Positions 1 through 64,000 of a stretch of DNA of 64,000 nt are shown here, one piece after another (within the stretch, counting starts at the first letter, position 1; every line of letters starts with the position of its first letter). The DNA comes from Geobacillus subterraneus. GTDB lineage: Bacteria; Bacillota; Bacilli; Bacillales; Anoxybacillaceae. The stretch spans positions 806,001 through 870,000 of the forward strand of contig NZ_CP014342.1 in assembly GCF_001618685.1 (NCBI RefSeq), read 5' to 3'. A program made the translations under genes and the position numbers. The notes beneath the pieces are model-generated. The model did no database searches, was not told the DNA's origin, and saw only the letters and a list, made by a program, of their open reading frames with translations.

Positions 1-1
1 T

Positions 2-673
2 TGCGCCGCCATCCGCCATTGTTTTCACCATTTTTTTTCGGCCGCTCCTGTTTCGTTTTCCGTTTGGTTTCCGATTTTTAAAGAGGCATGCGACCGGCAT
101 TGGGACGACTACGAAGCCGGAACGCTGACGCGGCGCGCTTATCGCCGGGTTCGCTTTCTCGATGCGGCGCGCGCCTGTCAAATCGAAGCGGACGAAGAGA
201 TGGCCGACCGGTTTCACGCCTATTTTGACGAGGCAGTGAGCCGATTTGCGGTTGCCTTGCCGGGCATGACCGATTTGCTTGGCCAGTTGCGTGCAGCCAA
301 TGTGCCGCTCGGCGTAATTACGAACGGCAGCGGCGCCATTCAGCGTGGCAAACTGGCCGCCTGCGGCCTGCATCGCTTTTTCCGCAGCGATGCCGTGGTC
401 ATTTCCGAAGAAGTTGGGTATAAAAAACCGGCGGCGGCGATTTTTCATTATGCTAGAAATAAGCGGCCATCCGAGCAGCTGGTATATGTCGGCGACTCGT
501 GGAAGCTGGATGTAGAGGGCGCGCTTGGCGCCGGCTGGGAGGCCGTGTATTTTCGGCCGCGGCAACCGGCCCCCGTCGGCTCGTCTGTCCCGGTTTGCCG
601 GACGGTCGGCGAGCTGGCCGTCCTGCTGCTCAATGGGCTTGGCCTCGTCGGAGAAAGGGAGAGGGGAACGTGA
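2..673 (+). CDS. HAD-superfamily hydrolase (5' end outside window)
   Basis: Haloacid-dehalogenase-like phosphatase, of the kind acting on small phosphorylated metabolites; substrate unknown. The frame is open to the left edge, so the N-terminus, including the catalytic DxDxT motif I, lies outside the window. The visible part starts in the helical cap and then shows motif II (VITNGSG), the motif III lysine (GYKKP) and motif IV (VYVGDSWKLD). The first internal ATG (base 200) falls inside the cap domain, so a start there would give a non-functional fragment. The stop overlaps the GTG start of the downstream rhomboid gene, suggesting translational coupling. Family assignment is secure; the specific activity is not known. 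Confidence 0.85.
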   Translation, partial: CAAIRHCFHHFFSAAPVSFSVWFPIFKEACDRHWDDYEAGTLTRRAYRRVRFLDAARACQIEADEEMADRFHAYFDEAVSRFAVALPGMTDLLGQLRAANVPLGVITNGSGAIQRGKLAACGLHRFFRSDAVVISEEVGYKKPAAAIFHYARNKRPSEQLVYVGDSWKLDVEGALGAGWEAVYFRPRQPAPVGSSVPVCRTVGELAVLLLNGLGLVGERERGT

Positions 674-1842
674 TCGGAACGATGGATGTATTGTTTTGGC
701 AGCTTGTTCATCTTTTGATTCGTGACGGCTACCGCATCGCGCGGATGTCCGAGCGCGGCGATGAAATATGGCTCGAATCGGGCCATTGGCGGAGCCCGAC
801 GCTTGTCCGCCTCGTACGTGCCGATTTTGACTGGAGCCGGTCGCTGCGGCTCGATATCGAGTATACATGGCAATTCATCCGGCAAATGAACGGGCGGAAA
901 ATCGGCAAAGGGGGTCGCGTCGTCAATGTATATGTGATGGCGTACCCGCCGGTCGACGATTGGGAATTTCTTATCGCCGAGCCGCTTCCGCTTTCCGGGG
1001 CGGCGGGTGGCGCGTTTCATACGCTCTTGATTCATAGCGGCAACACGGGCGAGATGCTGCCGCGGCTTGAGGAAATGACCGGCTCCCCGCTCCGCCCGGC
1101 GCCGCTCGTGGGGGAAGCCGATCCGTTTGCCGTCGCTGAACGTCTGAAACATGAGGTGCTGACAGAATGGCGCCGCCAGCGGGAGGAAGAGCGGCGCATT
1201 TTTGAGTATGGCAAGCCGGTGTTCACCCGGCTGTTGATCATCGTGCAAGTAGCCATGTTTCTCATTCTCGAATGGAGCGGCGGCAGCACGGACCCGAGCG
1301 TCTTAATCCGTTATGGCGCCAAGTTTAACCCGCTCATTGAAATGGGGGAATGGTGGCGCTTTTTGACACCGATGTTTTTGCATATCGGATTTTTGCATTT
1401 GCTGACTAACACGTTCGCTTTGTATTATTTAGGGTGGACGGTCGAGCGGCTGTACGGTTCGCTTCGATTTTTGCTCATTTACACAACAGCGGGCTTTTTT
1501 GGGACGTTGGCGAGTTTTTTGTTTACCCCGTCAATCTCTGCCGGGGCGTCTGGCGCCATTTTCGGATTGTTTGGGGCGCTCCTTTATTTCGGGACGGTAT
1601 ACCGGCACTTGTTTTTTCGCACGATGGGCATGAACGTGATCAGCTTAATTGTTGTCAACTTGCTGTTTGGCCTGCTTGTCCCCGGCATCGACAACGCCGG
1701 CCATATCGGCGGACTCATTGGCGGCTTTTTGGCGGCGGGCGCTGTCCATTTGCCGAAGCGCGCCGCTTGGCGGCGGCAGATGAAGGCGTTGGCCGCTGCG
1801 GCGCTGTTGGCCGCCGCCGGTTTATGGGCTGGCTTTCGCTAA
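670..1842 (+). CDS. gluP: Rhomboid family intramembrane serine protease (YqgP/GluP type)
   Basis: Polytopic membrane protease, 390 aa, that cleaves transmembrane substrates; the B. subtilis orthologue GluP/YqgP acts with FtsH on the MgtE transporter (family knowledge). A soluble N-terminal domain covers about residues 1-180, followed by six or more hydrophobic segments. The catalytic serine is in GASGAIFG (about Ser294) and the paired histidine in NAGHIGG (about His345). The GTG at 670 is chosen because a purine-rich site lies a few bases upstream and it overlaps the preceding stop (GTGA); ATG 682 is too far from that site. The protein ends soon after the last membrane helix and lacks the long C-terminal TPR region of B. 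subtilis GluP (507 aa). It overlaps the convergent gene by 4 bases. Confidence 0.9.
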   Translation: MIGTMDVLFWQLVHLLIRDGYRIARMSERGDEIWLESGHWRSPTLVRLVRADFDWSRSLRLDIEYTWQFIRQMNGRKIGKGGRVVNVYVMAYPPVDDWEFLIAEPLPLSGAAGGAFHTLLIHSGNTGEMLPRLEEMTGSPLRPAPLVGEADPFAVAERLKHEVLTEWRRQREEERRIFEYGKPVFTRLLIIVQVAMFLILEWSGGSTDPSVLIRYGAKFNPLIEMGEWWRFLTPMFLHIGFLHLLTNTFALYYLGWTVERLYGSLRFLLIYTTAGFFGTLASFLFTPSISAGASGAIFGLFGALLYFGTVYRHLFFRTMGMNVISLIVVNLLFGLLVPGIDNAGHIGGLIGGFLAAGAVHLPKRAAWRRQMKALAAAALLAAAGLWAGFR

Positions 1843-2708
1843 GGAACTTGGATGAGCATCATTTTTTCGCCGTTTTTCGCCTCAAGCAAGATGAGGATTC
1901 GACGGTAATCTTTTTGAATCAAAATGAGCGGCATCGTGCTGCCGATCGGCGAGAGGATGGAACCATCCTCTTTTTTTATGCCGAGAACATACGATTTATA
2001 AAGCCCTTCCCATAGGCGGCCGATCATCGTTTGCGTTTTGGCCGTCGATAGGCCGGGCAGCGGCTGTTCTGTATAGGCGACCAATTCCGGCAAATAAAGG
2101 GCATAATAGTCGTTCTTAGACAAGGAAAAATATGCGAGCAACTCGTCCGCTTTATGACGCAAAAACTCGTTGGCCGCTTTGTTTAAGACGCGCTGCCATT
2201 CACGCTCGGCGTCCGTTTGCGGACGGCGGAACGACGTGAGTGGATAGTATGGCGAATGGATGACATACAAGTACGCGCTTGACATCGTCTGGCTGCTCGT
2301 AATGACTTCCCCTTTATGGAGTTCGCCATGATGGAACGTAATCGCCTGGAAAAACCGGCTGTCATGCATCATCACTGTCCTCTCCATCCGAATCTGATCG
2401 ACATTCGTTTCCCATTTGGATAACACATCGATTAACCGGCCGTCGGCAAACAACAGCGAGACGTCCTGCCGCAAGTAAGCGCGACGGTTTAAAGTGGAGG
2501 CGGCTGACCAGCGCAGCGCATAGCGTTTGCGCTCTTTTTTGTCGACGAGCATAAGCGTCGTTTTCGCTTCAGTGAATGCCGCTTCGCGGTCGAGCGGAAA
2601 AAATTTGATCGTTTCCACGGTGCGATGGCGCTCCCACCACGAGAAGAGCGGAGCCGCGACGGCTATGGTGATGGCAAGCAGCGCGGCAACGATCATCCAT
2701 CTTTTCAT
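1839..2708 (-). CDS. Unrecognised protein with N-terminal membrane anchor
   Basis: I do not recognise this 289-aa protein. It has one N-terminal hydrophobic segment (about residues 4-24) after MKRW and no lipobox cysteine, so it is probably anchored in the membrane with the rest outside the cell. The remainder is soluble, mixed alpha/beta, and has no cysteines or obvious catalytic motif. A good Shine-Dalgarno site (AGGAGG) sits just before the ATG. It is transcribed divergently from the germination-type gene at 2834 and ends inside the last codons of the rhomboid gene. It may be a Geobacillus-lineage protein; no function is offered. Confidence 0.75.
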   Translation of the reverse strand: MKRWMIVAALLAITIAVAAPLFSWWERHRTVETIKFFPLDREAAFTEAKTTLMLVDKKERKRYALRWSAASTLNRRAYLRQDVSLLFADGRLIDVLSKWETNVDQIRMERTVMMHDSRFFQAITFHHGELHKGEVITSSQTMSSAYLYVIHSPYYPLTSFRRPQTDAEREWQRVLNKAANEFLRHKADELLAYFSLSKNDYYALYLPELVAYTEQPLPGLSTAKTQTMIGRLWEGLYKSYVLGIKKEDGSILSPIGSTMPLILIQKDYRRILILLEAKNGEKMMLIQVP

Positions 2709-2833
2709 GACATCCTCCTGGATTGGACAAGGTTGTCACCAATATATGCATGGCAAGGAACATTTATGTATGAATTTCCTTTTGGTTGTCTATGATGGGG
2801 AGTATAAAGTGAACGACCTGCAGGGGGATGATG

Positions 2834-4297
2834 ATGGACAAACGCGTGCCAAAACAGCCGGCCTCCCGCCGCCTTCATGACAATGCCAGTTACTTAGCTA
2901 GGCGGCTTGGGGTCGGCAAAAGCTTTGATGTCATTCGCCTTGACCTTGAGTATGGCGGCCGGGCCATGGCACTGTTTATGATCGATGGATTTGTCAAAGA
3001 CGATATTTTGCATCATTTAATGAAATATTTATCCCGTCTTGAAGCGCATGAGCTCCAAGCTCACCCGCTCGAGAAGCTGTTAAAGACGCACCTTCCTTAC
3101 GTGGAGATTGGGCAAACGGACGATCTCGAAGAAGCGGTCGCCGCTGTGCTTGCCGGGCCGACGGCGCTTGTCGTTGACGGGGTGGAACAGATCATTTTGA
3201 TCGACGCCCGCACGTATCCAGTGCGCGGGCCGCAAGAACCGGATACCGAACGGGTCGTGCGCGGGGCGCGCGATGGCTTTGTCGAGACGTTCGTCTTTAA
3301 TACCGCGCTCATCCGCCGCCGCGTTCGCGACCCGTCGCTGCGCATGGAGTATGTGCAGGTAGCGCGGCGTTCAAAAACGGACATTTGTATTTGCTACATC
3401 GAGGAAATTGCTGATCCGGAGCTCGTCCGCCGCGTCCGTCAGTCGATTGCCGCCATTGATACGGACGGACTCGTGATGGCGGAAAAAACGGTCGAGGAGT
3501 TTATTTCCGGTCGGCATTGGAACCCGTATCCGGTCGTCCGCTATACCGAACGTCCTGACACGGCGGCTGCTCATTTGTATGAGGGACATGTGCTTGTCAT
3601 TGTTGACGGATCGCCAAGCGTCATTATTACTCCGGCGACGTTTTGGCATCACTTGCAGCATGCCGAAGAATACCGGAACAAGCCGATCGTCGGAGCGTAT
3701 TTGCGGCTTGTCCGTTTTTTAGCTGTCTGGGCGTCGGTGTTTTTGCTGCCGCTTTGGTACTTGTTCATGACGGAGCCGGAGCTGTTGCCGGGACCACTCC
3801 AATTTTTAGGAAAGGCGAAATTAGGCGATATTCCGCTTTTTGCCCAGCTTCTTATGATTGAGGTTGGGATGGATATGCTGCGGATGGCCGCCATTCATAC
3901 CCCATCTTCGCTGGCCACTGCGCTTGGCCTCGTCGCTGCGCTCATGATCGGCGGCATCGCTGTGGAAGTCGGTCTCTTTTCCAATGAGGTCATTTTGTAT
4001 TTTTCTGTCGCGGCGATCGGCACGTTTGCCACGCCGAGCTATGAAATGAGTTTGGCGAATCGGCTCGTCCGCGTCGCCTTGCTCATTTTGTCGGGCTTGT
4101 TCGGCCTGTTCGGCTATGTGATCGGCATTGCCGTTTGGATCATTGGTTTGGCCCGGATGTCGTCGTTTGGCATTCCGTACTTATGGCCATTCATCCCGTT
4201 TTCCTACCGAGGGATGCGCGATGTGCTCATCCGTTCGCCGATGCCGCTGAAAAACCGGCGGCCGGCCATTCTCCATCCGCGCGATCCCGATCGCTAA
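2834..4297 (+). CDS. SpoVAF-like / GerA-family spore germination protein
   Basis: Membrane protein of the GerA/SpoVAF family (about 487 aa; B. subtilis SpoVAF is about 490 aa). Family members sit in the inner spore membrane and take part in germinant sensing or dipicolinate-channel function. The N-terminal half is a soluble GerA-type domain (about residues 1-290); the C-terminal half has several transmembrane segments and the conserved PFIPFSYRGMRD end. Three ATGs occur in tandem (2828, 2831, 2834). The AGGGGG site touches the first one, so the third, 6 bases away, is the best start. This copy stands alone, apart from any spoVA operon, between an unknown gene and yqgQ-glcK. Family is confident; whether it is a true SpoVAF or a paralogue is not. 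Confidence 0.85.
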   Translation: MDKRVPKQPASRRLHDNASYLARRLGVGKSFDVIRLDLEYGGRAMALFMIDGFVKDDILHHLMKYLSRLEAHELQAHPLEKLLKTHLPYVEIGQTDDLEEAVAAVLAGPTALVVDGVEQIILIDARTYPVRGPQEPDTERVVRGARDGFVETFVFNTALIRRRVRDPSLRMEYVQVARRSKTDICICYIEEIADPELVRRVRQSIAAIDTDGLVMAEKTVEEFISGRHWNPYPVVRYTERPDTAAAHLYEGHVLVIVDGSPSVIITPATFWHHLQHAEEYRNKPIVGAYLRLVRFLAVWASVFLLPLWYLFMTEPELLPGPLQFLGKAKLGDIPLFAQLLMIEVGMDMLRMAAIHTPSSLATALGLVAALMIGGIAVEVGLFSNEVILYFSVAAIGTFATPSYEMSLANRLVRVALLILSGLFGLFGYVIGIAVWIIGLARMSSFGIPYLWPFIPFSYRGMRDVLIRSPMPLKNRRPAILHPRDPDR

Positions 4298-4333
4298 CGC
4301 AGGCGCTGCCTCCATCGGCGCCTGCGTTTTTTT
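4296..4333 (+). terminator. Rho-independent terminator of the germination gene
   Basis: Perfect 10-bp stem (4297-4306 with 4318-4327, ACGCAGGCGC and its complement), an 11-base loop and a run of seven T, immediately after the stop codon. Confidence 0.9.
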
Positions 4334-4394
4334 GCCTTGACGGCCACCGCGGTTTGCCGCTACATTAGAAGAGGGAAAAGGAGCTTAGAGGACG

Positions 4395-4607
4395 ATGAAG
4401 ACAGTATATGATGTGCAACAGCTGCTCAAACGGTTTGGCACGATCATTTATGTCGGCGACCGGCTCGCTGATTTGGAGCTGATGGAAGAGGAAGTGAAAG
4501 AGCTGTACGAGTCTCAGCTGATCGATGTCAAACAGCTGCAAGCCGCGTTGTTCATTTTGCGGCATGAAGCGCAAATCGAGCGGGAAAAACGAATGGCAAA
4601 AGGATGA
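4395..4607 (+). CDS. yqgQ: YqgQ family protein (DUF910)
   Basis: Small acidic helical protein (70 aa) of the YqgQ/DUF910 family, found upstream of glucokinase in bacilli; molecular role unknown. It begins [21 protein letters not shown] and ends in a charged helix. It sits 7 bases upstream of glcK, with the glcK ribosome site inside its last codons, so the two are probably co-transcribed and translationally coupled as in B. subtilis. Confidence 0.9.
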
Positions 4608-4614
4608 GGACGAA

Positions 4615-5568
4615 ATGCAACAATGGTTGGCAGGCATTGATCTTGGCGGTACAACGATCAAAATGGCGTTTGTTACAACGAGCGGTGATATCGTGCACAA
4701 ATGGGAAATTCCAACAAACATTTCGAATCACGGAGAGCATATCGTCGCTGATATCGCCCGGTCGCTCGATGAGACGCTCGCCGCGCTCGGCGAGACGAAA
4801 GAGCGGTTGCTCGCGATCGGCATCGGCGCCCCTGGACCGGTCGAAGAGGAAACTGGCATGCTGTATGAAGCCGTCAATTTAGGGTGGACGAATTATCCTT
4901 TGAAACAGCAATTGGAAGCAGCGACCGCGCTGCCGGTGGCCGTGGATAACGACGCCAATATCGCCGCGCTCGGTGAGATGTGGAAAGGAGCCGGGGGCGG
5001 TGCGCGCCATTTGCTGTTTGTGACGCTCGGCACCGGCGTCGGCGGCGGTGTGATCGCCAACGGCGCCATCGTGCGCGGGACGAACGGCGCCGGCGGGGAG
5101 ATCGGTCATATGGCGATGATCGCCGATGGCGGCGCGCCGTGCAATTGCGGCAAAACCGGCTGCCTGGAAACGATCGCGTCGGCGACCGGCATCGTGCGGA
5201 TCGCCAACGAAAAACTGATGGCTGATGAGCGGCCAAGCGCGCTGCGCGGTGGAGAAGTCACCGCCAAGGCTGTGTTTGACGCCGCCAAAGCGGGCGATGC
5301 GCTCGCGTTGGAAGTCGTTGATGAGGTGACGCGCTGCCTCGGTTTGGCGTTGGCGAACGCCGCCAATGTGACCAATCCGGAGAAAATCGTCATCGGCGGC
5401 GGCGTCTCGAAAGCAGGCGACATACTCGTTAAGCATGTCGCTGTCCATTTCCGCCGTTTCGCTTTTCCGCGCGTCGCCGCTGGGGCGGAGATCGCCTTGG
5501 CGACGCTCGGCAACGATGCGGGCGTCATCGGCGGCGCCTGGCTGGCCAAAGCGCTGGCCGGCGCCTAA
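4615..5568 (+). CDS. glcK: ROK-family glucokinase
   Basis: Cytoplasmic ATP-dependent glucokinase (317 aa), making glucose 6-phosphate for glycolysis. The N-terminal phosphate loop is [10 protein letters not shown] (residues 7-16). The DNDAN motif (111-115) carries the catalytic aspartate, and the ROK zinc site is His165 with the CNCGKTGC cluster (Cys176, 178, 183). The start is the ATG at 4615 after AGGATGAGG; a longer frame from 4525 merely overlaps yqgQ. Length matches the family. The IS element begins within ten bases of its stop codon, so any transcript that once continued into yqgT is now separated from it by the insertion. Confidence 0.95.
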
Positions 5569-5576
5569 ACAACAAC

Positions 5577-5624
5577 GGGGCTGACCCAAAAGTCCGCCAA
5601 AAAGCGGACTTTTGGAGTCAGCCC
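5577..5624. repeat. Left IS end: terminal repeat folded into a hairpin
   Basis: The outer terminal repeat and an inner inverted copy form a nearly perfect 20-bp hairpin (5578-5597 with about 5604-5624) around a short A-rich loop; the inner arm carries one extra T. On the minus strand it lies just past the transposase stop and could terminate its transcript. Confidence 0.8.
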
Positions 5625-5685
5625 TCTCTGGTTTTTGTATATTTTACCAAACGGAACAAAATTCCGACTCTGTTCTCCCCCTCAT

Positions 5686-7236
5686 TTACGCCACCAAGGA
5701 CAATTGCTTGTCCCTAGCGGCTTTTTTGAGAAGATTGTGGGCAGCACAAACCAGCCCCCATTCGATGGAAACTTTTTGGAGGCCTCGCAGGACAAAGCGA
5801 CGAAACCCGCGATTTTGTTTGATTTGCCCAAATACACTCTCAATGTCGGTTTGGCGTTGGCGGTATCGGGCTTGCCCTTCTTCACTCTCCAACCGTTCGC
5901 GGGCTTTCTGTTTTTGTTCATGATAGACGGGGTTCCATTGCGTGGTTCGTCCATACTTGGAAGTCGTGCAGGCCGAACGGAACGGACATCCTTCGCATTC
6001 ATGGCATTGGTAGTGTCGGGTGACCGAGGTGTATCCTGATTCCGTGGTCTGTTTCGAAGTTCCGGTGCGAACCAGCTTTTTCCCATTGGCGCAAATCCAA
6101 ACGTCTTCTTCTTCCACATAGGTCCAATTCTGCTGATGATGCGGATTTTTCTTGACCTTGCGCGTGTTCTCCTTCTCATACGTATGGTACTTGATCAAGG
6201 CCGATATGTGCTTCTCTTCCAGCTTCACGTAGTTCTCTTCCGAGCCATAAGCCGCGTCAGCGATCAAACGTTCGGGTTCCACGCCGTACTTCTCTCGAAC
6301 GGTCTCCAAATGCGGGAGAAGACAACGAGTGTCGCCCGGCCTCTGATGAAGGGAATACCCCAAAATAAATTGGCCGGAAGAACCCACCTGTACGTTATAG
6401 GCCGGCTTGAGCTGGCCGTTTCGCATGTGATCCTCCTTCAACCGCATGAAGGTGGCATCCACATCGGTCTTGGAATAGCTGTTGCGATCCCCGCATACAT
6501 GGAGTTGGTGTTCATACTTTTCACTGCGGGGCAAGTAGTCCTCCTTCATCTTCTTGATGGCCTTCTTCAACGGTTGGTTGTCCGGCTCGGCCTCCAACCG
6601 TTTTTCCCACTCCTCGGTTTTCTTTCGGATTTCTTCTGACGTAAAGGCCGGCGAAGGGTCGATGTCTTCCGCCTTTTCTTCTTCCACGATCGCCTCGATC
6701 TGGGCAATCAGCCGATCGACATTGGCTTGGAGTTTCTCCTGGTACTTCTCAGCCGATTTGCGCCAAACGAAGGTGTACCGGTTGGCATTCGCTTCAATTT
6801 TCGTTCCATCCACAAAATAATCTTCCATCTTGACATAGCCGTCGGCCACGAGCAGCGTGATCATTTCCCGGAACAGGTCGTCAATCAGGTCTTTCATCCG
6901 CTCCGAACGAAACCGATTGATGGAGCGGAAGTCCGGCTTTTGAAATCCACTTAGCCACATGAGGGGAAGGTGGACTTCGAGCTGCCGTGCAATCTCACGG
7001 CCATGATACATTTTTTGGGTGTAAGCGTAAAGGAGAATTTTGGTCATCATTTTCGGATGATAGGCGGAGGCGCCCCCTCCTTTGTAGTAAGCAAGAAACG
7101 TCTCCATCGGGATGCGTTCAACCATCTCATGAACCACGTGGGCCATGTTATCCCGTGGAATGAGATCGGCGATGTTGCTTGGCAAAGAGAGGTTGTCCAT
7201 GGTATACTCTTTAAAGGAAATATGATCATGTTTCAT
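5686..7236 (-). CDS. IS1182-family transposase
   Basis: Full-length DDE transposase (516 aa). The N-terminal part (about residues 12-140, ISFKEYTMDNLSLPSN onward) is the DUF772-type DNA-binding region, and the remainder is the RNase H-like catalytic domain. Acidic residues fitting the DDE triad are in YFVDGTKIEANANR, LIADAAYGSEEN and RQTDIESVFGQIKQNRGF. A CxxCxxC-type cluster (CHECEGCPFRSAC) lies before the last motif, as is usual in this family. There are no frameshifts, so the element may still be active. Translation could start at 7236 (SD AAGGG, 10 bases) or at the internal Met at 7200. The SD of the first start lies in a stem with an upstream complementary segment. Confidence 0.95.
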   Translation of the reverse strand: MKHDHISFKEYTMDNLSLPSNIADLIPRDNMAHVVHEMVERIPMETFLAYYKGGGASAYHPKMMTKILLYAYTQKMYHGREIARQLEVHLPLMWLSGFQKPDFRSINRFRSERMKDLIDDLFREMITLLVADGYVKMEDYFVDGTKIEANANRYTFVWRKSAEKYQEKLQANVDRLIAQIEAIVEEEKAEDIDPSPAFTSEEIRKKTEEWEKRLEAEPDNQPLKKAIKKMKEDYLPRSEKYEHQLHVCGDRNSYSKTDVDATFMRLKEDHMRNGQLKPAYNVQVGSSGQFILGYSLHQRPGDTRCLLPHLETVREKYGVEPERLIADAAYGSEENYVKLEEKHISALIKYHTYEKENTRKVKKNPHHQQNWTYVEEEDVWICANGKKLVRTGTSKQTTESGYTSVTRHYQCHECEGCPFRSACTTSKYGRTTQWNPVYHEQKQKARERLESEEGQARYRQRQTDIESVFGQIKQNRGFRRFVLRGLQKVSIEWGLVCAAHNLLKKAARDKQLSLVA

Positions 7237-7306
7237 AAAAGAATCGCCCTTCTTTCGGTGGTAGTGGTTTTGGTGACTCTATTCTACCAGAAAAAAGGGC
7301 GATTCT
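7237..7306 (-). promoter_or_regulatory. Transposase promoter and RBS-sequestering inverted repeat
   Basis: A 12-bp perfect inverted repeat (7240-7251 and 7295-7306, AGAATCGCCCTT and its complement) covers the transposase ribosome site. Between the arms, read on the minus strand, is an extended -10 (TGG then TAGAAT, 7289-7281). A transcript from this promoter lacks the first arm, while one entering from outside contains both arms and would mask the ribosome site. The promoter assignment is an inference; no good -35 is visible. Confidence 0.55.
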
Positions 7307-7329
7307 TCTATATTTGAGGCAAAAAAGTG

Positions 7330-7370
7330 GGGGCTGATCCCAAAACGCATTCGCGTTTTGGGTCAGCCCC
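7330..7370. repeat. Right IS end: terminal repeat folded into a hairpin
   Basis: Mirror of the left end. An inner copy (7330-7348) pairs with the outer repeat (7353-7370) around a 4-base loop, again with a single extra T in the inner arm. It may block transcription entering the element from yqgT's side or leaving towards it. Confidence 0.8.
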
Positions 7371-7438
7371 GTTGTTTTCATTTTTTGGCGTCTGCTGACA
7401 TATGTTGAAGATAGAAGGATGGGAAGGAGAGACGGCGC

Positions 7439-8602
7439 ATGCGCATTCAAGCATGGCCAGGCGATACGCTGGAAAAGTATGGGCGGTGGTTTTGCGTACC
7501 GCCCGAGTTAATCGCAGACGCCAATCCGCACGTCGAAAAAGGGGGGCTGCGTCCGGGACAGACGGTCGCTATTCCGGGATACGAGATGATGGATACATGG
7601 GAAGCGCTCGCTCACTGTCTGTCGCTGCCGGTCGAGGCGCTGCGGCGGCTGCCGGGGGCGATGGCGGTCATCAACGGAACGGCGCCGCTGCCGAAGCGGA
7701 TCACTTCCCCAGTTGTTCGCCGCGCTGAGCCATATGATTTTGCTGCTCTTGAAGAAGATATCGAAGCGCTCGTCTGTCGCTATCCGTTTGTGCGCCGACG
7801 GACGATCGGCCATAGCGTGCTCGGATTGCCGCTTGTTGAGCTGCAAATCGGCCGCGGACCCGTGCGCGTCCATATGAATGGATCGTTCCATGCCAACGAG
7901 TGGATCACAACCGCGGTGGTCATGGCGCTCATTGATGATTATTTGCGGGCGCTTGTCGATGATGCCGCGCTTGCCGGCCATCGGGTGCTTGAGTATTACC
8001 ATAAAGTCACCCTTTCGATCGTGCCGATGGTCAATCCGGATGGCGTCAACCTTGTGCTGAACGGCCCGCCCGAAGAGGAGCCGCACCGGAGCGAAGCCGT
8101 CCGCATCAACGGCGGTTCGCTCGATTTTTCGCAATGGAAAGCAAACATCCGCGGCGTTGATTTAAACAATCAATTTCCGGCCCGCTGGGAAATTGAACAG
8201 GCACGCAAGCCGCCAAAAGCGCCGGCGCCGCGCGATTTCCCCGGCTTTGCTCCGCTTACTGAGCCGGAGGCGAAGGCGATGGCAGCGTTGGCGGAAGCAA
8301 GCGATTTTGCGATGGTTGTCGCATTTCATACGCAAGGAAAAGAAATCTACTGGGGATATGAAGGATTGGAGCCCCTAGAGGCGGAAGCAGCCGTCAGGGC
8401 GATGGCGGAAGCAAGCGGATACAAGGCTGTCCGCTACATTGACAGCCATGCCGGCTATCGAGATTGGTTCATTCAGACGTGGAAGCGGCGCGGCTATACG
8501 GTCGAGCTCGGCGAGGGCGTCAATCCGCTGCCGCTCTCGCAATTTGCGCAAATTTACCAAGAAGCCCTTGGCCTGTTTCTGGCCACGCTCAAAATGGCGT
8601 AA
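7439..8602 (+). CDS. yqgT: Gamma-D-glutamyl-L-diamino acid endopeptidase I (LysM + M14)
   Basis: Zinc peptidase that cleaves the gamma-D-Glu to diaminopimelate bond in peptidoglycan stem peptides; the family acts during sporulation or on muropeptides. At 387 aa it matches B. subtilis YqgT (376 aa). A LysM-type domain covers about residues 1-47 and a weaker second one about 48-80. The M14 domain has zinc ligands His151 and Glu154 (HANEW) and His297 (AFHTQGKE), with catalytic Glu356 (YTVELGEG). No classical signal peptide is visible. The start has a strong GGAAGGAG site. The IS element lies only about 70 bases upstream, so its original promoter or read-through from glcK may be altered. Confidence 0.93.
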   Translation: MRIQAWPGDTLEKYGRWFCVPPELIADANPHVEKGGLRPGQTVAIPGYEMMDTWEALAHCLSLPVEALRRLPGAMAVINGTAPLPKRITSPVVRRAEPYDFAALEEDIEALVCRYPFVRRRTIGHSVLGLPLVELQIGRGPVRVHMNGSFHANEWITTAVVMALIDDYLRALVDDAALAGHRVLEYYHKVTLSIVPMVNPDGVNLVLNGPPEEEPHRSEAVRINGGSLDFSQWKANIRGVDLNNQFPARWEIEQARKPPKAPAPRDFPGFAPLTEPEAKAMAALAEASDFAMVVAFHTQGKEIYWGYEGLEPLEAEAAVRAMAEASGYKAVRYIDSHAGYRDWFIQTWKRRGYTVELGEGVNPLPLSQFAQIYQEALGLFLATLKMA

Positions 8603-8640
8603 AAAAACGCAAGAGGCTCGGTTTGCCTCCTGCGTTTTTA
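8601..8640. terminator. Bidirectional terminator between yqgT and yqgW
   Basis: AAAAACGCAAGAGGC pairs with GCCTCCTGCGTTTTT (one mismatch) around a short loop. T-runs on both strands serve the two convergent genes; it overlaps the stop codons of both. Confidence 0.88.
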
Positions 8641-8814
8641 ATATGTACCGGTCGGAATCCCATGATGCAAAATCGTCATGATCGTAAACCAGCCGAATAC
8701 GGCTGCAGTTCCAAGTCCGAACAAAAACCCGAGCACATTTTTCTCGCGCAACGTCCGAAGCATTCCATAAAGGGCAAGCAACGTCACGAGCGCAAAAATA
8801 ATGACTGTACCCAT
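8638..8814 (-). CDS. yqgW: YqgW family membrane protein (DUF2759)
   Basis: 58-aa protein. It starts MGTVIIFALVTLLALYGM, has two hydrophobic segments (about residues 2-19 and 28-49) separated by the charged turn RTLREKN, and ends HHGIPTGTY. This is the pattern of the DUF2759 / YqgW family, small membrane proteins of unknown role found next to yqgX in bacilli. A strong AAGGGGGG site lies 5-6 bases before the ATG. Confidence 0.85.
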   Translation of the reverse strand: MGTVIIFALVTLLALYGMLRTLREKNVLGFLFGLGTAAVFGWFTIMTILHHGIPTGTY

Positions 8815-8993
8815 CGTTTTCCCCCCTTATGAAACAGTATGTACAAACGAGTCCATTCTTTTTCATTGTAATCTTTTTTCTTCCGTTTGTCGAGGTCCAT
8901 TCCCGTTTTATTTTTCCCTTTCATCGTGCGGGAAAAAACAGTAAAATAAAACTAAACATGCATTGGCCATGCTAAATAAAGGAGGAAACGGCT

Positions 8994-9626
8994 ATGGAGT
9001 GGACACGCATTCCCGTCGGCCCGATTCAGGCGAACGCTTACCTTTTGTCGGCCGCAGACGGCGCATGCGTCATCGTTGACCCCGGAGCGGAAGGGGCAGC
9101 GCTCGTTCGTCGAATCGAAGAAAAACAGCTGACTCCGCTGGCGATTTTATTGACGCACGCCCATTTTGACCATATCGGCGGCATTCCGGATGTGCTCGCC
9201 CGCTGGAACATTCCGGTGTATTTGCATGAAAACGAAAAACAGTGGCTGCAAGATCCGGCGTTAAACGGCTCGCTTTATTTTGGCGGCCCCGTCGTTGTCC
9301 GCTGCGAACCGACATGCATCACAGGACGAACGACGCTGACGATCGGCCCGTTTATGTTTGACGTCCGGGAAACGCCAGGCCACTCGCCGGGCAGCGTCTC
9401 GTATTATTGCGAAGCGGCGCAAATGGTGTTTTCCGGTGATGCGCTGTTTGCCGGCAGCATCGGGCGCACCGATTTGCCAGGCGGCAATCACCAGCAGCTG
9501 CTAAATAGCATCCATGATGAGCTGCTCACGCTGCCCGAGGAGACGGTTGTCCTTTCTGGCCACGGGCCGGAGACGACGATCGGCACAGAAATGGATACAA
9601 ACCCGTTTTTGCACGGGTTTTCATAA
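8994..9626 (+). CDS. yqgX: MBL-fold metallo-hydrolase YqgX (glyoxalase II-like)
   Basis: Metallo-beta-lactamase-fold hydrolase (210 aa), annotated in relatives as hydroxyacylglutathione-hydrolase-like; bacilli lack glutathione, so the true thiol substrate is uncertain. Metal ligands are in THAHFDHIGG, the TPGHSPGS histidine, the FSGDALFAG aspartate and the LSGHGPET histidine. The start has AAAGGAGG seven bases upstream. The gene stands alone between divergent yqgW and a 228-base gap holding the candidate sRNA. Confidence 0.9.
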   Translation: MEWTRIPVGPIQANAYLLSAADGACVIVDPGAEGAALVRRIEEKQLTPLAILLTHAHFDHIGGIPDVLARWNIPVYLHENEKQWLQDPALNGSLYFGGPVVVRCEPTCITGRTTLTIGPFMFDVRETPGHSPGSVSYYCEAAQMVFSGDALFAGSIGRTDLPGGNHQQLLNSIHDELLTLPEETVVLSGHGPETTIGTEMDTNPFLHGFS

Positions 9627-9665
9627 GAAAAGCGGCGCCTGGAGCCGACCGTTGTTCAAATCGTG

Positions 9666-9785
9666 AAAAAACAGGCAGACGCCCGTCTGCCTGTCAAACA
9701 GAAAACACCCTTCTTAGCCGCGCCAAGAAGGGTCTTTGGGGGATGTTCTATCCACAATCATGGGAGGGGATATAGTTAAGCTACT
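9666..9785 (-). ncRNA. Candidate small RNA with C-rich single-stranded region
   Basis: In the gap between yqgX and the methyltransferase gene, the minus strand has a consensus -35 followed by about 120 bases without a coding frame. These contain two C-rich tracts (ATCCCCTCCC and ATCCCCCAAAGACCC), a hairpin (9707-9733, 9-bp stem) and then a perfect 10-bp stem (9671-9694) followed by T6. The T-run exists only on the minus strand, so this is not a terminator for yqgX. C-rich unpaired tracts are typical of Gram-positive sRNAs that pair with Shine-Dalgarno sequences (for example FsrA and RsaE/RoxS). Identity with a known family was not established. Confidence 0.5.
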
Positions 9786-9791
9786 ACTATA

Positions 9792-9820
9792 ACGATATAC
9801 GATTATTTTCACTATGTCAA
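9792..9820 (-). promoter_or_regulatory. Promoter of the candidate sRNA
   Basis: Minus strand: TTGACA (9820-9815), a 17-base spacer and TATCGT (9797-9792). The -35 is consensus, the -10 is 4 of 6. Predicted start is near 9785. Confidence 0.5.
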
Positions 9821-9854
9821 TAGTAAAAAACAAAAAACGGAGAAGGAATGAAAG

Positions 9855-10982
9855 ATGGACCGACTGTACAAGGAGGTTGCCGCGGCGCCGGGCGGACGGG
9901 TGTCATATGCCGACTACATGCAAATGGCTCTTTATGATGAACGCTTCGGCTATTACATGCGTGAGCGGGAGAAAATAGGAAAGGAAGGCGATTTTTTCAC
10001 GAACAGCTCTTTGGCAGCGGCGTTCGGAAAAGCGCTCGCCTCGTTTTGGATTCGGCTCGTGGAACGGGGAGGGCTGCCGCCGGCCGTTTGCGAATGGGGA
10101 GGCGGGGACGGGCGTCTAGCGCTGGCCGTATTGGAAGAATGGAAGAAAAAAAGCCCGCATACGTATCAAAAGTTGTCGTACATGATCATCGACCAAAGCC
10201 CGTTTCACCGCCGACGACAGCAAGAAACGCTGCGTCCGGTCGCGGAAAAAGTGAGGCAATATGACGGCATCCCCCGTTGGCTCGATGAGTGCGGGCCGTT
10301 TTCCGGCATCGTGTTTAGCAACGAGTTTTTTGACGCCTTTCCGGTTCACGTCATCACAAAAGAACATGGCGTTTTATACGAATGTTTCGTCGCCGCTCGC
10401 GGCGGCCGGCTCGTCGAAGAAAAAGCGCCGCTTCGAAATTCGGACATCATTCGTTATTTGGACGAGCGTAGGTTGGCTCTCACTGAAGGCCAGCGTCTCG
10501 AAGTGCCGCTGGCGATGAAACGGTTTTGGCTTGAGATCGGGCCGCTGTTCCGCCAGGCGGTGATGGTGACCATCGATTACGGCTGCACGGATGAACAGCT
10601 GGCTGCACCAGCGCGTCGGCACGGAAGTTTGCGCGGCTATTTCCGCCATCAGCTCATTGCTGACCCGCTCCTCCATCCGGGGGAGATGGACTTGACGTCT
10701 CATGTGCAATGGGATGCATTTCGTTTATACGCCCGGCAGGCCGGGTGGGAGGAAGTGGCATTCGTCCGCCAAGATCGGTTTTTGTTAGCGGCTGGCCTTT
10801 TACACGAATGGGCCGTTTCCGAGAGTGCGGAGTTGTTTTCGGCGGCGAGCCGGCAAAACCGGATGATCCGCGCGCTCATTGCTGATGACGGCATCAGTCG
10901 CTTTTTTGATGTGTCCATTCACCAAAAAGGAGCAAAGCTTTCTGCTGCCGACATGTGGGCGGCGCCGGAGTTTTTGCCGTAA
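9855..10982 (+). CDS. SAM-dependent methyltransferase, MidA family (DUF185)
   Basis: Class I methyltransferase-like protein (375 aa) of COG1565, related to mitochondrial NDUFAF7/MidA, which methylates an arginine of complex I. The bacterial substrate is unknown. Family signatures are the N-terminal SYADYMQMALYDERFGYY, the glycine-rich SAM-binding motif EWGGGDGRLA (about residues 80-89) and FSNEFFDAFPV. The ATG at 9855 follows GGAGAAGGAATG. It is followed immediately by a terminator and the convergent yqgY. Confidence 0.88.
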   Translation: MDRLYKEVAAAPGGRVSYADYMQMALYDERFGYYMREREKIGKEGDFFTNSSLAAAFGKALASFWIRLVERGGLPPAVCEWGGGDGRLALAVLEEWKKKSPHTYQKLSYMIIDQSPFHRRRQQETLRPVAEKVRQYDGIPRWLDECGPFSGIVFSNEFFDAFPVHVITKEHGVLYECFVAARGGRLVEEKAPLRNSDIIRYLDERRLALTEGQRLEVPLAMKRFWLEIGPLFRQAVMVTIDYGCTDEQLAAPARRHGSLRGYFRHQLIADPLLHPGEMDLTSHVQWDAFRLYARQAGWEEVAFVRQDRFLLAAGLLHEWAVSESAELFSAASRQNRMIRALIADDGISRFFDVSIHQKGAKLSAADMWAAPEFLP

Positions 10983-10984
10983 AG

Positions 10985-11015
10985 AAAAACAGGCAGAGGA
11001 ATCTGCCTGTTTTTA
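10985..11015. terminator. Bidirectional terminator, methyltransferase / yqgY
   Basis: ACAGGCAGA pairs with TCTGCCTGT around a 4-base loop, with A- and T-runs on either side, between convergent genes. Confidence 0.9.
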
Positions 11016-11255
11016 TTCGCCCATGCCGGGCACCATCATAAACGTCGTCCAATACGTGAACGCGGCAAAGAAAATCGTTAAATACGCCCCGAAAATATAA
11101 ATGTACATTCTCTCGGTCAGTTTTAAAAAGCCGAGGAACAGGAAAAACACCGTTTGGCCAAAGAAGATAAGCGATGTCGTATGCATATGGCCGAGGTAAA
11201 ACATGACAGCGAAAATGCCGGTCCAAAAAGCGAGCACGCGGAACATGCGGTCCAT
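11013..11255 (-). CDS. yqgY: YqgY family membrane protein (DUF2626)
   Basis: Eighty-residue, very hydrophobic protein with two to three membrane helices and the conserved ends MDRMFRVLAFWTG and TFMMVPGMGE, matching the DUF2626 / YqgY family of bacilli. No biochemical role is known. A good SD (AAGGAGGG) precedes the ATG. It has its own promoter upstream and shares a terminator with the convergent methyltransferase gene. Confidence 0.88.
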   Translation of the reverse strand: MDRMFRVLAFWTGIFAVMFYLGHMHTTSLIFFGQTVFFLFLGFLKLTERMYIYIFGAYLTIFFAAFTYWTTFMMVPGMGE

Positions 11256-11295
11256 TATGTATCCCTCCTTCTATGCAATCCATTTATCCTTACTT

Positions 11296-11325
11296 ATTAT
11301 AATGTACAATAGTTGGGAATGTAAA
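11296..11325 (-). promoter_or_regulatory. Sigma-A promoter of yqgY
   Basis: Minus strand TTTACA (11325-11320), 18-base spacer, consensus TATAAT (11301-11296), about 40 bases upstream of the start codon. Confidence 0.7.
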
Positions 11326-11416
11326 TAACGCTTTCGGACAGGCTGTGAGAAAAAGATTGAGCGCCTGCCGCCAAAACGCCGCTCACGCATGAAAAAAGGA
11401 GGGAGAAGGGCCGCTG

Positions 11417-12115
11417 CTACGGGCGGATGGCGATGCGGTAGGCGCAACGGCGGCTGCCATCCATCATATTTTCTGTTTCAGCCATGTTCGCATCGGCAAA
11501 CAGCGCTTCCACCATTCCTTCTAAAAAAGCATGGTGCATGCCGCAAACGGTGTCAGGCTGCTGTACGGCGATCTCCTTGAACGGACAGTTGAAAATGTCA
11601 AGGTAAAGCATTCCTTCGTCTTCTTCATAGTGAAATTGGGGAAGAAACCCGGCCGCCTCTGCCGCTTCCTCCATGATGCGGATTTTTTCCTCCAAGGTAA
11701 GCGCGCCCGTTGAACCGTTATGCGGCAAGCGGCTGGCAACGAGTTCATAGCCGAACTGTTTCCCTGTTTCACGCAGCGCTTCAAGCCCGGCCGGACCGAG
11801 TTTGGCCATCGTTTGAATGGCGATTTGAGCCAAAAGTTTGTAATCGCGGAACGGAAAGTACAGACCGACGACTTCGTCCGACAACCGGTACAACCGGCTC
11901 GGCCGTCCGCCTTTTCCGGTCTTTTGCGTATCCGATACGACCATGCGGACATCTTCCAGCTTTGTCAAGTGAAGACGGGCGACGTTCGGATGGATGTGAA
12001 ACTTTTCAGCGATCTCTTGAACGGAAACTTCGCGGTGTATTTTAGCCATGTATTCGTAAATATGAAACCTTGTTGGGTCAGACAGCACGTTTGTAATTTT
12101 TAACGTTTGTTCCAT
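11417..12115 (-). CDS. HTH transcriptional regulator with C-terminal Cys/His cluster
   Basis: 232-aa regulator. An ArsR/DeoR-like winged helix-turn-helix occupies about residues 1-80 (ITNVLSDPTRFHIYEYMA, then IHPNVARLHLTKLE and KGGRPSRLYRLSD). The C-terminal ligand domain ends with Cys177, Cys191, His194/195 and Cys224. This layout resembles the COG2345 group, to which the Fe-S sensing SufR belongs, so a metal or Fe-S cluster is possible but unproven. A strong AGGAGGG site precedes the ATG. It is divergent from the comG operon, but whether it controls comG is unknown. B. subtilis has different genes at this position. Confidence 0.8.
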   Translation of the reverse strand: MEQTLKITNVLSDPTRFHIYEYMAKIHREVSVQEIAEKFHIHPNVARLHLTKLEDVRMVVSDTQKTGKGGRPSRLYRLSDEVVGLYFPFRDYKLLAQIAIQTMAKLGPAGLEALRETGKQFGYELVASRLPHNGSTGALTLEEKIRIMEEAAEAAGFLPQFHYEEDEGMLYLDIFNCPFKEIAVQQPDTVCGMHHAFLEGMVEALFADANMAETENMMDGSRRCAYRIAIRP

Positions 12116-12142
12116 TACGTTTCCCTCCTAAATAAATCATTG

Positions 12143-12156
12143 ATAACGTTATTATA
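12143..12156 (-). promoter_or_regulatory. -10 element and palindrome ahead of the HTH regulator
   Basis: Perfect 10-bp palindrome ATAACGTTAT (12143-12152) overlapping a minus-strand TATAAT (12156-12151) about 35 bases upstream of the regulator gene. A likely autoregulatory operator (inference); the -35 is poor. Confidence 0.45.
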
Positions 12157-12232
12157 ATGAAATGGGTTGGGGCGAAGAATGATTTTTGTCACTATTGGCA
12201 GCAAGTCGTTTAAAGTTCAAAAAATGTTCACG

Positions 12233-12245
12233 AAAAAAATTTTTT
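12233..12245 (+). promoter_or_regulatory. Candidate ComK box of the comG operon
   Basis: A7T6 fits AAAA-N5-TTTT, half of the paired AT-boxes bound by ComK in B. subtilis, about 70 bases before comGA. The second box is not evident, so support is partial. Confidence 0.35.
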
Positions 12246-12315
12246 CGGCGGCGGCAGGAAAACGAGCAATGTCCGTCGAAATATAAAGCAACTTGTCGAA
12301 AGGAGGAATTTTGCG

Positions 12316-13386
12316 CTGGATGATATCGAACAAGTAGCGAACCGTCTCCTCGCTGAAGCGGTGCAGCGCCGCGCCTCTGATCTTCACCTCGTCCCGCGCC
12401 GCCATGATGCGGCCATTCGCCTCCGTCTTGACGGCACGCTCACCGATGTCGGCGCGCTCCCGAAAGAAACCGCTGAACGCGTCATCGTCCATTTCAAGTT
12501 TCTAGCCGGCATGGATATCGGCGAACGCCGCCGACCGCAAAGCGGCGCGATGGAAGTGAATGAGTCCGGGGAAACGGTGTATTTGCGCTTATCGACGCTG
12601 CCGACGCTTTACGATGAAAGCCTCGTCATCCGCCTTCTGCCGCAGCGCTTTTCGCTGCCGCTTCGCGAACTATCCTTATTTCCTCAATCCACCGCACGGT
12701 TGTTTTCCTTTATGCAGCAGCCGCAAGGGCTCGTACTGTTGACCGGACCGACCGGGTCGGGAAAGACGACGACATTGTATACGCTTCTTGACGTTTGCCA
12801 AGCGGAAAGACAACGCAACATCATCACGCTGGAAGATCCGATCGAAAAACGGAATGACCGGTTTTTGCAAGTGCAGATCAATGAAAAAGCGGGCATCACG
12901 TATGCGGCGAGCTTGAAAGCTGCTTTGCGCCATGACCCGGACGTGTTAATGGTCGGCGAGATCCGCGACCATGATACGGCGGCGATCGCCGTGCGATCGG
13001 CGTTAACAGGACATTTAGTCGTGTCGACCATGCATGCTGCCGATGCGGTCGGCGCGGTGTACCGGCTGCATGAGTTCGGGGTGCCGCCCGGCGATTTAGC
13101 GGAGACGTTGCTCGCCGTTTCGGCGCAGCGTCTCGTTGAACTGTGCTGTCCGCTATGCGGCGACGACTGCCATCCGGCGTGTCGCCAGCTTCGACGCAGA
13201 CGGCGCGCTGCCGTCCATGAACTGCTTTACGGCCCGGCGCTTCTTGATGCCATCCGTTCACTGTCGGACGGAGACGGGCGACGGCTCCGCCGCCATATGA
13301 CATTAGCCCGCCTCATCCGCAAAGGAATCGCGCTCGGTTATTTGCCGGTTCGCGCGCTGAGACTTGTCGGAGGGGAAGGACGATGA
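12316..13386 (+). CDS. comGA: ComGA, competence traffic ATPase (probable CTG start)
   Basis: Cytoplasmic secretion-type ATPase (356 aa) that powers assembly of the competence pseudopilus for DNA uptake. Walker A is GPTGSGKTTTLY; the Asp box and Walker B include VGEIRDHDTAA; a C-terminal CCPLCGDDC cluster is family-typical. Alignment with B. subtilis ComGA (MDSIEKVSKNLIEEAY) continues upstream to LDDIEQVANRLLAEAV, and AAAGGAGG lies 9 bases before that CTG. No ATG, GTG or TTG exists in frame between the upstream stop (12211) and the GTG at 12361, which would delete the first 15 conserved residues. First gene of comGA-GG; it overlaps comGB by 4 bases. Confidence 0.85.
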   Translation: MDDIEQVANRLLAEAVQRRASDLHLVPRRHDAAIRLRLDGTLTDVGALPKETAERVIVHFKFLAGMDIGERRRPQSGAMEVNESGETVYLRLSTLPTLYDESLVIRLLPQRFSLPLRELSLFPQSTARLFSFMQQPQGLVLLTGPTGSGKTTTLYTLLDVCQAERQRNIITLEDPIEKRNDRFLQVQINEKAGITYAASLKAALRHDPDVLMVGEIRDHDTAAIAVRSALTGHLVVSTMHAADAVGAVYRLHEFGVPPGDLAETLLAVSAQRLVELCCPLCGDDCHPACRQLRRRRRAAVHELLYGPALLDAIRSLSDGDGRRLRRHMTLARLIRKGIALGYLPVRALRLVGGEGR

Positions 13387-14411
13387 AGGGGAAAATGTGG
13401 CCGCTTGCTGAACAGGCGTTGTTTTTTGTCCGGCTTGGCCGGCTGCTCGAGCGCGGCTATCCGCTCGGACAAGCGCTCGAATTTTTAGCCATCCAAGCCC
13501 CAATGAAGCGCCGGCTGGAGCTTGAGCGCTGCCTGCGCCAGCTGCGGGCCGGTTTGCCGGTGTTTGCCGCCATCGAGGCGCTGCCGGTTGACCGTCTTGC
13601 TGTCAGCCTCCTCTTTTTTGCCGAACGGCATGGCGATTTGCCGCGCGGCATGGCGGAGGCGGGAGCGGCGCTCGCGCAAAAAGCGCACTTCGGTGAACAG
13701 CTGCGCCGCTTCGGCCGCTACCCGCTTTTTCTCTTTGTTTTGCTCATCGTCATGCTTCTGTTGATGGAACGGTGGCTGCTGCCGCAATTTGAGCGGACCG
13801 CCGCGGCGCTTTCGCCCGGGAATGAACAGACTTCCTTACTTATTGCGTTCATCGCTGATGCTCCGATGGCGTTGGCGGCCATCGCCGCCCTCGCCATCTT
13901 CTCCTGGTTGTTTTACGCCGTTTTCTTCCGCCGCTGGCCGGTTGACCGCCAGCTTCAGCTCGCCTTATCCATTCCATGGTGCGCTTCGTTTGTGAGGCTG
14001 CTCGTCACATATATCATGGCCCGCCAGCTCGGCCGCCTGCTGCAAGCGGGTTTGTCCGTCTATGAAGCGCTCGGTGTTTTCAGTGAGCCTTTCTCTTGGC
14101 CGTTTCTGCAAATGGAAGGCAAGCGAATTCGCGAGGGGTTGGTCAAAGGGATGGCGCTTGATCATCTCGTCAGCGCCGTCCGCTATTACGAGCCGGAGTT
14201 GCCGCTTGTCATCCGCCATGGCCAGTCGAACGGCGAACTGGGCAAAGAGCTCGAACATTACGGCGAGTTTTTGCTGCAAGTGATCGAAAAGCGGCTCGAA
14301 ACGGCGCTGAAGCTTGTGCAGCCACTCTTGTTGTCGGCAGTCGGAGCGCTCATCGTCGGCATGTATTTAGCTATTTTGCTGCCGATGTTTTCGATGTTGA
14401 ACGGGCTGTAG
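13383..14411 (+). CDS. comGB: ComGB, GspF-type membrane platform of the pseudopilus
   Basis: Inner-membrane protein (342 aa) of the GspF/PilC family, the platform on which ComGA assembles ComGC pseudopilin. Two GspF repeats are visible, each with cytoplasmic helices and hydrophobic segments near residues 116-136, 160-180 and 310-340. The ATG overlaps the comGA stop (ATGA), so translation is coupled. Length matches B. subtilis ComGB. Confidence 0.93.
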   Translation: MKGKMWPLAEQALFFVRLGRLLERGYPLGQALEFLAIQAPMKRRLELERCLRQLRAGLPVFAAIEALPVDRLAVSLLFFAERHGDLPRGMAEAGAALAQKAHFGEQLRRFGRYPLFLFVLLIVMLLLMERWLLPQFERTAAALSPGNEQTSLLIAFIADAPMALAAIAALAIFSWLFYAVFFRRWPVDRQLQLALSIPWCASFVRLLVTYIMARQLGRLLQAGLSVYEALGVFSEPFSWPFLQMEGKRIREGLVKGMALDHLVSAVRYYEPELPLVIRHGQSNGELGKELEHYGEFLLQVIEKRLETALKLVQPLLLSAVGALIVGMYLAILLPMFSMLNGL

Positions 14412-14479
14412 GCTGCCTAAGGGATAGGCGGCTAAGCTGAAGCCTAATACTGACTATACACTATAAAGGAGGAGTTCTC

Positions 14480-14776
14480 GTGAACGAAAAAGGGTTTACC
14501 CTCATTGAAATGCTCATTGTGCTAATGGTCATTTCCGTGCTGCTGTTAGTGGCGATTCCGAACATCACGAAGCATAACGGCATGATTAACACCAAAGGAT
14601 GCGAGGCATTTTTGAACACAGTGCAGGCGCAAGTGAAGGCATATGAGATGGAGCATAACAAAATTCCAACCGTGCAGGAATTGCTTGATGGCCGCTATAT
14701 TAAATCGGACAAATGTCCGAACGGTCACGCGATCGAAATCAATGAGAACGGCGATGTGAGTGAAGTTGGCTCGTAA
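14480..14776 (+). CDS. comGC: ComGC, major competence pseudopilin
   Basis: 98-aa type IV-pilin-like protein, main subunit of the transformation pseudopilus after processing by ComC. Prepilin peptidase should cut in KG|FTLIEML near the N-terminus, followed by the hydrophobic helix LIVLMVISVLLLVAIP. Two cysteines in the mature part (CEAFLN and DKCPNG) probably form the family's intramolecular disulfide. It starts at GTG with AAAGGAGGAG. A 68-base gap separates it from comGB; comGD starts inside its 3' end. Confidence 0.95.
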   Translation: MNEKGFTLIEMLIVLMVISVLLLVAIPNITKHNGMINTKGCEAFLNTVQAQVKAYEMEHNKIPTVQELLDGRYIKSDKCPNGHAIEINENGDVSEVGS

Positions 14777-15203
14777 CGGCGGGTTTACGCTGCTTGAAAT
14801 GCTTGTCGTTTTGTCAATCGCGCTTCTGTTGACAACGTTGGCTGTCCCGGCGCTCGGCGGGGTCGTGCACGAGCGTGAGGAGACGTATATGTTGGCGCTG
14901 CTGCGCGCCGATTTGTATGGCGCCCAGCAGCATGCCATTGCCAAGCGGAGGAAAGTGTCCGTGTTTTTCACCGAAGGGCGCGGCGAGTATCAGGCAGTTG
15001 ACACACATAGCGGCCAACGGATCGTCGCCCGCACGCTCCCGGCGCCATGGCGGTTTCAGCTCGGCACGCTGCGCAACCCGCTCATCTTTACTGATAACGG
15101 CAATATCAAGCAAGGCGGGACCGTTTGGGTGAAAAGCAGCAAAGGCAGTTATAAAGTGACGTTTTTGCTTGGGAAAGGGCGGTTTTATGTGCAAAAAATG
15201 TAG
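14760..15203 (+). CDS. comGD: ComGD, minor pseudopilin
   Basis: 147-aa minor pseudopilin with the processing motif GG|FTLLEMLVVLS. The GTG start lies 17 bases inside comGC, giving a very short pre-sequence (MKLARNGG). Required with ComGE-GG for pseudopilus formation in B. subtilis (family knowledge). Assigned by order and the N-methylation motif, as sequence outside the leader is poorly conserved. Confidence 0.9.
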   Translation: MKLARNGGFTLLEMLVVLSIALLLTTLAVPALGGVVHEREETYMLALLRADLYGAQQHAIAKRRKVSVFFTEGRGEYQAVDTHSGQRIVARTLPAPWRFQLGTLRNPLIFTDNGNIKQGGTVWVKSSKGSYKVTFLLGKGRFYVQKM

Positions 15204-15513
15204 CGGCGGATTTTTGCTCGTCGAGGCGCTGTTCGCCTTGGTATTGCTATGGACGGCGGCTGCTGTCCTCCTGCCCTTATATATGCAAATCGCCATGGAA
15301 CGGAACAACCTTGCGCTCGAGGAAAAAGCGCGCCGGCTGTTAACCATCGCTTTATATGAAGAGCCGCTTGTCGGCGATACGGCGGTGGCGGATGGGCGAA
15401 CGGTGTTTCATGTGCAGGCGCGCGATGAAGGGGGGCGGATGTGGAAAGTATGCGTGCGCTGGAACGACTACGTCGGCCGCGAGGTGGAACGGTGCGGGTA
15501 CGGCAAGCGGTAG
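15187..15513 (+). CDS. comGE: ComGE, minor pseudopilin
   Basis: 108-aa minor pseudopilin. The motif is GG|FLLVEALFALVLL after the short leader MCKKCSGG. The ATG at 15187 is preferred because GGAAAGGG lies 7 bases upstream; the earlier TTG at 15169 has no site. It overlaps comGD by 17 bases and comGF by 22. The +1 Phe and +5 Glu are present as in prepilins. Confidence 0.88.
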   Translation: MCKKCSGGFLLVEALFALVLLWTAAAVLLPLYMQIAMERNNLALEEKARRLLTIALYEEPLVGDTAVADGRTVFHVQARDEGGRMWKVCVRWNDYVGREVERCGYGKR

Positions 15514-15935
15514 CAGGGAGAGAGTCGGGATTTACGCTTTTGGAAGCGCTGTTGGCGCTGGCGGCCGCGTTGACCGTTGCTGCGGTCATCCCGGCGCTGC
15601 TATCCGTCCGCCCGCTTGGTGCTGATGTGTCAGTTGATGGGTTTACGCACCTTGAGTGGCGCTTGTTTTTGCAGCAACTGCAAATCGAATTGCATGAAAC
15701 GGAACGATGGTCGACGGACGGGGCGACGCTTTATTTGCAAAAATGGAATGGCGACAAGGTGAGCTTTTCGTTAGTAAAATCCAACATCATCCGCCAAGTG
15801 GACGGCACTGGCAACGAAACAGCACTTCGTCATGTGCGTGCTGTTTCATACAGTACGGGCATCCGTGGTCTGTTTGTGCAAGTGACAGCTACCGATGGAA
15901 TAGTTTATGAAGCGTTTGTGGCGCGGGCGTTTTAG
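15492..15935 (+). CDS. comGF: ComGF, minor pseudopilin
   Basis: 147-aa pseudopilin-like component of the DNA-uptake filament. The processing motif is SG|FTLLEALLALAAAL. The GTG at 15492 follows GAGGTGG; a longer frame from 15441 would only extend into comGE. The mature region is the ComGF-type domain (TLYLQKWNGDKVSFSLVKSN). It overlaps the comGE end, so the comGC-GF block is translationally linked. Confidence 0.88.
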   Translation: MRVRQAVAGRESGFTLLEALLALAAALTVAAVIPALLSVRPLGADVSVDGFTHLEWRLFLQQLQIELHETERWSTDGATLYLQKWNGDKVSFSLVKSNIIRQVDGTGNETALRHVRAVSYSTGIRGLFVQVTATDGIVYEAFVARAF

Positions 15936-16069
15936 TGGGAGGATTTTTTACTGAATGGCTAGCGGCTCTTAGCAGCCGTTATACCTCCTTTCGCTCGCTT
16001 GGGCGACGAGCTGCATTGACTTTTGAGAGGAAAGGACGGAGGAACAAAGAAAGGAGTAGAAGGGGAGAG

Positions 16070-16459
16070 ATGGGACGTCAGGACGGCGTCGTTTTTCCGC
16101 TTGTAGCGGTTGTTGCTTTGCTGCTCGCTTTTTCCGTCACGCACATCGTGCTTTTGTATGAAGTGGAACAACAGGCGGCGCATGCCGCTCGGCAGGCGGC
16201 CGAAGCCGATGAGCTCGTGCAGATGGCCGTGTTTGACGTGAAAGAACAAATCGCGTCGTCGGACCCGTCGACAGTGGTGCACGAAGGGGGATGGACGTAC
16301 CCGCGCGGAACGGCCGCCTACCGTTGGGAAAAAGTAGGGGAAACGAGTGTCCGGGTCTCCCTATCTGTTCGCTCTTCGTCCGGGCTTAGAAGGAGCGCTG
16401 CGTTTACAGTGATGATTCCGTCACTCCATATCACCGAGTGGAGCGAACAAAACGATTAA
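16070..16459 (+). CDS. comGG: ComGG, minor pseudopilin-like protein
   Basis: 129-aa protein with an N-terminal hydrophobic segment after MGRQDG and no canonical prepilin site, as for B. subtilis ComGG, which also lacks the motif. The frame is open back to 15935, but AAGGGGAGAG directly before ATG 16070 fixes the start. The 134 bases between comGF and this start show no other gene. Identified mainly by position as last of the com genes. Confidence 0.8.
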   Translation: MGRQDGVVFPLVAVVALLLAFSVTHIVLLYEVEQQAAHAARQAAEADELVQMAVFDVKEQIASSDPSTVVHEGGWTYPRGTAAYRWEKVGETSVRVSLSVRSSSGLRRSAAFTVMIPSLHITEWSEQND

Positions 16460-16504
16460 AAAAGGAAAGGGACGGAAAAACTAAAAGAAAAAGGGGGGAC
16501 TCTA

Positions 16505-16684
16505 ATGGCGGTCAATGATTATGTCAAATTTGTCACCCAGCAGTTTGTCGCTTACACGGATATGCCGAAAGAGGAGCGGACGCGGCGGCGAAGTGAGCGG
16601 AAACAAGAGCAGCCCCCGCTCTCTTACCGCCTGTTCGGGCTGATGCCGCTTTCGCTCCGCCTGTTGTTGCGGCGTCGCCCGTGA
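16505..16684 (+). CDS. yqzE: YqzE family protein
   Basis: 59-aa basic protein, too short for most gene callers. It begins MAVNDYVKFVTQQFVAYTDM, continues with the charged stretch PKEERTRRRSERKQ and ends in a hydrophobic/basic tail, matching YqzE, which follows comGG in bacilli. Function unknown. AAGGGGGG lies 5 bases before the ATG and a strong terminator follows, so it closes the comG transcript. Confidence 0.88.
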   Translation: MAVNDYVKFVTQQFVAYTDMPKEERTRRRSERKQEQPPLSYRLFGLMPLSLRLLLRRRP

Positions 16685-16686
16685 CG

Positions 16687-16724
16687 AACGCCCGCTGGCC
16701 TTGTCGGCCGGCGGGCGTTTTTGG
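16687..16724 (+). terminator. Terminator of the comG-yqzE operon
   Basis: AACGCCCGCTGGCC pairs with GGCCGGCGGGCGTT (one bulge) followed by T5. Confidence 0.9.
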
Positions 16725-16759
16725 CTTAAATGGAGCCGGTTTGCCCGCTTATGGAGCCG

Positions 16760-17554
16760 CTATGAGGAGCGCGGCATTAAATAGAACAGGCCGCCGTTAA
16801 CGACGGAAACGGTGATGCGCGGCTTGTATTGCTTTTCAAGCGCTTCTTTCTCGCGATAATAGCACTCCGGCTTTTCTTCGGCGTCTTTATAAAATTCATC
16901 AAGCAGCGCCAAATCATCGGCCCAGCGCTGGTGCGCTTCGGCAGCCCATGTGTGGTCGTCGGCGGCGATGCGGTCGCGAATATATTGTTCAAGGCGGCTG
17001 ATGCCGCTTCGCGGCTTAATGAGCGGGGAGATCGTGAAGCAGTAGTCCGGGATTTTCGGCGTCAGCCGCCGCTCGCGCAGCCGTTCATGAAACGATTCGA
17101 TCATTGTTCCGCTGATGAGATGAATACCAAGTGAAACGATCTCATCTTTTTTTCGGTCGCATTCATACGAAATCACCACGTTCATGCCAAGCCATGGGTG
17201 AAGGGCGGCGTTTCCGCTCAAGGGGGCGTCTGGCTCCTCATACAGACGGATAAAGCTCCCTCGTTTTTGCGCCGAGCGGAACAGCTGGTGCAGCCGCGGC
17301 GCTCCGAAATGAAGCCGCTCGCCTTTTAGCTTGTCCGTCTGCTCGCTCGGGCGGGTGATCAGCGTCAGCTGCATTGGCTGCGGAACGCCGCCCGTCCGTT
17401 CGATGTAATGCCAATAAAACGGCCGATTCATCAGCTCTTTATCCATTTCTGCCGTCAGCTGGATCGTCATATAGTCGTCGTTTGCTTCCAAAAAGGTGCA
17501 GCCGTTCGCTGCAAAGTAACGCTCGACAAAACGGCGGATTTCATGTTGCTGCAT
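16760..17554 (-). CDS. yqhG: YqhG family protein
   Basis: 264-aa cytoplasmic protein of the YqhG family, conserved in bacilli next to the YqhH helicase and of unknown function. It starts MQQHEIRRFVERYFAANGC and contains family-typical MNRPFYWHYIERTGG and a C-terminal NGGLFYLMP. It overlaps yqhH by 14 bases on the same strand, so the two are an operon and may act together. Confidence 0.88.
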   Translation of the reverse strand: MQQHEIRRFVERYFAANGCTFLEANDDYMTIQLTAEMDKELMNRPFYWHYIERTGGVPQPMQLTLITRPSEQTDKLKGERLHFGAPRLHQLFRSAQKRGSFIRLYEEPDAPLSGNAALHPWLGMNVVISYECDRKKDEIVSLGIHLISGTMIESFHERLRERRLTPKIPDYCFTISPLIKPRSGISRLEQYIRDRIAADDHTWAAEAHQRWADDLALLDEFYKDAEEKPECYYREKEALEKQYKPRITVSVVNGGLFYLMPRSS

Positions 17555-19205
17555 GCCGTTCGCCTCCTTCTTTTCCGAGCTGTTCGGCCAGCTCGATCAT
17601 CGCCATGATGTTTTCCATTTTAATTTTCATTTCCCCTTCGCTCCGCGAATGGACGAGGGCGTCTTCAAAGTAATGTTCAAGGTTGGCGAGGTTCATTTTC
17701 GCCAAGATGTCGTCCAATTCGCCGACGACCCGTTCAAATAAGCGGATTTTTTCGTACAGAAGCGTTAAAATATGTTCTTCAACCGTCTGCTTGACGGCGA
17801 AGTTGTAAATGTGGACGTCATCGGTCTGGCCGAGCCGGTGGACGCGGCCGATCCGCTGTTCGAGGCGCATCGGGTTCCACGGCAAGTCGTAGTTGATGAC
17901 GTGGCGGCAAAACTGCAAGTTGATCCCTTCGCCGCCCGCTTCGGTGGCGATAAACACTTGCGCATGATGTTTAAACAGCTCTTGCATCCAGTCTTTCTTG
18001 CCGCGCCGGAAGCCGCCGCGAAACGGGACGGACGAAATGCCGTGCTGCTTTAAAAACCATTGCAAATACAGCTGCGTCGCCCGGTATTCGGTGAAAATAA
18101 TCACTTTGTCATTGATCGAGCGGATGAGTTCGAGCGCTTTTTCCGCCTTTGAGTTCGTCGTGACGGCGTTGATTTTTTCAAGCACATGTTCAAGCGCTTC
18201 CGGAACCGCCCCTTCACATTTGTCAATCATATTTTTGACGGTCAAAAACAACGCTTCGCGGCTGCTGCATGCCTCACGAAGCAGCGTAATGAGGGAAAAC
18301 GAACCGGCGAACGATTCATGGCGGAGCGCCTTTACCGCCTCGTACAGTTCGCGTTCCTCAGCGGTAAACTCGATCAGCACCGGCTCGACGTGGCGTTTTG
18401 ACCATTCGATCGGCGTGTCAGCGCGGCGGTTGCGAATCATCACCTTGTTGACGAGCGCTTTTAAATGGTCGTTTGTTTGTACGGCCCGCGTTTTGCCGTA
18501 CGTTTTCGCAAACTGTTCGGCGTTGCCTAAATGGCCGGGCTTCAGAAGCGAGATGAGATTGAAAATTTCTTCGATCCGGTTTTGGATCGGCGTCGCCGTC
18601 AGCAGCAAACAAAACTTCTTTTTTAAATGTTGCACAAACTCGTAGTTTTTCGTTTTGTTGTTTTTCAGCTTGTGCGCCTCATCGATGATGATCATATCAT
18701 ACGGCTGCTCGTAAATGATGTCGCGGTGCGGCGGTTTTTTCGCCGTATCGATCGATGAGACGACAATGTCGCATTGCTCCCAGACATAGCTCTTTTTTTG
18801 CTGAACGGCCGGGATGAAAAACTTTTCGTTCAGCTCTTTCACCCATTGCGAAACAAGGGAGGCGGGAACGAGAATAAGCGCTTTTTTGACGAGGCCGCGA
18901 ATCATATATTCTTTAAGGACGAGCCCTGCTTCAATCGTTTTGCCAAGCCCGACTTCATCGGCCAAAATCGCCTTGCCGTTCATCTCCTCGACGACGCGGC
19001 GCGCCACTTCAAGCTGATGCGGCAGAATGGTTACATGCGGCAAATGTTTCGGCGCCTGCAAGCCGTGAAATTCCGGCACGCTTACATGCCGGGCGGCCTC
19101 TAACGCCAGTTCGTACATTTCCCAGCTTGCCCACGGGCCGTCTTTTTCGACGCGCTCAAGAAATTCCTCCTTCCACGTTTCATCCATTTTCATCTCGATG
19201 TCCAT
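17541..19205 (-). CDS. yqhH: SNF2-family DEAD/DEAH helicase YqhH
   Basis: Swi2/Snf2-type ATP-dependent DNA/RNA translocase (554 aa). Motif I is ADEVGLGKTIEAG, motif II IDEAHKLKN, motif III LLTATPIQN; the C-terminal RecA lobe has ATEAGGEGINLQ and the arginine-finger motif RIGRVHRLGQ. Of the candidate starts, ATG 19205 lies 6 bases from AAGGGAAGGGG, while ATG 19211 touches that site. The target is unknown; coupling with yqhG suggests a joint role. It is divergent from the glycine-riboswitch operon. Confidence 0.9.
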   Translation of the reverse strand: MDIEMKMDETWKEEFLERVEKDGPWASWEMYELALEAARHVSVPEFHGLQAPKHLPHVTILPHQLEVARRVVEEMNGKAILADEVGLGKTIEAGLVLKEYMIRGLVKKALILVPASLVSQWVKELNEKFFIPAVQQKKSYVWEQCDIVVSSIDTAKKPPHRDIIYEQPYDMIIIDEAHKLKNNKTKNYEFVQHLKKKFCLLLTATPIQNRIEEIFNLISLLKPGHLGNAEQFAKTYGKTRAVQTNDHLKALVNKVMIRNRRADTPIEWSKRHVEPVLIEFTAEERELYEAVKALRHESFAGSFSLITLLREACSSREALFLTVKNMIDKCEGAVPEALEHVLEKINAVTTNSKAEKALELIRSINDKVIIFTEYRATQLYLQWFLKQHGISSVPFRGGFRRGKKDWMQELFKHHAQVFIATEAGGEGINLQFCRHVINYDLPWNPMRLEQRIGRVHRLGQTDDVHIYNFAVKQTVEEHILTLLYEKIRLFERVVGELDDILAKMNLANLEHYFEDALVHSRSEGEMKIKMENIMAMIELAEQLGKEGGERHAAT

Positions 19206-19211
19206 GGCCAT

Positions 19212-19432
19212 CCCCTTCCCTTGTTGCGAATATTTATATTGATCGCAGATGATACGTTAAGCAGAAAAAGAACATTTTTGTAGTTAATTTCTATAAAAGT
19301 TCGTTCATTTCCTATTGCCCTTTTTGCGTAGTTAATGGTAGTATAAATTTAGAACATTCGCATGAATGGTGGATAAGGGCGTTTTTTAGTATGCCCGCTT
19401 TGGAAAAATTTATTGACCGGCGGATGACGGCA
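19212..19432. promoter_or_regulatory. AT-rich divergent promoter region yqhH / gcvT
   Basis: No gene. On the minus strand TTAACG, 16 bases and TATAAA could serve yqhH. On the plus strand a TTGCCC with TAGTAT or TATAAA lies near 19310-19345, about 90 bases before the aptamer. Both assignments are weak. Confidence 0.35.
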
Positions 19433-19634
19433 AGGGGAGAGACTACGGAATGTAGCGCCGAAGGAGCAAGCGGAAACGCGAATCTCTCAGGCAAAAAGAC
19501 TCTTGCTTGACGCAGCTCTGGAGAGCGTCTGCCCATAGGCGGACCACCCAAGAGGAAACCGATCGGCCCGCGCGAACCGCTCACGGCTGCGCCGGCCTAA
19601 GGCCGACGGGAAACTTTCAGGTGCCAGGACAGAG
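19433..19634 (+). ncRNA. Tandem glycine riboswitch (gcvT leader)
   Basis: Two consecutive glycine aptamers. The first (about 19433-19508) has GGGGAGAGAC, GCGCCGAAGGAGCAAGC and AATCTCTCAGGCAAAAAGAC. The second (about 19516-19634) has CTGGAGAGCG, GGACCACC and AAACTTTCAGGTGCC then AGGACAGAG. The layout matches the B. subtilis gcvT leader. The P3b arm of the second aptamer is enlarged by roughly 30 bases with GC-rich palindromes. Glycine binding should favour read-through into the cleavage-system genes (family knowledge). Confidence 0.95.
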
Positions 19635-19673
19635 CCCCACCTTTTATATAAAGGGTGGAGTCTGTCCTTTTTT
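19626..19673 (+). terminator. Riboswitch expression platform terminator
   Basis: GGACAGA...CCCACCTTT pairs with AAAGGGTGG...TCTGTCC followed by T6. The 5' arm is shared with the 3' end of aptamer 2, so glycine binding competes with terminator formation. Confidence 0.92.
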
Positions 19674-19701
19674 GCGTCACAGATCAAAAGGAGGGAATCG
19701 G

Positions 19702-20799
19702 ATGCTGAAGCGCACGCCGCTCTTTCCGGTATACGCCCGTCACGGCGCCAAGATGGTTGAATTTGGCGGCTGGGAAATGCCGGTGCAATTTTCGAGCATC
19801 AAAGAAGAGCACGAAGCTGTAAGGACGCGTGCCGGACTGTTTGATGTCTCCCATATGGGGGAAATCACCGTCCGCGGCCGCGGCAGTCTTGCGTTTTTGC
19901 AAAAGCTGATGACGAACGATGTTGCCAAGCTGCGGCCGGGACGGGCGCAATATACACTCATGTGCGATGAAAACGGCGGCACGGTTGATGACTTGTTGAT
20001 TTACCAAAAAGGGGAAGACGACTATTTGCTTGTCGTCAACGCCGCAAATACAGAAAAAGATTTTGCGTGGCTAAGCGAGCACGCAGATGACGGCGTCAGG
20101 CTCGAGGATGTGTCGGCTGAAACGGCTCAACTTGCTTTGCAAGGACCGGCGGCCGAACGCGTGCTACAAAAATTGACCAATGTTGATTTGTCGGCGCTGC
20201 GTCCGTTTTCGTTCCAAGACGATGTGGAAGCGGCCGGCGTAAAGGCGCTCGTCTCGCGCACCGGCTATACCGGTGAGGACGGGTTTGAACTGTACTGCCA
20301 GGCGGAAGACGCCATCACCCTATGGGAGGCCATCTTGACAGCCGGGGCTGAGAACGGCGTTCTCCCGTGCGGGTTAGGGGCGCGCGACACGCTTCGGTTT
20401 GAAGCATGTTTGCCGCTTTACGGCCAAGAGCTGTCGGCAACGATCTCGCCGCTTGAAGCCGGGCTCGGCTTTGCCGTTAAAACGGAAAAAGAAACGCCGT
20501 TTATCGGCCAAGCCGTGCTGAAACGGCAAAAAGAAGCCGGCCCGCCGCGTCGGCTTGTCGGGATCGAGATGATCGATAAAGGCATTCCGCGCCACGGCTA
20601 CCGCGTGTTTGCCGCCGGTGAAGAAGCCGGATTCGTCACGACCGGCACGCAGTCGCCGACGTTGAAAAAAAACATCGGGTTAGCTCTTGTCAAAGCGGAA
20701 GTGGCCGCGATCGGCCAAGAAGTAGAAGTGGATATCCGCGGCAAACGATTGAAAGCCACTATTGTACCGACCCCGTTTTACAAGCGGGCCAAGTCATAA
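19702..20799 (+). CDS. gcvT: Glycine cleavage system T protein (aminomethyltransferase)
   Basis: 365-aa tetrahydrofolate-dependent aminomethyltransferase; takes the aminomethyl group from lipoylated GcvH and releases ammonia and 5,10-methylene-THF. Typical motifs are [15 protein letters not shown] near the N-terminus, DDLLIYQ and [14 protein letters not shown]. The ATG after GGAGGGAATCGG is chosen; the frame runs back through the riboswitch without meaning. First gene of gcvT-gcvPA-gcvPB, controlled by the glycine riboswitch. Confidence 0.97.
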
Positions 20800-20818
20800 G
20801 TAAGGGGGAAGGAAAACT

Positions 20819-22165
20819 GTGCTCCACCGTTATTTGCCGATGACGGAAGAAGACAAGCAAGAAATGTTGAAGACGATCGGTGTTGCCTCGATCGATGAGC
20901 TGTTCGCCGACATTCCGGAACAAGTCCGCTTCCGCGGCGAGCTGAATGTGAAACCGGCGAAATCGGAGCCGGAGCTGTGGAAAGAGTTAAGTGCGCTGGC
21001 GGACAAAAATGCCAATGCGAAACAACACGTTTCCTTTTTAGGCGCCGGAGTATACGACCATTATATTCCAGCCGTCGTCGACCACGTCTTGATGCGTTCC
21101 GAATTTTACACGGCGTATACGCCGTACCAGCCGGAAATTTCGCAAGGCGAGCTGCAGGCGATTTTCGAGTTCCAAACGATGGTGTGTGAGCTGACCGGCA
21201 TGGACGTCGCCAACTCATCGATGTATGACGGCGGCACGTCGCTCGCAGAAGCAGTGTTGCTGAGCGCCGCCCATACGAAACGGAACAAAGTGCTCCTCTC
21301 TAGCGCCGTCCATCCGCAATATCGCGAAGTCGTGCGCACGTATGCAAAAGGACAGCAGCTTGAGGTGAAAGAAATTCCGTATAACGGCGGTGTTACTGAT
21401 CTTGAGGCGCTCGCAGCCGAAATGGGAGACGATGTGGCGTGCGTCGTAATCCAATATCCGAACTTTTTCGGCCAAATCGAGCCGTTAAAAGCGATCGAGC
21501 CGCTCGTTCATGAAAAGAAAAGTTTATTCGTTGTCGCCAGCAACCCGCTCGCCCTCGGTGTGTTGACTCCGCCTGGGGCGTTTGGCGCCGACATCGTCGT
21601 CGGCGATATGCAGCCGTTTGGCATTCCGATGCAGTTTGGCGGCCCACATTGCGGCTATTTCGCCGTCAAAGCGCCGCTCATGCGAAAAATTCCGGGCCGT
21701 CTTGTCGGACAGACGACCGACGAGGACGGGCGCCGCGGATTTGTCTTGACGCTGCAGGCGCGCGAACAGCACATCCGCCGCGATAAAGCGACATCGAACA
21801 TTTGCTCAAACCAAGCGTTAAACGCCTTGGCTGCTTCAGTGGCGCTCTCGGCGCTCGGCAAGCGGGGCGTGAAAGAGATGGCGGCGATGAACATGCAAAA
21901 GGCGCATTATGCGAAAAGCGAGCTCGAAAAACGCGGCTTGCTGTCGCCGTTTGCCGGTCCATTTTTCAACGAATTTGTCATCCGGCTCGGCCAGCCGGTC
22001 GATGATGTCAATGCCCGCTTGCTGAAAAAAGGGATCATCGGCGGCTACGACCTTGGCTTTGATTATCCGGAGCTCGTCAACCATATGCTTATTGCTGTCA
22101 CGGAACTGCGGACGAAGGAAGAAATCGATCGGTTCGTAAACGAATTGGGGGATTGCCATGCATAA
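20819..22165 (+). CDS. gcvPA: Glycine dehydrogenase (decarboxylating) subunit 1
   Basis: 448-aa alpha chain of the split P protein. With GcvPB it decarboxylates glycine and passes the aminomethyl group to lipoyl-GcvH. Conserved segments are [33 protein letters not shown] and SMYDGGT. The start is a GTG with AAGGGGGAAGG. It overlaps gcvPB by 8 bases. No gcvH is present in this cluster, as in B. subtilis. Confidence 0.97.
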
Positions 22166-23621
22166 CGATCAACCGCTTATTTTCGAACGGAGCAAGCCAG
22201 GACGAATTGCCTACAGCCTGCCGGCGCTTGATGTTCCGGCTGTTGATGTGAGCGAGCTTGTGCCGGCGGATTATTTCCGCACCGAGGAGCCGGAGCTGCC
22301 AGAAGTGTCGGAACTCGACTTAATGCGCCATTATACGGCGCTCTCGAAGAGAAACCACGGCGTCGATTCCGGGTTTTACCCGCTCGGGTCGTGCACGATG
22401 AAATACAATCCGAAAATCAATGAAAATGTCGCCCGTCTCGCCGGATTTGCCCACATCCATCCGCTGCAGCCGGAGGAAACGGTGCAAGGAGCGCTTGAGC
22501 TCATGTACGACTTGCAAGAGCACTTAAAAGAAATTACCGGGATGGATGCGGTTACGTTGCAACCGGCCGCCGGCGCTCACGGCGAGTGGACCGGGCTGAT
22601 GATGATCCGCGCCTATCACGAAGCGAACGGCGACTTCGGACGGACGAAAGTGATCGTTCCCGACTCGGCGCACGGCACGAATCCAGCGTCGGCAACCGTT
22701 GCCGGTTTTGAAACAGTGACGGTCCGCTCGACCGCTGACGGACTTGTTGATTTAGAGGATTTAAAACGCGTCGTCGGCCCGGATACAGCGGCGCTCATGC
22801 TCACAAACCCGAACACGCTCGGGCTGTTTGAAGAGCAAATCGTCGAGATGGCACAAATCATCCATGAGGCGGGCGGCAAGCTGTACTATGACGGCGCGAA
22901 CTTAAACGCCATTCTCGGCAAGGCGCGCCCGGGCGACATGGGCTTTGACGTCGTCCATTTGAACTTGCATAAAACGTTCACCGGCCCGCACGGCGGCGGA
23001 GGTCCAGGTTCCGGGCCGGTCGGGGTGAAAGCCGATCTCATCCCATTTTTGCCGAAGCCGGTCATTGCCAAAGGGGAAAACGGCTATTATCTCGATGATA
23101 ACCGCCCGCAGTCGATCGGCCGCGTCAAGCCGTTTTACGGCAACTTCGGCATTAACGTCCGGGCGTACACGTACATCCGCTCGATGGGGCCGGACGGCTT
23201 AAAAGCGGTGAGCGAGTATGCCGTCTTAAACGCCAACTATATGATGCGCCGGCTTGCCGACTATTACGATTTGCCGTATGACCGCCATTGCAAGCACGAG
23301 TTTGTCCTCTCCGGCAGACGACAAAAGAAGCTCGGAGTCAGAACGCTCGATATCGCCAAGCGGCTGCTTGATTTCGGCTTCCATCCGCCGACGATTTACT
23401 TCCCGCTCATCATCGAAGAGTGCATGATGATCGAGCCGACCGAGACGGAATCGAAAGAAACGCTCGATGCGTTCATCGATGCGATGATTCAAATTGCCAA
23501 GGAAGCGGAAGAAAACCCGGAGATCGTCCAAGAAGCGCCGCATACGACCGTTGTCAAGCGGCTCGATGAAACGACCGCGGCGCGCAAGCCGATTTTGCGC
23601 TATCAAAAACCGAGAAACTGA
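22158..23621 (+). CDS. gcvPB: Glycine dehydrogenase (decarboxylating) subunit 2
   Basis: 487-aa pyridoxal-phosphate-binding chain of the split P protein. The PLP lysine lies in [18 protein letters not shown]. Other family signatures are [14 protein letters not shown] and [16 protein letters not shown] start inside the end of gcvPA; followed by a terminator. It completes the riboswitch-controlled operon, linking glycine catabolism with the one-carbon pool and, through lipoylation, with lipM downstream. Confidence 0.97.
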
Positions 23622-23635
23622 TCACTGATACCGAC

Positions 23636-23672
23636 AAACGGCTCGTCCAACAATGGGCGGGCCGTTTCGTTT
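23636..23672 (+). terminator. Terminator of the gcv operon
   Basis: AAACGGC-TCGTCC pairs with GGGCGG-GCCGTTT around a 6-base loop, with T-rich sequence after. Confidence 0.75.
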
Positions 23673-23769
23673 AGGCCGGCTGCGCCGCTATTGCAGCGTT
23701 GACAGAAAAGTTTAGTTAGTTTATCATATAAACTAATGGCAATGATCCATCAATAAGGGGGAGTGAGAC

Positions 23770-24753
23770 ATGCAATACCGGCAGTTAGGAAATACCGACC
23801 TTCGAGTGAGCGAACTCAGCTTCGGTACGTGGGCGATCGGCGGCTCGTGGGGGAAAGTCGACGATCAAGAATCGTTGCGCGCCCTCGCCTACGCCATCGA
23901 GCAGGGGGTTAACTTTTTTGATACGGCTGATGTGTACGGCAACGGCCATAGCGAAGAGCTGTTGGCGAAGGCGACAAAAGGGAAGGAAGACCGCATCTAC
24001 ATAGCGACGAAGTTTTGCCGCGCCGGCGATATCCATGACCCGGACAACTATTCCGAAGCGTCCGTGCGCGCATATTGTGAGGCAAGCTTGAAACGGCTCG
24101 GCCGCGAGGCGATCGATTTGTATCAAATTCATTGCCCGCCGTTTGCCATTTTAAAGCAAGGCGCCGTGTTTGAAGTGTTAGAGAAGTTAAAGCAGGAAGG
24201 AAAAATCCGCTATTACGGCGTCAGCGTCGAAACGATGGAAGAAGGGCTGTACGTCATCGAGCATTCGCAGGCAAGCGCGCTGCAAGTCATCTTCAACATT
24301 TTGCGGCAAAAGCCGCTCGAGCGCCTGCTTCCGGAGGCGAAACGGCGCGGCGTCGGCATTTTGGTCCGCCTCCCGCTCGCCAGCGGGCTGCTGACCGGCA
24401 AGTTCACGAAGCAAACGACGTTTGCTGAGGATGACCACCGCCGTTTCAACCGCAACGGTGAACAGTTTAATGTTGGGGAAACGTTCGGCGGTTTGGAGTT
24501 TGAAAAAGGGGTGGAGCTCGCCGACAAGCTGCGTTGGATTGCCGATGGGCGCGGCAGCATGGCGAAAGCGGCGCTCCGATGGGTCATTGATCATGAAGAA
24601 GTGACGTGCGCCATTCCGGGCTTTAAAACGGTGAAACAAGTCGAAGAAAACTTGGCGGCGCTGGCGGTGCCATCGTTCAGCGAAGAAGAAATGGCGCGGC
24701 TTCGCCAGTTTTATGAAACCGAAGTGCATCCGCACATTCGCGGGGCATACTAA
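23770..24753 (+). CDS. Aldo/keto reductase
   Basis: 327-aa NADP(H)-dependent oxidoreductase of the aldo/keto reductase superfamily (YccK/IolS-like). The catalytic tetrad is Asp51, Tyr56 (FFDTADVYG), Lys81 (ATKF) and His121 (YQIHCPP). A C-terminal cofactor motif AIPGFKTVKQVEEN is present. It starts at ATG after AAGGGGGAGTG. The next gene, a ROK regulator, follows after 30 bases on the same strand, suggesting a sugar-related pair; the substrate cannot be told. Confidence 0.9.
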   Translation: MQYRQLGNTDLRVSELSFGTWAIGGSWGKVDDQESLRALAYAIEQGVNFFDTADVYGNGHSEELLAKATKGKEDRIYIATKFCRAGDIHDPDNYSEASVRAYCEASLKRLGREAIDLYQIHCPPFAILKQGAVFEVLEKLKQEGKIRYYGVSVETMEEGLYVIEHSQASALQVIFNILRQKPLERLLPEAKRRGVGILVRLPLASGLLTGKFTKQTTFAEDDHRRFNRNGEQFNVGETFGGLEFEKGVELADKLRWIADGRGSMAKAALRWVIDHEEVTCAIPGFKTVKQVEENLAALAVPSFSEEEMARLRQFYETEVHPHIRGAY

Positions 24754-24783
24754 ACAAATAAGATAAAAAGGATGACTAGTCAC

Positions 24784-25974
24784 GTGCGGACAGGAAACAT
24801 TACTCTTGTCAAAAAAATGAATAAACAGCTTGTGTTGAAACTCATTCGCGACCAGCACCCGATTTCGCGCGCCGACATTGCGAAAACGACTGGCTTGAAC
24901 AAAGCGACCGTTTCCGCCCTCGTCGACGAGCTGATCGCTGAACACTTCGTTCATGAAAGCGGCATCGGTGTTTCGACCGGCGGACGCCGGCCGCTCATGC
25001 TCCGCTTTAACGCCGATGCCGGCTCGCTCGTCGGCGTTGAGCTTGGCGTCAACTATTTATACGCCGTCTTGACGAACTTAAACGCCGAAATCATTTGGGA
25101 GCAGCGGCGTTCGTTCCGCCCGGAGGAGGGACAGGAGGCAATTGTCAGTGAAATGATCGAGTTGATTGAGGCGGCCATCCGCCGGGCGCCGGCGACGCCG
25201 TACGGCGTGATGGGAATCGGGATCGGCGTCCCCGGCGTCGTGCACACAGAAAGCGGGACAGTCATTTTCGCCCCGAACTTGCGCTGGGATGATGTCGCCC
25301 TCGCTTCGGCTTTGCAAAAACGGTGGCCGCAATATCCGGTCATCGTCGAAAACGAGGCGAAGCTGGCGGCACTTGGGGAAAAATGGTTCGGCGCCGGCAA
25401 GGAATTTGCCCATTTTGTTTATATTAGCGCCGGCATCGGCATCGGCGCCGGCGTCGTCTTGCATCATCAGCTGTATCGCGGGGTGAACGGGCTGGCGGGG
25501 GAAATCGGCCATCATACGATCGACTTAAACGGCGCTCGCTGCAACTGCGGCAACATCGGCTGCTGGGAAATGTACGCGTCGGAAAAATATATCAAGCGCC
25601 GTTTGGCGGAAGAGGGGCGTACAGAATGGCTTGACGACCGCTTTTCCATCGCGGCGATGGCGCTGGCGGCCGAAAACGATGCCCAGCTGGCGCGCATTTT
25701 GGAAGAAACGGGCCGCTATCTCGGCATCGGGCTGCTGCAGGTGATTTATGCGTACAACCCGGAGGCGGTCATTATCGGCGGCCCGCTTGCTCAGGCCGGT
25801 GATTTCGTGCTTGATGCAGCGCGCAAAGAGGTGAGGGAGCGCATTCTCGTCAAAAAAGAAAGCGAGCCGTATATGATTGCCTCGGAGCTGAAAGAAAAAA
25901 GCTGCGCCATCGGCGCGGCTGCGTCGGTGTTAGAAGCGGTCGTTCTGCCGCCGGAATTTGAGCCGGCGCTCTAG
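24784..25974 (+). CDS. ROK-family transcriptional regulator (XylR-like)
   Basis: About 396-aa repressor-type protein. The N-terminal winged helix (about residues 5-70: KQLVLKLIRDQHPISRADIA, GLNKATVSALVDEL, STGGRRP) is fused to a sugar-kinase-like ROK domain with an ROK zinc motif CNCGNIGCWE. It probably responds to a sugar, as XylR or NagC do. The GTG at 24784 lies 9 bases from AAGGATG; the ATG at 24772 directly abuts that site. It is downstream of the aldo/keto reductase. The regulated operon is not visible here, so I do not name it xylR. Confidence 0.85.
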   Translation: MRTGNITLVKKMNKQLVLKLIRDQHPISRADIAKTTGLNKATVSALVDELIAEHFVHESGIGVSTGGRRPLMLRFNADAGSLVGVELGVNYLYAVLTNLNAEIIWEQRRSFRPEEGQEAIVSEMIELIEAAIRRAPATPYGVMGIGIGVPGVVHTESGTVIFAPNLRWDDVALASALQKRWPQYPVIVENEAKLAALGEKWFGAGKEFAHFVYISAGIGIGAGVVLHHQLYRGVNGLAGEIGHHTIDLNGARCNCGNIGCWEMYASEKYIKRRLAEEGRTEWLDDRFSIAAMALAAENDAQLARILEETGRYLGIGLLQVIYAYNPEAVIIGGPLAQAGDFVLDAARKEVRERILVKKESEPYMIASELKEKSCAIGAAASVLEAVVLPPEFEPAL

Positions 25975-25990
25975 CCGATGCCAATGAAAA

Positions 25991-26027
25991 GAGGCGCCTG
26001 CTGTTTCTAGCAGAGCGCCCTTTTTTA
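25991..26027. terminator. Bidirectional terminator, ROK regulator / yqhL
   Basis: AGGCGCCTGCTG pairs with CAGCAGAGCGCC-like sequence (CAGAGCGCCC) with T6 on the plus strand and T4 on the minus; it lies between convergent genes. Confidence 0.75.
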
Positions 26028-26031
26028 ATAT

Positions 26032-26406
26032 CTAGGCATTTTTCTTTATTTTTCCTGTCCATTTTTTGAATCCGCCTTTTAAATGATACAAGTTGCGGTA
26101 TCCTTTCCGGTAGAGCATTTGCGCGGCCCGCCCGCTGCGCAGCCCATTTTGGCAATATAAATAAATCGGCTGATCTTTGCGCAGTTCTTTCATGCGCATG
26201 CGCAGCTGGGTAAGCGGAATGTTGCGCGCCCCTAAAATATGTCCAGCCGCAAACTCGTCCGGTTCGCGGACATCGACTAATTGCGCTTTTCGGTAGCCGG
26301 CGCGGAACTCTTCTTCCGTCAATGCTTTGACAATTCGGCGTTGCCATAAATAGGTGATGACGGAATACACGATGATTGCGCCAAGAATGATGAGCAATGC
26401 TTCCAC
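26032..26406 (-). CDS. yqhL: Rhodanese-like domain protein YqhL
   Basis: 124-aa protein with an N-terminal membrane helix (about residues 3-21) and a single rhodanese domain. The active-site loop is YCQNGLRSGRAA with the catalytic cysteine; VDVREPDEFAAGHI is the CH2A-type motif. Probably a membrane-tethered sulfurtransferase or sulfur-relay protein. GTG start with AAGGAGG. Divergent from lipM, as yqhL/yqhM in B. subtilis. Confidence 0.9.
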   Translation of the reverse strand: MEALLIILGAIIVYSVITYLWQRRIVKALTEEEFRAGYRKAQLVDVREPDEFAAGHILGARNIPLTQLRMRMKELRKDQPIYLYCQNGLRSGRAAQMLYRKGYRNLYHLKGGFKKWTGKIKKNA

Positions 26407-26618
26407 CCGTTAGGCCTCCTTTCCCTTCGTCCACTATTCCTATTATATAAAGTTGCCGCTTAGAAGCAAAGTATTTTCCTAATGGCATTTTTCTTCCCTT
26501 GGCAGGCGTTGTTTGCTAAACTAGTAAAGGCGGCAGAGAAGGCGGTTTAGCGTGACTTATGGACAAGCCGCCGCAACGCCCGATATGGCATGTTTGAAAT
26601 CGTAGAGAAGGTGAAACG

Positions 26619-27455
26619 ATGGCAAAAGAAGTATGGCGCTTTATCGATTCTGGCGACCGTTCACCGTCGTTTAATATGGCGCTTGATGAGGCGCTTTTGG
26701 ATTGGCATAGCGCGGGGAAAATTCCGCCCACCGTCCGTTTTTACGGTTGGAATCCGCCCACATTGTCAATCGGCTATTTTCAAAAAGTGGAGAAAGAAAT
26801 CGACTTAGAAGCCGTCAAGCGCCACGGCCTCGGCTTCGTCCGCCGTCCGACCGGAGGGCGCGGCGTCTTGCATGACAAAGAATTGACGTACAGCGTAATC
26901 GTTTCAGAATCGCATCCGGATATGCCGCAGACGGTCACAGAAGCGTACCGTGTCATTTCCCAAGGCATTTTAGAAGGTTTCCGTTTTCTTGGGCTTGACG
27001 CGTATTTTGCCGTGCCGAAAACGGAAGAAGAAAAAGCGGATTTGCGCAGCCCGCGTTCCGCCGTTTGCTTTGACGCGCCGTCGTGGTATGAGCTCGTTGT
27101 CGAAGGGCGGAAAGTGGCCGGCAGCGCGCAAACGCGGCAAAAGGGCGTCATTTTGCAGCACGGCTCGATTTTGCTTGACTTGGACGAAGAGCTGTTGTTC
27201 AGCTTGTTTAAATACCCGAACGAACGGGTAAAAGAGCGGCTTCAGCGCAATTTTAAAAACAAGGCGGTCGCGATCAACGAGCTGACGGAGCGGACGGTAA
27301 CGATCGAGGAAGCGAAAGAGGCGTTTTACAAAGGGTTTGAAAAGGGCTTGGACATCGTGCTGGAGCCATATATACTGACGGCTGAAGAGTTGGCGTATGT
27401 CGAGGAATTGGCGCGGACAAAGTACGAAAGCGACGAATGGAACTTTAAGCGCTAG
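26619..27455 (+). CDS. lipM: Octanoyl-[GcvH]:protein octanoyltransferase LipM
   Basis: 278-aa acyltransferase that moves octanoate from acyl-carrier protein to GcvH in lipoate synthesis. The catalytic cysteine is Cys150 in [14 protein letters not shown], followed by the conserved GRKVAGSAQ lysine (Lys165). [18 protein letters not shown] is the family signature. ATG with GAGAAGGTG. Its neighbourhood to the gcv operon fits functionally, since GcvH is the acceptor. Terminator follows. Confidence 0.95.
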
Positions 27456-27484
27456 GCAGCAACATGGAAAATCGTTCATTTTTC

Positions 27485-27544
27485 GGCAAAAACGGCACCA
27501 TTCATCCGGTTTTCTCCGCTTTTCGCCGTTTTTTGCCTTTTTTT
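27485..27544 (+). terminator. Terminator of lipM
   Basis: GGCAAAAACGGC (27485-27496) pairs with GCCGTTTTTTGCC (27525-27537), then an unbroken run of T. Confidence 0.8.
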
Positions 27545-27579
27545 CTGCTTGACAAAAACGAAATCATTTGTTCTCAATC

Positions 27580-27624
27580 ACAATATATAGTATGATTTTC
27601 GCAAAAAATCATACTATATATTGT
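27580..27624 (+). promoter_or_regulatory. Paired NrdR-like boxes in a large palindrome
   Basis: ACAATATATAGT (27580-27591) and ACTATATATTGT (27613-27624) match the NrdR box and are 33 bp centre to centre, about three helical turns. Together with the bases between them they form a near-perfect stem-loop followed by T-rich sequence. A promoter TTGTTC - 17 - TATGAT overlaps the first box. NrdR, the ATP/dATP-sensing repressor of ribonucleotide reductases, is the expected regulator. Confidence 0.75.
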
Positions 27625-27711
27625 TTTTTTCTGATTGATATGGTAAGGTAGAGAAGACAGGACAACTTTGCCAAAACGTGAGAGATTATATAAAAGAGGA
27701 GAGATAGGAGA

Positions 27712-30285
27712 ATGACGGTGGCGTCGTCTGAAAAAATGAAAATCAATATGGAAAAGCTAAACGAGGATATTCGCTTGTTTCCGCAAGTGCATCCGATTAC
27801 GCCGGATATGCACATCACCCATAAAGGCGTGTCCCGTTTAGTGATGCTTGACCGGTATTCGTTTAAGGATACGGAAAAGCTGACGCTCACACCGGGCGAT
27901 TTTGTCGTGTTGACGATCAAGGAGGACCCGAAATTTCCGGCCCGCGGGCTCGGCTTTATCGTCGACATCGACTGGGAGGCGAAAAAGGCCCATGTGTTGA
28001 TCGAGGACGAGTACCGGCATGTGCTCGAAGGCGAAGAGGCAGAAACCGGCATTGTCTTCCGCTCGCTCGACATTATCGACAAGCCGCTGGAAATTTTTTA
28101 TGAACAAATTGCGAAACGGAACGCGACTGGGCTTGCTGCTGTAGAGGAAACGGCGGAAAAGCGCAGCGAGTGGTTCCACAAGTTTTATGAGGAGCTCTCG
28201 AGCATGAATTTTGTCCCGGCCGGCCGCGTGTTGTACGGGGCGGGTTCGGGCAAGGAAGTGACGTATTTCAACTGCTATGTGATGCCGTTTGTGAAAGATT
28301 CGCGGGAAGGCATTTCCGAACACCGAAAGCAGGTAATGGAAATTATGAGCCGCGGCGGCGGGGTTGGCACGAACGGTTCGACATTGCGGCCGCGCCATAC
28401 GCTCGCGCGCGGGGTAAACGGCAAATCGTCCGGGTCGGTTTCGTGGTTGGATGACATTGCCAAGCTGACCCACCTTGTCGAGCAAGGTGGCTCCCGCCGC
28501 GGCGCCCAAATGATCATGCTTGCCGACTGGCACCCGGACATTATCGAATTTATCGTCTCGAAAATGCAAAACCCGCGCATCTTGCGCTACCTGCTCGAGA
28601 ATATGGAAGATGAGGGCATCAAAAAAGCAGCGCGCGACAAACTGAAATTCACGCCGCTCACCGACCGGGAACGGGCGATGTACGAAGCGATCGTCCGCTA
28701 CAAAAACGAACCCGGCTACGGCGGCTTTACCGAAGAAATCATTAAAGACGCCGAAGAAAAACTGCGCACCGGCGGTACATATACCGTCCATAATCCTGAC
28801 TTTTTAACCGGTGCGAACATTTCGGTCTGCCTGACAAAAGAGTTCATGGAGGCGGTCGAAAACGACGATGAGTATGCACTCCGCTTCCCGGATGTAGAAA
28901 CCTATTCCGAAGAAGAAATGCGCATTTACAACGAAAAATGGCATGAAGTTGGCGATGTGCGCGAATGGGAAAAAATGGGCTACCGCGTCCGCGTCTACCG
29001 AAAAATCCGCGCTCGCGAGCTCTGGAAGCTGATTAACATTTGCGCGACGTACTCAGCCGAGCCGGGCATTTTCTTCATCGACAATGCGAACGAAATGACG
29101 AACGCCCGCGCGTACGGACAAAAAGTCGTTGCGACTAACCCATGCGGGGAACAACCTTTAGCGCCATATTCTGTCTGCAACCTCGCCGCCATTAACTTGG
29201 CAAACATGGTCGATAAAGAACGGAAAGTCGTCGACTATGAAAAACTGAAACGCACGGTTGAGATCGGTGTGCGGATGCAAGACAACGTCATTGATGCTAC
29301 GCCGTATTTCCTTGAGGAAAACAAAAAGCAAGCGCTCGGTGAGCGCCGCATCGGCCTTGGCGTCATGGGGCTCGCGGACTTGCTTATTTATTGCGAAAAA
29401 GAGTATGGCTCTGAAGAAGGAAACGAACTCGTGGATGAACTGTTCCGCACGATCGCCACGACCGCCTACCGGGCATCGATTGAGCTGGCAAAAGAAAAAG
29501 GCAGCTTCCCGTTCCTTGTCGGTGAGACGGACGAAGAAACGCGCCGGCTGCGCGAAGCGTTCATCAATACCGGCTATATGAAACGGATGCCGGAAGACAT
29601 TCGCCAAGCTATTTTACAATACGGCATTCGCAACTCCCACTTGCTGACGGTGGCGCCAACGGGATCGACCGGAACGATGGTCGGCGTCTCGACCGGGCTT
29701 GAGCCGTACTTCTCATTCGCATACTACCGGAGCGGCCGCCTCGGCAAGTTCATCGAAGTGAAGGCCGATATCGTCCAAGAATATTTAGACAAGCATCCGG
29801 AAGCCGATCCGAACCACTTGCCGCATTGGTTTGTGACAGCGATGGACTTGCCGCCGGAAGCGCATGCTGATGTGCAATGCATCATCCAGCGCTGGGTCGA
29901 CTCGAGCTTGTCGAAAACGGTCAATGCGCCAAAAGGCTACACGGTCGAACAAGTGCAAAAAGTATATGAGCGGCTGTGGCGCTGCGGCGCGAAAGGCGGC
30001 ACCGTCTATGTCGACGGCAGCCGCGATGCGCAAGTGTTGACGCTGAAAGCGGAAGAAAACACGGTTGAAGAGCAGCTGGAACTCATTCCGGAAGAAACGG
30101 AAGAACAGGCGAAGAAACGCACCGTCGTTCTTGTCGATACGATTCAAGATGTGCGCGCCACCGATGTGACGATCGGCTCGGAAATCGGCAACATTTGCCC
30201 GATCTGTCGGGAAGGGACGGTCGAAGAAATCGGCGGCTGCAATACGTGCACGAGCTGCGGTGCTCAGCTGAAATGCGGGCTGTAA
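27712..30285 (+). CDS. nrdJ: Adenosylcobalamin-dependent ribonucleotide reductase (class II)
   Basis: 857-aa class II reductase, reducing ribonucleotides to deoxyribonucleotides with a B12-generated radical; oxygen-independent and single-subunit. Conserved pieces are FVPAGRVLYGAGSG, the active-site cysteine region TYFNCYVMPF, NPCGEQPLAPYSVCNL with the radical-site cysteine, and APTGSTGTMVGVSTG. The C-terminus is a zinc-ribbon tail with paired cysteines (ICPICREG and CNTCTSCGAQLKCGL), whose last cysteines likely relay electrons. ATG after GAGGAGAGATAGGAG. The NrdR-type operator lies upstream; no cobalamin riboswitch was seen. Confidence 0.95.
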   Translation: MTVASSEKMKINMEKLNEDIRLFPQVHPITPDMHITHKGVSRLVMLDRYSFKDTEKLTLTPGDFVVLTIKEDPKFPARGLGFIVDIDWEAKKAHVLIEDEYRHVLEGEEAETGIVFRSLDIIDKPLEIFYEQIAKRNATGLAAVEETAEKRSEWFHKFYEELSSMNFVPAGRVLYGAGSGKEVTYFNCYVMPFVKDSREGISEHRKQVMEIMSRGGGVGTNGSTLRPRHTLARGVNGKSSGSVSWLDDIAKLTHLVEQGGSRRGAQMIMLADWHPDIIEFIVSKMQNPRILRYLLENMEDEGIKKAARDKLKFTPLTDRERAMYEAIVRYKNEPGYGGFTEEIIKDAEEKLRTGGTYTVHNPDFLTGANISVCLTKEFMEAVENDDEYALRFPDVETYSEEEMRIYNEKWHEVGDVREWEKMGYRVRVYRKIRARELWKLINICATYSAEPGIFFIDNANEMTNARAYGQKVVATNPCGEQPLAPYSVCNLAAINLANMVDKERKVVDYEKLKRTVEIGVRMQDNVIDATPYFLEENKKQALGERRIGLGVMGLADLLIYCEKEYGSEEGNELVDELFRTIATTAYRASIELAKEKGSFPFLVGETDEETRRLREAFINTGYMKRMPEDIRQAILQYGIRNSHLLTVAPTGSTGTMVGVSTGLEPYFSFAYYRSGRLGKFIEVKADIVQEYLDKHPEADPNHLPHWFVTAMDLPPEAHADVQCIIQRWVDSSLSKTVNAPKGYTVEQVQKVYERLWRCGAKGGTVYVDGSRDAQVLTLKAEENTVEEQLELIPEETEEQAKKRTVVLVDTIQDVRATDVTIGSEIGNICPICREGTVEEIGGCNTCTSCGAQLKCGL

Positions 30286-30300
30286 CCGGTTAGGGCCGGA

Positions 30301-30337
30301 AAACGCTGGTTTCCATTGGGAAACCGGCGTTTTTTTA
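30301..30337 (+). terminator. Terminator of the ribonucleotide reductase gene
   Basis: AACGCTGGTTTCC pairs with GGAAACCGGCGTT around ATTG, followed by T7. Confidence 0.92.
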
Positions 30338-30399
30338 CATAAAACGGGGGAGGAAAAATATAGTGATAAAAGGGAGGAGAAACGAAAGGGGGAGTCGTG

Positions 30400-31812
30400 A
30401 TGATTATTCATGTCGTCCAGCGCGGGGAAGCGCTTTGGCAGCTGGCCCGCCGCTACGGCGTCCCGCTCGAGCGGCTGATTGCCGCCAATGAGCTAGACGA
30501 CCCAAACCGGCTCGCCATCGGGCAGGCGGTGGTCATTCCGGTGCCGTATCGCTATCATACCGTCCGTGCAGGGGAAACGTTATGGCAGATCGCCCGCGCG
30601 TATGGAGTGACGGTCGAAGCCATCGTGCAGGCGAACCGGATCGCCAACCCGGCGCTCATTTATCCCGGCGCGCTGTTGTTGATTCCGGCTCGCATTCATA
30701 CGGTGCGCACCGGGGAAACGTTAGGGCAAATTGCTGCCGCTTATCAAGTCAGCGTCCAGCAAATCATCGAGTTCAATCCCATCGCTGATCCGAATGTCAT
30801 CACTCCCGGACAGCGGCTCGTCATTCCGCCGGCCAAACCGCTCATCGAGGTGAACGCCTTCACGATCGACCAAGGGGAGAAAGGGGCGGAGCAAGTGCGC
30901 GAAGTCGGCCGCCATTTGACGTACGCCGCCCCGTTCGCCTATACGATCCGCGCTGATGGCGGACTGAATCCCATCAATGATGTGGCGATCATTCAGGCCG
31001 CTTTTGCCGCCCGTGTCGTGCCGATGATGACGATCACCAACTTTACGTATCAGGATCCGGGTTCAAGATTGGCGCAGACGATCTTGGCTGATGCCACGCT
31101 GCAAACACGATTGCTTGAGAACATCATTCAAGTGATGCGGGCGAAAGGATACCGGGCGCTGAATGTCGATTTTGAAAATGTCTACCCGTCCGACCGCGAG
31201 CGGTACAATGCGTTTTTGCGGCGGGCGGCGGCTCGGCTTCACGCGGAAGGATATTGGTTATCGACATCGCTCGCTCCCAAAATCAGCGCGGAACAAAAAG
31301 GATTGCTGTATGAAGCGCACGACTATCCAGCCCATGGGCGCATCGCCGATTTCGTCGTGCTTATGACGTACGAGTGGGGCTATCGGTTTGGGCCGCCGCA
31401 AGCCATTTCGCCGGTGAACCAAATTCGGCGCGTGCTTGATTATGCCGTGACCGTGATTCCGCGGGAGAAAATCATGATGGGATTTCAAATTTATGCCCGC
31501 GACTGGGTGCTGCCGCACGTGCCAGGGCAAGAGGCGGAAACGTTCAGCCCGAAAGAAGCCGTGGCGCGCGCCATTCGTTACGGAGCGTCGATCCAATACG
31601 ATGCGGCGGCCGCCTCGCCGTTTTACCGCTACACGGACGAACAAGGCCGCCAACACGAAGTATGGTTTGAAGACGCCCGCAGCGCGTTGGCGAAATTTGA
31701 CTTAGTGAAAGAATACGGATTGCGCGGGATCAGCTACTGGGTGCTCGGGTATCCGTATCCGGAAAACTGGGTGCTGTTGGAAGACAATTTCCGCACTCGG
31801 AAACGGGGATAA
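30400..31812 (+). CDS. Spore peptidoglycan hydrolase, three LysM + GH18
   Basis: 470-aa enzyme of the YaaH/SleL type. Three LysM domains (about residues 2-47, 50-95, 98-143) bind glycan, and the C-terminal GH18 domain cleaves (cortical) peptidoglycan as an N-acetylglucosaminidase. The catalytic region is LNVDFENVYPSDRERYN, the reduced DxE form seen in SleL. No signal peptide, as with proteins packed into the spore. B. subtilis YaaH and B. anthracis SleL have two LysM repeats; this one has three. ATG 30400 lies 5 bases from AAAGGGGGAG, better than GTG 30397. Exact orthology to yaaH is uncertain. Confidence 0.88.
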   Translation: MIIHVVQRGEALWQLARRYGVPLERLIAANELDDPNRLAIGQAVVIPVPYRYHTVRAGETLWQIARAYGVTVEAIVQANRIANPALIYPGALLLIPARIHTVRTGETLGQIAAAYQVSVQQIIEFNPIADPNVITPGQRLVIPPAKPLIEVNAFTIDQGEKGAEQVREVGRHLTYAAPFAYTIRADGGLNPINDVAIIQAAFAARVVPMMTITNFTYQDPGSRLAQTILADATLQTRLLENIIQVMRAKGYRALNVDFENVYPSDRERYNAFLRRAAARLHAEGYWLSTSLAPKISAEQKGLLYEAHDYPAHGRIADFVVLMTYEWGYRFGPPQAISPVNQIRRVLDYAVTVIPREKIMMGFQIYARDWVLPHVPGQEAETFSPKEAVARAIRYGASIQYDAAAASPFYRYTDEQGRQHEVWFEDARSALAKFDLVKEYGLRGISYWVLGYPYPENWVLLEDNFRTRKRG

Positions 31813-31823
31813 GCTGGACGGCT

Positions 31824-31862
31824 AGAGCGTATGCGCCGGTTATTGGGCATGCGCTTTTCTTT
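31824..31862 (+). terminator. Probable terminator of the GH18 gene
   Basis: AGCGTATGC pairs with GCATGCGCT (one G-U), followed by a T-rich tract. The remaining 190 bases to the next terminator show nothing recognisable. Confidence 0.65.
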
Positions 31863-32053
31863 TGTATTTTGAAGTTTGAGCGGTTTTTCAGTGGGGAAAT
31901 GGCGAGTCTTATTCGCATATATTTTTACCTGCTATATTTTTACCTGCGTATTCGATGACTACGTTTGCATCGTGTAAAACATGCGGTGATCGCTGGCTAG
32001 TGAAATAACGTCGCGGCTCTTCCCTATGGGCTTCACAGTGCAAACGAGGGAAG

Positions 32054-32082
32054 AAAAAAGCGTCCTAATTAGGACGCTTTTG
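32054..32082 (-). terminator. Terminator of the dicarboxylate symporter gene
   Basis: AAAAGCGTCCT and its exact complement around a 4-base loop, followed on the minus strand by T6; it includes the stop codon. Confidence 0.9.
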
Positions 32083-33301
32083 TACCCACTCCTGCGTACT
32101 TCTTCTCTGTTTCGGCAACGATTACGGCGCAAGCGGCGTCACCGGTAATATTGACAGCAGTGCGAGCCATATCCAAAAGCCGGTCGATGCCGATGATCAA
32201 TGCGATTCCTTCGACAGGAAGGTTGACGGAATTCAACACCATCGCCAACATCACTAATCCGACACCAGGTACACCGGCCGTTCCAATGCTCGCCAATACA
32301 GCCGTTAATACAACTGTTGCCAATTGCGAGATCGTGAGGTCGATACCGTAAGCTTGAGCGATAAATATAGTGGCGACCCCTTGCATAATGGCCGTGCCAT
32401 CCATATTGATGGTTGCTCCTAATGGCTGCACGAAACTGCTAATATGTTTTGGCACCCCAAGTTTCGTTTGAGCGACATTCATCGAAATCGGCAGCGTTGC
32501 GTTGCTGCTTGATGTACTGAACGCCACGCCCATCGCTGGAGCGAACTGTTTAAAAAAGGAGAATGGATTGCGTTTAGCAAACAGGTAGAGCGATGAGCCG
32601 TATGTGAACAGCATGTGGATGATCAAACTGAAAAGAACGACGGACATGTACATTCCCATCGAGCGGATGGCGTCCGTTCCTTGGCTGCCGACGGCGGAGG
32701 CGATTAAGCCGAATGCACCGTACGGGGCAAACCGCATAATGACAGTGACCAAATACATCATCACTTCATTGCCTTGCTCGATGAGTTTGAACAAGCCAGC
32801 TGTTTTTTCTCGCAACATGGAAAGCGCAAACCCAACAAATATGGAAAAAGTGATAATTTGCAGCATGTTTCCTTCTGCAAATGCCTGAACGGGGTTTTTT
32901 GGAATAATGTTTAATAAAGTTTCTGACACAGGTGGTGCCTCTTTTGGTTCAAATTGAGCCTGACTGGTGTTAAAGTCGCCGACGCTCCCAGGTTTGGTTA
33001 CTAACGCCAATGAAATGCCAATGGCAATGGCGATGGCTGTAGTGATGAGGAAATACGAAATGGTTTTTATTCCAATTCGCCCGAGTTTTTTTGGGTCTCC
33101 TAATCCGGCTGTCCCTAATACGATGGAAAAAAAGACAATGGGCACGACGATCATATTAATTAAATTTAAAAAGAGTTTCCCAAGCGGTGTAAAAACATAG
33201 GCGTTTACTGTATCGAATGGTTGAGGGAAGAAAAGGTTGAATATTAGTCCAACGATGGATCCAAGTATCAGTGCAATAATGATTTTTAACGATAGCTTCA
33301 T
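32069..33301 (-). CDS. Dicarboxylate/amino acid:cation symporter (DAACS)
   Basis: 410-aa integral membrane transporter that takes up glutamate, aspartate or C4-dicarboxylates with sodium or protons. Family signatures are the serine-rich re-entrant loop AFSTSSSNATLP, the NMDGTA motif and GVPGVG near the second hairpin; about eight helices. It is close to GltP/GltT-type proteins, but the substrate cannot be fixed. ATG with GGAGGG. Its GC content is visibly lower than its neighbours', and it has no counterpart between lipM and mntR in B. subtilis, so transfer or relocation is possible. Confidence 0.92.
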   Translation of the reverse strand: MKLSLKIIIALILGSIVGLIFNLFFPQPFDTVNAYVFTPLGKLFLNLINMIVVPIVFFSIVLGTAGLGDPKKLGRIGIKTISYFLITTAIAIAIGISLALVTKPGSVGDFNTSQAQFEPKEAPPVSETLLNIIPKNPVQAFAEGNMLQIITFSIFVGFALSMLREKTAGLFKLIEQGNEVMMYLVTVIMRFAPYGAFGLIASAVGSQGTDAIRSMGMYMSVVLFSLIIHMLFTYGSSLYLFAKRNPFSFFKQFAPAMGVAFSTSSSNATLPISMNVAQTKLGVPKHISSFVQPLGATINMDGTAIMQGVATIFIAQAYGIDLTISQLATVVLTAVLASIGTAGVPGVGLVMLAMVLNSVNLPVEGIALIIGIDRLLDMARTAVNITGDAACAVIVAETEKKYAGVGTKAS

Positions 33302-33325
33302 ACAATCCCTCCAATGTTTTTAACA

Positions 33326-33366
33326 AAATGTAATGTTATTGTATCTTACATTTCGTACCTTAACAA
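33326..33366 (-). promoter_or_regulatory. Promoter and inverted-repeat operator of the symporter gene
   Basis: Minus strand TTGTTA (33366-33361), 17 bases, TACAAT (33343-33338). An exact inverted repeat AAATGTAA / TTACATTT (33326-33333 and 33346-33353) brackets the -10, a good repressor-site candidate. Confidence 0.6.
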
Positions 33367-33477
33367 GGTAGAATTTTTTATTTAGATTAGAATCATGTTT
33401 AGCAAGCAGTTGATCCAGGTGCAACCGAAAAATGATGTCAACTGAAAGAAGCGTGCGATTTTCCTCCATCTTTGAAC

Positions 33478-33484
33478 CATACTA
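33478..33484 (+). promoter_or_regulatory. Sigma-G type -10 in front of the splB remnant
   Basis: CATACTA, the exact sigma-G/F -10, about 34 bases before the GTG of the splB remnant. splB is a forespore gene in B. subtilis, so this is probably its orphaned promoter. Confidence 0.5.
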
Positions 33485-33517
33485 ACATCAAAATATGGAC
33501 AGCTTGGAGGGAAACGA

Positions 33518-33597
33518 GTGAAACCGTTTGTGCCCAAACTTGTGTATTTCGAGCCGGAGGCGCTGTCGTACCCGCTCAAGTACAGTATTTTACGTAA
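33518..33597 (+). pseudogene. splB: splB deletion remnant (spore photoproduct lyase)
   Basis: After TTGGAGGG and a GTG, 20 codons read MKPFVPKLVYFEPEALSYPL, which I recognise as the N-terminus of Geobacillus spore photoproduct lyase. Two bases later, in another frame, come GTA CAG TAT TTT ACG TAA (VQYFT then stop), its C-terminus. The roughly 315 codons in between, including the radical-SAM CxxxCxxC site, are gone. The fused frame gives only a 32-residue peptide. The deletion stops at the edge of the mntR promoter. Radical-SAM repair of UV damage in spores should be absent unless another copy exists. Confidence 0.8.
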
Positions 33598-33617
33598 AGT
33601 CCTCTTCATGGTATAAT
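33589..33617 (+). promoter_or_regulatory. mntR promoter embedded in the splB 3' end
   Basis: TTTACG (33589-33594, covering the last splB codons), 17-base spacer and consensus TATAAT (33612-33617). Confidence 0.65.
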
Positions 33618-33712
33618 GGGATTGATTGCTATTTTTTGACCTGCCGGGAACGCTAGCGGTGTGTATGGGCTGGGGAAGGATGGCAGGCGAATGTGGCAGG
33701 AGGGGACATGCG

Positions 33713-34138
33713 TTGCCGACACCAAGCATGGAAGACTATATCGAACAAATTTATTTATTGATCGAAGAGAAGGGCTATGCCCGCGTCTCTGACATCGCTG
33801 AGGCGCTATCCGTTCATCCCTCCTCAGTGACGAAAATGGTGCAAAAGCTCGATAAGGATGAATATTTAGTGTATGAAAAATACCGCGGCCTCGTCCTGAC
33901 GCCGAAAGGGAAGAAAATCGGCCAGCGGCTCGTTTACCGTCATGAGCTGCTTGAGCAGTTTCTCCGCTTGATCGGCGTCCACGAAGAAAACATTTACCGC
34001 GACGTGGAAGGGATTGAACATCATTTGAGCTGGAACGCCATTGACCGGATCGGCGATTTAGTGCAATATTTTCAAGAGGACGAACGCCGGGTGGAAGCGC
34101 TCCGCAATGTCCAAAAGCGCAATGAGCAAGGAGAGTAA
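33713..34138 (+). CDS. mntR: Manganese-responsive regulator MntR
   Basis: 141-aa DtxR-family repressor that binds Mn(II) and represses manganese uptake. The N-terminus [14 protein letters not shown] places metal ligands Asp8 and Glu11 as in B. subtilis Mnt[19 protein letters not shown] carries the later ligand histidines. The start is TTG at 33713, supported by AGGAGGGG at 7-8 bases and by exact alignment. The longer frame from 33626 is spurious. Its promoter is the one preserved at the splB remnant. A terminator overlaps its end. Confidence 0.95.
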
Positions 34139-34158
34139 GCCGCTGCTTGCTCTTTTTT
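34124..34158 (+). terminator. Terminator of mntR
   Basis: GAGCAAG (34124-34130) pairs with CTTGCTC (34146-34152) followed by T6; the stop codon lies in the loop. Confidence 0.7.
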
Positions 34159-34225
34159 GTTTTCCGTACTAAACGCCTCTCGTTCTTCTTACATATGTAT
34201 AAACGGCGAGAAAGGAGAGGCAGCG

Positions 34226-35110
34226 GTGGACATTGACATCGTCTTTTCCGGCGGTGGGGTGAAAGGATTTGCCTTGCTTGGCGCGTACGAAGCCATTGAG
34301 GAAAAAGGGCTGCGCTGGAAGCGGCTTGCTGGGACGAGTGCGGGGTCGCTGCTGGCGGCGCTGCTCGCGGCAGGCTACAGCGCCCGCGAGGTTATGCACT
34401 TGCTTGAGGAGTTGGAATTTGAGCGGTTGTTGGATGAACGGGCGTCATGGATTCCTTTCCCGGTCTGGAAGTGGGTGCGCCTCTACTGGCACCTTGGCCT
34501 CTATCAAGGAAAAGCGCTTGAACGGTGGCTTGAGTCGGTGCTTGCTGCCCGCGGGGTGCGGACGTTTCAAGATGTGCCGGCCGGCAGTTTGTATATCGTC
34601 GCTTCCGACGTCACAAACGGGCGCATCGTCGTGCTGCCGGACGATTTGAACGCGTACGGCATTGACCCGAGCTCATTTTCGGTCGCCAAGGCGGTGCGGA
34701 TGAGCGTTAGCATCCCGTACTTTTTCGAACCGGTTCGCCTCCGCGGGCAAAACGGCACGTCTCTCATCGTCGACGGGGGGGTGCTCAGCAACTTTCCGCT
34801 TTTTCTCTTTGATGAGGAAAAGAAAACGAAAAAGCGGCCGGTGCTCGGGATCCAGCTGAGCGCCAAGCCGGGCGAGCGGCCGAAACGAAAAATCACCAAT
34901 GCGTTAGATTTGTATGAGGCGCTGTTTGCGGCGATGAAAGAGGCGCATGATGCCCGCTACATTTCGCGCCGCCATGAAAAAAACATTGTCTTTTTACCGG
35001 TGGAAAACGTGATGTCGACCGAGTTTTCCGTCGACCTCGAGGCGCGCCGGCGCCTCATCGATTACGGGCGCGAGCGGACGCGGCAGTTTTTGCGGCAATG
35101 GGCGTACTAG
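34226..35110 (+). CDS. yqhO: Patatin-like phospholipase YqhO
   Basis: 294-aa predicted lipid acyl hydrolase. The oxyanion motif is SGGGVKGFALLG (about residues 8-19), the nucleophile serine is in GTSAGSL, and the catalytic aspartate in VDGGVLSNFP. GTG at 34226 is chosen for AAAGGAGAGG five bases upstream; the upstream extension to 34157 lacks a site. Cytoplasmic, without signal peptide. The substrate is unknown. Convergent with yqhP. Confidence 0.9.
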   Translation: MDIDIVFSGGGVKGFALLGAYEAIEEKGLRWKRLAGTSAGSLLAALLAAGYSAREVMHLLEELEFERLLDERASWIPFPVWKWVRLYWHLGLYQGKALERWLESVLAARGVRTFQDVPAGSLYIVASDVTNGRIVVLPDDLNAYGIDPSSFSVAKAVRMSVSIPYFFEPVRLRGQNGTSLIVDGGVLSNFPLFLFDEEKKTKKRPVLGIQLSAKPGERPKRKITNALDLYEALFAAMKEAHDARYISRRHEKNIVFLPVENVMSTEFSVDLEARRRLIDYGRERTRQFLRQWAY

Positions 35111-35204
35111 GCAGGGAGCGGCGAAGGCTGCAGCACTTGCGGTGCGAAAAAGCGAATAATGCGCGTCAAGGAGCGCCGCCTGCCTCACGCGGACGGCGGC
35201 AAAC

Positions 35205-35246
35205 AAAAAAGAATCAAGCTAAAACGAAGCTCGATTCTTTTTTTTG
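35205..35246. terminator. Bidirectional terminator yqhO / yqhP
   Basis: AAAAAAGAATCAAGCT pairs with AGCTCGATTCTTTTTT (one mismatch) around a 7-base loop; it includes the yqhP stop codon. Confidence 0.88.
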
Positions 35247-35584
35247 CCTTTTTTTCCGTCAATCACGGTTAAATGCGGGGTCGCGGTCCGCTTTTTCAGC
35301 GGCCGTTTCAGTTTTGCCGGCTTTGGCTGCTTGCGCCCGGAGCGGGGATGGAGCTTTTTCGACTGCCGCACCGCTTTTAAGTACGACCACCGTTCTTTAT
35401 CGGTGCGGCGTTGGTACACGAAACGGTAAAAGAGATAAATCGCGGCTACAAACAGCGCAACAAACAACAGCTGACGGAACAGCACCGTCGGATGGGCGAA
35501 AAGAGTATAGACAATGCCGAGCGTTCCAAGCAAGATCATGAGCCCGACGAGCGGGTGAATGGCCCTGCGCCGCAATGAATCCAC
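35219..35584 (-). CDS. yqhP: YqhP (SA1362 family) membrane protein
   Basis: 121-aa protein with two N-terminal membrane helices (about residues 10-30 and 36-53) and a highly basic lysine/arginine-rich cytoplasmic tail. The pattern and position match YqhP / SA1362 family proteins of bacilli and staphylococci; function unknown. It follows yqhQ by 13 bases on the same strand, so the two are probably an operon. Confidence 0.82.
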   Translation of the reverse strand: MDSLRRRAIHPLVGLMILLGTLGIVYTLFAHPTVLFRQLLFVALFVAAIYLFYRFVYQRRTDKERWSYLKAVRQSKKLHPRSGRKQPKPAKLKRPLKKRTATPHLTVIDGKKGKKKNRASF

Positions 35585-35597
35585 CCCCTTGAATCAA

Positions 35598-36533
35598 TTA
35601 CTGCACTGCTTTTTTCGCTTCGGCTTCCGCTTCCAAATGAAGAAGCCGCTGAAATGAGGCGATGGCCACTTCCACTTGATCATCGTCCGGTTCTTTTGTC
35701 GTCAGCCGCTGCAGCCATAGCCCGGGGTAGCCGAGCCAGCGCAGCAGCGGAACATCCCTCAATTTATTTGTAAACTGCAATACTTCAAACGAAACGCCAA
35801 GCACGACCGGAATTAAAGCGAGCCGGTTAACCATCCGCAGCCAAAGCGGATCGGTCGGCACGAACAAATAAAGGAACAAGCCGACGATGACGGTAAATAA
35901 AATAAAGCTGCTGCCGCACCGATAGTGAAGGCGCGAGGCGCGCTGGACGTGCTCGACGGTCAGCGGCCAGCCTGCTTCATAAGCGTTGATCACTTTATGT
36001 TCCGCGCCGTGATATTGGAAAACGCGCTTCACAAGCGGCGTTAACGAAATAAAGTAAATATAGCCGAGCAATAGAGCCAGCTTAAAAACCCCTTCAAGCA
36101 AAATTTGCCCTATCCTCCCAGGAACGAGCGGTTTGAACGAGGCGGCGGCGAGCGCCGGGACGAGCGTAAAAATCGTTTTGGCGAACAAAAACGACAGCAC
36201 ACCGATGGCTGCGGCGCCGAGAATAAGCGTCAGTTTGGAGCTGCGCTCCTCATCCGCCTGCTCCTCCCCTGGAGCCACCTCATACCGTTCGCTCGCAAAC
36301 TGTAAATGTTTTGCCCCGTTCGCGCTCGCTTCGATAATGGCGATGATGCCGCGGACAAACGGGATTTTCTTAAAGGCGGCCAGCGTCGGATTGGCGCGGC
36401 GCGGCAAGGAAAAGTATTCAATCGTTCCATCATTGCGGCGAACGGCGGTGACAGAGTGCGTTTTGCCGGCAAACATCACTCCTTCAACGACCGCCTGGCC
36501 GCCGTATAACGGTTTATCCATTGTTTTCATCAA
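35598..36533 (-). CDS. yqhQ: YqhQ, DUF1385 membrane protein
   Basis: 311-aa polytopic protein. The N-terminal signature YGGQAVVEGVMFAGKTH and the YHGAEHKVINAYE motif define DUF1385, a family of possibly metal-dependent membrane proteins of unknown role. About four to five helices between residues 100 and 270. The first gene of the yqhQ-yqhP pair. Confidence 0.9.
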   Translation of the reverse strand: MMKTMDKPLYGGQAVVEGVMFAGKTHSVTAVRRNDGTIEYFSLPRRANPTLAAFKKIPFVRGIIAIIEASANGAKHLQFASERYEVAPGEEQADEERSSKLTLILGAAAIGVLSFLFAKTIFTLVPALAAASFKPLVPGRIGQILLEGVFKLALLLGYIYFISLTPLVKRVFQYHGAEHKVINAYEAGWPLTVEHVQRASRLHYRCGSSFILFTVIVGLFLYLFVPTDPLWLRMVNRLALIPVVLGVSFEVLQFTNKLRDVPLLRWLGYPGLWLQRLTTKEPDDDQVEVAIASFQRLLHLEAEAEAKKAVQ

Positions 36534-36690
36534 GCAAACACCAACCTATTTTTATGTTTATTATTTTATTCTACAAGAAACGTTCGGAAACCTCTAGGTT
36601 GATGTTACTGTTATGATTTCCAAAAAATCCATTATTTACACGGAAGTAATCATTTTTTTCGCTTGATTCATGGGGTGGCCGGCTGTAGGT

Positions 36691-36697
36691 CATACTA
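36691..36697 (+). promoter_or_regulatory. Sigma-F/G type -10 before yqhR
   Basis: CATACTA lies 20 bases before the yqhR start; the -35 region is only loosely like the consensus. Forespore expression is an inference. Confidence 0.35.
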
Positions 36698-36716
36698 ACG
36701 GACAAGGAGGTGCAGC

Positions 36717-37247
36717 ATGATGGCGGAACAAAAAGGAAAGCTCGAGCAGGAGAAAAGAGAGCGGCCCATGACGCTCTTGCAAAAAACGCTCATTATCGGG
36801 TTTGTCGGCGGGGTGTTTTGGAGCTTAATCGGCTATTTGGCGTACTTTTTCAACTTTAGCGAAATCAGTCCAAACATGGTTTTGATTCCTTGGGTGGCCG
36901 GCGACTGGAAATACGGAAAAACAGGCAACTATGTAGCCATCGCGTTGATCGGTGTCATTTCCATTGCGGCGGCGCTCCTTTACTACGCGTTGCTGCGGAA
37001 CATTCGCGGCATGTGGGCGGGCATTTTATACGGTGCGGCGCTGTGGGCGGTTGTTTTCTATTTGTTCAATCCGTTGTTTCCGAATGTTCAGCCGGTCGCT
37101 GATTTAGAGCCGAATACAGTGATTACGACGCTTTGCCTATACATTTTATACGGCGTGTTCGTCGGCTATTCGATTTCCTTTGAGACGCAGGAAATGAACC
37201 GGCCATCCCAAAGCGCCGGGAAAGAGGCGGCGAAGGAAGGAAGCTGA
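36717..37247 (+). CDS. yqhR: YqhR family membrane protein
   Basis: 176-aa protein with four hydrophobic segments (about residues 24-47, 72-94, 99-119, 140-158) and charged ends, matching YqhR by position and size. Function unknown. AAGGAGGTG lies four bases before the first of two adjacent ATGs. In B. subtilis aroQ (yqhS) follows; here the next 247 bases contain no gene. Confidence 0.85.
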   Translation: MMAEQKGKLEQEKRERPMTLLQKTLIIGFVGGVFWSLIGYLAYFFNFSEISPNMVLIPWVAGDWKYGKTGNYVAIALIGVISIAAALLYYALLRNIRGMWAGILYGAALWAVVFYLFNPLFPNVQPVADLEPNTVITTLCLYILYGVFVGYSISFETQEMNRPSQSAGKEAAKEGS

Positions 37248-37494
37248 CGAAGCGTCCCTATGTTGTTTGAGCAAAGGGCGCGCCTCTCTGTCAAACCGAC
37301 GTATAGCGAAACTTTCCTCTCTATGGTAAAATAAAGAAGGTTTTCACAAGGTTTGGTATTGCGTGATGGCTGGTGACAAGCGGCCGTATGAAACCGGCGC
37401 ATCGTGCCGCCTTTGGCGCGGTCGCGGCCGAAAAGCCCCCTTCATGGCCAACCGACAGGCGGGGGCAAATTCCATGGGAAGAGGAGAATGAGGG

Positions 37495-38556
37495 ATGGAA
37501 AAGCTGGAAAAACTTCGAACGCTTCTTGAGGAGCGGCATATTGATGGTCTTTTAGTGACAAACAGCTACAACCGCCGCTACATCACGGGGTTTACCGGCA
37601 CGGCTGGCGTCGCGCTTGTCAGCCGCGAAGGGGCGGTGTTTATTACCGACTTCCGCTATGTCGAGCAAGCATCCAAACAAGTCGAGGGCTTTGAGATTGT
37701 GCAACATAGCGGGCCGATCGTTGAAGAAATCGCGAAACAAGTAAAGCGGCTTGGCATCGGCAAACTTGGATTTGAGCAGCAAGACGTCACGTACGCAGCA
37801 TACAAAGCGTATGAGGAGGCGGTCAGCGCCGAGCTTGTGCCGACGTCGAACGTAGTGGAAACGTTGCGCTTGATTAAGTCGGAAGCAGAGATTAAGATAT
37901 TAAAGGAAGCAGCAGAAATCGCCGATGCGGCATTTGCCCATATTTTGTCGTTCATCCGTCCGGGCGTCAAAGAAATCGAAGTGGCGAATGAGCTCGAGTT
38001 TTTTATGCGCAAGCAAGGAGCGTCTTCTTCTTCCTTTGATACGATCGTCGCGTCCGGCTACCGCTCGGCGCTGCCGCACGGGGTGGCGTCAGAGAAAACG
38101 ATTGAGCGCGGTGAGCTTGTCACGCTTGATTTCGGGGCTTACTACAAAGGATATTGCTCCGATCTCACAAGGACGGTCGCCGTCGGCGACATCAGCGCCG
38201 AACTGAAAACGATGTATGATATCGTCCTTGAGGCGCAGCGGCGCGGCATGAGCGGTCTTAAGGCAGGCATGACCGGCAAAGAGGCGGATGCGTTAACGCG
38301 CGATTACATCCGTGAAAAAGGGTATGGCGATTATTTCGGCCATTCGACCGGCCATGGCATCGGCCTTGAGATTCACGAAGGGCCGGCGCTTTCGTTCCGT
38401 TCGGATGTCGTGCTTGAGCCAGGCATGGTCGTCACTGTCGAGCCGGGCATTTACATCCCGGGGCTTGGCGGGGTGCGCATTGAAGACGATGCGGTCATCA
38501 CCGCTGACGGGAACGAGGCGCTCACTCATTCGCCAAAAGAACTAATCATTTTATAA
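37495..38556 (+). CDS. yqhT: Xaa-Pro peptidase YqhT (M24 family)
   Basis: 353-aa cytoplasmic metallopeptidase that removes N-terminal residues preceding proline. An N-terminal creatinase-like domain (about residues 1-125) is followed by the pita-bread catalytic domain, with metal ligands in LDFGAYYKGYCSDLTRT, HSTGHGIGLEIHEGP and VEPGIYIPGLGGVRIEDD. ATG with GAGGAGAATGAGGG. It lies 27 bases upstream of efp and is likely co-transcribed; processing of proline-rich peptides and EF-P function in proline-rich synthesis are commonly linked in this order. Confidence 0.94.
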   Translation: MEKLEKLRTLLEERHIDGLLVTNSYNRRYITGFTGTAGVALVSREGAVFITDFRYVEQASKQVEGFEIVQHSGPIVEEIAKQVKRLGIGKLGFEQQDVTYAAYKAYEEAVSAELVPTSNVVETLRLIKSEAEIKILKEAAEIADAAFAHILSFIRPGVKEIEVANELEFFMRKQGASSSSFDTIVASGYRSALPHGVASEKTIERGELVTLDFGAYYKGYCSDLTRTVAVGDISAELKTMYDIVLEAQRRGMSGLKAGMTGKEADALTRDYIREKGYGDYFGHSTGHGIGLEIHEGPALSFRSDVVLEPGMVVTVEPGIYIPGLGGVRIEDDAVITADGNEALTHSPKELIIL

Positions 38557-38583
38557 TGGATTGCGTGAGGAGGATTTCGGTCA

Positions 38584-39141
38584 ATGATTTCAGTGAACGA
38601 TTTTCGCACAGGGCTTACGATCGAGGTCGACGGCGAAATTTGGCGCGTCCTTGAGTTCCAGCATGTCAAGCCGGGCAAAGGGGCGGCGTTCGTCCGTTCG
38701 AAGCTGCGCAATTTGCGCACCGGCGCCATTCAAGAGCGGACGTTCCGCGCCGGTGAAAAAGTAAACCGGGCGCAAATTGATACGCGCAAAATGCAATATT
38801 TGTACGCCAACGGCGACCAGCACGTCTTTATGGATATGGAAACGTACGAACAAATCGAGCTGCCGGCGAAACAAATCGAGCATGAGTTGAAGTTTTTGAA
38901 AGAAAACATGGAAGTGTTTATCATGATGTATCAAGGCGAAACGATCGGCGTCGAGCTGCCGAACACCGTCGAATTGAAAGTCGTTGAAACAGAACCGGGC
39001 ATCAAAGGCGACACAGCTTCCGGCGGTTCGAAACCGGCCAAGCTCGAAACCGGCCTTGTCGTTCAAGTGCCGTTTTTCGTCAATGAAGGCGACACGCTCA
39101 TCATTAACACAGCTGATGGCACGTACGTTTCGCGGGCGTAA
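38584..39141 (+). CDS. efp: Elongation factor P
   Basis: 185-aa translation factor that relieves ribosome stalling at polyproline. Three beta-barrel domains as usual. The modification loop [10 protein letters not shown] places the modifiable lysine at 32, as in B. subtilis, where it carries 5-aminopentanol. The final domain ends with [20 protein letters not shown] with GAGGAGG. Terminator follows. Confidence 0.97.
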
Positions 39142-39154
39142 GCGGCTGAGAAGG

Positions 39155-39197
39155 GACAGCACCTCTCCGGAACTTTCCGGACGGGTGCTGTTTTTTA
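39155..39197 (+). terminator. Terminator of yqhT-efp
   Basis: ACAGCACC pairs with GGTGCTGT with an inner CCGGA/TCCGG helix, followed by T6. Confidence 0.88.
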
Positions 39198-39319
39198 TGC
39201 GTGAAATGGCTACCGCTTCGCTGTCCGTCCTCATTTTCACCGCCAAAAACTTCTTCTGAAACGGCTTGTTCCCGCATACGTTTGTACTAATCAATCCCAT
39301 TTCAAAACAGGAGGGACAC

Positions 39320-39601
39320 ATGAAACATTGGCTGCGATCGATCGATCCATCCGTCTTGGCGATGGCCGGCATGCGGATGTTGTCGGCGCTCGTTGAACTC
39401 AGTGCGGCGCTGTTGATGCTGGCGTTCAACGACGTCAAAAAAGCGCTCGCCATTAACGCTGCGCTCGCTGTCGTCGGTCCGACCGTCATGATCGTGACGA
39501 TGGCGATCGGACTGCTTTCGCTCGCGGACGAGCTTTCGTTTTCCCGGCTTGGGCTCGTCGTGCTTGGGGTGGCGATCATTTTGTTTGCCATTTACAAGTA
39601 A
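39320..39601 (+). CDS. yqhV: YqhV, DUF2619 membrane protein
   Basis: 93-aa protein with three hydrophobic segments (about residues 13-37, 44-64, 72-92). It lies just upstream of spoIIIAA, as YqhV does in B. subtilis. Function unknown. The ATG at 39320 follows AGGAGGG; the longer frame from 39266 is not supported by a ribosome site. Confidence 0.88.
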   Translation: MKHWLRSIDPSVLAMAGMRMLSALVELSAALLMLAFNDVKKALAINAALAVVGPTVMIVTMAIGLLSLADELSFSRLGLVVLGVAIILFAIYK

Positions 39602-39602
39602 G

Positions 39603-39629
39603 GAATAAACGGCATATTCCGCCCATACA
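39603..39629 (+). promoter_or_regulatory. Sigma-E promoter of the spoIIIA operon
   Basis: GAATAAA (39603-39609), 14-base spacer and CATACA (39624-39629), a good fit to the mother-cell sigma-E consensus, about 34 bases before spoIIIAA. Confidence 0.65.
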
Positions 39630-39662
39630 TATGAACTAGTCCACAGGAAAAGGGGGAGGGCC

Positions 39663-40580
39663 ATGGAAGCGGTATGGGGAATTTTGCCGAAAACGATCGC
39701 TGCAGCGGTGCAGCAGCTCCCTTCATGGCGTCACGGCATCGAAGAAATCCGCATCCGCGTTTCCCGTCCGCTTGAGGTGATCGCCAACGGAACGGCCCGC
39801 TTATTGCCGTATGAAGTGACGAAAGAAGATGGCGTACAGTTGCTGAATAAATTGAGCCGTTATTCGATTTATGCCGTCGAAGAGGAGCTCAAACGCGGGT
39901 TTATGACGATCGAAGGGGGACATCGCGTCGGGCTCGCCGGCAAGGTCGTCACGGAAGGCGGCAAGGTGAAGGCCATTCGCGATGTCGCCTCTTTTAATAT
40001 CCGCATCGCCAAAGAGCAGGTCGGCATCGCCAATCCATTGATTCCGTACGTATATGAAGGGCGCTGGCGCCACACGATGATCATCGGTTCACCGCAAACC
40101 GGAAAAACGACGCTGCTGCGCGATGCAGCGCGCCTCATCAGCAGCGGAACAGAGCGCATCCCGGCGCAAAAGGTGGCGATCGTTGACGAGCGTTCGGAAA
40201 TCGCCGGCTGTGTGAAAGGAATTCCGCAGTTTTCATTCGGTCCGCGCCTTGATGTGTTGGACGCGTGTCCGAAAGCGGAAGGGATGATGATGATGATCCG
40301 CTCGATGAGCCCGGATGTCATCATCGTCGATGAAATCGGGCGCGAAGAAGACAGCGAAGCGGTGCTCGAGGCGGCGAACGCCGGCGTCTCTGTATGGACG
40401 ACCGTGCACGGCCGCAGCGTCAAAGACGTCTGGCAGCGGCCGACGCTCGGCCCGGTGATGGAACAAAAAGTATTTGAACGGTTTATTGAACTGACGAACA
40501 TCCCTCGTCCCGGCGCGATCCGGCGCATTCTCGATGCCAGCGGGGCGGTGCTGTATGAACGGGCGGTGGTGAGCCGATGA
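39663..40580 (+). CDS. spoIIIAA: Stage III sporulation protein AA (ATPase)
   Basis: 305-aa cytoplasmic secretion-type ATPase of the SpoIIIA-SpoIIQ channel joining mother cell and forespore. Walker A is GSPQTGKTTLLRD, Walker B VIIVDEIGREED. Needed after engulfment for sigma-G activity (family knowledge). ATG with GGGGGAGGG. First gene of an eight-gene operon, overlapping spoIIIAB by 4 bases. Confidence 0.95.
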   Translation: MEAVWGILPKTIAAAVQQLPSWRHGIEEIRIRVSRPLEVIANGTARLLPYEVTKEDGVQLLNKLSRYSIYAVEEELKRGFMTIEGGHRVGLAGKVVTEGGKVKAIRDVASFNIRIAKEQVGIANPLIPYVYEGRWRHTMIIGSPQTGKTTLLRDAARLISSGTERIPAQKVAIVDERSEIAGCVKGIPQFSFGPRLDVLDACPKAEGMMMMIRSMSPDVIIVDEIGREEDSEAVLEAANAGVSVWTTVHGRSVKDVWQRPTLGPVMEQKVFERFIELTNIPRPGAIRRILDASGAVLYERAVVSR

Positions 40581-41089
40581 AATGGCTCGGTGCCTTGTTG
40601 ATTCTTGCCGCTTCGACATGGACGGGATTTGCCGCCGCCCGCATGTTGTATGAGCGGCCGCGCCAGCTCCGCCAGCTGAAAGCAGCGCTTAGGGCGCTCG
40701 AGGCGGAAGTGATGTACGGGCATACGCCGCTCGCTGAAGCGTCGGTGCATATCGCCCGGCAAACGGCTGCTCCGATGTGCGAGCTGTTTTTTCGGTTCGC
40801 CGAGGCGCTGCGCACCGAGGAGACGAGCGTGGTGGAGGCATGGGAAAAAAGCTTGCAAGCCCTATGGGGGAAAACGGCGCTAAAACAAGGAGAGTTGGAA
40901 GTGATGAAGCAATTTGGCGCCACGCTCGGCCAGTATGACCGGCTCACGCAGCAAAAACAAATCGCCTTGGCGCTCGCCCATCTGGAGCGGGAGGAAGCAG
41001 AAGCGCTCGACAACCAGGCGCGCTACGCCAAAATGGCGAAAAGTTTAGGCGTGTTGGCCGGGCTACTGCTCGTCATTTTACTCATGTAG
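40577..41089 (+). CDS. spoIIIAB: Stage III sporulation protein AB
   Basis: 170-aa protein with N-terminal (residues 4-23) and C-terminal (about 152-170) membrane segments around a helical soluble domain; structurally GspF-like. It starts in the overlap ATGA with spoIIIAA. Assumed to be the platform partner of the SpoIIIAA ATPase. Confidence 0.93.
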   Translation: MKWLGALLILAASTWTGFAAARMLYERPRQLRQLKAALRALEAEVMYGHTPLAEASVHIARQTAAPMCELFFRFAEALRTEETSVVEAWEKSLQALWGKTALKQGELEVMKQFGATLGQYDRLTQQKQIALALAHLEREEAEALDNQARYAKMAKSLGVLAGLLLVILLM

Positions 41090-41105
41090 ACAGGAGGCAG
41101 GACGA

Positions 41106-41312
41106 ATGGGCATCGATGTCGATATCATTTTAAAAATCGCCGGCGTCGGCATCGTCATCGCGTTTTTGCATACGGTGCTCGATCAGATGGGGCGGAAAGA
41201 ATACGCCCAATGGGTGACACTGCTCGGCTTTATTTACATCTTGTTTATGGTCGCCTCGATTGTGAGCGATTTGTTTCAAAAAATTAAAGACGTCTTTTTG
41301 TTCCGCGGGTAG
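41106..41312 (+). CDS. spoIIIAC: Stage III sporulation protein AC
   Basis: 68-aa membrane protein with two helices (about residues 8-26 and 35-57) joined by the short loop QMGRKEYAQ. A conserved small subunit of the SpoIIIA complex. ATG with AGGAGG; followed after 12 bases by spoIIIAD. Confidence 0.93.
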   Translation: MGIDVDIILKIAGVGIVIAFLHTVLDQMGRKEYAQWVTLLGFIYILFMVASIVSDLFQKIKDVFLFRG

Positions 41313-41324
41313 GGGGGATCGGCC

Positions 41325-41720
41325 ATTGACATTTTGCAAATTGTCGGTCTCGGGTTGATTGCGACGTTTTTGGTGGTATTGCTGCAGGAGCAAAAATCGA
41401 ACCTCGCTTTTTTATTGACCGTTTTTGTCGGTTGCACCATTTTTTTGCTGCTTGTCGACCAGATTAGTGAAATTTTGCTGATGCTGCGGGAAATGGCGGA
41501 AGGCGCCCATATCCAAATGGTGTACTTGGAAACGATGTTGAAAATTATCGGCATTGCCTACATTGCCGAGTTTGCCGCACAAATTTCCAAGGACGCCGGC
41601 CAAGGAGCGATCGCCGCCAAAATTGAGCTCGGCGGCAAAATCGTCATTTTGGCGCTTGCCGTTCCGATTTTGACCGCCATTATTGAAGCGGTCATTAGCC
41701 TGATTCCGGCAGCGCGATAA
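41325..41720 (+). CDS. spoIIIAD: Stage III sporulation protein AD (probable ATT start)
   Basis: About 131-aa membrane subunit with three to four helices, related to SpoIIIAC and ending ISLIPAAR. B. subtilis SpoIIIAD begins MQIDIVQIVGLG; here the frame reads (I)DILQIVGLG from an ATT at 41325, 7 bases after AGGGGGG. The only conventional choice, TTG 41334, is 16 bases from that site and loses three aligned residues. An ATT start, as in infC, is therefore the better reading but is not proven. Confidence 0.85.
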   Translation: MDILQIVGLGLIATFLVVLLQEQKSNLAFLLTVFVGCTIFLLLVDQISEILLMLREMAEGAHIQMVYLETMLKIIGIAYIAEFAAQISKDAGQGAIAAKIELGGKIVILALAVPILTAIIEAVISLIPAAR

Positions 41721-41732
41721 GGAGGGGACGAA

Positions 41733-42896
41733 TTGAAGCGGACAGCGTTCCTCATTGCCGGGCTGCTGTTTCTCTTTTTTTGCCCGTTGGTCGTACAAGC
41801 CGCAAGTTACGAGCCGTCCGTCAGCGAGCAGCTCGCCCGGCTCGACGTGAGCGACATCCGCCGCTATTGGGAAACGATCGTCAACGAATACGGCGGCTTT
41901 TTGCCGGAAAGCGAAAAAGGACCGATCACCGATTTTTTAAGCGGCGATAAGCAATGGTCACCGGTCGAATGGCTGAAGGCGCTCGCCCGCTACTTGTTTT
42001 ACGAACTGCAAGTAAACGGCAAGCTGCTCGGCACGCTCATTTTGCTTGCTGTGTTCAGCACCGTGCTGCAATCGTTGCAAAATGCGTTCGCCCAACAGGA
42101 AGTGAGCAAAATCGCCCACGCGGTCGTGTATATGGTGTTGTTGTTGATCGCCTTAAACAGCTTCCGCCTCGCAGCCAGCTATGCGCTTGAAGCGGTGCAG
42201 ACGATGAGCCATTTCATCATCGCCCTCATCCCGCTGCTGCTCGCGCTGCTTGCTTCCTCCGGCGGGATCGTATCGGCGGCGTTTTTTCACCCGATCATTT
42301 TGTTTTTAATGAACACGACCGGCACGGTCATCGAATATGTCACATTGCCTCTTTTGTTGCTGGCGGCGCTGCTTTCCGTTGTCAGTACGCTCAGCGACCG
42401 GTACAAGGCGACCCAGCTCGCCGATTTGCTGAACAAAGTCGCGCTTGGTTTGCTCGGCATCATTTTAACGGTTTTTCTTGGCGTCATGTCAGTGCGCGGG
42501 ACGACGGCGGCGGTGGCGGATGGCGTCGCTTTAAGAGCGGCGAAATTTGTCACCGGCAATTTCATCCCGGTCGTCGGCAAACTGTTTACCGATGCCGCCG
42601 ATACGGTCGTCGCCGCCTCCATGTTGCTGAAAAACGCCGTTGGGCTAGTCGGGGTAGCGATTTTGTTAATGATTGCCCTCTTTCCAGCGGTGAAAATTTT
42701 CGCGATCGTCATCGTCTACAAACTATCGGCCGCCTTATTGCAGCCGCTTGGCGGCGGGCCGGTGCTTTCGTGCCTTAACATCATCAGCAAAAGCATCGCC
42801 TATGTGTTGGCGGCGCTGCTCATCGTATCGCTCATGTTTTTCCTCAGCCTAACGGTCATGGTCATGGCCGGGAACATTACGATGATGGTCCGCTAG
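41733..42896 (+). CDS. spoIIIAE: Stage III sporulation protein AE
   Basis: 387-aa polytopic membrane protein, the largest SpoIIIA subunit and a candidate permease of the feeding channel. N-terminal signal sequence (about residues 2-24, cut near QAAS), then about seven helices after residue 90. TTG start with GGAGGGG five bases before. The sequence ends VMVMAGNITMMVR. Confidence 0.95.
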   Translation: MKRTAFLIAGLLFLFFCPLVVQAASYEPSVSEQLARLDVSDIRRYWETIVNEYGGFLPESEKGPITDFLSGDKQWSPVEWLKALARYLFYELQVNGKLLGTLILLAVFSTVLQSLQNAFAQQEVSKIAHAVVYMVLLLIALNSFRLAASYALEAVQTMSHFIIALIPLLLALLASSGGIVSAAFFHPIILFLMNTTGTVIEYVTLPLLLLAALLSVVSTLSDRYKATQLADLLNKVALGLLGIILTVFLGVMSVRGTTAAVADGVALRAAKFVTGNFIPVVGKLFTDAADTVVAASMLLKNAVGLVGVAILLMIALFPAVKIFAIVIVYKLSAALLQPLGGGPVLSCLNIISKSIAYVLAALLIVSLMFFLSLTVMVMAGNITMMVR

Positions 42897-42907
42897 GGGG
42901 AGACGGT

Positions 42908-43519
42908 ATGCAGTTTGTCATTGAATGGGTTACGAACATCATTTTGTTTTTGCTGTTTGCCATTATCATCGACTTTTTGCTGCCGTCCGGGACGATGCAA
43001 AAATATGTCAAAATGGCCATCGGACTCATGCTGCTGCTTGTGATGCTCGGGCCGGTGCTCCGGCTCGCCTCGATTGACCCGGAACAGCTCGTCGCTTCGG
43101 CACTCGCCCGTTTTTCCGATGGCCAAACCGGCGATGAAGCGATAAAAAATCAAATCGAGCAGCAGAAAAAAGAAATACAAGCTTCGCAACGCGCATATAT
43201 TTTAGAACAAATGGCTGTCCAGCTGGAAAACGACGCAAACGAGGAGTTGATGGGGAAGTATGGATTGAAGGCTGATGTCAATGTTTACGCCGATAACAAA
43301 GAAGGTTGGCGCATGCCGGATGACATCAAGACGATCGAAGTCGTACTTTCTAAACAACAGCCTGCCGGGGCGGTGGAGCCGGTCATCATCGATACGACGA
43401 AGCCGCCGGTTCCGCCTGAGGGCGATGCTTCGCTGGCCGAAGAGGTGCGCACCTTTCTCGCCGGCAAATGGGAAGTCGATGAAAATAAAATTGCCGTACA
43501 GTTTAAGGGGAGGGAATAG
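42908..43519 (+). CDS. spoIIIAF: Stage III sporulation protein AF
   Basis: 203-aa protein with two N-terminal helices (about residues 4-25 and 35-55) and a soluble ring-building-like domain. ATG start 11 bases after spoIIIAE. Matches SpoIIIAF in order, topology and size. Confidence 0.93.
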   Translation: MQFVIEWVTNIILFLLFAIIIDFLLPSGTMQKYVKMAIGLMLLLVMLGPVLRLASIDPEQLVASALARFSDGQTGDEAIKNQIEQQKKEIQASQRAYILEQMAVQLENDANEELMGKYGLKADVNVYADNKEGWRMPDDIKTIEVVLSKQQPAGAVEPVIIDTTKPPVPPEGDASLAEEVRTFLAGKWEVDENKIAVQFKGRE

Positions 43520-43524
43520 GGGGG

Positions 43525-44163
43525 ATGCTCCAATTTATGAAACGGCTCTTTTCTTCGCCGTCAAAAGAAGGGGACGGGGAAGGAGCCCGAAAAAAAATGC
43601 CGTTTTCCTATGTTGTCGCACTGTTGTTGGCCGGCGTTGCGCTGATGGCGGTCAGCCACTTTACAAAAAGCGAGGAAGATGTTCCGGCAGCGCCTTCCGC
43701 CGGGCAGTCAGACGCTCCGTCCGAGCCGGCGTTTTTGTCAAGCAAAGAGACGAAAGAAAAAGTGATCGCCGCCTATGAGGAACGATACGAAAAAGAACTG
43801 AAAGCTGCGCTCGAAACGATCGAGGGGGTCGATGACGTCACTGTCGTCGTCAATCTCGATTCAACAGAGCTCAAATTGTTCGAGAAAAAGCGCTCCACCC
43901 AGCAACAAACAACAGAGGAGAGCGACAAGGAAGGCGGAAAACGGACGATTAAAAACGAGTCAACAAATGAAGAAGTGATCATTATTCGCAACGGCGACGA
44001 AGAAACGCCGCTTGTTGTCGCCACGAAAAAGCCGGACATCCGCGGCGTGCTTGTCGTCGCCAAAGGGGCAGACAATTTGCAAATTAAAAAATGGATTGTC
44101 GAGGCTGTGACGCGCGTGTTAAACGTCCCAAGCTATCGCGTCGCTGTCTTGCCGAAAAAATGA
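43525..44163 (+). CDS. spoIIIAG: Stage III sporulation protein AG
   Basis: 212-aa protein with one membrane helix (about residues 29-45) and an extracellular domain that forms a large ring in B. subtilis (family knowledge). Conserved segment YEKELKAALETIEGVDDVTV. A glutamate/lysine/threonine-rich insert sits at about residues 115-150. ATG start with GGGGGG. Confidence 0.94.
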   Translation: MLQFMKRLFSSPSKEGDGEGARKKMPFSYVVALLLAGVALMAVSHFTKSEEDVPAAPSAGQSDAPSEPAFLSSKETKEKVIAAYEERYEKELKAALETIEGVDDVTVVVNLDSTELKLFEKKRSTQQQTTEESDKEGGKRTIKNESTNEEVIIIRNGDEETPLVVATKKPDIRGVLVVAKGADNLQIKKWIVEAVTRVLNVPSYRVAVLPKK

Positions 44164-44186
44164 CCGGGTAAGGGGAGGAGATCGGC

Positions 44187-44747
44187 ATGTTGAAAAAACA
44201 AACCGTGTGGCTGTTGACGATGTTAAGTTTGGTGGTCGTGCTGTCGGTCTATTACGTGACGGCGCCGAAAGAAATGGGGGACAGCCCGGCGTTTACCACC
44301 AATGAGAAAACCGATAAAACAAAAGAACAGCCAAGCGTCGCCGTCGAAGAAGCGGGGGCGAAAGACAAGCCATCCACAGCCGGCGAAACAGGCGATGATT
44401 TGTTTATGGCGCTGCGCATGAAAATTGAAGATGAACGAAGCCGGCTGCGCGATGAGCTGAACGCTATTGTCGCCTCGGCGAATGCGACGGCGGAAGAGAA
44501 AAATGAGGCGTTGGATAAAATTGAACAGCTGCAAGCGCTGTCTGAAAAAGAAGCGACGTTGGAGACGCTCATTAAATCAAAAGGCGGCTATGAAGATGTG
44601 CTCGTGCGGGCCGATGACGACCAAGTGCGCGTGACGATTAGAGCGAAAGAAAGCTCGGCCAAATCGGCAAACGAAGTCATTCATATGGTGAAAAAAGAAA
44701 TTCCGGACGCCGAATATGTGACCGTTGAGTTTCAGCCGGCCGGATGA
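44187..44747 (+). CDS. spoIIIAH: Stage III sporulation protein AH
   Basis: 186-aa single-pass membrane protein (helix about residues 6-26) with a YscJ/FliF-like extracellular domain that pairs with forespore SpoIIQ across the intermembrane space. Ends EIPDAEYVTVEFQPAG. ATG with GGGGAGG. Last gene of the operon, followed by a terminator. Confidence 0.95.
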   Translation: MLKKQTVWLLTMLSLVVVLSVYYVTAPKEMGDSPAFTTNEKTDKTKEQPSVAVEEAGAKDKPSTAGETGDDLFMALRMKIEDERSRLRDELNAIVASANATAEEKNEALDKIEQLQALSEKEATLETLIKSKGGYEDVLVRADDDQVRVTIRAKESSAKSANEVIHMVKKEIPDAEYVTVEFQPAG

Positions 44748-44750
44748 ACG

Positions 44751-44781
44751 CGCTGCTCTGTATGGGAGCAGCTTCTTTTTT
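44751..44781 (+). terminator. Terminator of the spoIIIA operon
   Basis: GCTGCTC pairs with GAGCAGC around TGTATGG; then a T-rich run. Confidence 0.8.
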
Positions 44782-44798
44782 GTATAAAAATCTTTTGT

Positions 44799-44822
44799 TT
44801 GTTCTGCGGTTGTGTGTATAAT
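44799..44822 (+). promoter_or_regulatory. Sigma-A promoter of accBC
   Basis: TTGTTT, about 16 bases, consensus TATAAT, roughly 70 bases before accB. Confidence 0.55.
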
Positions 44823-44893
44823 CGTTATGAGCACGTTTTATTACCGTCCGCTAAAAACGGGTTGCCTGACAATTGAAGAAAGGTGTGAGATCG

Positions 44894-45412
44894 ATGAAAA
44901 TTCAAGAAATCCGTGAATTGATTCGGTTGGTTGACCAATCCTCGATCGACGAATTTGTATACGAGCAAGGCGAAACGAAAGTACATATGAAAAAAGCTGC
45001 GGCGGCCGCTGTAGCCGCGCCGACGGTAGCCGTACAGGCGGCGCCTGCTGCACCGGCGGCTGCCGAACCGATGCCGGCGGCTCCTCCGGTCCAAACAGCC
45101 GCTCCGGAAGCGCCGGCGCCGGAAACGGAAAAACCGGCCGCTCCGGAAGTCAAGCAAGCGTCAGAAGGCAACTTGCACCAAATTACATCGCCGATGGTCG
45201 GCACGTTTTACGCCGCTCCGGCCCCGGACAAGCCGCCGTATGTGAAGCCGGGCGATCAAGTGAAAAAAGACACCGTCGTTTGCATTATTGAAGCGATGAA
45301 GCTGTTTAACGAAATCGAAGCGGAAGTCGATGGCGAAATTGTCGAGGTGCTCGTGCAAAACGGCCAGCTCGTCGAATACGGCCAGCCGCTATTTTTGGTC
45401 AAGCCTGAATAA
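44894..45412 (+). CDS. accB: Biotin carboxyl carrier protein of acetyl-CoA carboxylase
   Basis: 172-aa carrier subunit. An N-terminal helical region is followed by an Ala/Pro-rich linker (about residues 35-90) and a biotinyl domain with the acceptor lysine Lys136 in EAMKLFN. ATG 44894 with AAAGGTGTGA is preferred over the TTG at 44873. Works with AccC just downstream in the first step of fatty-acid synthesis. Confidence 0.95.
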
Positions 45413-45427
45413 GGGAGAGAACGGACA

Positions 45428-46783
45428 ATGATCAAAAAAGTGTTAGTGGCAAACCGCGGGGAAATTGCCGTCCGCATTATCCGCGCTTGCCGCGAGCTCG
45501 GCATTGAGACGGTCGCCGTTTTTTCGCAAGCCGACCGCGACGCCTTGCACGTGCAGCTCGCGGATGAGGCGTACTGCATCGGGCCGACCGCTTCCAAAGA
45601 CAGCTATTTAAATTTCACGAACATCATGAGCGTGGCCACGCTGACCGGCTGCGACGCCATCCATCCGGGCTACGGGTTTTTGGCCGAGAATGAGGCGTTT
45701 GCTGAGCTGTGCCGTGAATGCAATGTCACGTTTATCGGCCCGAGTCCGGAAGCGATTACAAAAATGGGCATTAAAGACATCGCCCGCGAGACGATGCGCG
45801 AAGCCGGCGTGCCGATCGTGCCCGGATCGCGCGGCATTATCGAAAGCCTCGATGAAGCGCGGGCCATCGCTGCAGAGATCGGCTACCCGGTCATCATTAA
45901 AGCGACGGCCGGCGGCGGCGGGAAAGGAATTCGCGTCGCCCGCAACGAGGAGGAGCTCGTCAAAGGCATCAACATCACCCAGCAGGAGGCGGCAACGGCG
46001 TTCGGCAATCCGGGCGTTTATATTGAAAAGTATATTGAAGATTTTCGCCATGTTGAAATTCAAGTGCTGGCCGATTCGTACGGCAATACGATCCATCTTG
46101 GCGAGCGCGACTGCTCGATTCAGCGCCGGCTGCAAAAACTTGTGGAAGAAGCGCCGTCGCCGGCGCTCGATGACGAGATGCGCCAAAAGATGGGCGAAGC
46201 AGCGGTCAAGGCGGCGAAAGCGGTCAACTATACCGGCGCTGGTACGGTTGAATTTATTTTCGACCATCGAAACAACGAGTTTTATTTCATGGAGATGAAT
46301 ACGCGCATTCAAGTTGAGCATCCAGTCACCGAGTTGATTACTGGCGTCGATTTAGTGAAAGAGCAAATCCGCATCGCGTCCGGCGAAAAGCTGTCGCTCA
46401 CCCAAGAGGACGTCGCCTTTAACGGCTGGGCGATCGAATGCCGCATCAACGCAGAAAATCCGGCGAAAAACTTCATGCCATCGCCGGGGAAAATCGCCAT
46501 GTACTTGCCGCCGGGCGGACCGGGTGTGCGCGTCGATTCGGCTGCCTACCCGGGCTACACGATTCCGCCGTATTACGACTCGATGATCGCCAAATTGATC
46601 GTCCACGCGCCGACGCGCGAAGAAGCGATCGCTCGCATGAGACGGGCGCTCGGCGAGTTTGTCATCGAAGGCATTCATACGACGATCCCGTTTCACATAA
46701 AATTAATGGAACATGAGAAATTTCAAAGCGGTGAGTTTAATACGAAGTTTTTGGAGTTATATGATATTATGAAGGCGGAATAG
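45428..46783 (+). CDS. accC: Biotin carboxylase subunit of acetyl-CoA carboxylase
   Basis: 451-aa ATP-grasp enzyme that carboxylates biotin on AccB. Motifs are the N-terminal [18 protein letters not shown], glycine-rich ATP loop [30 protein letters not shown] and the C-terminal lobe. ATG start 15 bases after accB. Same operon as accB and probably yqhY. Confidence 0.97.
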
Positions 46784-46793
46784 GAGGTGCCCT

Positions 46794-47198
46794 ATGTCTG
46801 AGCATGTGTTTGACCCCGGCCAAGAGTATGCGGGCCTTGGCAAAGTCGAAATCGCGCCGGAGGTGATTGAAGTGATCGCCGGCATCGCGGCGAGCGAAGT
46901 CGACGGCATCGCGCAAATGCGCGGCAATTTCGCCGCCGGTGTCGCGGAACGGTTCGGCAAAAAGCATCATGGCAAAGGCGTCAAAGTCGACTTGCGCGAC
47001 GACGGTGTCGCGATTGATCTTTACTGTCTCGTCCAATTCGGCGCGTCGATTCCGAACGTGGCGAAAAAAGTGCAAGAAAACGTGCGCCAAGCGCTTTGGA
47101 ACATGACCGGCTTGGAAACGAGCGAAGTGAACGTCCACATCGTCGGCATCCAGTTTGAGACCGGAAAACCGGAGCAAGATGCGGTGGAGCAACGGTAA
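46794..47198 (+). CDS. yqhY: Asp23/Gls24 family protein YqhY
   Basis: 134-aa soluble protein of the Asp23/Gls24 family. Signature EIAPEVIEVIAGIAASEVDG. In B. subtilis YqhY is tied to acetyl-CoA carboxylase regulation (from memory), consistent with its place 10 bases after accC. ATG with GGAGGTG. Terminator follows. Confidence 0.92.
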   Translation: MSEHVFDPGQEYAGLGKVEIAPEVIEVIAGIAASEVDGIAQMRGNFAAGVAERFGKKHHGKGVKVDLRDDGVAIDLYCLVQFGASIPNVAKKVQENVRQALWNMTGLETSEVNVHIVGIQFETGKPEQDAVEQR

Positions 47199-47201
47199 CG
47201 C

Positions 47202-47247
47202 AACAAAAGGCAGCTGCTTTCGAAGCAGCCGCCTTTTGTTTTTTTCG
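47202..47247 (+). terminator. Terminator of accBC-yqhY
   Basis: AACAAAAGGC-AGCTGCTT pairs with AAGCAGC-CGCCTTTTGTT followed by a long T-run. Confidence 0.92.
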
Positions 47248-47398
47248 CCAAAGTTTGTTATTGTAATGAACGAGGCCGTTGGCATGGCTAGCGGCAGCGA
47301 ACCGGCATCGCTAATGATTTGTGGGAAAGGGCTGGCTTTTTCCGAAAAATATGATATGATTTCAGTATAAATGTTCGTGTTTAGGAAGGGGGAAGGTA

Positions 47399-47791
47399 AT
47401 GAAGCGGCATGAAGCGCGAGAAAAGGCGTTGCAGGTGCTATTCCAAATCGATGTAGGTCACATTCCTCCTGATGAGGCGCTCGGCAATGTGGCAGGTAGC
47501 GGCGAAGTGGACCCGTTTTTGCGCCAGCTCGTATTCGGCGTCGTCGAGCACCAAGAGGAAATTGACGAGCTGTTGCGCGCAAATTTGGAAAAATGGACGC
47601 TCGAACGGGTCGCTAATGTTGACCGGGTCATTTTGCGCATGGCGACGTATGAAATGAAATATATCGATGAGGTGCCAGTGAGCGTCAGTATCGATGAGGC
47701 GGTTGAGCTGGCGAAAAAATTCGGCGATTGGAAATCCGGGAGCTTTGTCAACGGTGTGCTTTCAAAAGTGAAAGCGGCGTTGCAAAAATAA
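47399..47791 (+). CDS. nusB: Transcription antitermination factor NusB
   Basis: 130-aa all-helical RNA-binding factor that acts with NusE/S10 at boxA in rRNA antitermination. It starts [18 protein letters not shown] and has the family segment [19 protein letters not shown] after GGAAGGGGGAAGG. TATGAT and TATAAA elements about 45-60 bases upstream are likely promoter parts, separate from the acc operon. Confidence 0.96.
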
Positions 47792-47881
47792 CGCCGGCAA
47801 GCAGTGAAACGAAGCTTACGTTCACCTAGGCCCGGGCGAATTCGTATCGACCGATGAACGAGGAGAGGGGAGCAAGACACA

Positions 47882-48736
47882 ATGACAGCACAAATCATTA
47901 GCGGAACGGAATTGGCAAAAACGATCCGCGCTGAATTAGCGAATGAAGCAGCAACGTTAAAGGCAAACGGCATCGAGCCGGGGCTGGCCGTCATCCTTGT
48001 CGGCGACGACCCTGCGTCGCACTCATATGTGAAAGGAAAACAAAAAGCGTGCGCCGAAGTCGGCATTCGTTCCCTCCTTTACACGTTTCCGGCTACGGTC
48101 AGCGAGGAAGAGCTGCTCGCTAAAATCCGCGAGCTGAACGCCGATCCGACAGTGCACGGCATTTTAGTGCAGCTGCCGCTGCCTAATCATATTCGCGAAT
48201 GGTCGGTGATTGAAACGATCGCCCCAGAAAAAGATGTCGACGGGTTTCACCCGATCAACGTCGGAAAAATGATGATCGGCCAGCCGGCGTTCCTCCCGTG
48301 CACCCCGCACGGCGTGCTGGTGATGGTTAAGTCCGCTGGCATCGACATCGCCGGAAAGCACGTTGTTGTCGTCGGCCGCAGCAACATCGTCGGCAAGCCG
48401 GTCGGTCAGCTGTTTTTGCGTGAGCATGCGACCGTCACCTACGCCCACTCGAAAACGCCCGATTTGGCCGCCATCACCCGGCAAGCCGACATTTTAATCG
48501 TCGCCGTCGGCAAGGCGCGCCTCATCGGTCCGGAGCACGTCAAGCCGGGAGCGGCCGTCATTGATGTCGGCGTCAACCGGCTTGAGAGCGGCAAATTGTG
48601 CGGCGATGTCGATTTTGAGGCCGTAAAAGAAGCGGTCGGCTACATCACGCCGGTGCCGGGAGGGGTCGGGCCGATGACGATTACGATGCTGCTGCACAAT
48701 ACGATGGAAGCGGCTCGGCAGCTCGTCGCGAAGTGA
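47882..48736 (+). CDS. folD: FolD, methylene-THF dehydrogenase/cyclohydrolase
   Basis: 284-aa bifunctional enzyme that interconverts 5,10-methylene-THF and 10-formyl-THF. The dehydrogenase/cyclohydrolase lysine is in SYVKGKQKA; signatures are GILVQLPLP and the C-terminal [15 protein letters not shown]-binding [16 protein letters not shown] with GAGGAGAGGGG. It overlaps the spurious extension of xseA; both are probably one operon. Confidence 0.97.
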
Positions 48737-48747
48737 GGGAGGTTTTC

Positions 48748-50094
48748 GTGGAAGTAAAATATGTGACCGTCGGGGCGCTGACCAAATACATTAAGCGCAA
48801 ATTTGACGTCGACCCACATTTGCGCGATTTATGGATAAAGGGCGAGATTTCAAACTTCAAGCAGCATTCGCGCGGCCATATGTATTTTACGTTAAAAGAC
48901 AGCCAGGCGCGCATTCAAGCTGTCATGTTCGCCGGCTACAACCAGCATTTGCCGTTCCGCCCCGAAGACGGGATGAATGTGCTCGTACGCGGGGAAATTT
49001 CCGTCTATGAACCGAACGGCAACTATCAACTGTATGTGAAAGAAATGCAGCCGGAAGGCGTCGGCCGCCTATATTTGGCGTACGAACAGCTGAAGCAGCG
49101 GCTTGAAGCGGAAGGGCTGTTTTCGCCGGCTTACAAAAAGCCGCTGCCGGCGTTTCCGCGCTGCGTCGGCGTCGTCACGTCGCCGACCGGGGCGGCGGTG
49201 CGCGATATTATGACGACGATTCGCCGCCGCTACCCGCTCGCCAAAGTCATTTTATTCCCGGCGCTCGTGCAAGGGGAAGGGGCAGCGCCGTCGATCGTGC
49301 GCGCCATTGAGCGGGCGAACGCTTTTACGGAAGTTGATGTGCTCATTGTCGGCCGCGGCGGCGGTTCGATTGAAGAATTGTGGGCGTTTAACGAGGAAAT
49401 TGTTGCCCGTGCGATTTTTGCCTCCCGCGTGCCGGTCATTTCCGCCGTCGGCCATGAGACCGATTTTACGATCGCCGATTTTGTCGCGGATTTGCGGGCG
49501 CCGACGCCGACCGCGGCGGCCGAGCTGGCGGTGCCCCACATCGGGGAGCTGGCTGAGCGGCTTGCCGAGCGGAAATGGCGGCTCATCCGCGCCATGAAGG
49601 AGCGGCTTGCCGCCAGCCAAGAGCGGCTCGCCCGGCTGCAGGCGTCGTACGCATTCCGCTATCCGAAGCGGCTGTATGAACAAAAAGAACAGCAGCTCGA
49701 CGCGCTGCTTGAGCGGCTCGCCCGCCAGCGCGAACGGCTGGTGGATCAAAAGCGCCAGCGGCTGCGCGAGCTGCATCTGAGACTATGGCGCCATCACCCG
49801 GAGACGAAGCTCGAGCGGATGAAAGAGCGGCAAAAAGCGGCTGCCGGCGCGCTTGAAAAAGCGATGCGCACCGCCTTAGAGCGCCATGCGTTCCGCTTTC
49901 GTTCCCATATCGCGCGGCTTGAGGCGCTCAGTCCGCTCCGTATCATGGAGCGCGGCTACAGCTTGGTGTACAATGAGCGGCAAGAGCTTGTGAAACAAGT
50001 CGGCCAGCTCCAGGTTGGCGAGCGCCTGTCCATCCGGGTTCAAGACGGACAAGTCGATTGTCAAGTGACGGGAGTGGAGGAAAAACCGACATGA
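48748..50094 (+). CDS. xseA: Exodeoxyribonuclease VII large subunit
   Basis: 448-aa nuclease subunit degrading single-stranded DNA. N-terminal OB fold (about residues 20-105), catalytic core with [14 protein letters not shown] and [11 protein letters not shown], then a long coiled-coil region (about 265-390). GTG 48748 lies 5 bases from GAGGGAGG and gives exactly the B. subtilis length; GTG 48733 overlaps folD. It overlaps xseB by 4 bases. Confidence 0.95.
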
Positions 50095-50321
50095 GTGAAG
50101 AAAAAGAAATGACGTTTGAAGAGGCAATGAAACAGTTGGAAGCGATCGTTGAAAAGCTGGAAGAAGGAAACGTACCGCTTGAAGAGGCAATCGCCTTTTT
50201 CCAAGAAGGGATGAAACTGTCGAAGCTTTGCCATGATAAACTGCAGCATGTGGAAAAACAGCTCGAGTATATGTTGCGCGAAGACGGCGAACTTGTCCCT
50301 TTTTCGCCAGAGGAGGCATGA
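50091..50321 (+). CDS. xseB: Exodeoxyribonuclease VII small subunit
   Basis: 76-aa helical hairpin protein that binds the XseA coiled coil. Signature [20 protein letters not shown]. The ATG overlaps the xseA stop (ATGA); GGAGTGGAGG is well placed. ispA follows after 3 bases. Confidence 0.95.
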
Positions 50322-50324
50322 CAG

Positions 50325-51218
50325 GTGGAGCAGCTTGAGATGGAACGGTTTTTAAACGAGCAAAAACGGGCTGTCGAGGCGGCGTTGTCCCACTACGTGG
50401 CGCAGCTTGACGGCCCGGAGACGCTGAAAAAAGCGATGGCCTATTCGCTTGAAGCCGGCGGCAAGCGCATCCGCCCGCTGCTGTTGCTGGCAACGATTCA
50501 GTCGCTCGGCCAACCTCCGGCGCTTGGCCTGCCGGTGGCTTGCGCTATTGAAATGATCCATACGTATTCGCTTATCCATGATGATTTGCCGAGCATGGAC
50601 AATGATGATTTACGGCGCGGCAAGCCGACAAACCATAAAGTGTTCGGCGAGGCGATCGCCATTTTAGCCGGGGATGGGCTGTTGACGTACGCGTTTCAAT
50701 TGATCGCCGAGATCGATGATGAACGCGTGCCCCTTGTCGTTCGGCTGCAGTTGATTGCAGAGCTGGCGAAAGCGGCCGGCCCAGAAGGCATGGTAGCCGG
50801 ACAAGTGGCCGATATGGAAGGGGAAGGAAAACCATTGGCGCTCCCCGAACTGGAATACATCCACCGTCACAAAACCGGGAAAATGCTGCAATATAGCGTG
50901 CGTGCCGGCGCGCTGCTTGGCGGCGCCGACGCCCGGCAAAGGCGCGAGCTCGACGAATTTGCCGCCCATTTAGGACTCGCCTTTCAAATTCGTGATGATA
51001 TTCTCGATGTGGAAGGGACGGAAGAAAAAATCGGCAAGCGGGTCGGCAGCGACCGCGAACATCACAAGGCTACTTACCCGGCGCTGTTGTCGCTTGCCGG
51101 CGCAAAAGAAAAACTGTCGTTCCATATCGATGCGGCGAAGCGCCATTTGCAGCAAGCCGGCGTTGACGACGCTGTGCTCGCCTATATTTGCGAACTTGTC
51201 GCTGCCCGCGACCATTAA
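50325..51218 (+). CDS. ispA: Farnesyl diphosphate synthase
   Basis: 297-aa all-helical prenyltransferase that joins IPP to DMAPP and GPP. First Asp-rich motif DDLPSMDNDD, second DDILDVEG. Length and sequence match the classic G. stearothermophilus enzyme closely. GTG start. With dxs just downstream it forms an isoprenoid pair inside the xse-rec cluster. Confidence 0.97.
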   Translation: MEQLEMERFLNEQKRAVEAALSHYVAQLDGPETLKKAMAYSLEAGGKRIRPLLLLATIQSLGQPPALGLPVACAIEMIHTYSLIHDDLPSMDNDDLRRGKPTNHKVFGEAIAILAGDGLLTYAFQLIAEIDDERVPLVVRLQLIAELAKAAGPEGMVAGQVADMEGEGKPLALPELEYIHRHKTGKMLQYSVRAGALLGGADARQRRELDEFAAHLGLAFQIRDDILDVEGTEEKIGKRVGSDREHHKATYPALLSLAGAKEKLSFHIDAAKRHLQQAGVDDAVLAYICELVAARDH

Positions 51219-51484
51219 CCGGAAGGCGGCCGCCTTCGTTCCGTAGTTGTTTCGATTCGGAACTGGGGCGGTTTTTTTGTTTTCCGTTCAACGAGCAAAG
51301 ACCATCGTCCTTTTCTCGTGTACTTGCCTTTCCTCTTATCTTTGTGATCCTCAACAAAACGGGCGCACACGCTCTCCTTTGCGGGAAAAGTCGATTTTTC
51401 GCGATGAATCATGTATAATAATACTTACCTGTACGATAGGAGAACCGGCTCGGAGAACGACCAAATGAAAGCGAGTGATCTTCG

Positions 51485-53377
51485 TTGGACTTAACGAAAA
51501 TTGAACATCCGCGCGTGGTAAAAACGATGTCGATTCCCCAGTTGAAACAGTTAAGCGCCGACATTCGGCGATTTTTAATTGAGAAGCTGTCGAAAACGGG
51601 CGGACATATCGGCCCGAATTTAGGGGTCGTCGAACTGACGATCGCCCTCCATCGGGAGTTTGATAGCCCGAAAGACAAGCTCATTTGGGACGTCGGACAT
51701 CAGTCGTACGTGCATAAAATTTTGACCGGGCGCGCCGCCGAGTTTGATACGCTTCGCCAATATAAAGGGCTGTCCGGGTTTCCGAAGCGGAGCGAAAGCG
51801 AGCATGACGTCTGGGAAACGGGCCATAGCTCGACATCGCTGTCGGCAGCGATGGGGATGGCGATCGCCCGCGATTTGAAAGGGACGGACGAGTACATTGT
51901 GCCGATCATCGGCGATGGGGCGTTAACTGGCGGGATGGCGCTTGAGGCGCTCAACCATATCGGCCATGAAAAAACGGATATGATCGTGATCTTAAACGAT
52001 AATGAAATGTCGATCGCTCCGAACGTGGGGGCGTTGCACAACATTCTCGGCCGTCTGCGCACCGCCGGCAAATACCAATGGGTGAAAGACGAGCTCGAGC
52101 TGCTGCTCAAACGCATTCCGGCGGTCGGCGGCAAGCTGGCGGCAACGGCTGAGCGGCTGAAGGACAGCTTAAAGTATTTGCTCGTTTCCGGGGTGTTTTT
52201 TGAAGAGCTCGGGTTTACGTATTTAGGCCCGGTTGACGGCCATGATTTTGATGATTTATTCGAAAACTTGCGCTACGCGAAGAAGATGAAAGGCCCGGTT
52301 CTTGTGCACGTGATTACGAAAAAAGGAAAAGGCTACAGCCCGGCGGAGAACGACAAAGTCGGCACGTGGCACGGCACAGGGCCATACAAAATCGAAACCG
52401 GAACCTTTGTCAAAACGAAAGAAGCAGGACCGTCATGGAGCGCGTTAGTCAGTGAAACCGTTCGCCGGCTCGCCCGCACCGACCCGCGCATTGTCGCCAT
52501 TACACCGGCGATGCCCGTCGGCTCGAAGCTGGAAGGGTTTGCAAGCGAATTTCCGGATCGGATGTTTGATGTCGGCATCGCCGAACAGCATGCGACGACG
52601 CTCGCGGCCGGGCTGGCAACGCAAGGAATGAAACCGTTTTTGGCCATTTACTCGACGTTTTTGCAGCGCGCCTATGACCAAGTCGTCCATGACGTATGCC
52701 GGCAAAACTTAAACGTCTTTTTCGCCATCGACCGCGCCGGACTTGTCGGTGCTGACGGCGAAACGCATCAAGGGGTGTTTGACATCGCCTTTTTGCGTCA
52801 TGTGCCGAACCTTGTTTTGATGATGCCGAAGGACGAAAACGAAGGCCAGCATATGGTATACACGGCCATCCGCTATGACGGCGGGCCGATCGCCATGCGT
52901 TTCCCGCGCGGCAACGGGCTTGGCGTTCCGCTTGACGAGGAGCTAAAAGAAATTTCGATCGGCACATGGGAAGTGCTGCGCGACGGCAGCGATGCAGTGA
53001 TTTTGACGTTTGGGACGACGATTTCGATGGCGCTTGAGGCGGCTGAACAGCTGGCGAGAGACGGCGTGTCGGTGAAAGTCGTCAACGCCCGTTTTCTGAA
53101 GCCGATGGATGAAGCGATGCTTCACGAACTGCTCGCGAGCCGTCTTCCGATCTTAACAATCGAAGAGGCGGTATTGCAAGGCGGTTTCGGCAGCGCCGTG
53201 CTTGAATTTGCCCATGACCATGGCTACCACCAGGCGGTCATTGAACGGATGGGCATTCCGGACCGCTTTATCGAGCACGGAAGCGTCAGCGAGCTGCTGC
53301 GCGAAATCGGGCTGACGGCCGCCCATGTCGCTGACCGCATTAAAACGATCATGCCAAGAAAACAGAAAAGGGCTTGA
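51485..53377 (+). CDS. dxs: 1-deoxy-D-xylulose-5-phosphate synthase
   Basis: 630-aa thiamine-diphosphate enzyme that starts the MEP pathway from pyruvate and glyceraldehyde 3-phosphate. TPP/Mg motif [27 protein letters not shown] and [13 protein letters not shown] in the N-terminal domain; [15 protein letters not shown] in the central domain. The start is TTG at 51485 (MDLTKIEHP, aligned with B. subtilis MDLLSIQ). The SD is weak. A TATAAT lies about 70 bases upstream, so it may have its own promoter in the 266-base gap after ispA. Confidence 0.95.
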
Positions 53378-53382
53378 GACAG

Positions 53383-54231
53383 ATGAAAGGAAAGAAAGAA
53401 CGGCTCGATGTGCTGCTTGTCGAACGCGGGTTGGCGGAAACGCGGGAGAAGGCGAAGCGGGCAATCATGGCCGGACTCGTCTATTCCAACGATGTCCGGC
53501 TCGAGAAGCCCGGGGAAAAAGTGCCGGCTGATATCCCGCTTCAAGTGAAAGGCAACCCGCTTCCATATGTCAGCCGCGGCGGTTTGAAACTGGAAAAAGC
53601 GCTGCGCGAGTTTCACATTAGCGTCAAAGATAAAATTGTGCTTGATATCGGCGCGTCGACTGGCGGATTTACGGACTGCGCGCTGCAGCACGGGGCGAGG
53701 CTGTCGTACGCCGTTGACGTCGGCTACAACCAGCTCGCTTGGAAGCTGCGCCAAGACGAGCGTGTTGTGGTGATGGAGCGGACAAACTTCCGTTACGTGA
53801 CGCCGGATTTGTTCGCGAAGGGGCTGCCGGAAGTGGCGGTCATTGACGTGTCGTTCATTTCGCTTCGGCTCATTTTGCCTGTCGTCAAGACGGTGATCGT
53901 GCCGGGCGGCGATGTGATTGCCCTTGTCAAGCCACAGTTTGAAGCCGGCAAGGAAAACGTCGGCAAAAAAGGGATCGTCCGCGATCCGGACGTCCACCGG
54001 GAAGTGCTTGAGTCGATCATTCAATTCGCCTGCGCCGAAGGGTTCGATGTCCTCCATTTATCTTATTCGCCGATCACCGGCGGCGACGGCAACATTGAGT
54101 TTTTGCTTCATGCCGTCTATCCCGGGGGAGATCGGGAAGGCGAAAACCGTCTTTCAGCGCCGATCGCGCGCATCGTGAACGAGGCGCACGATCGCTTGCG
54201 GAATGGGGAACGGGAACCAGATGCTGAATAA
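53383..54231 (+). CDS. TlyA-family rRNA methyltransferase / hemolysin-like (YqxC)
   Basis: 282-aa protein. S4 RNA-binding domain (about residues 6-65: [20 protein letters not shown]) and FtsJ/RrmJ-like methyltransferase domain with [13 protein letters not shown]. By family it 2'-O-methylates rRNA (TlyA) or is of unproven activity in bacilli. ATG 53383 is chosen over the TTG nine bases earlier. It follows dxs directly, as yqxC does in B. subtilis. Confidence 0.92.
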
Positions 54232-54314
54232 TATCTTCCGCGGAAACGGACGGAACCCCACAGGCCGGAACGGCCAGAAAACCGGCATCTTTGAAAGCGA
54301 GGAGGTGGCCCGAT

Positions 54315-54764
54315 TTGAACAAAGGACAAAGGCATATTAAAATTCGCGAAATCATTATGAACAACGACATCGAAACGCAAGACGAGCTCGTCGACCGGCT
54401 GAAAGAAGCCGGCTTTAACGTTACCCAAGCGACCGTCTCACGCGACATTAAAGAGATGCAGCTCGTCAAAGTGCCGATGGCCAACGGCCGCTACAAATAC
54501 AGCCTTCCGTCCGACCAGCGCTTCAATCCGCTGCAGAAGCTGAAGCGGGCGCTTGTCGACGTGTTCATTAAGTTGGACGGAACCGGCAACTTGCTCGTGC
54601 TGCGGACGTTGCCGGGCAACGCCCACGCCATCGGTGTTTTGCTCGACAATTTGGATTGGAACGAAATCGTCGGCACGATTTGCGGCGATGATACGTGCCT
54701 GATTATTTGCCGAACGCCGAAAGACGCAAAAAAAGTGTCCAACCAGCTGCTGTCCATGCTCTAA
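54315..54764 (+). CDS. argR: Arginine repressor ArgR/AhrC
   Basis: 149-aa hexameric arginine-dependent regulator. N-terminal winged helix ([35 protein letters not shown]) and C-terminal oligomerisation and arginine-binding domain ([30 protein letters not shown]). TTG 54315 is used; GAGGAGGTGG lies 6 bases before, and this gives the known G. stearothermophilus length. Confidence 0.97.
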
Positions 54765-54825
54765 CCGAGGACCGGCCCGACGTTCCGCCCGTGCTAGGGA
54801 GAGGGAAAACGGGAACGGTCCTTAG

Positions 54826-54853
54826 TTGTCAATTCGAACGTATGTGCTATAAT
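54826..54853 (+). promoter_or_regulatory. recN promoter with LexA (SOS) box
   Basis: TTGTCA (54826-54831), 16-base spacer, TATAAT (54848-54853). The spacer holds CGAACGTATGTGCT (54835-54848), 12 of 14 to the Bacillus LexA/DinR consensus CGAACRNRYGTTYC. Confidence 0.65.
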
Positions 54854-54906
54854 AAAGATTGCGATGGACAAGGCATGCGCCATTCGAACGTTCAAGGGGT
54901 GATGGA

Positions 54907-56628
54907 ATGCTCGCCGAGCTGTCGATTAAAAATTTCGCGATTATTGAATCGTTATCGTTGTCCTTTGACAAAGGGCTGACAGTGTTAACCGGCGAAACAG
55001 GGGCGGGCAAATCGATCATCATCGACGCGATTCATCTGTTGATCGGCGGGCGCGGTTCCGCCGAATTTGTCCGTTTCGGCGCGGAAAAGGCGGAAATCGA
55101 AGGGCTGTTTTTGCTTGACGATGAGCGTCATCCATGTTGCCAAAAATGCGCCGAGGTCGGCATCGATGCGAGCGAAGGGATGGTCGTTTTGCGCCGCGAC
55201 ATTTTGGCTAACGGCAAAAGCGTCTGCCGCATTAACGGCAAGCTGGTGACGACCGCCGTACTGCGCGAAATTGGAGCGACGCTTGTCGATATTCACGGCC
55301 AGCATGAACATCAAGAGCTGATGGATCCGTCCCGCCACTTGCCGCTTCTTGATGAATTCGGCGGCGCGGAGGCGGCTGAAGCGCTCGCACGCTACCGCGC
55401 TGTGTATGAACAGCATGAAGCGCTGGCGAAAAAGTTGAAAAAGCTGAGTGAAAATGAGCAGCAAATGGCGCATCGGCTCGATCTATTGACATTTCAGTTG
55501 CGCGAAATCGAACAGGCGGCACTCGAGCCGGGAGAAGACGAGCGGCTGATGGAAGAAAAAGTACGCATTGTCAATTTTCAAAAGATATATGAAGCCATCC
55601 AGAAAAGCTATGGGGCGCTTGCCGGCGAAGGGCGCGGCCTTGACTCGATTCGAGAGGCGATGAGCCACCTCGATGATGTCGCTGCGATGGATGCTGCGCT
55701 GAAGGAAGCGCACGAAACAGTCGCCAACAGCTACTACTTGCTTGAAGAAGTGATGTACAAGCTGCGCGACCAGCTCGAGGAACTTGAATACGACCCGGCG
55801 CGGCTTGACGCCATCGAAAGCCGCCTCGCCGAAATTCAGCAGTTAAAACGGAAATACGGTGCAACGATCGCTGATATTTTGCAATATGCTGAGGCGATTG
55901 CTGAGGAAATCGAGACGATTGAAAACCGCGAGACGCATGTGCATGAACTTGAGCGGCAGCTTGCGGCGGTGACGGGCGATTTGCTGATTGAGGCGAAACG
56001 CGTAACCAACGTCCGGCAGACGTACGCTCGGGAGCTGATCGAGCGCATTCACCAAGAGTTGAAAGATTTGTACATGGAGAAAACGCAGTTCGACATCATT
56101 TTTGCGAAGCGTGAAGGACCGCTCGATGCCCCGTTAGTCGACGGCGTGCCAGTCAAGTTTCACGAAGATGGCATCGACGTCGTCGAGTTTTACATTTCGA
56201 CGAACGTCGGTGAGCCGTTGAAGCCGCTCGCGAAAGTGGCTTCGGGCGGTGAATTGTCACGGATCATGCTGGCGTTGAAAACGATTTTTTCCAAACACCA
56301 AGGGGTGACGTCGATTATTTTCGACGAGGTGGATACGGGCGTCAGCGGCCGCGTCGCCCAAGCGATCGCCGAAAAAATTTACCGCATTGCCAGCGGTTCA
56401 CAAGTGCTTTGCATTTCTCATCTGCCGCAAGTGGCCGCTATGGCGGACACCCATTTATTGATCGCCAAAGAAACGGACGGAACGCGGACGAAGACAGTGG
56501 TGAAAAAGTTGGATGAGGAAGAGAAGGTGAAAGAAATCGGACGGATGATTTCCGGCGTCGAAATGACGGAGCTGACAAAACAGCACGCCAAAGAGCTGTT
56601 GGAACTGGCGGCCAAAATGAAACAATAA
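54907..56628 (+). CDS. recN: DNA repair protein RecN
   Basis: 573-aa SMC-like ATPase that gathers at double-strand breaks. N-terminal Walker A GETGAGKS, central coiled coil (about residues 160-370), C-terminal ABC signature ASGGELSRIMLALK and Walker B TSIIFDEVDTGVSG. ATG 54907 follows AAGGGGTGATGG; the earlier in-frame extension is in the promoter. SOS control is suggested by the box upstream. Confidence 0.96.
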   Translation: MLAELSIKNFAIIESLSLSFDKGLTVLTGETGAGKSIIIDAIHLLIGGRGSAEFVRFGAEKAEIEGLFLLDDERHPCCQKCAEVGIDASEGMVVLRRDILANGKSVCRINGKLVTTAVLREIGATLVDIHGQHEHQELMDPSRHLPLLDEFGGAEAAEALARYRAVYEQHEALAKKLKKLSENEQQMAHRLDLLTFQLREIEQAALEPGEDERLMEEKVRIVNFQKIYEAIQKSYGALAGEGRGLDSIREAMSHLDDVAAMDAALKEAHETVANSYYLLEEVMYKLRDQLEELEYDPARLDAIESRLAEIQQLKRKYGATIADILQYAEAIAEEIETIENRETHVHELERQLAAVTGDLLIEAKRVTNVRQTYARELIERIHQELKDLYMEKTQFDIIFAKREGPLDAPLVDGVPVKFHEDGIDVVEFYISTNVGEPLKPLAKVASGGELSRIMLALKTIFSKHQGVTSIIFDEVDTGVSGRVAQAIAEKIYRIASGSQVLCISHLPQVAAMADTHLLIAKETDGTRTKTVVKKLDEEEKVKEIGRMISGVEMTELTKQHAKELLELAAKMKQ

Positions 56629-56713
56629 CAGTTCGTTCAACGCGATGCCGCTCCACCTGACGATGGGCGTTTCCCCCGCCAGGCCGTCTGATCCGACGGC
56701 AGGCGTTTCCTGT

Positions 56714-56755
56714 GCTGCCCGGATGCAAGGCTATCCATTCCGGGCAGCTTTTTTT
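56714..56755 (+). terminator. Terminator of recN
   Basis: GCTGCCCGGA and its exact complement around a 15-base loop, then T7. Confidence 0.92.
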
Positions 56756-56850
56756 ATAAGTGCCGCGATTATATTTTCCCCTGTTCAGGCAAAATTAAAA
56801 CTGTAACCGTTTTTGCATGGTGTAGGCGGGAGCGAGGAGAGTGAACGACA

Positions 56851-58146
56851 TTGAATAAAGAAACGGCGCGAAAAATCGCAGGAGTGCTTCTCCTTGGCAT
56901 ATTGATGGCGATCGGTGTTTCTAAGCCGATGAAGGAATATTGGCAAATTCCAAAGCAGCTTGTATTGTTTGAGGGCGACGCGGTCAAGTTTGAAGCCGCC
57001 TCCCTTCCGGTGCAAGCGGCCGCTAATGACCGAAACGCTCCCGAAATGCTCCAAGTTGAGCGAAAAAACGGTTCACTGTCTGTGAAGGCGAAAGAGCATG
57101 GACATAAAACAATGGTGCTGCAGGTTGCGGGAATGCCGATTAAGCAAGTGGATGTCAAAGTATTGCCGACGCTGAAAGTCATTCCCGGCGGTCAATCGAT
57201 CGGCGTGAAGCTCAACACGGTGGGCGTTCTCGTCGTTGGTTACCATCTCGTGGAAACAGACAATGGCAAAAAATCGCCGGGGGAAGCGGCCGGCATCCAA
57301 GTCGGCGATATCATTATCGGCATTAACGGCCAAAAAATTGAAAATATGAGCGATCTTTCCCCTTTCATTGAGGAAGCTGGCAAAACAGGAAAACCGCTTC
57401 ATCTGCAAATTTTGCGCGACCAGCGCTCCATGACGACGAAGCTCATTCCGCTGAAAGACAAGCATGACGATGTGTACCGCATTGGCTTATACATCCGCGA
57501 TTCCGCCGCTGGCATCGGGACGATGACTTTTTATGACCCGAAGTCGAAAAAATACGGTGCGCTCGGCCACGTCATTTCTGATATGGATACAAAAAAGCCG
57601 ATTGTCGTCCAAAACGGGCAAATTATGCGTTCGACCGTCACGTCGATTGAAAAGGGGACGAGCGGCAATCCGGGCGAAAAACTGGCCCGCTTTTCCGACG
57701 GCGAGGAAGTGATCGGCACCATTACAAATAACAGCCCGTTTGGCATTTTCGGCAAGCTGACAAAACCGCTCCTAGACGGCCCGATTACGAAGCCGATTCC
57801 GGTCGCTTTGGCGAGCCAGGTGAAAGAGGGGCCGGCGAAAATGCTGACGGTGGTGGAAAACGACAAAGTCGAGCAATTTGATGTGGAAATTGTCAGCACC
57901 ATTCCGCAAAAGTTCCCAGCGACAAAAGGGCTCGTCATTCGCGTTACCGACCCGCGCCTGCTGAAGAAAACGGGCGGCATTGTCCAAGGGATGAGCGGCA
58001 GCCCAATCGTTCAAGACGGAAAGCTTGTTGGCGCGGTGACGCATGTTTTCGTCAACGATCCGACGTCCGGCTATGGCGTCCATATCGAGTGGATGCTGCA
58101 AGAAGCAGGAATCGACTTATATGGCAAACAAAAGAAAGCGAGCTGA
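56851..58146 (+). CDS. spoIVB: SpoIVB signalling serine peptidase
   Basis: 431-aa forespore-secreted protease (family S55) that cuts SpoIVFA to trigger pro-sigma-K processing. N-terminal membrane anchor (about residues 8-24), PDZ domain (about 125-215, with [14 protein letters not shown]) and C-terminal S55 domain with ALGHVISD histidine and the catalytic serine in [16 protein letters not shown] start after GAGGAGAG. It precedes spo0A, as in B. subtilis. Confidence 0.95.
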
Positions 58147-58165
58147 TTCGGTCAGCTCGCTTTTT
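58135..58165 (+). terminator. Terminator of spoIVB
   Basis: AAAGCGAGCTGA pairs exactly with TCAGCTCGCTTT around TTCGG, then further T; it includes the stop. Confidence 0.92.
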
Positions 58166-58265
58166 GGCTGCCGGCAAATTTTTTTCAAAAAAGGCGGCAA
58201 AATTTTTGCCGGTTTGGCATAGATATTTGGTGAAACATCCGTTAAAATGGAACATGTAAAGATTT

Positions 58266-58272
58266 TTCGACA
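58266..58272 (-). promoter_or_regulatory. Upstream 0A box
   Basis: TTCGACA, the exact reverse complement of TGTCGAA, about 30 bases upstream of the vegetative -35. Likely Spo0A~P binding site for autoregulation. Confidence 0.65.
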
Positions 58273-58297
58273 AACACACATTTTTTGAAAGCGAATA

Positions 58298-58327
58298 TTG
58301 TCTAACGAACACGATTTTTGTTATAAT
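58298..58327 (+). promoter_or_regulatory. Vegetative (sigma-A) promoter of spo0A
   Basis: TTGTCT (58298-58303), 18-base spacer, consensus TATAAT (58322-58327). Confidence 0.7.
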
Positions 58328-58356
58328 TTTTATTTTTCGCTAACTTGTGAAAAATA

Positions 58357-58386
58357 AAAGGATTTTTTGCCACTGCTGTCGAATGT
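58357..58386 (+). promoter_or_regulatory. Sporulation (sigma-H) promoter of spo0A with overlapping 0A box
   Basis: AAAGGATTT (58357-58365), 12-base spacer and GTCGAATGT (58378-58386) fit the sigma-H consensus. A perfect 0A box TGTCGAA (58377-58383) lies across the -10. Confidence 0.75.
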
Positions 58387-58436
58387 ACGTTAACGGAATG
58401 CTACATAGCAAGAAAAAGTGGGGGAGGACGATCATT

Positions 58437-59216
58437 TTGAGCATTAAAGTGTGCATTGCCGATGATAACCGCGAATTGGTGACATTGCTTGATGAATATA
58501 TTTCGAGCCAGCCGGACATGGAAGTGATCGGCACGGCATATAACGGGCAAGACTGCTTGCACATGCTTGAAGAGAAGGAGCCGGACATTTTGCTTTTGGA
58601 TATCATTATGCCGCATTTGGACGGGTTGGCCGTGCTTGAGAAAGTCCGCACCGGCTTTGAGCACCAGCCGAACGTCATTATGCTGACGGCGTTCGGTCAG
58701 GAAGATGTGACGAAAAAGGCGGTCGAACTCGGCGCCTCCTATTTCATTTTAAAACCGTTTGACATGGAAAATTTAGTCCATCATATTCGGCAAATTTACG
58801 GAAAAACTGCGCCGATCGCCAGAAAAGTCGCTCCGGCGTACCAGACGCGCGACAATAAGCCGAAAAACTTGGATGCAAGCATCACGAGCATTATTCATGA
58901 AATCGGCGTCCCGGCGCATATTAAAGGGTATTTGTATTTGCGCGAGGCGATCGCCATGGTATATCACGACATCGAATTGCTCGGTTCGATCACAAAAGTG
59001 CTGTATCCTGATATCGCTAAAAAATACAACACGACCGCCAGCCGCGTCGAGCGGGCCATCCGTCATGCGATTGAAGTCGCCTGGAGCCGAGGCAACCTTG
59101 AATCGATTTCCTCGCTGTTCGGCTACACGGTCAGCGTCTCGAAAGCGAAGCCGACGAATTCCGAATTTATCGCGATGGTAGCCGACAAGCTAAGATTGGA
59201 ACATAAGGCGTCGTAA
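58437..59216 (+). CDS. spo0A: Sporulation master regulator Spo0A
   Basis: 259-aa response regulator. The receiver domain has Asp9/Asp10 and the phospho-acceptor Asp55 (LLLDIIMP), LTAFGQ and the KPFDME lysine; the C-terminal effector domain has the recognition helix [25 protein letters not shown] 58437 follows GGGGGAGG and aligns with known Spo0A starts ([11 protein letters not shown]); the longer frame runs through the promoter region. Two promoters and two 0A boxes upstream mirror the Pv/Ps switch of B. subtilis. Confidence 0.97.
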
Positions 59217-59244
59217 CGATGAGAGAAAATCATGGCATGACGTC

Positions 59245-59271
59245 AGGTGTCCCATGGATGGGACACCTTTT
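59245..59271 (+). terminator. Terminator of spo0A
   Basis: AGGTGTCCCA and TGGGACACCT around TGGA/T, then T4. Confidence 0.88.
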
Positions 59272-59347
59272 CCTGTTGATGATGCACAATGCGGTTCAAG
59301 GCCGGCGATTCGCCTAGTGTGCCAAAGGCGTTTCGTTTTGCCTTCTC

Positions 59348-59767
59348 TTATTTGTATTTATACCAAGCGATCCAGCCCTTTTCTTGATGTTTGGCTACAA
59401 AGATGACTCCTTCCGACAAACTTGCACTAGGCAGCAATTTAGGGAAACGGAGTTTGACGACCCATGAATGTTGGGCGATTGGTTTGCCGCATAACGATTC
59501 GGCCATTTGAACATAAGGGGTTTTTGATTCAGCGAGCATCAGCGCTTTTTCCACTTCCCATTCACTGTACTCTTTCCCCGGATAAAGCGAAGGGATTATC
59601 GTTTTTAATGCGTGAAGAAGTTCCGGTTTGTCTGCCGAAGAAACGGGCGCGAGTTCCGAAGCATTGGGACACTGTTCGCCTGCATAGGAGTGCGTCGGAT
59701 AGGCATAGAACAAGATTGAAACAAACGACAATATCAAAAAATAAACCATGAGAAGATGTTTTTTCAT
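59348..59767 (-). CDS. Unrecognised secreted protein
   Basis: 139-aa protein I do not recognise. Signal peptide at about residues 1-29 (MKKHLLMVYFLILSF, cut near SYAG). The mature part has two cysteines (Cys33 and Cys93), able to form a disulfide, and ends GWIAWYKYK. GC content is clearly lower than the neighbouring core genes. GGGGTGATG precedes the ATG. It sits between spo0A and yqiK, where B. subtilis has unrelated genes yqiG-yqiI. Possibly acquired; role unknown. Confidence 0.7.
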   Translation of the reverse strand: MKKHLLMVYFLILSFVSILFYAYPTHSYAGEQCPNASELAPVSSADKPELLHALKTIIPSLYPGKEYSEWEVEKALMLAESKTPYVQMAESLCGKPIAQHSWVVKLRFPKLLPSASLSEGVIFVAKHQEKGWIAWYKYK

Positions 59768-60060
59768 CTATCATCACCCCATGGTTTATATTCCCCAAAT
59801 ATGTAAAGAGCTGTAGATGAGCATTTTTCATTACAATAATCTCCATGTCCTTGGGTGAATGGGTTTTGAGCACATCTACTTTACTCAAGGAGTCGGGTTC
59901 ATGTCTCCTTTTTTGTTTGGTTGTAAATTTATGTTAGCTAATTTGCTCATCTACAGTAAAGAGCATAACTGTTCCATCACGCTGCTCATCGGAAAAGAGT
60001 GGAAAAGTTTAAACACAACGGTGATGGCACTCGAGTTTTTCACATTGGGATGCCAAATGG
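59768..60060. other. AT-rich gap with a 13-bp inverted repeat
   Basis: No convincing gene. CTGTAGATGAGCA (59811-59823) and its exact complement (59944-59956) are 120 bases apart. Two overlapping frames (minus 59888 and plus 59859) have no ribosome site and no recognisable sequence. A hairpin-like AAGGAG...CTCCTTTTTT lies at 59885-59916. Confidence 0.4.
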
Positions 60061-60216
60061 TTAGGATGGGTCATGTTCTTTTTCCTTTTTCTCGAGTTCG
60101 AGCAGTTTTTGCATCAAAATGTGCGGGGGCATATGCATCACCCGTTCAATCGGGATTCCGAGCGCTTTAGCTAGTTTTTGCGCCGTTTCCAATGAAATTT
60201 TCAGCGGTTGCATCAT
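60061..60216 (-). CDS. YycC-like small protein
   Basis: 51-aa helical protein, below the usual gene-calling limit. It starts MMQPLKISLETAQKLAKALG, has the core VMHMPPHILMQKLLELEKKE and ends HDPS. This matches the YycC-like family of bacilli as I remember it; function unknown. GAGGTG lies 4 bases from the first and 7 from the second ATG. Divergent from yqiK. Confidence 0.75.
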   Translation of the reverse strand: MMQPLKISLETAQKLAKALGIPIERVMHMPPHILMQKLLELEKKEKEHDPS

Positions 60217-60321
60217 GTTCACCTCATTTCATCATACATTAGTTTTAGTATAACGAATGATCGTCGGCGTCGGCTAGTCCTGTTGGCCGAACGGTCATTA
60301 TACACGAAAGGGAGAAGACGA

Positions 60322-61050
60322 ATGACACTGATTTTTGCCCATCGTGGCGCGGCCGGAACTCACCCGGAAAACACGATGGTGGCGTTTCGCGAAGCGGAAA
60401 GAGTAGGGGCTGACGGCATTGAATTGGATGTACAGCTCACCAAAGACGGTGAAATCGTCGTTATTCATGACGAGACAGTCGATCGGACGACCGACGGAAG
60501 TGGCTGGGTGCATGACATGACGTACCGCGATTTGCGCAAGTTGAACGCAGCGGCGAAATGGGGAGGCCGATACGGACATTGCCCAATTCCTCATTTGGAA
60601 GAAGTGCTCGCTTGGCTCGAACCGACAAAGCTTTTCATTAACATTGAGTTGAAAAATAACCGCATTCCCTATGAAATGCTCGAACAAAAAACGATCGCCC
60701 TTGTTCGCCGCTATGGGCTTGAGAAACGGACAATTTTTTCGTCGTTCAACCATAACAGCATGCGTTTCTGCCGAACGGTTGCCCCGGAGATCGAAACGGC
60801 GCTTCTCTATATGGAGCCGCTCCACGACCCGTGGACGTATGTCAAGGTGATGAAAGCAGACGGGTTGCATCCGTACTATCGGACAGTGACGGCTACATTT
60901 GTTGCGAATGCGCAACGTCGCGGGCTGGCTGTTCGGCCGTTTACGATCAATAAGCCGGAAGCGATGAAAACAATGTTTGCCTACGGGGTTGATGCCATTT
61001 TTACCGACCATCCTCGCCGGGCAAAGGAATGGAAAGAAAAAACGCCTTAA
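60322..61050 (+). CDS. yqiK: Glycerophosphodiester phosphodiesterase (YqiK)
   Basis: 242-aa GDPD-family enzyme that hydrolyses glycerophosphodiesters to glycerol 3-phosphate and an alcohol. Active-site motifs are FAHRGAAGTHPENT, GIELDVQLTKDGEIVVIHDE and the lysine region NIELKNN. No signal peptide, so cytoplasmic. ATG 60322 has AAAGGGAGAAG; the upstream extension is spurious. Position after spo0A matches B. subtilis yqiK. Confidence 0.93.
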   Translation: MTLIFAHRGAAGTHPENTMVAFREAERVGADGIELDVQLTKDGEIVVIHDETVDRTTDGSGWVHDMTYRDLRKLNAAAKWGGRYGHCPIPHLEEVLAWLEPTKLFINIELKNNRIPYEMLEQKTIALVRRYGLEKRTIFSSFNHNSMRFCRTVAPEIETALLYMEPLHDPWTYVKVMKADGLHPYYRTVTATFVANAQRRGLAVRPFTINKPEAMKTMFAYGVDAIFTDHPRRAKEWKEKTP

Positions 61051-61075
61051 CGAATTGACCGTTAAGGCGTTTTTC
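61038..61075. terminator. Bidirectional terminator yqiK / yqzF
   Basis: AACGCCTTAACG pairs exactly with CGTTAAGGCGTT around a 7-base loop, with A- and T-runs; it holds both stop codons. Confidence 0.92.
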
Positions 61076-61310
61076 GTTTGCGTTGAAAGCGCGCCTGCAC
61101 TTTGTTTCGTTTCCGGTCGCGGTGCAACAAAAATCCGCCGATAAACGCCAGACCGGCAACAAACAGTGCGAGCCCGCCGAGAAATTGCAGCCATAAGGCG
61201 GCAAACGGCGGATCCATCACGCCAAATAGCGCATCGCGCATCCATTTAATGCCGAGCGCTGCCGCCAAGCCGGGAACGACTAAAATGAACAGCGCAATCA
61301 TTCGTCCCAT
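61062..61310 (-). CDS. yqzF: YqzF, DUF2627 membrane protein
   Basis: 82-aa protein with two membrane helices (about residues 3-22 and 40-62) and a basic tail HRDRKRNKVQ, matching DUF2627/YqzF. ATG 61310 is preferred: AAAGGAA lies about 10 bases upstream, and the TTG at 61331 overlaps that site. Function unknown; the neighbour of bkdR in bacilli. Confidence 0.83.
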   Translation of the reverse strand: MGRMIALFILVVPGLAAALGIKWMRDALFGVMDPPFAALWLQFLGGLALFVAGLAFIGGFLLHRDRKRNKVQARFQRKRKTP

Positions 61311-61449
61311 CGCGATCGCGTTCCTTTCCAAAAAGAAGTGACTTCATCGACTATCATAGCGGTTATCGGCCATTTGTCAAGGAAGGAAAAAACGAGTATG
61401 ATAAAAATGCCTGCAAAATTTGGCATGAAACAAAGCGTGGTGAACCATA

Positions 61450-63513
61450 ATGAAAAAAGTGATCATAATCGGCGCCGATGCGCGGGGGACGTTGCTGCTC
61501 AAACTGCTTCACGAGGCGTCGGGGTTTGCCGTCATGGCAGTCATTGATGTCGATGACGACGCCCCAGGTCTGCAGCTGGCGCGAAAATGGGGCATCGCTG
61601 CTGCCAACGACTGGCGCCCATGGATGGACAAACCGCTTGATTTGATTATCGAAACGACCGGCAAGGCGGACGTCCTTAAAGAGATCCGCCAGCTGGCGCC
61701 TAAAGGGGCAAACATCGTCCCGAGTGCGGTCGCGAGAATGATGGCTGAGCTTGTAGAAGAGAAAGAAGCGTTGATCGCGGAACTGAAAAGCGAGGCGGCT
61801 CGGCGCGCGCTCATTTTTCACTCGTCCCACGATGGCATGATTGTCGTTGATGAATATGCTTACATTACCGATATGAATGAAAGCGCCGCAGAGCTGCTCG
61901 AGGTGGACAAGGACAAAGTCATCGGCGAGCATATTTTAGCCGTCTTGCCATCGAGCGGCTTGCCGCGCGTGCTGAAAACGAGGCAGACAGAGTTTCACCA
62001 AGAAGTGGAGTTGGCGAATGGGAAAAAGTTGATTACCACCCGCATCCCGATCATCGACGAGAGCGGCCAGTTGTTCGGAGCGCTTGCGGTATTTAAAGAT
62101 ATCACCGAACTTGTCGATTTGGCGGAAGAAATTACGGACTTAAAAGAAGTGCGCATGATGCTTGAAGCAATTATCTACTCATCAGAAGAAGCGATCTCGG
62201 TCGTGGATGAAAACGGGAACGGCATTTTGATCAACCCGGCGTATACCCGTCTCACCGGTCTGACGAAAGAGGAGGTGATCGGCAAGCCGGCGACCGCCGA
62301 CATCGCCGAGGGGGAAAGCATGCATATGCAAGTGTTGAAAACGCGCCGCCCGGTGCGCGGCGCGCGCATGAAAGTCGGCCCGAAAAACCGCGATGTCATC
62401 GTCAATGTCGCTCCGATCATTGTGGACGGTGTATTAAAAGGGAGCGTCGGCGTCATTCACGACGTGTCGGAAATCCAACGGCTGACGGCGGAGCTCAACC
62501 GGGCGCGGCAAATTATTCGCACGCTCGAGGCGAAATATTCGTTTGCCGATATTATCGGTGAATCGGAAGAGATGAAAGTTGCGATTGAGCAAGCGAAACT
62601 AGCGGCGAAAACGCCGGCGACGATTTTGCTGCGCGGCGAATCAGGAACGGGAAAAGAACTGTTTGCCCACGCCATTCATAACGCCAGCGACCGGAAGTAT
62701 AACAAGTTTATCCGCGTCAACTGTGCGGCCATTCCGGAAACATTATTAGAAAGCGAGCTATTCGGTTATGAAGAAGGGGCGTTTTCCGGCGCACGGCGCG
62801 GTGGCAAGCGCGGGTTGTTTGAAGAGGCGAACAACGGAAGCATTTTCCTTGACGAAATTGGCGAACTGTCAGCGAGCACGCAAGCGAAGCTGCTTCGCGT
62901 CCTGCAAGAGAGGGAGATCGTCCGCGTCGGCGGAACGAAACCGATCCCGATTAACGTCCGCGTCATTGCTGCAACGAATGTCAATCTGGAAAAAGCGATT
63001 GCCGACGGCACGTTTCGTGAAGACTTATATTACCGGCTCAACCGGATGCCCATTTACATCCCGCCGCTGCGCGCCCGCAAAGAAGACATTCCGGCCCTTT
63101 GCCGGCATTTGATCCAAAAGCTGAACCAAGATTACGGGCGCAACGTCGAAGGGGTGACAAACGAAGCAATGGCGCGGCTTTTCGCTTATGATTGGCCGGG
63201 GAACGTCCGCGAACTTGAAAACGTGCTCGGACGGGCGATGATTTTCATGAAATTTCATGAGGTGATGATCGACGTTACGCATTTGCCGCCGCTCGCCACC
63301 CCATCGCCGGCACCGGCACTCCGCATTGAAGCGGAGGAGCCGCTCCGCCCGCTTGATGAGATGGTCGGGGAGTATGAGGCGCGTTTGTTAGAGCGGGCGC
63401 TCCGCCGTTATCATGGCAATAAAACAGCGACTGCCCGGGCGCTCGGCATTTCAGTGCGCAACTTGTACTATAAATTGGAGAAATACGGGCTTGACAAAAA
63501 AAGCATGCAGTAA
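61450..63513 (+). CDS. bkdR: Sigma-54-dependent activator BkdR
   Basis: 687-aa enhancer-binding activator of the branched-chain keto-acid (ptb-bcd-buk-bkd) operon. Layout: N-terminal Rossmann-like segment ([18 protein letters not shown]), two PAS domains (about residues 115-225 and 235-345), AAA+ domain (about 365-600) with GESGTGKE and LDEIGELS, and a C-terminal Fis-type helix ([20 protein letters not shown]). The sigma-54 contact loop reads GAFSGA instead of GAFTGA. ATG start. The target promoter lies directly downstream. Confidence 0.94.
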
Positions 63514-63529
63514 TTTTCATATAGCGAAA

Positions 63530-63545
63530 AAGATTGCACAATCTT
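63530..63545 (+). promoter_or_regulatory. Candidate BkdR enhancer site
   Basis: Perfect inverted repeat AAGATT-GCAC-AATCTT, about 60-70 bases upstream of the sigma-54 -12 element, the usual place for an activator site. Confidence 0.5.
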
Positions 63546-63591
63546 GCCCGTATCCAACGGCTGTTTTAAAGCGCTTTCATCATTTTATGGT

Positions 63592-63606
63592 TGGCACAGT
63601 TTTTGC
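63592..63606 (+). promoter_or_regulatory. Sigma-54 promoter of the ptb operon
   Basis: TGGCAC, five bases, TTGC: exact -24/-12 spacing of sigma-54 promoters, about 45 bases before ptb and just after its activator gene. Confidence 0.88.
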
Positions 63607-63651
63607 GTATAAAAAGTGCCGCACGATTTGCAGAAAAGGTTGGTGCAGACG

Positions 63652-64000
63652 ATGAAGCTAAAATCGCTAATCGAAGAGGCAAGCCAATGCCAGGGCCGGA
63701 CGGTGGCAGTGGCGGCGGCGGAAGACGAAGAAGTCATCGAGGCAGTGGCGATGGCACTCAAACATCGCCTCGGACGGTTCGTGCTGTACGGGGATCGCGA
63801 GCGGGTCGGCCGATTGCTGAAAGAAAAGGGCTGCACGCGCTTTTCCGATGTTGAGATCGTTCATGCGAACTCGGTCGGGCAGGCAGCGGAGCTCGCCGTG
63901 CGCGCCGTTCACTTGAACGAGGCTGACGCGCTGATGAAAGGGCATGTGTCGACCGCGACGCTCTTAAAGGCGGTGCTCAATAAAGAGTACGGGCTGCGCG
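63652..64000 (+). CDS. ptb: Phosphate butyryltransferase (3' end outside window)
   Basis: First 116 codons of the PTA/PTB-family enzyme that exchanges CoA for phosphate on butyryl/branched-chain acyl groups, the first gene of the branched-chain keto-acid degradation operon. Visible family features are MKLKSLIEEA and the EADALMKGHVSTATLLKAVL segment. ATG with AAAGGTTGGTG. Runs off the right edge. Controlled by the sigma-54 promoter and BkdR. Confidence 0.9.
   Translation, partial: MKLKSLIEEASQCQGRTVAVAAAEDEEVIEAVAMALKHRLGRFVLYGDRERVGRLLKEKGCTRFSDVEIVHANSVGQAAELAVRAVHLNEADALMKGHVSTATLLKAVLNKEYGLR

Follow-up and report, generated by a model that had tools for sequence, protein, structure and literature searches.

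Deletion of splB in Geobacillus subterraneus and its apparent recurrence at one locus in the family

We consider it highly probable that the spore photoproduct lyase gene splB of Geobacillus subterraneus was lost via a 946-bp deletion between short repeats that spared the mntR promoter, that the strain would be reliant on excision repair, and that this loss is one of about ten in the family and may reflect relaxed selection. The window analyzed here is the whole stretch of 64,000 nucleotides, and the locus in it was compared with those of 14 genomes of the genus, 41 genomes of the family, and a sample of the order.

The splB remnant and the deletion junction

The closest of the 14 genus genomes was G005, which was 98.0% identical in an alignment of 13 downstream open reading frames that spans 9,163 columns. 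G005 has an intact splB gene of 341 codons at the same locus, starting at C1:939186 (the query that we used has 340 codons). TIGR04070 identified the G005 protein as spore photoproduct lyase (500 bits; cut-off, 400), and the protein matched the solved spore photoproduct lyase chains 4fhc, 4k9r, 4fhe, 4fhg, and 4rh0. The corresponding features in the window were as follows:

32069 to 33301, minus strand: sodium:dicarboxylate symporter family gene, upstream neighbor of the splB remnant (PF00375, 459 bits)
33478 to 33484, plus strand: CATACTA, a sigma-G-like -10 element that we take to be that of splB, kept; the longer catactaac lies upstream of intact splB in G001, G005, G007, G008, and G012, all of the genus
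33506 to 33511, plus strand: GGAGGG, ribosome-binding site of the splB remnant, kept
33518 to 33577, plus strand: splB codons 1 to 20, with a GTG start (ATG in G005) and 58 of 60 bases identical to G005
33518 to 33616, plus strand: residual open frame of 32 codons, which stops within the mntR -10 element
33572 to 33577, plus strand: CCGCTC direct repeat at the deletion join, from the alignment to G005
33574 to 33597, plus strand: last seven codons of splB and the stop (AQVQYFT), out of frame with codons 1 to 20; positions 33574 to 33577 are common with the repeat
33589 to 33617, plus strand: predicted mntR promoter (-35 TTTACG, 17-nt spacer, -10 TATAAT; 10 of 12 matches)
33713 to 34138, plus strand: mntR, manganese-dependent regulator, intact (NF003025, 268 bits; cut-off, 138)

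The 20 codons opened by the GTG at 33518 read MKPFVPKLVYFEPEALSYPL. They differed from the intact G005 copy at two of the 60 bases, one of which was within the start codon, and two further substitutions were located near the stop. The flanks of the remnant aligned to G005 at 97.2% (1,486 columns) and 98.4% (1,631 columns) identity, and 161 columns around its 5' part aligned at 94.4%. Exactly 946 bp (315.3 codons) were missing relative to G005. Although the remnant retained both ends of the intact gene, the missing segment (codons 21 to about 334) contained the CxxxCxxC radical-SAM motif, which is CMGHCHYC in the G005 protein, and the remainder was out of frame. The complete radical-SAM protein with CxxxCxxC that defines a functional spore photoproduct lyase (TIGR04070) is not encoded at this locus. 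The remnant was also the sole SplB match in the whole G. subterraneus genome, and a second copy of splB was therefore rejected. With both ends matching the intact gene that G005 has at this locus, the catalytic core gone, and no second copy in the genome, the single locus is, as far as its sequence can tell, an ordinary deletion pseudogene of splB.

These results upheld a sequence-only reading of the window, which had described an internal splB deletion that left both gene ends. The GTG and its ribosome site do open 20 N-terminal SplB codons, the 60 bases do match splB, about 315 codons that include the radical-SAM site are lost, and CATACTA is kept upstream. Two of the checks that it had proposed, a comparison with intact splB-mntR loci of relatives and a search for a second splB, returned the 946-bp difference from G005 and the remnant only. 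It had also placed the C-terminal codons VQYFT-stop in another frame; the frame shift was correct, but the retained end was two codons longer. Beyond that reading, our genome comparisons indicated that splB loss recurs in the family and that uvsE is also broken.

The deletion join was located in the direct repeat CCGCTC, of which G005 splB has just two copies, at codons 19 and 334. The repeat occurred at both ends of the segment lost, and one copy remained in G. subterraneus. A join within a 6-bp direct repeat makes a short-repeat deletion likely, and splB would have been inactivated by one 946-bp deletion between the two CCGCTC copies (codons 19-20 and about 334). Since only 0.04% of the 235,624 different deletions of 300 bp or more that the region allows have a junction homology of at least 6 bp, the repeat at the join is probably not incidental. 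A chance match of the remnant to splB was ruled out by the flank alignments to G005 and by the rarity of such junction homology. Longer exact repeats (7 to 9 bp) were present in G005 splB and were not used by the deletion.

Deletions between short direct repeats belong to the replication-slippage class. The single 6-bp copy left at the G. subterraneus join resembles this class, as does the 11-bp copy in G017 and G020, and the likeness is one of the sequence at the joins. No match to Ku (PF02735) was found in any of the 41 family genomes; the same search found Ku in B. subtilis, which differs from the family in this respect. The absence of Ku is evidence only against joining that depends on Ku. 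The most likely mechanism would be replication slippage or some other short-repeat process that needs no Ku.

The deletion ends short of the predicted mntR promoter, the -35 element of which (TTTACG) consists of the final splB codons TTT ACG, as the earlier reading had also suggested. TTTACG-17-TATAAT was the best of five promoter-like sites in the region, compared to an average of 1.0 such sites in shuffled sequence, and a TG precedes the -10 element. A -35/-10 pair was located 5' of mntR in 13 of the 14 family genomes that lacked full-length splB, and in the seven such genomes of the genus the -35 element was TTTACG, the same as the splB end. The sole exception was G038, in which no promoter-like pair was found in the 460 bases before mntR. 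Because the deletion spares its promoter, mntR should remain expressed in G. subterraneus. In G038 (L177, 1139-2383), a Mutator-family transposase gene was located between the C-terminal splB remnant and mntR.

Recurrence of splB loss

Full-length splB was found in 7 of the 14 genus genomes and in 27 of the 41 family genomes; the other 7 (G. subterraneus included) and the other 14, respectively, were without it. G002, whose contig begins in the last splB codons, was counted among the genomes without splB (when it is excluded, 6 of 13 genus genomes and 13 of 40 family genomes lack the gene), and G025, whose assembly also holds a second, broken partial copy, was counted as having it.

In the case of G003 and G009, codons 1 to 22 and about the last 17 codons remained, and the two genomes had one common junction and different flanking alleles. 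G017 and G020 had codons 1 to 21 joined to about codon 230 via an 11-bp repeat, an in-frame loss of 627 bp, and they lacked another segment of about 250 bp before the splB end; the 11-bp repeats and the 627 bp were measured in all four intact relatives that were examined. G011 had lost the splB start, and its C-terminal part was found behind the usual upstream DNA. G006 and G004 retained only C-terminal parts, G038 and G031 had decayed C-terminal pieces, and G026, G033, and G037 yielded no splB match by tblastn at an E value of 0.1. The junction of G. subterraneus was not found in the other genomes whose junctions were compared. In G026 (L173, 2467-4042), where splB was wholly gone, the end of a ribonucleotide reductase gene abutted the mntR promoter, and an HNH endonuclease open reading frame before this gene end looked like an insertion in that gene.

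All 27 intact genomes had mntR beside splB. Because the intact copies occupy one place and debris was found there in most of the other genomes, we read the states as losses. On the best tree (mntR and the next gene), splB must switch state 11 times, and nine of these changes were forced by starred branches. In the first tree, G003 was represented by only 2,715 of the 9,163 columns; the second was built from genes next to splB, with unlike base composition warned of in 20 of 41 rows. The clustering of genomes without splB on the tree did not differ from that under random relabeling (values as low were obtained in 178 and 188 of 500 shuffles). About ten losses of splB appear to have occurred at this one locus in the family, although recombination could lower the number of deletions, and the G. 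subterraneus deletion would be one of them. Among the matches listed in the open-licence literature, we found no paper title or abstract on splB loss in Geobacillus.

Specifically, deleted splB alleles might have spread by homologous recombination, in which case there would be fewer independent deletions than the tree suggests. We regard this as possible, if rather doubtful. G003 and G009 lie apart on the trees but have one junction, and G013, the closest relative of G009, has an intact splB; the G009 locus (L039) is also a mosaic, in which the 40 bases before the start are those of G008 and the downstream genes are 99.2% like those of G013. Similarly, both junctions are common to G017 and G020, which the tree does not place as sisters, although the intervening branches are not starred. 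Against these shared junctions stand the different end states in G. subterraneus, G003/G009, G017/G020, G011, G006, G004, G026, G031, and G038, and we prefer about ten losses at the locus as the reading of the family.

The left ends of the deletions in G. subterraneus, G003/G009, and G017/G020 were located at codons 20 to 22, either on the codon 19-21 element CCGCTCGG or only a few bases away from it. This element was part of the repeat in two of the three deletion types (G. subterraneus and G017/G020), and no clear repeat was seen by eye at the G003/G009 join. Such left ends, along with the kept ribosome-binding site and start region, might suggest that selection has retained the 5' stub (codons 1 to 20 and a new tail) as a small peptide or an RNA element, but this is very improbable because the repeat element accounts for the recurrent left end in two of the three types, the tails differ between genomes, and G011, G006, and G004 have lost the start. 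The stubs of G009 and G017 carry amino-acid changes, so the stub has probably not been retained for any function. A cluster of deletion ends at codons 20 to 24 outside the family was not supported by G170, in which degenerate splB homology seems by eye to continue to about codon 33, or by G078, in which the splB match extends to codon 44.

The sample of the order comprised 150 genomes, 144 of which were from outside the family. A one-piece, near-full-length splB match was found in 119 of these 144 genomes and not in the other 25, with G168 counted as not intact. A SpoIVA match was present in 22 of the 25, and splB loss outside the family in genomes that have a SpoIVA match indicates that thermophily is not needed for loss. 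The loss rate was 14 of 41 in the family versus 25 of 144 outside (Fisher p = 0.029) and 7 of 14 in the genus versus the same 25 of 144 (Fisher p = 0.009), with kinship ignored and the outside genomes being a sample. Judging from these counts, splB loss is not special to the family, but it is commoner there. In G168 (L214), splB and spoIVA were both fragmented, a sign that this assembly may contain indel errors.

Predicted consequences and other UV-repair genes

SASP genes and a UvrB match were found in all 41 family genomes, so formation of spore photoproduct should continue, with excision repair still available. Because the enzyme is missing, the strain should have no means of reversing spore photoproduct directly. 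At germination its spores would have to rely on nucleotide excision repair, which could still be acting in G. subterraneus. Selection for UV resistance of the spores is presumably relaxed in thermophiles that are seldom exposed to sunlight.

A single-base difference from G005, where the copy is intact, breaks the G. subterraneus gene for the UV endonuclease UvsE (G000:C1:1656014-1656825, L188; outside the window) into two frames. This frameshift may be a consensus error, as it is of the kind that such errors produce, and our analysis covered the assembled sequence; even so, it is scarcely credible that the strain has an intact splB from which the consensus dropped 946 bp, since a 6-bp repeat is too short for collapse, the genome is a single contig that is 100% complete, the remnant has further substitutions (two in 60 codon bases and two by the stop), and related genomes bear different deletions at the same locus, all of which make assembly collapse an unlikely source of the gap.

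The deletion of splB and the broken uvsE make the G. subterraneus genome resemble a natural splB uvsE double mutant. According to PMC6399134, simulated Mars UV reveals an approximately 300-fold higher sensitivity of B. subtilis splB spores, and ywjD (uvsE) splB spores are more sensitive than those lacking splB alone. PMC3742179 presents SplB as a main cause of spore UV resistance and states that UV sensitivity changes only slightly when excision repair or SPL is blocked on its own. In contrast to the B. subtilis mutants, the loss in G. subterraneus is natural, and it is known from the genome of a presumed thermophile. The genus offers natural near-sister pairs with and without splB (G005 and G. 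subterraneus, 98.0%; G013 and G009, 99.2%) in which the contribution of SPL could be tested. With 7 of 14 genomes lacking a readable full-length splB, the UV resistance of Geobacillus spores should not be inferred from the genus name.

A one-piece uvsE/ywjD match (UvdE) was found in 6 of the 41 family genomes, and photolyase (PF03441) was found in 7; all 13 of these matches were in genomes with full-length splB, and all seven photolyase matches were in genus g2. An intact uvsE or photolyase gene was thus present in 13 of 27 genomes with splB versus 0 of 14 without (Fisher p = 0.0013, kinship ignored). When kinship was respected, the link was not significant (sign test, median p = 0.125): among nine kinship-independent pairs, three to five pointed in the same direction, none pointed in the opposite direction, and the rest showed no difference. 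We accordingly rejected joint loss of splB with the other UV genes as an established link.

A broader reading is that thermophiles of the family repeatedly dismantle spore UV defense as a module of splB, uvsE, and photolyase. About ten separate losses of splB at one locus would have contributed, almost all of them delimited by the mntR promoter at or within the splB end, and the repeat at codons 18 to 21 would be a recurrent breakpoint. This reading is tentative, and we lean slightly against it; if it were true, splB status would be a genomic readout of sunlight in the life cycle of a spore former. Recurrence at one locus, the common breakpoint element, and the possible joint loss of uvsE and photolyase give the locus a moderate interest beyond that of a single pseudogene.

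No photolyase match was found in G017 or G020, the g2 members without splB. In genus g2 (G014 to G022), photolyase was present in exactly the seven of nine members that had intact splB. One genome with full-length splB, G040, had a uvsE fragment with a stop.
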